Shown here: piece by piece, positions 1-36,597 of the stretch | Numbering within the stretch: the stretch's first letter is position 1 | Layout: each line of letters opens with the position of its first letter | DNA from: Bacteroidales bacterium | Lineage (GTDB): Bacteria; Bacteroidota; Bacteroidia; Bacteroidales; Dysgonomonadaceae | Direction of reading: 5' to 3' | NCBI GenBank assembly: GCA_012513315.1 | Contig: JAAZCL010000346.1 | Coordinates: 1-36,597 of the forward strand | DNA length: 36,597 bases | The notes under the pieces: generated by a model | Seen by the model: only the letters and a program-made list of their open reading frames with translations | Database searches by the model: none | Told to the model about the DNA's origin: nothing | Translations under genes and position numbers: made by a program

Positions 1-55
1 AAGACGTAAGAGAGATAATGGGTTTTAAAAAGTTTTAAAGACACCTAAATATTTT

Positions 56-95
56 AAGCGGAATGATATTTCGATTTTCATTCCGCTTTTTATTT
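56..95 (+). terminator. Rho-independent terminator of the upstream gene
   Basis: AAGCGGAATGA (56-66) pairs with TCATTCCGCTT (78-88), followed by a T-rich tail. Confidence 0.75.
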
Positions 96-143
96 TAAAC
101 TTTTACCATCTATATTTGTTCAATTTGCGTCACAAAATTACAT

Positions 144-1043
144 ATGATTACATTTAGAGAAATAGAACTGGAAGATATTGAAATTATAAATTCAAAATTG
201 CAGTCACAAAATTACAGAGCTTCAGACCTTTGCTTTACTAATTTATATGCTTGGGGTAAAAAATTTAATACGCAGTTTGCAGTTACCGATGATTGGCTTT
301 TCATCAGGTTTAAAGACAATAATGGTCGCAACTCATACCTAAAGCCGATTGGCACTGGTGATCTTAAAGAAGGAATAGAAATTATTCTGGAGGATCATAA
401 GCAATACGATACAGTTTTTCAGATTAGGGGTATGACCAAAGAAATGGTTGATGAGTTGGAAACTGCATATCCCAATACGTTTAACTTTAAGCTCAACCGA
501 AGTGTATCAGATTATATATATACAGTAGATAAATTAAGAGAACTCAAAGGTAAAAAACTTCAATCTAAGCGCAACCATATCAATAGATTTAAACGTGAAA
601 ACGAATGGGAGTATAAAAGTCTTACAAATAATCCCTATTTGGTAAAAGAGTGTAAAACTATGCTAGATAAGTGGATGGAGTTAAATAAAGATGAAAAAGA
701 TCCCTCTATAATTTTTGATGATTACGCAACTACCATTATGTTAAATAATTTCGAGAAATTCAATCTCAGAGGCGGATTAATCTGTGTAAACAATGAGATA
801 GTGGCGTTTTCAATAGGAGAGCCTTTAACAAAAGATACAATTGTTGTGCATGTCGAAAAAGCATTTACTACAATTCATGGAGCATACAATATAATCAATC
901 AGCAGTTTGCAATACATGAAACTGATGGTTATACCTATATTAATAGAGAAGAAGATATGGGGGTTGAAAATCTGCGTCGCGCCAAACTCTCTTATCAACC
1001 AGATATACTATTAGAGAAATTTAATGCAAGATTTAAGGAATAA
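144..1043 (+). CDS. DUF2156 / phosphatidylglycerol lysyltransferase C-terminal (GNAT-fold) domain protein
   Basis: 299 aa ORF; KLQSKRNHINRF and YTYINREEDMGVENLRRAKLSYQPD are typical of stand-alone DUF2156 proteins. Confidence 0.85.
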   Translation: MITFREIELEDIEIINSKLQSQNYRASDLCFTNLYAWGKKFNTQFAVTDDWLFIRFKDNNGRNSYLKPIGTGDLKEGIEIILEDHKQYDTVFQIRGMTKEMVDELETAYPNTFNFKLNRSVSDYIYTVDKLRELKGKKLQSKRNHINRFKRENEWEYKSLTNNPYLVKECKTMLDKWMELNKDEKDPSIIFDDYATTIMLNNFEKFNLRGGLICVNNEIVAFSIGEPLTKDTIVVHVEKAFTTIHGAYNIINQQFAIHETDGYTYINREEDMGVENLRRAKLSYQPDILLEKFNARFKE

Positions 1044-1064
1044 TCTTTAAAACCCAACAGAGAT

Positions 1065-1949
1065 ATGATTCATTTCGCAGACGATTCTACAAAACAAGCG
1101 GTTCGAGATATGTGGAAGATATGTTTTGGAGATCCAGATGCTTATATGGATATTTATTTTAATCATAAATATCGAAATGAAAATACTCTCATCTATATCC
1201 AAGATCAGAAACCTGTTGCATCACTACAGATGCTATTTTTTAATTTCACGTTCTATGGAATTGAGATTCCTATAGCATACCTTTCGGGTTTGTGCACCCT
1301 CCCATATTTTAGAAGCCGAGGTTATATGAAGCAACTAATAATTGAGAGTTATCAGGTTGCCAAAGAAAGAGAAATCCCATTAATGATTCTGGTGCCGCAA
1401 GATGAGGGCGTAATGAGTTATTATGAGAGGTTTGGGTTTGCACAGACATTCGATCCTGGCAATGAAACACTTCCCCAGCTTTCTAAAATAATGGAGGCAA
1501 GCAGTGAAGATATTCATAAAGCCTATGACAGCTTCAACTCACTTTTTCGAGATAACGATATGACCGTTCAGAAGTCTTTTGCCGATTTCGAAGCAATACT
1601 AGAAGAAGCCAAATTGTTTAACTATCCTCTTAAAACAAATCTAACAGGCATGGCAAGAGTGATTGATGCCAGTAGACTTATTTCGATATACTCAAGCAAA
1701 TATCCCTCACATTCATTTAATTTGAGAGTAGAGGATGATATAATTCACGAAAATAACAGAGAATTTGCAATATCACAAGGCAAAGTGGAAGTTTTAAAGC
1801 CTAGCTCTAGTTTACAGAGAGAAAATATTAAAGTTGATATAAAAGAACTTGCTCAGCTGTTGATGGGCTATCATACATCGGAGAGAGATGAGCCTTTTTC
1901 AACACTTTTCCCTGAAAAAATCCCAACCATGCACTTCATGCTGGAGTAA
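1065..1949 (+). CDS. GNAT-family N-acetyltransferase (Eis-like)
   Basis: 294 aa ORF; YLSGLCTLPYFRSRGYMKQLI is an acetyl-CoA binding motif; 21 bp after the DUF2156 gene. Confidence 0.8.
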   Translation: MIHFADDSTKQAVRDMWKICFGDPDAYMDIYFNHKYRNENTLIYIQDQKPVASLQMLFFNFTFYGIEIPIAYLSGLCTLPYFRSRGYMKQLIIESYQVAKEREIPLMILVPQDEGVMSYYERFGFAQTFDPGNETLPQLSKIMEASSEDIHKAYDSFNSLFRDNDMTVQKSFADFEAILEEAKLFNYPLKTNLTGMARVIDASRLISIYSSKYPSHSFNLRVEDDIIHENNREFAISQGKVEVLKPSSSLQRENIKVDIKELAQLLMGYHTSERDEPFSTLFPEKIPTMHFMLE

Positions 1950-1971
1950 GTGTTTTAGTAAGAAAGAGTAA

Positions 1972-2916
1972 TTATAACCACTTCTTTTTTCGGAAGAAAT
2001 ATAGTATTAAAAGCGAAGAAAGCACCATAAGAAATATTGCAATTGGATAACCCCATTTAGTGTTTAGCTCAGGCATGAATGAAAAGTTCATTCCATATAT
2101 ACTCGCAATAAGAGTAGGAGGCATAAAAATTACGGAAACTATGGTAAATATTTTAATAATCTTATTCTGTTCAATATTAACATAACCAAGAAAAGCATCC
2201 TGTAGATAGTCAAGACGGTCGAAGCTAAATTTTATATGCTCAATCAGCGAGTTAATGTCCTTTATAATAATAGTGAGCCTTGGTTGTAACTCATCCGAAA
2301 TAAACTCACTCCTAAGCATACTCGATATAACTCTTTGTTTATCAATAATATTCTCACGCATCAACATGTTCTTTTCTTGTAGGTTTTTAATCTCCGATAG
2401 TAGCTCTTCATCAGCCTCCTTTAAAGAAAGAGAGTTGCTCAATTGTGTAACCTTTTGTGTCATGTTTTCAATCATGTCAGCATCAAAATCCACTCGGGTC
2501 TCTAGTAATGCCACAAGAACGTGAGCTCCAGTTGGGTAGTTCTTAGGATGAGCCGAAATTTTCTTTACAGTCTCGTGAAACGATATTAACTCCTCTGCAC
2601 GAACTGTAACAAGTATGTTGTCTTTTAGGATAAAAGAAACCGGATCTGTTTCGAAATTCGAGAGTAAGAAATTAGAGTTTACCACCAAAGTATCATTGGT
2701 TTCTATATATCTAGAAGACATCTCAATCTCAATCATCTCCTCCTCTTCTTGGATATATATTTTCAAGAAATCCTCAAGCTCGCTTTCTATCTCTTCGTCC
2801 ACATCATTAAGGTCGATCCATAAAAAGTTATGAATAGGATTAGATTTCAGAAATTCGAGGCTGCGACTTAATCTCACGATTCCGTCTTTATGATAAAATA
2901 ATTTGATATCCGCCAT
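1972..2916 (-). CDS. corA: CorA-family magnesium/cobalt transporter
   Basis: 314 aa; C-terminal YGMNFSFMPELNTKWGYP with GMN signature and two TM helices. Confidence 0.92.
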   Translation of the reverse strand: MADIKLFYHKDGIVRLSRSLEFLKSNPIHNFLWIDLNDVDEEIESELEDFLKIYIQEEEEMIEIEMSSRYIETNDTLVVNSNFLLSNFETDPVSFILKDNILVTVRAEELISFHETVKKISAHPKNYPTGAHVLVALLETRVDFDADMIENMTQKVTQLSNSLSLKEADEELLSEIKNLQEKNMLMRENIIDKQRVISSMLRSEFISDELQPRLTIIIKDINSLIEHIKFSFDRLDYLQDAFLGYVNIEQNKIIKIFTIVSVIFMPPTLIASIYGMNFSFMPELNTKWGYPIAIFLMVLSSLLILYFFRKKKWL

Positions 2917-2928
2917 GATCTCTTTTTT

Positions 2929-3729
2929 TTAACTTTCTTCTTTGTTGCTTTGCCTAATTAATGGTTCAAGTAAATTTGTCAATTGTTCAAATTGTTCAAT
3001 CGACAACTGTTCAGGTCTTTTTGTAAGCAAAGGATCGTCGGGCAGATGACTATCTTCAGAAAGTAGTGATTTTATTGAGTTGCGAAGCATTTTTCTACGT
3101 TGGTTGAAGCTCGTCTTCACAACCGTTTTAAATAAATTCTCATTGCAGTTTAGCTTTTCTCTATTATTTCTTGTAAGCTTAATAACTGCAGATTTGACCT
3201 TCGGCGGAGGAATAAACGCCTGTTCGTTTACCGTAAACAAGTATTCAATATCATACCAAACCTGCATTAATATGCTAAGAATACCATACGTTTTACTTCC
3301 AGGTGGGGCAGCCATACGTTCCGCAACCTCCTTTTGAATCATACCCGAGCAAAAAGGAATCTGTTTCCTATTGTCTAGTACTTTAAAAAAAATTTGTGAC
3401 GAAATATTATAAGGATAATTGCCTATAACACAGAATTCTGTATTAAAGTAATCATCAAAGTTTAGCTTCAAAAAATCTTTTTCAATAATTTTACCCTCAA
3501 GCTCTGGAAAATGCTCTTTCAGATATACTATAGACTCATTATCAATTTCAACAACCTTAAGGTCAACTTCTCTTTTGAGTAAAAATTTAGTGAGCATACC
3601 CGTGCCAGCACCAACCTCCATTACGGGGAGCGTTGTAAAGTCTTTTAATGTATCTGCTACGCGGTTAGCTATATTTTCGTCTTTGAGAAAATGCTGCCCG
3701 AAGTTTTTCTTTGCTTTTACTGAAAACAT
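2929..3729 (-). CDS. rsmA: 16S rRNA (adenine1518-N6/adenine1519-N6)-dimethyltransferase
   Basis: 266 aa; KKNFGQHFLKDENIA, EVGAGTGMLT and GNYPYNIS motifs. Confidence 0.95.
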   Translation of the reverse strand: MFSVKAKKNFGQHFLKDENIANRVADTLKDFTTLPVMEVGAGTGMLTKFLLKREVDLKVVEIDNESIVYLKEHFPELEGKIIEKDFLKLNFDDYFNTEFCVIGNYPYNISSQIFFKVLDNRKQIPFCSGMIQKEVAERMAAPPGSKTYGILSILMQVWYDIEYLFTVNEQAFIPPPKVKSAVIKLTRNNREKLNCNENLFKTVVKTSFNQRRKMLRNSIKSLLSEDSHLPDDPLLTKRPEQLSIEQFEQLTNLLEPLIRQSNKEES

Positions 3730-3764
3730 TGCTATATGCCGATTATTCCATATCTTTACTGTCG

Positions 3765-3772
3765 CAAAGGTA
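3765..3772 (-). promoter_or_regulatory. Putative -7 box TACCTTTG upstream of rsmA
   Basis: Plus strand CAAAGGTA matches the Bacteroidetes TAnnTTTG consensus, 36 bp upstream of the rsmA start; no clear -33 element. Confidence 0.5.
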
Positions 3773-3818
3773 ATATTTAATTACAAATAACCGGTCATAG
3801 AGTTCCGGTTATTTGCTT

Positions 3819-4817
3819 ATGAAAAGCTATAAGTTATACAGAACTAAAGTGAAGAATGTACTAAAAACGCTACTTTCATTATTGCTCGGATTATTAATTA
3901 TTTGGGCAATGTATCGTAACACTGATCTTAGCGAATTGTGGGAAATTGCCAAATCCGCTAACTTCGTCATAATAGGCGCTTCTTTAATATTTGGGTTAAT
4001 CGGGAACATCATTAGAGGCTTACGATGGGAGCTTTTTGTGAATTCACTTGGTTATCATCCTCCCAGAACTAGCCTAGTATATGCAACCTTAGGCAATTAT
4101 GCCGTAAACTTTGTGCTTCCCCGTGCCGGAGACTTATGGAGGGTTGGTGTAGTTAGCAAATATGATAAAATACCCCTTTCTAAAACATTCGAAACATTCA
4201 TTATCGACAAGGCCGTAGATATAGTGGCAGGTTTGTCAATAATATTTATAAGTATAGTGCTTTATGCAGAATTCTTCATTTCATATATCAATGATCATCC
4301 TCAATTTTCAGAAAGCATCTCAAATCTTTTTAGTTCTGCATGGGTTTACATTGGCTTAGCTGCAATTCTTATTGTAATTGTACTTATGTTCACAGTTTTT
4401 AAAAGAACCGCTTTCATGTTAAAGTTGATTAGCTTTCTTAAAACAGTTAAGTACGACTTGAAAATTATATCTGGAATGAAAGAGAAAAAGCGAATAATAA
4501 TCTATACTATACTACTTTGGTTATGTTTTTATTTGTATTTTTACATTTGCTTTTTTGCGTTTGACTTCACCAAAGATCTTGGTCCGCTAGCAGGACTAAT
4601 AGTTTTTGCGATGACAAACATCGGTATTTCGGTTCCCGTGCAGGGAGGAATTGGTCCCTGGCACTTTGTGGTAATCACTTCATTAGTTATTCTTGGCGTG
4701 GCAGAAAATCAGGCACTTGCCTTTGCCGGCGCCGTTTTCGCAATACAGTCTATTTGGCAAATTCTATATGGTCTTTATGGTGTATTAGCTATGCCATTTG
4801 TTAAGCGACGAAATTAA
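3819..4817 (+). CDS. Lysylphosphatidylglycerol synthase TM-domain / UPF0104 flippase-like membrane protein
   Basis: Multi-TM protein with LPRAGDLWRVGVVSKY and VPVQGGIGPWH typical of UPF0104; ATG at 3819 preferred over TTG at 3813. Confidence 0.88.
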   Translation: MKSYKLYRTKVKNVLKTLLSLLLGLLIIWAMYRNTDLSELWEIAKSANFVIIGASLIFGLIGNIIRGLRWELFVNSLGYHPPRTSLVYATLGNYAVNFVLPRAGDLWRVGVVSKYDKIPLSKTFETFIIDKAVDIVAGLSIIFISIVLYAEFFISYINDHPQFSESISNLFSSAWVYIGLAAILIVIVLMFTVFKRTAFMLKLISFLKTVKYDLKIISGMKEKKRIIIYTILLWLCFYLYFYICFFAFDFTKDLGPLAGLIVFAMTNIGISVPVQGGIGPWHFVVITSLVILGVAENQALAFAGAVFAIQSIWQILYGLYGVLAMPFVKRRN

Positions 4818-4843
4818 ACACTAAATAAAAATTATATAATTCT

Positions 4844-6307
4844 ATGACTACTTCAGAAATACTAAGTTTGACACCCGAGAATGTTTGGAAATATTTTTAT
4901 GAGCTAACTAAAATTCCCCGTCCCACCGGACAAATGGAAGAGGTTACTAAATATGTAATAAACTTCGGGAAATCTTTAAACCTTGAAACAATACAAGATA
5001 AGGTAGGGAATGTATTAATAAAGAAGCCTGCAACAAAAGGCTACGAAAACTCCAAAACAGTTATACTGCAGTCACACCTCGATATGGTTCCTCAAAAGAA
5101 CTCAGATGTTGTTCACGATTTCACAAAAGATGCTATTAAAACATACATCGATGGCGATATGGTAAAAGCGCGATCCACTACACTTGGAGCCGATAACGGT
5201 GTAGGCTGTGCAATGATGATGGCTGTTCTTGCAGATAATAGTATTGAGCACCCTTCAATTGAAGCTCTTTTCACCATCGATGAAGAAGTGGGAATGGACG
5301 GCGCCCACGGTCTTGAGAAAGGATTTCTTAAAGGCAGCAAGATGATTAACCTCGATACAGAAGAAGAAGGCGAACTTTGTATTGGTTGTGCAGGGGGAAG
5401 GGATGCAAATATCACATTCGATTTTAAACCAGAGAATTTAATCGATGAAGGCGATATAGCATACAAGGTTATACTAAAAGGATTAAAAGGAGGACACTCC
5501 GGAGTACAAATCCATCTTGGACACGCTAATGCCAATAAGCTGATGAATCGCTTCCTTAAAGAAGTTGTAAGCAACTATGAGGCAAGAATAGCAAGTATAG
5601 ATGGTGGATCGCTCAGAAATGCCATACCACGTGAATCGTTTGTTGTACTTACAATACCCGAACAACTTTCTGAAGATCTTATAGATTTAGTTGACGAGTA
5701 CGAACAACTATTTAGAGAAGACTTTTTAGGCATCGAGAGTGGTATCTCATTTAAAGCCGAACGTACTAATATGCCAGAATCACTCTTGCCAGTAGAGGTT
5801 CAAGATGATTTAATAAATGCTGTTGAAGCATGCTCCAATGGTGTTATAAGCTATTTGGCCGATTTTCCAGGTGTGGTTGAAAGTTCATTAAACCTAGCAC
5901 TAGTAAAATCTACAGAGCAAAATATAGAAATAAAGCTTTTAATACGCAGCTCATCCGAAAGTCGGAAAGACTGGATCTGCTCATCTGTAGAAAGCCTTTT
6001 TAGTTTAGCGGGTGCTAAGGTAGAATTTGGAGGAGATTATCCCGGATGGCAACCAAATGCCAATTCAGAACTGCTTGATCTTATGTCTAAAATATATTTA
6101 GATAAATATAACGAAGAGGCTACAGTTATGGTTATCCATGCTGGTCTCGAGTGCGGCATTATTCAGTCTAATGTTGAGCACAAGCTAGATATAGTTTCAT
6201 TTGGACCCACTATTACTGGTGCCCATTCTCCAGATGAAGCTGTTGAAATAGAATCAGTTGGTAAGTCGTACGACTACCTTATATCAGTTATAGAGAATTT
6301 GAAATAA
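4844..6307 (+). CDS. pepD: Aminoacyl-histidine dipeptidase (M20 family)
   Basis: 487 aa; LQSHLDMVPQKN, TLGADNGVGCAM, LKGLKGGHSGVQIHLGHANANK. Confidence 0.93.
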   Translation: MTTSEILSLTPENVWKYFYELTKIPRPTGQMEEVTKYVINFGKSLNLETIQDKVGNVLIKKPATKGYENSKTVILQSHLDMVPQKNSDVVHDFTKDAIKTYIDGDMVKARSTTLGADNGVGCAMMMAVLADNSIEHPSIEALFTIDEEVGMDGAHGLEKGFLKGSKMINLDTEEEGELCIGCAGGRDANITFDFKPENLIDEGDIAYKVILKGLKGGHSGVQIHLGHANANKLMNRFLKEVVSNYEARIASIDGGSLRNAIPRESFVVLTIPEQLSEDLIDLVDEYEQLFREDFLGIESGISFKAERTNMPESLLPVEVQDDLINAVEACSNGVISYLADFPGVVESSLNLALVKSTEQNIEIKLLIRSSSESRKDWICSSVESLFSLAGAKVEFGGDYPGWQPNANSELLDLMSKIYLDKYNEEATVMVIHAGLECGIIQSNVEHKLDIVSFGPTITGAHSPDEAVEIESVGKSYDYLISVIENLK

Positions 6308-6312
6308 ATAGT

Positions 6313-6801
6313 ATGAAGAATTCACTTATCATTTTTGCTTCTGATCATGGCACTGTAGAAAAATGTGCCAAGGAATTATTTCTTCAGATGGATGGTAAGG
6401 TCGATTTATGTAATTTATATAACAGAAAGATCAACCCCGATCTTTCTGCTTATGATACCATAATCATTGGAGGATCAATTCGTTCAGGCAAGATACAAGA
6501 TGTAATTGCCGAGTTTTGTGAAGCAAACATATCAAAGCTTATTCAAAAAAATATTGGGCTCTTTATTAATTGTATCTACTCAGGCGAGAAAGCGTTGAAG
6601 CAACTTGAAGATGCATACCCAGTGTCATTGAATGAAATTGCAATAGCTCGTGATTACTTTGGGGGAGAAATAGATAATCTTAAACTAAACTATTTAGAGA
6701 GAATGATTACAAAGCAGATGATTGAGCAAGAGAATTTAATAGTAAAACTATCGAAAGATAAAATCATTAGATTTGCTAAGAAAATGTCTAACTTACAATG
6801 A
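6313..6801 (+). CDS. Flavodoxin-domain protein (HemG-like)
   Basis: 162 aa; FASDHGTVEKCA FMN loop, IIGGSIRSGK, and YFGGEIDNLKLNYLERM. Confidence 0.75.
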   Translation: MKNSLIIFASDHGTVEKCAKELFLQMDGKVDLCNLYNRKINPDLSAYDTIIIGGSIRSGKIQDVIAEFCEANISKLIQKNIGLFINCIYSGEKALKQLEDAYPVSLNEIAIARDYFGGEIDNLKLNYLERMITKQMIEQENLIVKLSKDKIIRFAKKMSNLQ

Positions 6802-7016
6802 AAAGAAAATTTAAAAGACACATACTCATTCCACTAATATTATTAGTTTACGTTGCAATTATGGTTGTAATGGCATTGCCAAAATACCAGAAATCGGGCA
6901 ACTGGAGCGAGTTCGCTATAATTCTCGCTGTAAGCTTAATTCTTATTGTTGTAATATATTTTGTATACAAAAGAAAGGAGAAGCTTAGAGATAAGTTCAA
7001 TAACATAAGCAAATAA
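6798..7016 (+). CDS. Small two-TM membrane protein of unknown function
   Basis: 72 aa; ATGA overlap with the upstream stop, stop abuts the next ATG; two hydrophobic helices. Confidence 0.7.
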   Translation: MKRKFKRHILIPLILLVYVAIMVVMALPKYQKSGNWSEFAIILAVSLILIVVIYFVYKRKEKLRDKFNNISK

Positions 7017-8456
7017 ATGAAGCCTTTTTCTCCATTTATATTTTACATTATTACACTCTTATTTTTTATTGGAAACTCTGAATATATTTTTGGTAGTTCT
7101 CAGCAACAGCAATCTATCACCAATTCGCAATTTTATAAATTCAGAATATATCTAAAAGATAAAGGATTTAATGAATATACTTTAGAAGATCCTTCACAAT
7201 TCTTATCCCCAAAATCTATAGACAGAAAAAAGACTCAAAACGTTGAAATAGACGAAAGAGATTTTCCAATATCAAAAGACTACTTCAAACTTGTCGAAAA
7301 AGCAGGAAGCAAAGTTGTATCACACAGCAAGTGGTTCAATACTATTGTTGTTAGGGTAAGCGACAGCTTAAAAATAAATGAAATATCTTCTCTAAGCTTT
7401 GTCGACTCAGTGCAATATGTGTGGAGGGGTAGTGTTGGTAACTATGAAAAATCGCTACGACCACGTCTAAATCAAGATATTACTCTCGAAGAATACCCCA
7501 CTGATACTGTTTATGGTTACTGCCATAACCAGTTCGCATTGCATAATGCCACCCAATTACTAAACTCGGGATACAGAGGAAAAGGAATTCATATAGGTGT
7601 AATAGATGCTGGGTTCACCAATTTTGATGTTATACCGGCATTTAGCACAACTAATCTCTTAGGTTATTCAAATTTTGTACCCGAAGGTGATATCTTTTCT
7701 GCTAGTAGTCATGGCACAAAGGTGTTGTCTGCAATGGCAGTTGATATTCCAGGTCTGATGATAGGGTCTGCCCCAGATGCATCATATTATTTATTACGCT
7801 CTGAAGATGTTGCTAGTGAGTTCCCGGTAGAAGAAGATTACTGGGTACGTGCAATTGAGTATGCCGATAGCATTGGGTTGGATATAGTAAATACCTCACT
7901 AGGCTATAATAACTTCGACGATATAGAATTGAATTACACTCACAGTGATTTAAATGGCCAAACCTCCTTAATGTCTCGTGCCGCAGATTTTGCATACGAC
8001 AAAGGAATGATTATTGTAGTAAGTGGAGGCAACGAGGGCAACAAACAATGGCAAAAGTCTACACCCCCCGGCGATGCTAAAAATGTAATTGCTGTGGGGG
8101 CAGTAGCAATAGATAGCATAATAGCTTCGTTTAGTTCTCACGGAGCAATGGCAGATGGCAGAATAAAGCCAGATTTGGTTTCTGTAGGTAAACAAGCTAT
8201 TACTATTGGTGATGATGGTACAATAGGAAGAACAAATGGTACATCCTTGGCTTCACCATTTCTTACAGGCTTAATAGCCTCGCTATGGTCGGTTAATCCT
8301 GCTTTGCATCGTTCAGAACTGATAGATATTATCAAACGAAGCTCCGATAGGTACGCAAACCCCGATTCTATTTATGGTTATGGTATACCCAACTTTCAAA
8401 AGGCATTAATTGAAACACAGAAGACTCTAGTTCTAGAAGAAATTATTAATAATTAG
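7017..8456 (+). CDS. S8 (subtilisin-like) serine peptidase, secreted
   Basis: N-terminal hydrophobic signal; catalytic D (HIGVIDAGFTNFD), H (SSHGTKVLSAMA), S (TNGTSLASPFLTG). Confidence 0.92.
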   Translation: MKPFSPFIFYIITLLFFIGNSEYIFGSSQQQQSITNSQFYKFRIYLKDKGFNEYTLEDPSQFLSPKSIDRKKTQNVEIDERDFPISKDYFKLVEKAGSKVVSHSKWFNTIVVRVSDSLKINEISSLSFVDSVQYVWRGSVGNYEKSLRPRLNQDITLEEYPTDTVYGYCHNQFALHNATQLLNSGYRGKGIHIGVIDAGFTNFDVIPAFSTTNLLGYSNFVPEGDIFSASSHGTKVLSAMAVDIPGLMIGSAPDASYYLLRSEDVASEFPVEEDYWVRAIEYADSIGLDIVNTSLGYNNFDDIELNYTHSDLNGQTSLMSRAADFAYDKGMIIVVSGGNEGNKQWQKSTPPGDAKNVIAVGAVAIDSIIASFSSHGAMADGRIKPDLVSVGKQAITIGDDGTIGRTNGTSLASPFLTGLIASLWSVNPALHRSELIDIIKRSSDRYANPDSIYGYGIPNFQKALIETQKTLVLEEIINN

Positions 8457-8470
8457 TTTATAAGCTAACA

Positions 8471-9712
8471 ATGACAGATAAGTCGTTTTCGTTATCCGAG
8501 CTAAATGGTTGTGTAAGAGATGCAATACAGCAAGCATTGCCTCAAACGTATTGGTTGCGTGCCGAGACAAGTGATGTGCGTCACAACAGAAACGGTCATT
8601 GTTATCTTGAGTTTATAGAGAAGAACGCCATTACAGATTCTATAATTGCAAAAGCAAGAGGTGTTATTTGGTCTAATGTTTATGAGATGTTGTCTCAGTA
8701 TTTCGAGAAAGAGACGGGGCAACAATTCACAACTGGTTTAAATGTACATGTTCGTGTTTCTATAGAGTTTCACGAGCTTTACGGCTATTCACTCACCGTA
8801 GTTGATATCGATCCCTCGTTCACTCTTGGAGAGATTGCCAGAAATCGTCAGATTGTTATAAACCGACTAGAGCAAGAAGGCGTTCTTACCCTCAACAAAG
8901 AGCTTGTATTGCCAGAGATAACAAATCGTATTGCAGTTATTTCTTCTCCTACAGCAGCGGGTTATGAAGATTTTATGCATCAGCTAAATAAAAACCGACC
9001 AGGATTTAAGTTTTACACAAAACTATTTCCAGCAATAATGCAAGGGGATAGGAGTGAGGCATCGATAATTGCTGCACTCGAGAGTATATTTATGCATAGT
9101 CAGCATTTTGATGCTGTTGCAATTATAAGGGGTGGGGGTGCGTCGGCCGATTTAAACTGTTTCGATTCGTACCTTCTTGCAAATAATATTGCACAGTTTC
9201 CTTTGCCTGTAATTAGTGGCATCGGTCACGAGAGGGATGTTACAGTGGTAGATGTAGTATCACATACCCGTGCCAAAACACCCACAGCAGTTGCTGAATT
9301 TATTATTGAGCATATGAGTGTCACTGCAACGGAATTAATCGATTTGCAGGACCGTATTATATCAGTTAGCGAAAGTGTAATATTAAAAGAGAAGAACGAT
9401 TTATTGCTTGCATCCAGAGAGGTTGTGCATGGTGCTAAGATGTTGTTGCAAAGAGATTATGCAACTGTAGATAAGTATAGTTCTACTATGAAGCATCAGA
9501 TTAAGCAATTGTTGCTGAGTCACTATCATTATCTCGAAAACAGAGAGCAGTATATAAAAATGGCTTCTCCCGATAATATCCTTAAGCGTGGATATACACT
9601 TACTATGAAGGATGGGGTTTTTGTTACTTCAGTTGATGATTTAAAGGTAGGTGACAAAATTGAAACCAGATTTAAAGATGGTTCGTCTGAATCTGAAATA
9701 ACTAAACTGTAG
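8471..9712 (+). CDS. xseA: Exodeoxyribonuclease VII large subunit
   Basis: 413 aa; AVISSPTAAGYEDF, AIIRGGGASADLNCFD, ISGIGHERDVTVVD. Confidence 0.95.
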   Translation: MTDKSFSLSELNGCVRDAIQQALPQTYWLRAETSDVRHNRNGHCYLEFIEKNAITDSIIAKARGVIWSNVYEMLSQYFEKETGQQFTTGLNVHVRVSIEFHELYGYSLTVVDIDPSFTLGEIARNRQIVINRLEQEGVLTLNKELVLPEITNRIAVISSPTAAGYEDFMHQLNKNRPGFKFYTKLFPAIMQGDRSEASIIAALESIFMHSQHFDAVAIIRGGGASADLNCFDSYLLANNIAQFPLPVISGIGHERDVTVVDVVSHTRAKTPTAVAEFIIEHMSVTATELIDLQDRIISVSESVILKEKNDLLLASREVVHGAKMLLQRDYATVDKYSSTMKHQIKQLLLSHYHYLENREQYIKMASPDNILKRGYTLTMKDGVFVTSVDDLKVGDKIETRFKDGSSESEITKL

Positions 9713-9756
9713 AGCCAATTATTATTAGTCTAAATTTTATTTTAAGTGTTGTTATT

Positions 9757-9963
9757 ATGGAAGAAGTGGATATAAAAAAAATGAACTATACTCAAGCAAA
9801 AAATGAGCTCGAGCAAATTGTTACAGCCATCGAATCGGGCAAGCTAGATATTGATGCTCTAACAAGTAGTGTGAAAAGGGCATCGGAGCTTATATCATTT
9901 TGTAAACAGAAGCTAACCAAGACCGATAAGGATTTGCAGAAGATTTTAGATGATATTGAGTAG
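9757..9963 (+). CDS. xseB: Exodeoxyribonuclease VII small subunit
   Basis: 68 aa; NYTQAKNELEQIVTAIESGKLDIDAL; directly after xseA. Confidence 0.92.
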   Translation: MEEVDIKKMNYTQAKNELEQIVTAIESGKLDIDALTSSVKRASELISFCKQKLTKTDKDLQKILDDIE

Positions 9964-9978
9964 TTTTGTAATCGACTT

Positions 9979-10671
9979 ATGGCAAACGAAAAAAAATATA
10001 GCGCAGTAATTGTTGCCGGAGGAAAAGGCTACCGTGTGGGTGGAGAGCTACCTAAGCAGTTTTTGCCTATTAGTGGCAAGCCAATGCTCATGCATACTAT
10101 TAATGCTTTCTATCTGTTTAATAAAGAAATGCACATAGTAGTAGTACTTCCAAAAGAGTTCGTATCACTTTGGCAGCAGCTATGCAGCGAACATAATTTT
10201 GTTATTAACCATAGAATTGTAGTTGGAGGAGAAACTCGATTTCATTCGGTGAAAAATGGGCTCAAAGAAGTTGCCACTGAAGATATTGTTGCAATTCATG
10301 ATGGGGCACGACCGTTTGTTTCTCCTGAATTAATACTGATGTGTTTTAATGAGTCTTTTGAGGGTCAGTACGGAGTAATTCCGGTAATTGATGAGGTGAA
10401 TAGCGTACGCAGACTTACAGATAATGGTAGTGAAATAATAGATAGATCTCAACTCAAATTGGTTCAAACCCCTCAAGTTTTCCCTGCCCATTTATTAAAA
10501 AGTGCGTATGAGTTAGGTTATGATTCATCGTATACCGACGATGCTTCTGTTGCCGAGAAATATGGTGTAAATATAAAATTGGTACCCGGTGAATATACAA
10601 ATATTAAAATAACCACATCACTCGATATTATATTGGCAGAGCAAATAGATAAATATTTATCAAAACGATAA
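9979..10671 (+). CDS. ispD: 2-C-methyl-D-erythritol 4-phosphate cytidylyltransferase
   Basis: 230 aa; VIVAGGKGYRVGGELPKQFL, VAIHDGARPFV, TDDASVAEKYG. Confidence 0.94.
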   Translation: MANEKKYSAVIVAGGKGYRVGGELPKQFLPISGKPMLMHTINAFYLFNKEMHIVVVLPKEFVSLWQQLCSEHNFVINHRIVVGGETRFHSVKNGLKEVATEDIVAIHDGARPFVSPELILMCFNESFEGQYGVIPVIDEVNSVRRLTDNGSEIIDRSQLKLVQTPQVFPAHLLKSAYELGYDSSYTDDASVAEKYGVNIKLVPGEYTNIKITTSLDIILAEQIDKYLSKR

Positions 10672-10761
10672 GATTATCGCTGTTATACCCCTTTTTTCAT
10701 TAATTTGTTCGTAAAATTCAAAAACAACCTTCCATTTTGTCATTATATAGCATAAAATTAT

Positions 10762-10769
10762 TACTTTTG
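10762..10769 (+). promoter_or_regulatory. Putative -7 box TACTTTTG upstream of the Lrp/AsnC gene
   Basis: TAnnTTTG match; TTTG at 10736-10739 is 22 nt upstream as candidate -33. Confidence 0.5.
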
Positions 10770-10794
10770 TAGAAATATTACAAAAATGCTATAG

Positions 10795-11268
10795 ATGGAA
10801 AAAATTGATAAGCTAGACAGGCAGATTCTAGAGATTATTACTCAAAACGCACGTATTCCTTTTAGGGATGTTGCCGAACAGTGTGGAGTTTCACGTGCTG
10901 CCATCCATCAACGCGTTCAGCGTATGATAGAGAATGAAATAATAACCGGATCGGGCTATCATGTAAACCCCAAAGTGCTTGGTTATGCATCAAGTGCTTA
11001 TATTGGTGTTAAATTAGAGAAAGGCTCTATGTATAAGAATGTAATACCAGAGTTTGACAAAATACCTGAGGTTACAGAATGCCACTTTACAACAGGGCCA
11101 TACACACTACTTATTAAACTTTATGCACGCGACAACGAGCATCTTATGGATCTGTTAAACAATAGAATTCAGGAGATACAAGGCGTAGTAGCCACAGAAA
11201 CAATGATTTCACTTAGCCAAAGCGTGAAGCGTGAAATTCCGATAATGAAAGCAAAAGTTGAAAAATAA
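10795..11268 (+). CDS. Lrp/AsnC family transcriptional regulator
   Basis: 157 aa; LDRQILEIITQNARIPFRDVAEQCGVSRAAIHQRVQRM HTH plus RAM domain. Confidence 0.93.
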   Translation: MEKIDKLDRQILEIITQNARIPFRDVAEQCGVSRAAIHQRVQRMIENEIITGSGYHVNPKVLGYASSAYIGVKLEKGSMYKNVIPEFDKIPEVTECHFTTGPYTLLIKLYARDNEHLMDLLNNRIQEIQGVVATETMISLSQSVKREIPIMKAKVEK

Positions 11269-11300
11269 TTTATAGAGTACAATCTGCTTTAAAAAATTAA

Positions 11301-11338
11301 ATCCCTCAAGGTAAAAACTTGGGGGATATTTTTTTTAA
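11301..11338 (+). terminator. Rho-independent terminator after the Lrp/AsnC gene
   Basis: ATCCCTCAAG gtaaaaa CTTGGGGGAT, then a T-rich tail. Confidence 0.8.
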
Positions 11339-11611
11339 AAAATTAATCCAAAGCAAGCTAAATTTTATTAGTAATGCGCCAATCGTGCAGCTCGAATTTA
11401 TTGCCTCATCGATTCGATCGTGGTGCGTAGAAATTCCAGTCCATGTCCAGTTCATCTCCGTGCTTCGTCCTAACCTGGTCCTTACCATGCTCGGTTATTA
11501 ACGACAAAGCTTAGGAGTTGGTAAGGGCGAAGTACAGTTTATGAATGATTTAGGAAGTGGCTTGAGCAAACAATTAATTTCAGTGTAGCGTTGTTGCGGA
11601 TGAGCATTTAA

Positions 11612-11651
11612 AAAACAAAAAAAACACCTGAATAAAGTATATTCAAGTGTT
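11612..11651 (-). terminator. Rho-independent terminator downstream of tRNA-Phe
   Basis: Minus strand ACACTTGAATA tactt TATTCAGGTGT followed by TTTTTTTT. Confidence 0.75.
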
Positions 11652-11658
11652 CTTTTTG

Positions 11659-11731
<73 letters not shown>

Positions 11732-11827
11732 AACATTGCTTAAATTGCGAGTGCAAAGATAATCGCAATTTTGGTATTTGCAAAATATGAGTGATGAAAT
11801 TGTAAAAAAAAATCAAATATTTAATTT

Positions 11828-12862
11828 CTATTCACCAATTGGATTCCATCCTTGTGCTTTTAGTTGAATCTCGGCACCATCACGTGTAACCATATAACAT
11901 CCGTTTTCATGCTTTGTTATATGTCCCACAAGATGAACGCCTGTAATGTTGCTCATTTTGTCGTGCAAAGTAAGGGGAACGGTAAATAAGAGCTCATAGT
12001 CTTCACCTCCATTCAGAGCTACAGTTGCCACATTCATATTGAATGTCTCTGCCATTGCAGCAGTTTGGTAATCGATAGGGATGCGTTCTTCAAATAGATG
12101 GCACCCTACGTTGCTTTGTTTACAAATATGAAGCAAATCAGATGAAAGGCCGTCTGAAACATCTATCATGGATGTGGGTATGATATTATTAACCGTTAAT
12201 GCTTCAATGATATCTTTTCGTGCCTCAGGCTTCAACTGTCTCTCAAGGATATACTCTTTACCACCAAAGTCGGGTTGAAAAGCTTTGCCACTATCAGCAT
12301 CAAATACTGCTCTCTCCCGCTCAAGTAATTGTAAACCCATATAAGAAGCTCCTAAATCACCCGATACATAAATAAGGTCGGTTTCTTTTGCGCCATTGCG
12401 ATAAACAATTTTATCCTCCTCGGCTATACCGATACAAGTGATGCTAATAGTAAAGCCAGTTAAAGAGGAGGTTGTGTCACCACCAACAAGATCTACACCA
12501 TAAACCTCACAGGCGAGGTTAACGCCACTGTAAAATGTTTCTAGGTCCTCCACAGACATTCGTTTATCTATACCAAGCGACACAGTTATTTGCTGTGGTA
12601 TACCGTTCATAGCATATATGTCTGAGAAATTAACTACAGCCGCCTTATAACCTAGGTGTTTAAGTGGTGAGTATATAAGGTTGAAGTGAATACCCTCCAG
12701 TAATAAGTCGGTGGTTATAAGAGTCTGTTTACCAGTGTTATCAATTACCGCTGCATCATCACCTACACCTTTTATGGTTGTTTGCTGAGTAAGTTTAATA
12801 TCTTTTGTAAGGCGATCAATTAAACCAAATTCACCTAAAGTTGCTATCTCTGTTCTTTGCAT
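11828..12862 (-). CDS. thiL: Thiamine-phosphate kinase
   Basis: 344 aa; GEFGLIDRLTKD, GVGDDAAVID, DLVGGDTTSS, SMIDVSDGLSSDL. Confidence 0.94.
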   Translation of the reverse strand: MQRTEIATLGEFGLIDRLTKDIKLTQQTTIKGVGDDAAVIDNTGKQTLITTDLLLEGIHFNLIYSPLKHLGYKAAVVNFSDIYAMNGIPQQITVSLGIDKRMSVEDLETFYSGVNLACEVYGVDLVGGDTTSSLTGFTISITCIGIAEEDKIVYRNGAKETDLIYVSGDLGASYMGLQLLERERAVFDADSGKAFQPDFGGKEYILERQLKPEARKDIIEALTVNNIIPTSMIDVSDGLSSDLLHICKQSNVGCHLFEERIPIDYQTAAMAETFNMNVATVALNGGEDYELLFTVPLTLHDKMSNITGVHLVGHITKHENGCYMVTRDGAEIQLKAQGWNPIGE

Positions 12863-12870
12863 AATTATAG

Positions 12871-12924
12871 AAATAAAAAAGAGGTCGCTACAGTAATTTT
12901 AGTACTGTTGAATATCGACCTCTT
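12871..12924 (-). terminator. Rho-independent terminator of the purine nucleoside phosphorylase gene
   Basis: Outer stem AAGAGGTCG/CGACCTCTT plus inner ACAGTA/TACTGT; minus strand runs into TTTTTTATTT. Confidence 0.7.
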
Positions 12925-12944
12925 ATAGACTAGTTGATTAAATA

Positions 12945-13757
12945 TCAAATTTCTTGTACTATCGCACGCATAATCTCTGCCATTTTTGGCTGAGCAATTT
13001 TAGCTGCTATCTGCACCTCTTCGTGAGATACCTCAACTATTTTGCCAATAACACCAAGATCGGTAATGATTGAGAAAGCAAGAACCTTCATACCTGCATG
13101 ATTGGCTACAATAACTTCTGGCACAGTTGACATCCCAACAGCGTCACCACCAATAATACGTAGGTAGTTATACTCTGCAGGTGTTTCAAAAGTTGGACCT
13201 GTTAACCCCACGTATACACCATGCTGAAGCTTTATGTTCTTTTTATTAGCTATCTCCATAGCTTTTAGTCGCAACTCTTTATTATAAGCCTCGCTCATAT
13301 CAGGGAAGCGTGTTCCCAATTCTTTATAATTTTTGCCATGTAGAGGATGCTCGGGGAAAAGATTTATATGATCTTCAATAAGCATAATATCACCTACATC
13401 GAAGCTAGAATTCATTCCGCCTGCTGCATTAGATACAAACAGGTACTCGATATTAAGCGCTTGAAATACTCTAATAGGGAAGGTTACCTCTTTCATTGTG
13501 TAGCCTTCGTAATAGTGAAAGCGACCTTGCATTGCAAGCACCTTCTTACCACCTAGTGTGCCAATAATAAGTTTTCCGCTATGACCCTCAACTGTTGAAA
13601 CAGGGAAATTGGGTATCTCTGTATAAGGGATGTCGGTTTTATCCTTTATCTCATTTGCTAACTCACCCAGACCTGTTCCAAGGATAATTGCAGTATTTGG
13701 TATTTCACCAATTCTGCCTTTTAGATAATCAGCTGTTTGTTTTATTGTTTCTAACAT
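12945..13757 (-). CDS. punA: Purine-nucleoside phosphorylase
   Basis: 270 aa; IILGTGLGELANEI, VSTVEGHSGKLI, QGRFHYYEGYTMKEVTFPIRV, VSNAAGGMN, GPTFETPAEY. Confidence 0.94.
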   Translation of the reverse strand: MLETIKQTADYLKGRIGEIPNTAIILGTGLGELANEIKDKTDIPYTEIPNFPVSTVEGHSGKLIIGTLGGKKVLAMQGRFHYYEGYTMKEVTFPIRVFQALNIEYLFVSNAAGGMNSSFDVGDIMLIEDHINLFPEHPLHGKNYKELGTRFPDMSEAYNKELRLKAMEIANKKNIKLQHGVYVGLTGPTFETPAEYNYLRIIGGDAVGMSTVPEVIVANHAGMKVLAFSIITDLGVIGKIVEVSHEEVQIAAKIAQPKMAEIMRAIVQEI

Positions 13758-14826
13758 GTTCTACTATTTTTTTATTAAATGAAAATTTCTCTTGACTGTT
13801 TAAAAAAGTAACCTTTACTGGAATATAGTACATTTTCTTCTTAATCTCTTCTGAAAGGTAGTTAAGTGATCTAAACCGTACGGCATCTTTCTCAGTTGTA
13901 AGTATTACCTTATTCTCTTCATTTACCTCATCAATCATTTCTATGATTGAATCGATATCCCTTTTAGTGAAGTTATGATGATCGGGGAAGAATTTAGTGT
14001 AAAGATTATATGTTTTAAGTTCTAGTTTTCTTACCAGTGGTTCTGGTGAGGCTACACCTGTAACGAGGAAAACATGTTTTTTGAGTAAATTATTTAGCTC
14101 AAGCTGTTCATCATTTAGTTCTGGAAACACAGGTTTAATTTCCTCATAATCCAGAGTTGTAAAGTAGAGACTCTGAAATGGAAAAAGATCTAAGCCGTTT
14201 GAATATATCCTGAAATCGATGGGTTGTAAATCGGGATGACACTTGGTTACTAAAACAATTGATGCCCTGTTTTTTCCTTTTAGTGGTTCGCGGAGAAATC
14301 CAGAGGGTAATAGCTTGTCTTCATAAACCGGGCGATTGCTATCTACCAAAAGTATAGACAATGATGGTTGCACACTTCTATGCTGATAACCATCGTCAAG
14401 AAGTACCACGTCTGGGCGTTTATCTTCATCAAAAGTGAGCATTTTTTCTATAGCATTTACCCTGTTCTTATCTACAACTACCAAAACAGATGGGAATTTT
14501 TTCTTAATTTGAAGAGGCTCATCACCAGCATCTCTTACTTTTGAGTTTACTTCAACTATTTGAAAACCTCTGCTCTTGCGTTTGAAGCCTCTGCTGAGTA
14601 CAGCAACTTTGTATCTAGGAGATAATAAACTAATAAGATATTCTATATGTGGAGTTTTTCCGGTTCCTCCAACAGTTATATTTCCTACACAGATAACCGG
14701 TATATCAAATTTCTTTTGTTTAAGTATTTTTCTGTCAAATAGCCAGTTGCGGAAATTTATACCAATACCGTACAACCATGATAATGGTTGCAGGTAACGT
14801 CTTACTTCAACTACTGGTAATTCCAT
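13729..14826 (-). CDS. lpxK: Tetraacyldisaccharide 4'-kinase
   Basis: 365 aa; VGNITVGGTGKTPHIEYL, LSRGFKRKSRGF, GDEPLQI, LLDDGYQHRSV. Confidence 0.95.
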   Translation of the reverse strand: MELPVVEVRRYLQPLSWLYGIGINFRNWLFDRKILKQKKFDIPVICVGNITVGGTGKTPHIEYLISLLSPRYKVAVLSRGFKRKSRGFQIVEVNSKVRDAGDEPLQIKKKFPSVLVVVDKNRVNAIEKMLTFDEDKRPDVVLLDDGYQHRSVQPSLSILLVDSNRPVYEDKLLPSGFLREPLKGKNRASIVLVTKCHPDLQPIDFRIYSNGLDLFPFQSLYFTTLDYEEIKPVFPELNDEQLELNNLLKKHVFLVTGVASPEPLVRKLELKTYNLYTKFFPDHHNFTKRDIDSIIEMIDEVNEENKVILTTEKDAVRFRSLNYLSEEIKKKMYYIPVKVTFLNSQEKFSFNKKIVEHVRNNKTNS

Positions 14827-14829
14827 TAA

Positions 14830-16605
14830 TTATCTAATATTCAATTCGAAAGGTATACGTGCTTGTATATAATCTTGATCTTTAATGTTTTTGAGAAGCA
14901 TAAATAGCTCGAAGCTTTCTCCCAAGTAATTTTTAATTGTTTTGGCAGCAAGTTCTTCTTTGGCAGGGTTTAAAAGCTCTTCAATTGGTGAAGTTAATTT
15001 TGGATATTCAAATATAACATAACTTTTACCCAGGTTTGCCATATCAGCAGCTATTTCAATAGCTCTCTCAAGACCCCCAAGCTCATCAACAAGTCCTATT
15101 TCTTTTGCCTGGTTACCCGTCCAAACTCTTCCTTCTGCATATTGTGCCAATGTCTCTTTGTCCATATTGCGACCCTCAGCACATCGTGTCAAGAATAAGT
15201 CGTATCCGGCTTCAACATAATTCTGCATCAACTCCCTTTCTCTTTCATTAAAAGGGCGCGTGAGGTTGCCAAAATCAGCAAACTCGTTTGTCTTAACTGT
15301 TTCTGTATGAACTCCTATTTTGTTTGTGGTGCCTTCTAAATTGGGTATCATTCCAAAAATACCGATAGAGCCGGTAATTGTTGTGGGCTGTGCTACAATG
15401 CTATTTGCGTTACATGCAATGTAATAGCCTCCCGAAGCTGCCATATCTCCCATAGAAGCTATTACAGGTTTTTCGGCTTTTAAATCTTCAATTGCTTTCC
15501 AAATCTGTTCAGATGCATAAGCACTACCACCTCCTGAATTAATTCTAAAAACAACCGCTTTAATGTCATCATCATTTTTTAGCTTCTCTATTTCGTTTAC
15601 TAAATACTTATCCTGAATACCCGATGAGCCTGTACCAGAAGTGATATTGCCGTTTGCATAAAGAATAGCTACTGTGTTTTCTGTTTTAAGTACATTTTTG
15701 GTTTTTACAGACTTCATATTTGCTACTGTAGCAGATGGTATCTTTTTATCATCATCAATATCTAAAAGTTCTCTCAGGTAATTTTTCATCTCAGCTTCAT
15801 AAAGGAGGGTGTCTACTAAATTGGCTGATAAAAGATATTCTGTTGATTGAAGCATTGGCATTTCATTAGCCAAATTGTCTATCTGCTCGTCAGTGAGCGA
15901 TCTGGACATTGCAAGGTCGCTTCTCATAAAGCTCCAAGCATCATTTAGGTATGAGCTAACCTGTTCTCTGTTTGCTTCGCTCATCTCATTTTGGGTGAAT
16001 GGTTCTACGGCCGATTTATATGTTCCCACCTTAAAGATCTGCATATCAATGCCTAGTTTGTCTAATGCGTCTTTAAAGAAGATGGGTGTTGAAGATAGGC
16101 CATGCAGATCTAGCATCCCTTGTGGATTAATAGAGATTTTATCTGCAACAGATGCAAGATAGTAACCTCCCTGTGTATAGGTATCGGCATATGCTACTAT
16201 AAATTTGCCGTTTTCTTTAAAATTATTAAGCTCGCTCCTAATTTCTGCAAGTGTAGCCATTGATGCACTTAAGCTTCTTGAGTCTAGGTAGATACCTTTA
16301 ATGTTATCATTGCTTTTAGCTTTTCTAATAGCACTAACTATATCATTTAATCCCATGCTTGAAGGATACTGTGAGCTAAGTAATGATGTAAATGGGTCGG
16401 GCTCGGCAACTCTCTCTACTATTGTTCCATCTAGTTTAAGATTTAAAACGGAGTTGTCTTGGAGTAAGAACTTCTCAGAAGACATGGAGCTAAATACCGA
16501 ACCGGCTGCTCCAATAAACATAACCATTGCAATAATAGAAATTATGATCTGTGCAATGAGAAAACCCAAAGCTGATGCGATCATTACTTTTAGAAAATCT
16601 TTCAT
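14830..16605 (-). CDS. sppA: Signal peptide peptidase SppA, 67 kDa type
   Basis: 591 aa; N-terminal TM, INSGGGSAYASEQIW, MGDMAASGGYYIAC, TGSIGIFGM. Confidence 0.95.
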   Translation of the reverse strand: MKDFLKVMIASALGFLIAQIIISIIAMVMFIGAAGSVFSSMSSEKFLLQDNSVLNLKLDGTIVERVAEPDPFTSLLSSQYPSSMGLNDIVSAIRKAKSNDNIKGIYLDSRSLSASMATLAEIRSELNNFKENGKFIVAYADTYTQGGYYLASVADKISINPQGMLDLHGLSSTPIFFKDALDKLGIDMQIFKVGTYKSAVEPFTQNEMSEANREQVSSYLNDAWSFMRSDLAMSRSLTDEQIDNLANEMPMLQSTEYLLSANLVDTLLYEAEMKNYLRELLDIDDDKKIPSATVANMKSVKTKNVLKTENTVAILYANGNITSGTGSSGIQDKYLVNEIEKLKNDDDIKAVVFRINSGGGSAYASEQIWKAIEDLKAEKPVIASMGDMAASGGYYIACNANSIVAQPTTITGSIGIFGMIPNLEGTTNKIGVHTETVKTNEFADFGNLTRPFNERERELMQNYVEAGYDLFLTRCAEGRNMDKETLAQYAEGRVWTGNQAKEIGLVDELGGLERAIEIAADMANLGKSYVIFEYPKLTSPIEELLNPAKEELAAKTIKNYLGESFELFMLLKNIKDQDYIQARIPFELNIR

Positions 16606-16635
16606 AATGAGGATTTTTATATTTGAATATTAAAA

Positions 16636-16666
16636 CAAAAATAGATAAAAAAGAACGGCTATACAA
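16636..16666 (-). promoter_or_regulatory. Housekeeping-type promoter for sppA-lpxK-punA
   Basis: Minus strand TTG - 20 nt - TATTTTTG, matching the Bacteroidetes -33/-7 arrangement, about 30 bp before the sppA start. Confidence 0.5.
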
Positions 16667-16813
16667 TTTAAAATTACTCATTCTTAATTAATTTCATTTG
16701 GATAATTATTGTGATAACTGTAAATTTGGAAGCCCATAGTGGTTTATCATACTTTTTAGACAAATTCAAGCTTCTTAATAAATGGTAAATAGTGGTAAAA
16801 AAGAGGGTGGCGC

Positions 16814-16842
16814 GCAACGTTTTCTTCTTTAATTCATCTATA
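16814..16842 (+). promoter_or_regulatory. Candidate ECF-sigma promoter (autoregulatory)
   Basis: GCAACGTTTT (16814-16823) and CATCTATA (16835-16842), just upstream of the ECF sigma start; not the TAnnTTTG type. Confidence 0.45.
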
Positions 16843-16859
16843 TAGTAACTGCGATAAAA

Positions 16860-17426
16860 ATGGATGACTCGCAACTGATAATAGCGTGTAAGAAACAGAA
16901 CCGTGATGCACAGAAAGCATTATATGAGAAATATGCTCCTATAATGATGGCTGTATGCATTCGTTATACCGGGGATGGTGAGATTGCACGAGATTTGTTG
17001 CACGATGGGTTCATCAGGGTTTTTATGCAGATAGGCTCTTATTCGGGCAAGGGATCTTTTGAAGGATGGCTAAGACGCATATTTGTAAATTTAGCGTTGG
17101 AGAATTTCCGCAAGGAAAAAAAGAAACATCAGTTCATGGAAGAGTATAGTTATATACAAAACACTGAATCTGATTATGCAACAGAAAATTTACTTGAGAT
17201 TGAAGATATTCCTCGTGAAGAAGTATTAGAAATGATAAAATCACTTCCACCGGGTTATAGAACAGTATTTAACCTCTTTATATTTGAGGATATGTCACAC
17301 AGGGAGATTGCCGAAGAACTGGGTATAAGTGAAGCTTCTTCACGTTCACAGTTTTATAGAGCTAAAAGCCAGTTGAAGAAAAAGATTACAGCCATTATTT
17401 CAAAGAACAAACTAAGACAGCTATAA
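16860..17426 (+). CDS. RNA polymerase sigma-70 factor, ECF subfamily
   Basis: 188 aa; region 2 LLHDGFIRVFMQIGSYSGKGSFEGWLRRIFVNLALENFRK and region 4 LPPGYRTVFNLFIFEDMSHREIAEELGISEASSRSQFYRAK. Confidence 0.95.
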   Translation: MDDSQLIIACKKQNRDAQKALYEKYAPIMMAVCIRYTGDGEIARDLLHDGFIRVFMQIGSYSGKGSFEGWLRRIFVNLALENFRKEKKKHQFMEEYSYIQNTESDYATENLLEIEDIPREEVLEMIKSLPPGYRTVFNLFIFEDMSHREIAEELGISEASSRSQFYRAKSQLKKKITAIISKNKLRQL

Positions 17427-18691
17427 TGAATTCAGATAATGAAATAAAGAAGCAATTTAAATCGAAATTCGACGATTTTAAAGTTCCAATACCAGCTGAT
17501 GGATGGGACCAGATAGAGGAGTCGTTAAATTCGATTGTTGTTGTACAAAACAATAATGTTCGCAGGATTTGGCGAATTGTTGGTTCTGTAGCAGCTATTG
17601 CTGTTTTGATTATAGGAAGTTTGTTATTCTTAAAACCTCCAATTGTGCAGGAGGATGCATATATTTCTGATGCAACCGAAAAAACAAGTAGTGTTAAAGC
17701 GGATAAATCTGAATCTGTAAAACAGTCAAGCTCTTCAGTTATAGATAAACCAACTAATGAGGAGTTGTTTGTTACAAAAAGCAGTAATATAAATAAAAAG
17801 GTTGATTTCATTTTGGGAGCCAATAAAGAGATTGTTCTGGCTGAAGTATTGGAGACTCTGGCTGAAGTACAAGAAAGTTATGCTCAAGAAACAGCCTCTT
17901 TTGATATAACAGATGATAAAGTAATTGAGGAGATAACTTTAATCATACAGGAACAAGAACATTTATTAGCAGAGCAATTTGTTGAACGAGGTAACAATGA
18001 TTTAATTTTGTCTTTTGGAGGCAAGGGCGGTCTAACCTCTTTTTATCAGTCTATTAATACCCCAATGACATTGCGAAGCGCAACTGTTGCTAGTGATAAC
18101 CAGTTTTTAGACGAGTCGGAAAAAATGTTGTTTCAACAAAATATTTTAAAAGATAATATTGCCGAGATGGAGCACAATCAGCCAGTTTCATTTGGTGTAA
18201 CTGTTTCAAAATCAATAATTGAAGGTCTTTATTTAGAAACTGGACTAGTGTATTCATACCTCTACTCTAAGAGTAAAAACACCAGTGCTATTTTGCAAAA
18301 CCGCCAGACACAGAGCTTACACTATTTAGGCATCCCTTTAAATCTCAATTATAACCTGTTTTCTCTGAGAAATTTAAATGTTTATGCATCTCTTGGAGGA
18401 ATGATTGAGAAAGATGTTTACGGTAAATTTCGTGAGGAGGGTGAAGGCGAGTCAATTGATGATGAAATGAAATCTGAATTTTTGCGTAATGAAACTATTT
18501 CTCAGCGTAATCCTCAATTGTCTGTTAATGCTGGGTTAGGATTGTCTTATCCTTTATATAGAGATTTAAAGTTATACGGAAAGATAGGTGGAGCATATTA
18601 TTTTGATGCAAAAAATGATTTTAAAACCATATACTCAGATAGCAAAATTGTTATGGATTTGAGCATTGGTATTAGATATGAATTTAAATAA
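17426..18691 (+). CDS. Anti-sigma-like protein with TM helix and C-terminal outer-membrane beta-barrel (Dma-like)
   Basis: 421 aa; TAATG overlap with the sigma gene; short cytosolic N-terminus, TM IVGSVAAIAVLIIGSLLFL, periplasmic linker, then alternating beta-strands SFGVTVSKSIIEGLYLETGLVYSYLYSK...LSIGIRYEFK. Confidence 0.82.
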   Translation: MNSDNEIKKQFKSKFDDFKVPIPADGWDQIEESLNSIVVVQNNNVRRIWRIVGSVAAIAVLIIGSLLFLKPPIVQEDAYISDATEKTSSVKADKSESVKQSSSSVIDKPTNEELFVTKSSNINKKVDFILGANKEIVLAEVLETLAEVQESYAQETASFDITDDKVIEEITLIIQEQEHLLAEQFVERGNNDLILSFGGKGGLTSFYQSINTPMTLRSATVASDNQFLDESEKMLFQQNILKDNIAEMEHNQPVSFGVTVSKSIIEGLYLETGLVYSYLYSKSKNTSAILQNRQTQSLHYLGIPLNLNYNLFSLRNLNVYASLGGMIEKDVYGKFREEGEGESIDDEMKSEFLRNETISQRNPQLSVNAGLGLSYPLYRDLKLYGKIGGAYYFDAKNDFKTIYSDSKIVMDLSIGIRYEFK

Positions 18692-18711
18692 CAATAAAAA
18701 TAAATTAATTT

Positions 18712-19449
18712 ATGAAGAAATCGATTTTATTTTCAGCAATTATAGGCGCTCTTCTTTTTATGACATCATGTTTAGGAGAAGTAAGTAGCAACTATGCTGA
18801 TACTACTTTTGTTTATATTGACACAGATGATGTGGGTACTGTTTATGGAAAAACAATATCACCCATGGCAAGAGTTATTATTTCTAATGAAATGATTTTG
18901 ATGAATCCCAATAGAATAAAAGTTATGAGCTATAGCTGGGATGAGGAGAATGGCACGAAACCTATAACCATATCGGGTCAAATGTATCAAGCCGATTATG
19001 TTAAACTTACAGGTGAGACAGTAGATATTAATAACACATCTTTAAGAATGACTGAAATGCCAGAAGTAGAAGAGCAATTGAGCTTTCTGGATTTTAAAGA
19101 CCCCCTATTTGCCAGTACAGCCGACTTTATGGGTGATAATTGGATCTTCCAGTACTCTTATGAACTACCTAAAGGTCAGACAGCTGCTGTTCAGTTTTTC
19201 AAAAGAACTCCAACTGATGAGAATAGTTCAAATGTCTTCATTGATGTGAATCTTGTTTATAGCGGAACACCTTCTGGAACAGATGTAGAAAGGAAAACAG
19301 ATTATCTTGCGTTAGATATGCGCATGTTGAGGAGCCAGTATGCGAATTCAAATCATGAAGAATTAAAGATAAAATTTGTTTACCATCTGAAGGATAGAGC
19401 TGAGCCAATTGAGTCACCCACATATTCTATGTTACTCAAAGAAAATTGA
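18712..19449 (+). CDS. NigD-like lipoprotein
   Basis: 245 aa; signal/lipobox LLFMTSC; conserved pattern of NigD-like proteins; 20 bp after the barrel gene. Confidence 0.85.
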   Translation: MKKSILFSAIIGALLFMTSCLGEVSSNYADTTFVYIDTDDVGTVYGKTISPMARVIISNEMILMNPNRIKVMSYSWDEENGTKPITISGQMYQADYVKLTGETVDINNTSLRMTEMPEVEEQLSFLDFKDPLFASTADFMGDNWIFQYSYELPKGQTAAVQFFKRTPTDENSSNVFIDVNLVYSGTPSGTDVERKTDYLALDMRMLRSQYANSNHEELKIKFVYHLKDRAEPIESPTYSMLLKEN

Positions 19450-19470
19450 TATAACTTAAACAATTAATAT

Positions 19471-19510
19471 AGCTGCAGCATCTTCAAAGGATGTTGCAGC
19501 TTTTTTTTTA
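19471..19510 (+). terminator. Rho-independent terminator closing the sigma/anti-sigma/NigD unit
   Basis: AGCTGCAGCATC ttcaaag GATGTTGCAGCT + TTTTTTTTT. Confidence 0.9.
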
Positions 19511-19545
19511 TATGTAGCTTATTCTCAATATTAAGCGGAATTAAC

Positions 19546-19553
19546 TAACTTTG
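19546..19553 (+). promoter_or_regulatory. Putative -7 box TAACTTTG for the Yip1-smpB unit
   Basis: Exact TAnnTTTG, 21 bp upstream of ATG 19575. Confidence 0.55.
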
Positions 19554-19574
19554 TACTCGAAAATCAAAATAATA

Positions 19575-20126
19575 ATGTGGAGAGAAATTGTTGGAGTTAT
19601 TACACAACTACTTGTAGCTACACCCAAAGCATGGAAGGATATATATCGCGAAAGATGGTCACTAGGTGAATTCCTTAATCGTTATCTGCATCCTATGTTT
19701 GGTCTTATTGCATTTACTTCTTTTATTGGAGGACTCATGTTTTCTATCAATGGGAGTATTGAGAGTGCTCTAAAGCAAGCAATAGTTGGAGTGGTTGCAG
19801 TTTATGGTAGTTATTTCATTGCTTCTTACGTTTTAAACGAGATGGCAGAGAAGTTTAGCCTGAAGAAAAATATGCCTATGTTTAAGAAGTATGTGGGCTT
19901 TTCTTCAGTAGTTATTTATCTTTTGTACTTAATAACTCCATTTTTCCCCAATTTTATTATACTTTGGCTGCTTGCGTTATACTCTGTTCATATTTTGTAT
20001 ATCGGTGCTCAGTATTTTCTGAAAGTGGATAAGGAAAATCATTTGAACTTCACACTTTTATCATCTGCAGTTATTTTATTTACACCAGCTGCTATAAGTC
20101 TGCTTTTTTCTATTATAATAAAGTAA
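19575..20126 (+). CDS. Yip1-family membrane protein
   Basis: Multi-TM; ATG at 19575 preferred because the ORF-track TTG start overlaps the -7 box. Confidence 0.7.
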
Positions 20127-20578
20127 TGAAACAGTCTCCTATCAACATAAAAAATAAACGCGCCACATTCGATTATGAATTGGTGGAAACTTTTACATCA
20201 GGTATTGTGTTAACAGGTACAGAGATTAAGTCAATTCGCCTTGGCAAAGCTAGTCTTGTTGATACATATTGTGCTTTTGAGGGTAAAGGTTTGTGGGTTC
20301 GTAATATGCATATTGCCCCATATTTCTACGGAAGTTATAATAACCCCGACTCTCGAAGGGACAGGAAGTTGCTGCTCAACAAAATTGAGTTGAAAAAAAT
20401 TAGGCGTTTGACAAAAGAAACTGGTTATACAATTATCCCTGTTAGAATGTTTATCAATGAAAAGGGGTTGGCAAAATTGGTTATTGCTGTGGCACGAGGA
20501 AAAAAGCAGTACGATAAACGTCAATCTCTAAGAGAGAAAGAAGATAAACGTTCAATGGACAGAATGTTTAAAAGGTAG
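20126..20578 (+). CDS. smpB: SsrA-binding protein
   Basis: 150 aa; [42 protein letters not shown]. Confidence 0.96.
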
Positions 20579-20632
20579 AGCTGGTTCTTATTATTTGTTT
20601 TAGTGTTATCAATTAATTGATTCTTGTTTAAG

Positions 20633-21568
20633 ATGCAATTTGGCAAAACTATATTTTTTCCGGCATTGAAGAAGTCTATTACTACTTCATTGTGGTTGTT
20701 GAAGATGATTTTACCTATATCGCTTGTGGTAAGATTACTTGGCTATTTTGGAGCTTTGGGATATATGGCTGCCTATCTCGATCCGCTTTTTGTCTATTTG
20801 GGACTACCGGGTAGTACTGCAATTGTTTTTTTAACTTCAATCTTCCTGCCACTTTACGCCCCTTTGGCTATAATTACATCAATGAGTATCACCTTAAGAG
20901 AGCTTACAATATTGGCACTTATGTGTCAGATTGCACATAACCTTCCGGTGGAAAGTGCTATTCAGGGAAGAACAGGAGCTACTTTTAGAGGTATGTCACT
21001 GTTACGTATTGTAATGGGTATTATTGCAGCGCTTATACTTAACCTGCTACTTCCAAAGGAGATGGGAATGCCTCTTTTTTCTCAAACAGATGTAGTTGCA
21101 ATTAATTCAATAGGCGAACTTCTGATAACTTGGTTGAAAACTTCTCTTAATATTGCACTTTTGATAACAGCAATTGTTTTTTAGCTTAACTTGCTATACA
21201 ATATTTTAAATCACTATAATCATATTGAAAAGCTAAGCAGAGGGCTAAGCCCTTTTTTAAAGATTTTTGGACTTCCCGAAAATACAGGGTTCCTATTACT
21301 CATAGGTTATATAGTTGGATTGGCCTACGGTGGTGCGTTAATGATGGACCAAATTAAAGAAGGCCAGGTCACGCGCACTGATGCAAATTTGCTTAATCAC
21401 CATCTTGCTCTTTCGCATTCGGTTATAGAGGATAACCTGCTTTTTGTTGCACTAGGTGTATCTATTTGGTGGATATTAGCAGTGAGATTATCCTTGGCAT
21501 GGGTTGTTGTGTGGGTAAGAAGGTTTATTCTTAATATGCGAAGGGGAAAATTAAGCTTTTCCATTTAA
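20633..21568 (+). pseudogene. Nucleoside-recognition (Gate) domain membrane protein interrupted by in-frame TAG at 21182-21184
   Basis: ORFs 20624-21184 and 21191-21568 are in the same frame, separated only by TAG and two codons; the second half has no ATG at its start and reads as a continuation. Confidence 0.7.
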
Positions 21569-21715
21569 AATAATGATATTTAATTATATTGGTTAATTTT
21601 GGGATTGAATCAGTTTGATTTGGCTGTATATTTAAGCCGATTTACTCAATACATGTTGATAGTTCTAGTTTAAATACAGTTAGTTTTTCTGCCTAATAAA
21701 TAATAATAAGTAGTA

Positions 21716-24700
21716 ATGATGAACTTGGAAAAAATTTTATCCAATCGTGTCCTCATTTTAGATGGTGCGATGGGAACGATGATACAGCGATATAATCTTA
21801 CGGAAGAGGATTTTAGGGGTGAGAGATTTAAGGACTTTGATGTGCTCTTGAAAGGTAATAACGACTTGTTATCGTTGACCCAACCAGATGTAATTAGTGA
21901 GATTCATAAAGAGTATCTGGAAGCTGGGTCTGATATTATCGAGACAAATACTTTTAATTCAACCTCCATTTCGATGCAGGATTACAAAATGAGCCACTTA
22001 GCCAGGGAGATAAATCTTGCTGCAGCTAAAATCGCTCGTGAGGCTGCAGATGAGTATAATGTAAAGACTCCTGATAAACCAAGATTTGTAGCTGGCTCAA
22101 TTGGTCCTACCAATAAAACTGCTTCAATGAGTCCTAAGGTTGAAGAACCAATGTTTAGGGCTGCAACTTTTTATGATTTCAAAATGGCGTATAAGGAGCA
22201 AATTCTTGCTCTTGCAGAGGGTGGGGTAGATATACTTCTGATAGAAACCATCTTTGATACTCTTAATTCAAAGGCAGCAATATTTGCAGCAGAAGAGGTG
22301 GCAGCAGAGACTGGTAAGAGAATTCCAATTATACTTTCAGTTACACTTTCTGATAGAGCAGGGAGGACTCTTTCGGGACAAACTTTAGCTGCTTTTGTAG
22401 CATCTGTGAGTCATTCTAATCCATTGGCTATAGGACTCAATTGTTCACTTGGTGCTGCAGATCTTAAACCATACGTAAAAGAGTTAGGTCAGATAGCACC
22501 ATTTTATATTTCAACATATCCCAATGCAGGCCTACCTAATCAGTTGGGTGAATATGATGAAACTCCCGAAAAGATGGCCGAGCAAATAAAAGAATTTATT
22601 GATGAAAGTCTTGTAAATATCATTGGTGGATGTTGTGGCACAACTCCAGAGCATATTGCTAAATATGTAGAGCTTGTAAAAGATTCTGTGCCCCATAAAA
22701 AGTCTGAAGAGCCCAAGTATATGCAGTTGTCGGGCTTAGAACATTTAGAGGTTTCGCCACAGATTAATTTCCTAAATATTGGGGAGAGGTGTAATGTTGC
22801 CGGTTCTAGACGATTTTTGCGTCTTATTCAGGAAAAGAAATATGAAGAGGCACTTTCTATTGCACGTAAACAAGTAGAAGATGGCGCTCAAGTGCTTGAT
22901 ATTAATATGGACGAGGGACTTCTTGACGGTGCTCAAGAAATGACTAAATTCCTGAATATTTTAGCATCAGATCCAGATGTTTCTCGAGTTCCAATTATGA
23001 TAGACTCTTCCGATTGGGAGGTTATTGAAGCTGGTTTGAAATGTGTACAGGGCAAGTCCATAGTGAATTCTATTTCTTTAAAAAATGGAGAGGAAGAGTT
23101 TCTACATCATGCCAAGCTTACACAAAAATATGGTGCTGCTGTGGTGGTGATGGCGTTTGATGAAACCGGTCAAGCCGATACATTTGAGCGTCGTATAGAA
23201 GTGTGCGAACGTGCTTATAATATTCTTATAGAAAATGGATTCAACCCTAAAGACATAATTTTTGATCCTAATATACTTGCAATTGCTACTGGCATGGATG
23301 AGCATAAAAATTATGCAGTAGATTTCATTCAAGCAGTTGGCTGGATTAAAGAAAATCTCCCTCATGCTAAGGTGAGTGGTGGAGTAAGTAATCTTTCATT
23401 TTCTTTTAGAGGCAACGAATATATAAGGGAGTTAATGCACTCATCGTTCTTATATCATTCTATTAAAGCGGGATTAGATATGGGAATTGTTAATCCTGCA
23501 CAGTCGGTTATATATGAGGATATTCCTTTAGAAGAAAAAGAACTAGTTGAGGATGTTATTTTTAATAGGCGCGATGATGCTACAGAGAGATTAATGGCCT
23601 ATGCCGAAAAGATAAAAAATGAAAAGACTCCCGAAGCCGAACAGATCAAAGCTGAAGAGTGGAGAACCTTTTCACTTGAAGAGCGCTTGAGTCATGCCTT
23701 GGTAAAAGGTATAGGTGATTACATGGAAGAGGATTTGACTGAAGCTCTAGGGGTTTATCCACGTGCAGTGGATATTATAGATAAGCCATTAATGGCGGGT
23801 ATGAATAGAGTTGGAGACTTGTTTGGCTCTGGTAAGATGTTCCTTCCACAAGTGGTTAAGGCTGCCCGTGCAATGAAAAAGGCTGTAGCTGTTCTACAAC
23901 CTACCCTCGAGGCAGAGAAAGCATCAAGTGGTGGGTCAATGAAGGCCGGTAAGATATTGCTAGCCACAGTTAAAGGTGATGTTCATGATATTGGTAAAAA
24001 CATTGTTTCTATTGTTTTATCATGTAATAATTTTGATATTATAGATCTGGGTGTAATGGTTCCTCCCGAGAAGATAATTGAAACAGTATTTAAGGAGAAG
24101 CCAGACATTGTAGGACTTAGTGGTTTGATAACTCCTTCGCTGGGCGAAATGGCAGTGGTTGCAGATATGATGGATAAAGTTGGATTAACTGTGCCATTGT
24201 TAATTGGGGGTGCTACTACTTCAAAGCTCCACACAGCTCTAAAGATTGAACCTATGTATAATGGTGGACCAGTTGTTTATGTGAAAGATGCATCTATGGC
24301 ACCGTCTGCTCTCTCTAATCTGATGAGCTCTGAAAATAGAGAAGAATTCATAAATGTTTTAAAAGAGGAGAACGAACGTTTACGCCAAAATTACTCACAA
24401 AAAGTTACAGAACTAGTTTCTATTAATGAAGCGAGAGAGAATGCTTATAAAATCAACTGGGATTCGTTTGAGGCTGAAAAGCCTAATAAATTGGGTAGAT
24501 TTGTTTTAAATAAGATAAATGTAACTGACATTCTGCCGTACCTCGATTGGAAGTTCTTATTTCCTGCATGGAATCTTTCGGCAAGATTTCATACTATAAT
24601 AAATATAGGAACAAGTGATTCTGAACGCTCTGAGTGGATTAATGGATTCCGTGAAGATGACAGGGATAGGGCAGTAGAGGCAGCTAAACTCTATGATGAT

Positions 24701-25435
24701 GCAGTGGCTATGTTAAATAGCTTTGTAGAAGATGATATAGACTACATCAGAGCAGTATACGGTATTTACGAAGCATATAGTGAAAACGATACTGTTTTTA
24801 TAAAGAATGAAAATAGTACGGGTCAGTTTGAGATTGTAGAATTCCCTTTCCTACGCCAGCAGAAAAAGTCTAAGAAGAATGAATATTATTGCTTGAGCGA
24901 TTTTATTGCACCCAAATCATCAAATAAGAAAGACTACATTGGTGCATTTGCAGTTACAGCGGGTGTAGGCGCAGAGACATTGATGGATAAATACAGTGAG
25001 GATGGCGATGAGTATAATGGGCTTCTAATGAAATCATTATTAGATCGTTTGGCGGAAGCAGCAACAGAATGGCTGCATGCTAAAGTACGTCGTGTTGATT
25101 GGGGGTATGCATCAAACGAAGACATCTCCATTAAAGATATGCTGGCCGTTAGATTTAGAGGCATTCGCCCTGCTGTTGGTTATCCATCTATTCCCGACCA
25201 AACAACAAACTTTATATTACACGGTATGCTTTCTTCAGAAGAGGTTGGAATAACTCTCACCGAGAATGGAGTAATGTATCCTAATGCAGCAGTAAGTGGT
25301 CTCTTATTTGCTAATCCCGACTCCAAATATTTTGGAATAGGAGAGATTGATGAAGAGCAAGTAGAGGATTATGCTCAGAGAAAAGGAGTAGATGCAGATG
25401 ATATTAAGAAATTTCTACTTGCAAATTTAGAATAA
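21716..25435 (+). CDS. metH: Cobalamin-dependent methionine synthase
   Basis: 1239 aa; ILDGAMGTMIQ, IGGCCGTTPEHI, pterin-binding NIGERCNVAGSRRF, B12 motif DVHDIGKNIV, activation domain RAVYGIYEAYS / VRFRGIRPAVGYPSIPDQ. Confidence 0.97.
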   Translation: MMNLEKILSNRVLILDGAMGTMIQRYNLTEEDFRGERFKDFDVLLKGNNDLLSLTQPDVISEIHKEYLEAGSDIIETNTFNSTSISMQDYKMSHLAREINLAAAKIAREAADEYNVKTPDKPRFVAGSIGPTNKTASMSPKVEEPMFRAATFYDFKMAYKEQILALAEGGVDILLIETIFDTLNSKAAIFAAEEVAAETGKRIPIILSVTLSDRAGRTLSGQTLAAFVASVSHSNPLAIGLNCSLGAADLKPYVKELGQIAPFYISTYPNAGLPNQLGEYDETPEKMAEQIKEFIDESLVNIIGGCCGTTPEHIAKYVELVKDSVPHKKSEEPKYMQLSGLEHLEVSPQINFLNIGERCNVAGSRRFLRLIQEKKYEEALSIARKQVEDGAQVLDINMDEGLLDGAQEMTKFLNILASDPDVSRVPIMIDSSDWEVIEAGLKCVQGKSIVNSISLKNGEEEFLHHAKLTQKYGAAVVVMAFDETGQADTFERRIEVCERAYNILIENGFNPKDIIFDPNILAIATGMDEHKNYAVDFIQAVGWIKENLPHAKVSGGVSNLSFSFRGNEYIRELMHSSFLYHSIKAGLDMGIVNPAQSVIYEDIPLEEKELVEDVIFNRRDDATERLMAYAEKIKNEKTPEAEQIKAEEWRTFSLEERLSHALVKGIGDYMEEDLTEALGVYPRAVDIIDKPLMAGMNRVGDLFGSGKMFLPQVVKAARAMKKAVAVLQPTLEAEKASSGGSMKAGKILLATVKGDVHDIGKNIVSIVLSCNNFDIIDLGVMVPPEKIIETVFKEKPDIVGLSGLITPSLGEMAVVADMMDKVGLTVPLLIGGATTSKLHTALKIEPMYNGGPVVYVKDASMAPSALSNLMSSENREEFINVLKEENERLRQNYSQKVTELVSINEARENAYKINWDSFEAEKPNKLGRFVLNKINVTDILPYLDWKFLFPAWNLSARFHTIINIGTSDSERSEWINGFREDDRDRAVEAAKLYDDAVAMLNSFVEDDIDYIRAVYGIYEAYSENDTVFIKNENSTGQFEIVEFPFLRQQKKSKKNEYYCLSDFIAPKSSNKKDYIGAFAVTAGVGAETLMDKYSEDGDEYNGLLMKSLLDRLAEAATEWLHAKVRRVDWGYASNEDISIKDMLAVRFRGIRPAVGYPSIPDQTTNFILHGMLSSEEVGITLTENGVMYPNAAVSGLLFANPDSKYFGIGEIDEEQVEDYAQRKGVDADDIKKFLLANLE

Positions 25436-25498
25436 GACCGTTTTTTAATTCATATAATTTATTGTTGAAAGGTTCCGAGAAGATGTCCTTAAATGGAG

Positions 25499-25506
25499 TA
25501 TCTTTG
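25499..25506 (+). promoter_or_regulatory. Putative -7 box TATCTTTG upstream of the threonine aldolase gene
   Basis: Exact TAnnTTTG, 23 bp before the start codon. Confidence 0.45.
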
Positions 25507-25529
25507 TACAAACAAATTTATCTAGTTTT

Positions 25530-26561
25530 ATGCGCAGTTTTGGCAGTGATAATAACTCGGGAGTGCATCCAAGAATTATGCAAGCTCTATTAGAAGCAAA
25601 TAGTAATCATACTATTGCATATGGTGATGATAAATGGACAGATAAAGCTGTAGATATTATTAGGGAGGAAATGAAGTCTCCCGATATCAATCCGCTTTTT
25701 GTATTTAATGGAACAGGGGCAAACGTTGTAGCCTTACAAGCCTGTACTAAGCCATTCAATTCTATACTATGTGCTGCAACTGCACATATCGCAGTAGATG
25801 AGTGTGGCGCCCCCGTTAAATCTACTGGTTGCTCTATTAAAGAAATAGATACACCAGATGGAAAACTTACTCCTGAGCTCGTTAAACCCTACTTACAAGG
25901 ATTTGGATTTGAGCATCATTCGCAACCTAAAGTAATTGCAATTTCACAAACAACAGAGTTAGGCACTGCTTATACACCAGATGAGGTTAAGTCGCTTGCT
26001 AACTTGGCACATCAACACGATATGTATCTTTTTGTAGATGGTACTAGAATTACCAATGCATGCGCATTTTTAGGAATCGGTCTTAAGGAGATGACGGTTG
26101 ACTGTGGTGTTGATATTTTTACATTGGGGGGCACTAAGAACGGACTTATGTTTGGTGAAGTTATTATTCCACTTCGAAAAGAATTGGTCGAAAATATGAG
26201 GTATTATAGAAAGCAGGAAACTCAACTTTACTCCAAGATGAGGTATATTTCTGCACAATTTATACCCTATCTCGAAGAAAATATTTGGCTAGATAATGCA
26301 AATAAATCCAATAAAGCAGCGCAAAAGCTTTTATCTATAATGAAAGAGGTAAAGGGAATACAGATTACACAAAAAGTTGAATCAAATGCTCTCTTTTTTA
26401 TTCTACCCAAAGATATTACCGACAAGCTAAGAGAAAAATATTTCTTCTACGACTGGGATGTTAGTATTAACGAAATGCGGTTAGTCTGTTCTTGGGATAC
26501 AACAGATGACGATATAGTTAGTTTTACTAATTATTTAGAACAAGTTGCTTCGGTTTATTAG
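25530..26561 (+). CDS. ltaE: Low-specificity L-threonine aldolase
   Basis: 343 aa; SFGSDNNSGVHPRIMQAL, HIAVDECGAP, DGTRITNACAFLG, LGGTKNGLMFGE (PLP lysine). Confidence 0.92.
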   Translation: MRSFGSDNNSGVHPRIMQALLEANSNHTIAYGDDKWTDKAVDIIREEMKSPDINPLFVFNGTGANVVALQACTKPFNSILCAATAHIAVDECGAPVKSTGCSIKEIDTPDGKLTPELVKPYLQGFGFEHHSQPKVIAISQTTELGTAYTPDEVKSLANLAHQHDMYLFVDGTRITNACAFLGIGLKEMTVDCGVDIFTLGGTKNGLMFGEVIIPLRKELVENMRYYRKQETQLYSKMRYISAQFIPYLEENIWLDNANKSNKAAQKLLSIMKEVKGIQITQKVESNALFFILPKDITDKLREKYFFYDWDVSINEMRLVCSWDTTDDDIVSFTNYLEQVASVY

Positions 26562-26597
26562 ACGGCTATGATTATTTTACCTCTACATATATACTCA

Positions 26598-26685
26598 AAC
26601 TATTATCGAATTTCTATATTCACAATCCTATTTATAAATAGAACTATTATCGAATCTCTTTTTTTACACACCTAATTATAAACTA
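26598..26685. repeat. Two directly adjacent imperfect 44-bp repeats
   Basis: AACTATTATCGAATTTCTATATTCACAATCCTATTTATAAATAG followed by AACTATTATCGAATCTCTTTTTTTACACACCTAATTATAAACTA; 34/44 identical by hand count. Confidence 0.85.
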
Positions 26686-26693
26686 AATTATTT

Positions 26694-27257
26694 ATGTTTG
26701 ATTTTTTAGATATTTACCCGTGGCTTTTACCAGTAGTTATTTTCTTTGGTAGAATTATAGACGTAGCACTTGGAACGCTACGTATTATATTTGTTTCAAA
26801 AGGAGAGAAAAATAAAGCTCCGCTAATTGGATTTGTTGAAGTTTTTATTTGGGTGGTTGTAATCTCACAAATTCTTGCTCGTGCTAATGATATGGTTGCC
26901 TATCTTTCTTATGCTGCAGGTTATGCTGCGGGTAATTATATTGGACTAATTCTTGAAAACAGGATTGCATATGGTATTGTATTATGCCGAATTTACACAC
27001 AGAAGAATGGTAAAGAATTAATCAAAGCTCTAAATAAATTAAACATTGGAGCAACAATGACTCACGGAGAAGGATCTACAAATGAAGTTGACATCATAGA
27101 AACTGTTGTAGATCGTAAAATAATGAAAGTTTTGGAAATAGCCATCAATGAATTTGATAATAATAGTTTCTATGTAATTGAAGATGTGCGTACAAAAAAG
27201 AATGGCATCTTCCCCAAAAAAAGGAACATCTTAGAGAGATGGAGAATAGGGAAGTAA
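26694..27257 (+). CDS. DUF2179/DUF5698 (UPF0316) membrane protein
   Basis: 187 aa; N-terminal TM RIIDVALGTLRIIFVSKG and C-terminal DUF2179-like VDIIETVVDRKIMKVLEIAINEFDNNSFYVIEDVR. Confidence 0.88.
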   Translation: MFDFLDIYPWLLPVVIFFGRIIDVALGTLRIIFVSKGEKNKAPLIGFVEVFIWVVVISQILARANDMVAYLSYAAGYAAGNYIGLILENRIAYGIVLCRIYTQKNGKELIKALNKLNIGATMTHGEGSTNEVDIIETVVDRKIMKVLEIAINEFDNNSFYVIEDVRTKKNGIFPKKRNILERWRIGK

Positions 27258-27258
27258 A

Positions 27259-28047
27259 TTATTTTATTTCCCTGTCTTTTGCTTCCTGCCAAATTACCTC
27301 CATTTCCTCAATAGAGAGTTGATTTAACTGTTTGCCCTCTTCCTTTACTTTCTGCTCCATATAGTTGAAGCGGTAAATGAATTTTTTATTTGTACGTTCC
27401 AGTGCATTATCAGGATTCACTTTATAGAGCCTTGCAGCATTAATTATACTAAAAAGAAGATCTCCAAACTCTGCTTCTGTTTTATCCATATCCAGATTTT
27501 CAATTTCAACCTCCAGCTCGGCCAGTTCTTCTTTTACCTTAGCCCAAACATCATGTCGTTGATTCCAATCGAATCCCGAGTTACGAGCTTTATCTTGTAT
27601 TCGGTAAGATTTCACAAGTGATGGTAGAGATGAGGGAACTCCCTCTAAAACAGTTTTATTACCATCTTTCTCTTTTAGCTTAATCTGTTCCCACGATAGT
27701 TCTACTTGTCCAGCAGTTTCAATCTCTTTATCACCAAATACATGAGGGTGGCGGAAAATTAATTTATCGCAGATTGCATTACAAACATCAGCTATATCAA
27801 AAACCTCTTTTTCTTCACCAATTTTAGAGTAGAATACTATATGCAGAAGGAGGTCGCCCAACTCCTTTTTAATCTCCTCATTATCATTATTAATAATAGC
27901 TTCTGCTAGCTCATATGTTTCCTCAATAGTATTTGCTCTTAAGCTCTCATTCGTTTGCGTTCTATCCCATGGACATTTCTCACGCAGTTCGTCCATTACA
28001 TCAAGTAATCGACCAAAAGCTTCCAGTTTAGAATCTCTACTGTTCAT
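27259..28047 (-). CDS. mazG: Nucleoside triphosphate pyrophosphohydrolase
   Basis: 262 aa; LREKCPWDRTQTNESLRANTIEETYELAEAI, KKELGDLLLHIVFYSKI. Confidence 0.95.
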   Translation of the reverse strand: MNSRDSKLEAFGRLLDVMDELREKCPWDRTQTNESLRANTIEETYELAEAIINNDNEEIKKELGDLLLHIVFYSKIGEEKEVFDIADVCNAICDKLIFRHPHVFGDKEIETAGQVELSWEQIKLKEKDGNKTVLEGVPSSLPSLVKSYRIQDKARNSGFDWNQRHDVWAKVKEELAELEVEIENLDMDKTEAEFGDLLFSIINAARLYKVNPDNALERTNKKFIYRFNYMEQKVKEEGKQLNQLSIEEMEVIWQEAKDREIK

Positions 28048-28088
28048 CTCTAATATTTGAATAATTATTTTGGATCAGATTAAAGTAA

Positions 28089-28113
28089 TAAGAGACGACA
28101 CATTGCCGTCTCT
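28089..28113 (-). terminator. Likely terminator of the DsbD-like gene
   Basis: AAGAGACG acacattgc CGTCTCT inverted repeat between the two minus-strand genes; weak T tail. Confidence 0.5.
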
Positions 28114-28129
28114 CATAAAGGTTTTATTG

Positions 28130-30157
28130 TTATTTAAATTTTCTCAAACCTATCTGCAGAAATTCAAGGTAGTTATCTACACTTTCATCGTAAGAATGTG
28201 ATGGGGTAAGAGGTTTTCCCTGATGATCAAGAACCACATAAAATGGTTGCGACTGAGTCCCAAACTTATGACGTTGCAGATAGCTCCATTTGTCACCGAT
28301 AGTTCTAAGTCGAGAGTTTCTTCCTCCATCATCTACTTCAATGATTTGTGGAAGCCTTGTTCTCTCATCAACCATAAGAACAATAAAAACAAATTCATCC
28401 TCAATAAGATTTTTAACCCTTTCATCTGCTAAAACAGTGGCATCCATCTTGTGGCAATTTACACATCCGTGACCACCAAATTCTAGAAGCACAGGTCTCC
28501 CCGTTTGTGCTGCATATGCCATTCCTGTTTCATAATCATCAAATACAAGCTCCATTGAATTATCAACTAACTTAAAGTCCTGTGTAGACAATGGTGGTAT
28601 TATAGAACTAAGAGGTTTTAGTGGAGCACCCCATAATCCCGGCACCATATACATTGCAAAAGTAAAAGAAATCATTGCCAAAAATAATCGTGGCAACGAT
28701 ACATGCTTTAACTCGCTATCACTTTTAAGCTTTATCTTTCCTAATAAATAAATACCAAGTAATACAAATAATACAATCCAAAGTGAAATAAATATGTCGC
28801 GATCCAGCAAGCCCCAACCACTAGATAGGTCGGCCACCGATAGGAATTTAAGTGAAACCGCAAGCACAATAAATCCAAGTACAACTTTCACTGAGTTTAG
28901 CCAACTGCCTGATTTTGGTAATGTTTTTAGCCATGATGGGAAAATTGCAAACAGAGAAAAAGGTATTGACAGAGCCAAAGCAAAACCAAACATCCCCATT
29001 GTTGGTGCAAGGAAATTTCCATGAGTAGCAGCATCAACAAGCAACCACCCTATAATAGGACCGGTGCATGAGAATGAAACCAGTGCAAGAGTAAAAGCCA
29101 TGAAAAACAGGCTTAACCAACCTTTAGAGCTGTCAACCTTACTGTCCATTTTGTTTGTCCATGAAGCTGGCAGAACCAGTTCGAATGCACCCATAAATGA
29201 AAAAGCAAAGGTTATAAGCAGAACAAAGAAAATTAAATTAAATACAGGACTTGTAGCTAGGTTATTGAGCGCACTTGCTCCAAAAATTGCTGTAATAATT
29301 AATCCAAGAGTTACATATATTACTATAATAGACATGCCGTAAACACTGGCATCTTTTATTGCTCTTTTACGACTTTTCTTGTTTCTATTTAAAAAGAAGC
29401 TTACTGTAATAGGAATCATTGGCCAAACACAGGGCGTAAGTAAAGCCGCAAATCCCCATAAAAGCCCTTTTAAAAATATATCGATGAGAGAAGCGTCTGC
29501 AAGATCGTCGCCATCGCTTAAAGCTTGGAGCTCACTAATAACTGGAGTCCACAAGATGTCACTATCAACTGGTTGTAGGTTAGAAGCTGCAGCTGCTGCC
29601 ATATCAGCATCTGTTAATGACAAGTTGGCTGCATCTGTGCCCGAGCCTGTTCTAGTAGAAGCATCTGCTGTACTTGAAACTATAACAGTTTTAGGAAGAC
29701 TATTAGCTCCAAAATCGAAGTCAACTGGTAAAGGAGGCGTACAAGTGGCATCGTTACATGCTTGTGCTCTTACATTTCCAACAGCTGCGAAAATAGCTTT
29801 ATCTGTAACTTTAATACGTTGCTTAAATGTAACTGTATTTGTGAATGAGCCTATCTCCATTTGAAATATCTCGTCGAATTTAACAACCGCCTTTTTATCA
29901 GAAGCCTTAAATTTGCCTAGTAATTCACCACCCGAAATGTTGTCGAATTCAATCATTGTGGGGTTTGGCCCCCCTTCAGGTATTTCAGTATCATACATAT
30001 ACCAACCCTGGTCAACAGTTGCTTTTGCTACTATATCAACCTCTCCGCTACCAGCATCCTCTATCGAAAAATTCCATGAGATTGGTTCCTGGGCAAAAAT
30101 TGAAAATGCTGCCAGGAAAAACATAGATAAAACTGATAAGACTATTTTTTTGTTCAT
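28130..30157 (-). CDS. DsbD-like thiol:disulfide interchange protein (CcdA-type TM domain + thioredoxin domain)
   Basis: 675 aa; signal peptide, GFAALLTPCVWPMIPITVSFF, FSCTGPIIG, C-terminal FGGHGCVNCHKMDATV. Confidence 0.92.
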   Translation of the reverse strand: MNKKIVLSVLSMFFLAAFSIFAQEPISWNFSIEDAGSGEVDIVAKATVDQGWYMYDTEIPEGGPNPTMIEFDNISGGELLGKFKASDKKAVVKFDEIFQMEIGSFTNTVTFKQRIKVTDKAIFAAVGNVRAQACNDATCTPPLPVDFDFGANSLPKTVIVSSTADASTRTGSGTDAANLSLTDADMAAAAASNLQPVDSDILWTPVISELQALSDGDDLADASLIDIFLKGLLWGFAALLTPCVWPMIPITVSFFLNRNKKSRKRAIKDASVYGMSIIVIYVTLGLIITAIFGASALNNLATSPVFNLIFFVLLITFAFSFMGAFELVLPASWTNKMDSKVDSSKGWLSLFFMAFTLALVSFSCTGPIIGWLLVDAATHGNFLAPTMGMFGFALALSIPFSLFAIFPSWLKTLPKSGSWLNSVKVVLGFIVLAVSLKFLSVADLSSGWGLLDRDIFISLWIVLFVLLGIYLLGKIKLKSDSELKHVSLPRLFLAMISFTFAMYMVPGLWGAPLKPLSSIIPPLSTQDFKLVDNSMELVFDDYETGMAYAAQTGRPVLLEFGGHGCVNCHKMDATVLADERVKNLIEDEFVFIVLMVDERTRLPQIIEVDDGGRNSRLRTIGDKWSYLQRHKFGTQSQPFYVVLDHQGKPLTPSHSYDESVDNYLEFLQIGLRKFK

Positions 30158-30187
30158 GTCGCTACTCTTTTGTAATCAAATAAGTTT

Positions 30188-30195
30188 CAAAGATA
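30188..30195 (-). promoter_or_regulatory. Putative -7 box TATCTTTG upstream of the DsbD-like gene
   Basis: Plus strand CAAAGATA, about 30 bp before the start codon. Confidence 0.45.
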
Positions 30196-30274
30196 ATAAA
30201 AAAGCATATCTACCCGATCATTCGTGCAGATGCAATTAAATGAGATTAAATTGTTTTATGAACAGTTATAACAT

Positions 30275-30303
30275 AAAGGGGAAGAAAATGTTTCCTCCCC
30301 TTT
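30275..30303 (-). terminator. Terminator-like hairpin after catalase
   Basis: AAAGGGGAAGAAA atg(t) TTTCCTCCCCTTT; strong stem, weak T tract. Confidence 0.5.
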
Positions 30304-30325
30304 AATTTGTCTAATAAGTTAAACC

Positions 30326-31834
30326 TTATTCTATACCAGCCTTTTCATAAGATATGCCAAGAGCATCAGCCACACCTCTTCCGTATGCAGGATCAGCTTT
30401 GTAGCAGTTGCCAATGTGACGAATTTTAATTATTTCATCACTGTCGCCCATGTTACGTGCTGTATTTCCAAACAAACGCTGTTGAGCTTCATGATCCATT
30501 AATCTAAATAATTTGCCAGGTTGCTCGTAATAATTGTCGTCATCTTCACGGAAATCCCAACGCTTAATATCGCCGTTAACTTTCTCAACAGGTTCATTAT
30601 GTTCGGGTTGCTCATTCCATACACTATAACTGTTGGGTTCATAATGAAGTGTAGCTCCCTGATTACCATCTACTCGCATTTGACCGTCGCGATGGAAGGA
30701 GTTGTATCTACTATCCGTTACGCCTTTTGGTTGGTTCACAGGAATTTGATGATGATTTACACCAAGTCGATATCGCTGTGCATCACCATACGAGAAAAGT
30801 CTACCCTGTAGCATTCTGTCAGGCGAAAAGCTAATTCCCGGAACCACATTAGCGGGATTAAAAGCAACTTGTTCAACATCCTGAAAATAGTTGTCTGGAT
30901 TACGATTCAACTCAAACTCTCCAACGGGGATTAGTGGAAAATCGCTTTTATACCAAACTTTTGTAAGATCAAACGGATTGTAAGGCATATTATTAGCCTG
31001 TTCTTCAGTCATAATTTGAATGTACATTTTCCATTTTGGGAAATCGCCATTTCCAATTGCCTCAAATAGGTCGCGCTGATTACTCTCACGATCGTGTCCA
31101 ACAATTTCAGCTGCTTCAGCATCTGTGAGGTTTTCAATACCCTGTTGTGTTACAAAGTGAAATTTCACCCAATGTCTTTTATTATCTGCATTAATAAAGC
31201 TGAAAGTATGACTTCCGAATCCATGCATATTGCGGAAGCTTCTAGGAATTCCCCTGTCGCTCATAGTTATAGTTACCTGATGAAGTGCTTCGGGCAAGCT
31301 CGACCAAAAATCCCAGTTGTTATTGGGGCTACGAAGGTTAGTATACGGATCGCGCTTAACAGCATGATTTAGATCTGGGAATTTTAATGGATCGCGGAAA
31401 AAGAATACAGGTGTATTATTTCCAGCGAGGTCCCAGTTTCCCTCCTCGGTATAAAATTTCATTGCAAAACCACGAATATCACGTTCGGCATCTGCAGCAC
31501 CTCTTTCTCCTGCAACAGTTGAAAAGCGTACAAACATTTCAGTTTCTTTTCCAACTTCAGAGAATATTTTTGCTTTTGTATACTGAGTAATATCGTGTGT
31601 TACTCTAAAAGTACCAAATGCGCCAGAGCCCTTTGCATGCATTCGTCTTTCAGGTATCACTTCACGATCGAAGTGAGCAAGTTTCTCTAAAAACCAAACA
31701 TCCTGTAGCATCATAGGTCCACGAGGTCCGGCTGTCATAGAATCCTGATTATTACCTACCGGTGCACCGGCAACAGTGGTTAATTTCTGTTGATTCTTTT
31801 TGTTTTTCTGTTTCTTAATTTCTTCTGCGTTCAT
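30326..31834 (-). CDS. katA: Monofunctional heme catalase
   Basis: 502 aa; [82 protein letters not shown], heme-ligand region [14 protein letters not shown]. Confidence 0.97.
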
Positions 31835-32037
31835 AAAATTAATTTAAATGTTTTCTAACATCTTTTTCCTACTAATGTATCAAGTGTTTTATATTTTGCA
31901 TTAAAGATAAATTAAATTCGTATATATAGCAACGAAAACTAGTTGAATTATGAAGAAGAAAAAGTTTTCAACATCTTTGTTCATAACTTTTGTGTAACTA
32001 TCATTCATAAAATTGAGCTTTCAAATAAATTACTGTC

Positions 32038-32045
32038 TAACTTTA
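32038..32045 (+). promoter_or_regulatory. Possible -7 box TAACTTTA upstream of dnaB
   Basis: One mismatch to TAnnTTTG; TTG about 22 nt upstream. Confidence 0.3.
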
Positions 32046-32072
32046 CAGACATAAAAGATAAAACGTAAATAA

Positions 32073-33608
32073 ATGGAGAAACAGAGAAGAAAATCTTCAG
32101 TAAAAGTTGTAGAGAAAACTGTCACAGCCCCCGAAATTGGTAAATTGCCTCCTCAGGCACGAGAACTGGAGGAAGCTGTTTTAGGTGCCTTGATGCTAGA
32201 AAAAGATGCTTATTCAATTGTTGGTGAGATATTAAAACCCGAGAGTTTTTACGACCCCGCTCATCAACTTGTATATGGTGCTATTCAAGGATTGTCTATG
32301 CAGCAAAAGCCTGTTGATGTGCTCACTGTTGTTGAAGAACTTAAGCGTAGAGGAGAACTTGAACCAGCTGGCGGGGCTTTGTATATTGCAGAGCTGTCAG
32401 AAAAGGTTGCATCAGCGGCTCATATTGAGTATCATTCGCGAATTATTGCACAGAAATATCTTGCTCGTGAACTAATATCATTCTCATCAGAGATTTCGCA
32501 AAATGCATTTGATGAAACAGTTGACGTAGATGATTTGATGCAAGAAACAGAGGGGAAGCTTTTTGAAATTTCACAACGAAATGTCAAGAAAGATGTTATC
32601 CAAATCAACCCTGTAATTAAAGAAGCACTAGAAAACATACAAATTGCTGCAAACAGAAAAGACGGGATGAGTGGTCTTCCTAACGGTTTTAAGGAGTTAG
32701 ATGACCTAACCTCAGGATGGCAAAAATCGGACTTAATTATTATTGCTGCAAGGCCTGCCATGGGTAAAACGGCATTAGTACTTTCTATGGCTAAGAATAT
32801 CGCTCTGGATTTTGAGCAACCAATTGCAATTTTTTCTCTTGAGATGTCGAATGTGCAGTTGGTAAACCGATTGATAGTAAATGTTTGTCAGATAAAGGGA
32901 GAGAGTATAAAGAGCGGGCGCCTGTCGGATGATGAATGGGAGCGCCTAGACAAAAATCATAAGTTGCTATATAATTCACCTATCTATATTGATGACACAC
33001 CTAGTTTGTCGGTCTTCGAGCTTCGAACTAAAGCCAGGCGTCTAGTTAGAGAACATCATGTTAAAGCTCTCATCATCGACTACCTTCAATTAATGAATGC
33101 TAGTGGCATGAGTTTTGGGAGTCGCGAGCAGGAAGTAAGTATGATTTCTCGTTCTCTTAAAGGTTTGGCAAAAGAGTTGAATATTCCCGTCATAGCACTA
33201 TCTCAGTTGAACCGTGGAGTAGAAAGTCGTGTAGGCAACGAAGGTAAACGTCCACAACTGTCAGACCTTCGTGAGTCGGGTGCAATTGAGCAAGATGCCG
33301 ATATAGTATGCTTTATTCACCGACCAGAGTATTATAGAATTACAGAAGATGAAAGTGGAAATTCTTTAGTTGGAATTGCAGAAATTATTATAGCAAAACA
33401 TCGTAATGGCCCCACCGGTATAGCTCATATGAAATTTGATAATGAATATGCGAGGTTTCAAAATATAGATGAGTTTTCAGTAAGTCGCAATTATGTTGAA
33501 ATGCCATCTAAAATGAATAGAAACAGTAAATCTTCTGATTTTAATGTAGATACATCCTCCGTTTCATCGGACTTCTTATCAAACAATAAAGATCCGTTAC
33601 CGTTCTAA
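32073..33608 (+). CDS. dnaB: Replicative DNA helicase
   Basis: 511 aa; LPPQARELEEAVLGALM, Walker A AARPAMGKTAL, IIDYLQLM, SDLRESGAIEQDADIVCFIHRPEYY; no intein seen. Confidence 0.97.
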   Translation: MEKQRRKSSVKVVEKTVTAPEIGKLPPQARELEEAVLGALMLEKDAYSIVGEILKPESFYDPAHQLVYGAIQGLSMQQKPVDVLTVVEELKRRGELEPAGGALYIAELSEKVASAAHIEYHSRIIAQKYLARELISFSSEISQNAFDETVDVDDLMQETEGKLFEISQRNVKKDVIQINPVIKEALENIQIAANRKDGMSGLPNGFKELDDLTSGWQKSDLIIIAARPAMGKTALVLSMAKNIALDFEQPIAIFSLEMSNVQLVNRLIVNVCQIKGESIKSGRLSDDEWERLDKNHKLLYNSPIYIDDTPSLSVFELRTKARRLVREHHVKALIIDYLQLMNASGMSFGSREQEVSMISRSLKGLAKELNIPVIALSQLNRGVESRVGNEGKRPQLSDLRESGAIEQDADIVCFIHRPEYYRITEDESGNSLVGIAEIIIAKHRNGPTGIAHMKFDNEYARFQNIDEFSVSRNYVEMPSKMNRNSKSSDFNVDTSSVSSDFLSNNKDPLPF

Positions 33609-33743
33609 AAACAGCTCACTAGTGACATGAAACAGTATCCATTAAACTCGAAATAGAACCATAATTGTGTTTAAATTGTTCTAAATACTGTCAAACAGTA
33701 ATTAAGATACAATATGTAACAGCATAATTGTAAATAATATTGC

Positions 33744-33751
33744 TAATTTTG
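33744..33751 (+). promoter_or_regulatory. Putative -7 box TAATTTTG upstream of the LysM gene
   Basis: Exact TAnnTTTG, 45 bp upstream of the start. Confidence 0.45.
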
Positions 33752-33796
33752 TGCGTTAAAAATTGTATACAACAGTTCTTATAAATATAATTAAAG

Positions 33797-35824
33797 ATGG
33801 TCAACTCCCAATTAATGAGCAAGATATATTCCTTTTTGTTTTTGTTTTTTCTATTACTTAGTAACATAGAAGCACAAACTTTGCCGTATGAAACAGTTAC
33901 AGTAGAAGGTAAGTCTTTTTACAAATACAGAGTACAGTCTGGAGAAGGATTATATGCCATATCACGCACTTTTTCTGTTTCTGTTGCAGATATTATAAGG
34001 AGTAACCCCGGTTCTAACCAAGGTTTACAAAATGGTCAAGAGTTACTAATACCTATTGCAGGTAATGTTACAACAACAGAAAATGTTAGTAGTTCTTCTC
34101 CTCTTGTACCATTAAGTGCAGTAACTCCCACTACTAATCAAGGGGGACTTGTTGATCAGAATATTAATTTCAACCATACTGTTGTAAGTGGAGAAACAGT
34201 TTATAGTATATCTAAAATGTATAATACTTCAGTTGATGATATATATCGATTGAACCCATCATCTAAGGAGGGTATAGGAGTTGGAGAGGTGTTGATAATT
34301 CCACAAAGAAGAGTAATAAGTAAAGTAAAAGAAGAAAATTATCGTTACCACACAATTCTTCCCAAAGAGACACTATATTCTGTGTCAAAGACATATTCTC
34401 TTAAGCCTGAGGATATTATGGAGGCGAATCCTGGACTATCAATTGAAACATTTCAGATAGGTAAAACAATACGAGTTCCTTTTTTTGAATCATACCAGGT
34501 AATCACTCCATATGAGACTCAAACTACAGAAATAACACATAAAGTAAGCAGGGGAGAAACGCTTTATAGTATTTCTCGCAGATATAATGTAGACGTAAAT
34601 GCAATTGTAAATGAAAATCCTATGTTAGCCGGAGGATTGAAGCCAAACATGGAGTTGATAATACCGGTAAAACGAAGCTCACTTGAGGCCACCACCGAGC
34701 GTGTAGAAAATGATTTTAATAGCATTCTTAATCAAAGGACAAGCCCAGAACGAGTTGGAGTAAATAAAATTGGACTATTACTGCCTTTATTAGATGAAAG
34801 CGGGGGTGCTCACTTAAGGTTGCAAGAATATTATGAAGGATTTTTACTTGCTGTTGAGGAAATGAAAAACCGAGGCGCTAATCTAGAGTTGTACGTCTTT
34901 GAGATAGGAAAAGGCAATGATACGAAAAAACTAGAGAGCTTATTGCAGACTTTAGAAATGCAGTCACTTAATTTAATAATTGGGGGAGTTAACGATGCTC
35001 AGATAAGAATCTTGTCCGACTTCTCAAAAGAGCGCAACATGAAATATGTTGTTCCATTTTCTCAGAGTAATGGCGAAATACTTAACAACGGCAATATTTT
35101 TCAAGTAAATCCACTTCCCAAGTCCCAACTTGATAAAGCATCAGCATCTTTTATAAATAATTTCAGAAACTCTAATATTATTTTTGTGAGTGGAGGACAA
35201 AACGATAAGATGGATTTCCTTTCTCAACTTCAAAACACTTTAAGGAGCTATAATATCAATTACGAAACCATTAGTAATACAAGCACTCTTGATAGCACTC
35301 TTCTATCATTATTAAAATCGACAGGAGAAAATATAATTATACCAACCAGTGGCGATATGAATACGCTTTCAAGACTTATTGATGAGTTGAAAGAGGTACA
35401 GGAAACAAATCCAGAGCTTCAAATTCGTCTTTTCGGATATCCCGAGTGGCAAACATATAATAGTCTTATAAATGATTACCATCACTTTGGAACGTATATT
35501 TATTCACCCTTCTATGTCAATGAAAATAGCAATGAAGTAAGAGCCTTTAAAACTAAATTCCAAAAATTGTATGACCGTGATCTTTTAGATACCAACCCAG
35601 GTTATGGAATGTGGGGATACGATACTGGCCTGTTTTTCTTAACTGCTTTACATCAGTATGGCGCTAACTTCGAGCAGAATGTAGATAGAGTAAAAGTCAG
35701 TTCTCTTCAGTTTCCCTTCAATTTCGAACGACTTAGTAATTGGGGTGGATTCTTCAATACTGGCCTCTATCTCATTAATTATGATACCAATGGAAGAGTA
35801 ACAAAAATGGATATAAGTAGATGA
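33797..35824 (+). CDS. LysM-repeat protein with C-terminal type-1 periplasmic-binding (receptor ligand-binding) fold
   Basis: 675 aa; four LysM units (YRVQSGEGLYAISRTF, HTVVSGETVYSISKMYN, HTILPKETLYSVSKTYS, HKVSRGETLYSISRRYN), then KIGLLLPLLDE...YYEGFLLAVEEMKNRGANLELYVFE. Confidence 0.88.
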   Translation: MVNSQLMSKIYSFLFLFFLLLSNIEAQTLPYETVTVEGKSFYKYRVQSGEGLYAISRTFSVSVADIIRSNPGSNQGLQNGQELLIPIAGNVTTTENVSSSSPLVPLSAVTPTTNQGGLVDQNINFNHTVVSGETVYSISKMYNTSVDDIYRLNPSSKEGIGVGEVLIIPQRRVISKVKEENYRYHTILPKETLYSVSKTYSLKPEDIMEANPGLSIETFQIGKTIRVPFFESYQVITPYETQTTEITHKVSRGETLYSISRRYNVDVNAIVNENPMLAGGLKPNMELIIPVKRSSLEATTERVENDFNSILNQRTSPERVGVNKIGLLLPLLDESGGAHLRLQEYYEGFLLAVEEMKNRGANLELYVFEIGKGNDTKKLESLLQTLEMQSLNLIIGGVNDAQIRILSDFSKERNMKYVVPFSQSNGEILNNGNIFQVNPLPKSQLDKASASFINNFRNSNIIFVSGGQNDKMDFLSQLQNTLRSYNINYETISNTSTLDSTLLSLLKSTGENIIIPTSGDMNTLSRLIDELKEVQETNPELQIRLFGYPEWQTYNSLINDYHHFGTYIYSPFYVNENSNEVRAFKTKFQKLYDRDLLDTNPGYGMWGYDTGLFFLTALHQYGANFEQNVDRVKVSSLQFPFNFERLSNWGGFFNTGLYLINYDTNGRVTKMDISR

Positions 35825-36516
35825 AAAAATTTATTTTAGTACTAATAATTTAATTCTTAAGATTCAGTAGTTTATTTGCTCAAAAAAAAGTATTTGATAA
35901 TGAGCTTTACATTGGAATTGGAGGCGGAGCCTATGCGTCAAGCGTAGATTTTGTACCTAGTATTCCGCAGAATCAGAAAATCGATTTTTTTGGAGGTTTA
36001 TCAGCAAAGTATATTACTCAAAACCACCTTGGACTAATTATTGAGGCTAATTATTCGCGCCGAGGTTGGGAAGAAGAGTATGATGCTGAATCAGATTTTT
36101 CATATAGCAGAACATTAAATTACATAGAGGTACCATTTATGACCCATATATACTTTGGAGATAAAACACGCTTTATAATAAACGTGGGTCCACAAATCGG
36201 TTATTTATTTAATGACAAACAGGATATGAGCAGTGCCCTTGCCGCAGATGTAGAAGCCCGCCAATCAGTAGATCCTAACGCACCTATTGGTGTTCAGTAT
36301 AGCCCATTCGATCAGTTAAACAAATTCGATTATGGTATCGTAGGTGGCATAGGTATGACATTACAAACAGGAGTGGGAAATTTTGACCTTGAAGGACGCT
36401 ACTATTTTGGTTTGGGAGATGTTTTCGAAAGTCGCCGTAGTCAAAACGCATATTTCGGTCGTTCTGCCCATCGCTTATTTGAAGCCAAGCTCACCTATTA
36501 CATAAAGGCTAAGTAA
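35821..36516 (+). pseudogene. PorT-like outer-membrane beta-barrel protein with in-frame TAA at codon 11
   Basis: MKKFILVLII*FLRFSSLFAQKKVFDNELYIGIGGGAYASSVDF... continues in the same frame to 36516; the ORF track lists only the part from internal ATG 36139. Confidence 0.75.
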
Positions 36517-36597
36517 AAGACTACTCTGTTTCTTATATTATTTCATTCTTGCTACATTATTAATTTACACTTTCCTCACTCTTACATTATACTTATG

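Follow-up and report, generated by a model that had tools for sequence, protein, structure and literature searches.

Anti-sigma factors of the Dma type are described as spanning both membranes, and the operon presented here bears on what such proteins may sense and control beyond Bacteroides. B. thetaiotaomicron releases more vesicles when either Dma1 or Dma2 is lost, in the case of Dma1 via NigD1 (PMC13088901). In P. vulgatus, the EcfO-Reo system answers antibacterial toxins and has a regulon that includes three nigD genes (PMC9308784, PMC13114119). We analysed a stretch of 36,597 nucleotides, hereafter the window, from a MAG near Fermentimonas (its anti-sigma protein is 84% identical to that of NTP30). 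The architecture of the operon and its conservation, the folds of its barrel and lipoprotein, the promoter motif and the genes behind this motif were all computed.

The operon and its predicted anti-sigma protein

The operon lies on the forward strand and starts with a gene for a Das-like ECF sigma factor of 188 aa (16860..17426), which matches Pfam Sigma70_r2 (1.3e-14) and Sigma70_r4_2 (5.9e-17), is 97% identical to its counterpart in Fermentimonas NTP30 and was placed in the sigma tree described below. This gene shares one base (TAATG) with the anti-sigma ORF (17426-18691, 421 aa), which is followed by a lipoprotein gene (18712..19449, 245 aa) and by an intrinsic terminator at the operon end, comprising a 14-pair hairpin and a T-run (19471..19509, z = -3.7). 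Both the one-base overlap and the strong terminator had been pointed out in the first-pass annotation and were recovered here. No RNA element was found in the operon at Rfam thresholds, and matches to Sigma-70-type promoters were at chance level.

The synteny search that the same annotation had proposed revealed that the SIG-DMA-LIPO order is retained genus-wide. In nearly all genus loci examined, pn13-LpxK-SppA diverges from SIG-DMA-LIPO-Yip1-SmpB, and Petrimonas-like genomes also keep SppA-SIG-DMA-LIPO. Genus-wide conservation of the gene order and of all three proteins shows that the three-gene unit is not a product of chance. Matches to the Dma alignment were obtained in 103 of 148 genomes of the order, some of them covering part of the alignment length only. 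Elsewhere in the window, two separate genes (144-1043 and 3813-4817) match the C-terminal and TM halves of lysylphosphatidylglycerol synthase.

With regard to the anti-sigma protein, the single TM helix, the linker of about 120 residues and the strand-rich C-terminus read earlier from the sequence were all found again. The N-terminus (aa 1-50, 17426..17575) is short, conserved (P23, W27) and helical in the AF2 model, and is probably the sigma-binding part. The TM helix (aa 51-69, 17576..17632) has a mean KD of 2.72, and the 15 residues preceding it hold three K/R and no D/E, which indicates an N-in orientation according to the positive-inside rule; the protein exhibits no second hydrophobic segment. 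The periplasmic tether (aa 70-192, 17633..18001) comprises 123 aa, mostly with a pLDDT below 50, and measures 112-177 aa in relatives, mostly 115-146 aa. In an extended conformation, it could by our estimate bridge the periplasm. The remainder (aa 193-421 plus the stop codon, 18002..18691) is predicted to form an outer-membrane beta-barrel. The AF2 model, built from a 41-row alignment and called for in the first-pass annotation, contains helices at 3-16 and 26-68 and strands within aa 193-420, mostly of high confidence, eight of which are long and form an OmpA-like barrel (counted by eye from the DSSP line). The confidence is modest for the N-terminus (pLDDT of about 70) and the overall pTM is 0.52. 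Foldseek matches of the model include OmpA, OmpW and OmpX, and Pfam OMP_b-brl_2/OMP_b-brl, narrowly below the threshold in the window protein, is matched in 40 of the 41 relatives scanned. Of the features described for the Dma family, a TM helix, a long disordered tether and a C-terminal beta-barrel are seen here, next to an ECF sigma gene in a member of the Bacteroidota. The family description further comprises an N-terminal sigma-binding domain, to which aa 1-50 may correspond, a neighbouring sigma gene of the ECF21 family and a restriction to Bacteroidota. The model therefore supports a predicted Dma-type dual-membrane architecture for the anti-sigma protein.

With its TM helix and its long disordered linker, an anti-sigma protein of this type is also a plausible protease substrate, and the peptidase gene SppA is a conserved divergent neighbour of the operon. 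The barrel might then not signal through direct linkage; instead, stress would cause the anti-sigma protein to be degraded step by step, as happens in RseA-type systems. We consider this possible but doubtful: SppA is a common housekeeping gene, the promoter motif described below does not face it, and neither a cleavage site nor a dedicated protease was seen. The release of the sigma factor upon outer-membrane disturbance, which we infer, may occur by pull or by proteolysis.

The lipoprotein in the third position

The product of the third gene exhibits a lipobox (...FMTSC) and may be placed at the cell surface. It had been annotated as a NigD-type lipoprotein, which holds for its fold and fails for its sequence. 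Searches of Pfam (NigD_N/NigD_C), NCBIfam (NF051862), profiles and PDB sequences revealed no NigD, and in a profile comparison with true NigD proteins only the signal peptide aligns. The structural model, which is confident (pLDDT 89.6), matches 19 PDB chains with E<1e-3, 18 of which are NigD-like or BF3042-type proteins (5bmt, 3nqi, 3qwn, 4pqx, 4j8q), the remaining one being 3k0y, a 'putative toxin related protein'. The best fold match, 5bmt, matches with 332 bits (1.7e-98) the lipoprotein encoded in third position in a sigma-Dma-lipoprotein operon of genome G137, and this G137 lipoprotein matches Pfam NigD_N-like at 2.9e-26. The third-gene lipoproteins of two other relatives show weak matches to NF051862 (5e-7 and 1e-6). 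These fold matches, together with the NigD matches in G137 and the other relatives, indicate that the slot holds NigD-fold proteins, which in the window have diverged past sequence recognition. In other clades, the position after the Dma gene is occupied by LVIVD-repeat lipoproteins or DUF4943 proteins (L069, L075, L156, L158, L178; L188, L189).

The third-gene lipoprotein could serve the barrel as a ligand or a feedback sensor instead of being an output of the circuit. In all members of the clade, the lipoprotein gene adjoins that of the barrel, and other clades fill this slot with other lipoproteins (NigD-like, DUF4943, LVIVD), both of which would suit such a role. It nevertheless appears rather unlikely, as an unlinked NigD gene under the same promoter motif, described below, fits an output role.

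Promoter motif and candidate regulon

A predicted autoregulatory ECF promoter, GCAACGTTT-N12-CATCTA, precedes the sigma gene (16814..16840, forward strand) and is the sole exact match in the window. The consensus GCARCNTTT-N12-CRTCTA also precedes the sigma gene in orthologues, including those of Petrimonas and Dysgonomonas, a few of which carry at most one mismatch, and the exact motif was found before 33 of the 34 orthologous loci of the genus. This position and this conservation suggest that the window sigma factor reads the motif. Across 39 genus genomes, we counted 97 exact sites, about ten of which are expected by chance, against 10 sites for a reversed-pattern control. They comprise 33 sites at the window locus, 17 at a NigD gene, 17 at a small-protein gene (hand count) and 30 others, which include TIGR04134-type lipoproteins (6) and a few envelope proteins. 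Outside the genus, exact sites were at background (3 versus 4 for the control in 16 genomes), so the regulon is supported for this genus only.

The source genome has three exact sites: one at the window operon and one each ahead of a gene on contigs C260 and C376. The C260 gene, unlinked to the window operon, encodes a true NigD (Pfam NigD_N, 4e-16; NigD_C, 3e-26) of the NigD1/NigD2 family (NF051862, 5.1e-61). NigD genes with the exact motif were found in 17 genomes, 126-226 bp ahead of the NigD_N domain, and none of the exact genus sites faces a NigD gene in the opposite orientation. Nineteen further NigD genes with readable upstream DNA exhibit the motif with at most one mismatch and a spacing of 12 or 13, a near-motif that occurred in 1 of 570 shuffled sequences. 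The C376 gene (G000:C376:718-929, L210), which lies between tilS-like and serS-like genes, encodes a protein of 44 aa that contains a single hydrophobic stretch and matches no family of Pfam or NCBIfam. Conserved small membrane proteins of this kind (44-47 aa), with the exact motif upstream, are encoded at 16 other loci (e.g. L244, L251, L268) and are essentially absent outside the genus. The motif is also present ahead of putative radical-SAM-associated lipoproteins (L241, L247, L254, L259, L269, L278; TIGR04134 for the one scanned). The regulon, previously stated to be unknown, is thereby narrowed by the genus-wide motif comparison to a set of motif-bearing candidate genes.

It is improbable that another ECF sigma factor reads the motif and that the window operon is merely included among its targets. 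Such a situation would agree with genome G030 (90% complete; C73, C93, C103), where the motif is kept before NigD and the small-protein gene and no window-type sigma factor was detected, perhaps due to an assembly gap. The conservation of the motif is, however, highest before the window sigma gene (33 of 34 loci), and relatives of the window sigma factor in Petrimonas and Dysgonomonas are also preceded by it.

A second locus and comparison with described systems

The gene order had been taken to match that of Das1/Dma1/NigD1, but the genus paralogue of that system is a separate locus, in which sigma and Dma are preceded by NigD, all on one strand. The source genome holds just the end of the Dma gene of this second locus, at the edge of contig C454, and its sister genome likewise breaks at this gene. 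Contig breaks inside dma1-type genes were observed in several assemblies (G000:C454 start; G031:C2 end; G001:C56 and C298). The linked NigD promoters of the Das1-type loci exhibit GCAAG upstream in 18 of 19 cases and the window motif in none. In the sigma tree, which has some long branches and a root for drawing only, the window group (32 rows) falls within a 58-row clade (support 100/99), outside which both the Das1-type and the DUF4943-linked rows lie. The earlier view of a divergent homologous locus therefore stands as far as a Dma-type unit is concerned, and not for identity with the Das1/Dma1/NigD1 locus, given the distinct clade, locus and promoter.

Although the three kinds of protein are the same, including a NigD-fold lipoprotein, and the EcfO regulon likewise includes nigD genes (PMC13114119), it is very improbable that the window operon is the local orthologue of Das1-Dma1-NigD1 (EcfO-Reo), an orthology contradicted by the separate NigD-SIG-DMA locus that these genus genomes also carry (in the source, partially on C454), by the position of the window sigma factor in another 58-row clade (100/99) and by the different promoter codes. 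Identity with DUF4943/Dma2 was also rejected, because the source genome has no DUF4943 match and the sigma factor falls outside that cluster. The best explanation is that the window operon is paralogous to Das1-Dma1 and uses a promoter code of its own, so that two Dma circuits, each with its own NigD, run side by side in the genus. Our verdict is that the window unit is a genuine Dma-type unit on a branch for which we found no description.

We consider it probable that the operon in the window is autoregulated and of the Dma kind, with release on disturbance and a small regulon. The cytosolic N-terminus of the anti-sigma protein would keep the sigma factor at the inner membrane, and the tether of the same protein would run through the periplasm to the outer-membrane barrel. 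If the barrel or the outer membrane were disturbed, the sigma factor would be freed and would then transcribe its own operon together with a small regulon, comprising the unlinked gene of the NigD1/NigD2-family lipoprotein, the gene of the 44-47 aa membrane protein and some envelope genes that are lineage-specific. The most likely role of the operon is an envelope-stress response. A role in vesicle formation, to which the NigD1/NigD2 family is tied in B. thetaiotaomicron, may be considered as a lead. The candidate regulon would place a lipoprotein of this family under a second circuit. More tentatively, the two Dma circuits could have non-overlapping promoter codes and each drive its own NigD1/NigD2-family lipoprotein, with the window circuit also driving the 44-47 aa membrane protein, which is undescribed, and with the NigD-fold lipoprotein of the operon serving as the barrel ligand. 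What is new is the promoter code GCARCNTTT-N12-CRTCTA, which defines a candidate regulon. This conserved code, together with a short target list and 5bmt as a structural anchor, makes the regulon directly testable.

The G137 operon has the same order as the window and its sigma factor belongs to the same 58-row clade, with a third gene close to PARMER_03598 (PDB 5bmt). The exact motif was not found in the G137 genome, and its lipoprotein matches Pfam NigD_N-like, whereas that of the window does not. Das2-Dma2-BT_1557 of B. thetaiotaomicron also shares the order sigma, anti-sigma, third gene (PMC13088901), but its third gene encodes a DUF4943 protein instead of a NigD fold, and the sigma factors of the DUF4943-linked loci (G187 and G095, treated as Dma2-like solely because DUF4943 follows their Dma gene) fall outside the window clade. 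In contrast to the window, where the lipoprotein gene is third and the -35 element is GCARC, the Das1-type loci of the genus have NigD upstream of sigma and GCAAG as the -35 element; the operon lipoprotein of the window is, moreover, NigD-like by fold only, unlike that of Das1-Dma1-NigD1. Nevertheless, Das1-Dma1-NigD1 of B. thetaiotaomicron and EcfO-Reo of B. fragilis and P. vulgatus combine, like the window, an ECF sigma factor with an anti-sigma protein comprising a TM helix, a tether and a barrel, and have NigD lipoproteins in their regulon, as does the candidate regulon of the window (PMC13088901, PMC9308784, PMC13114119).
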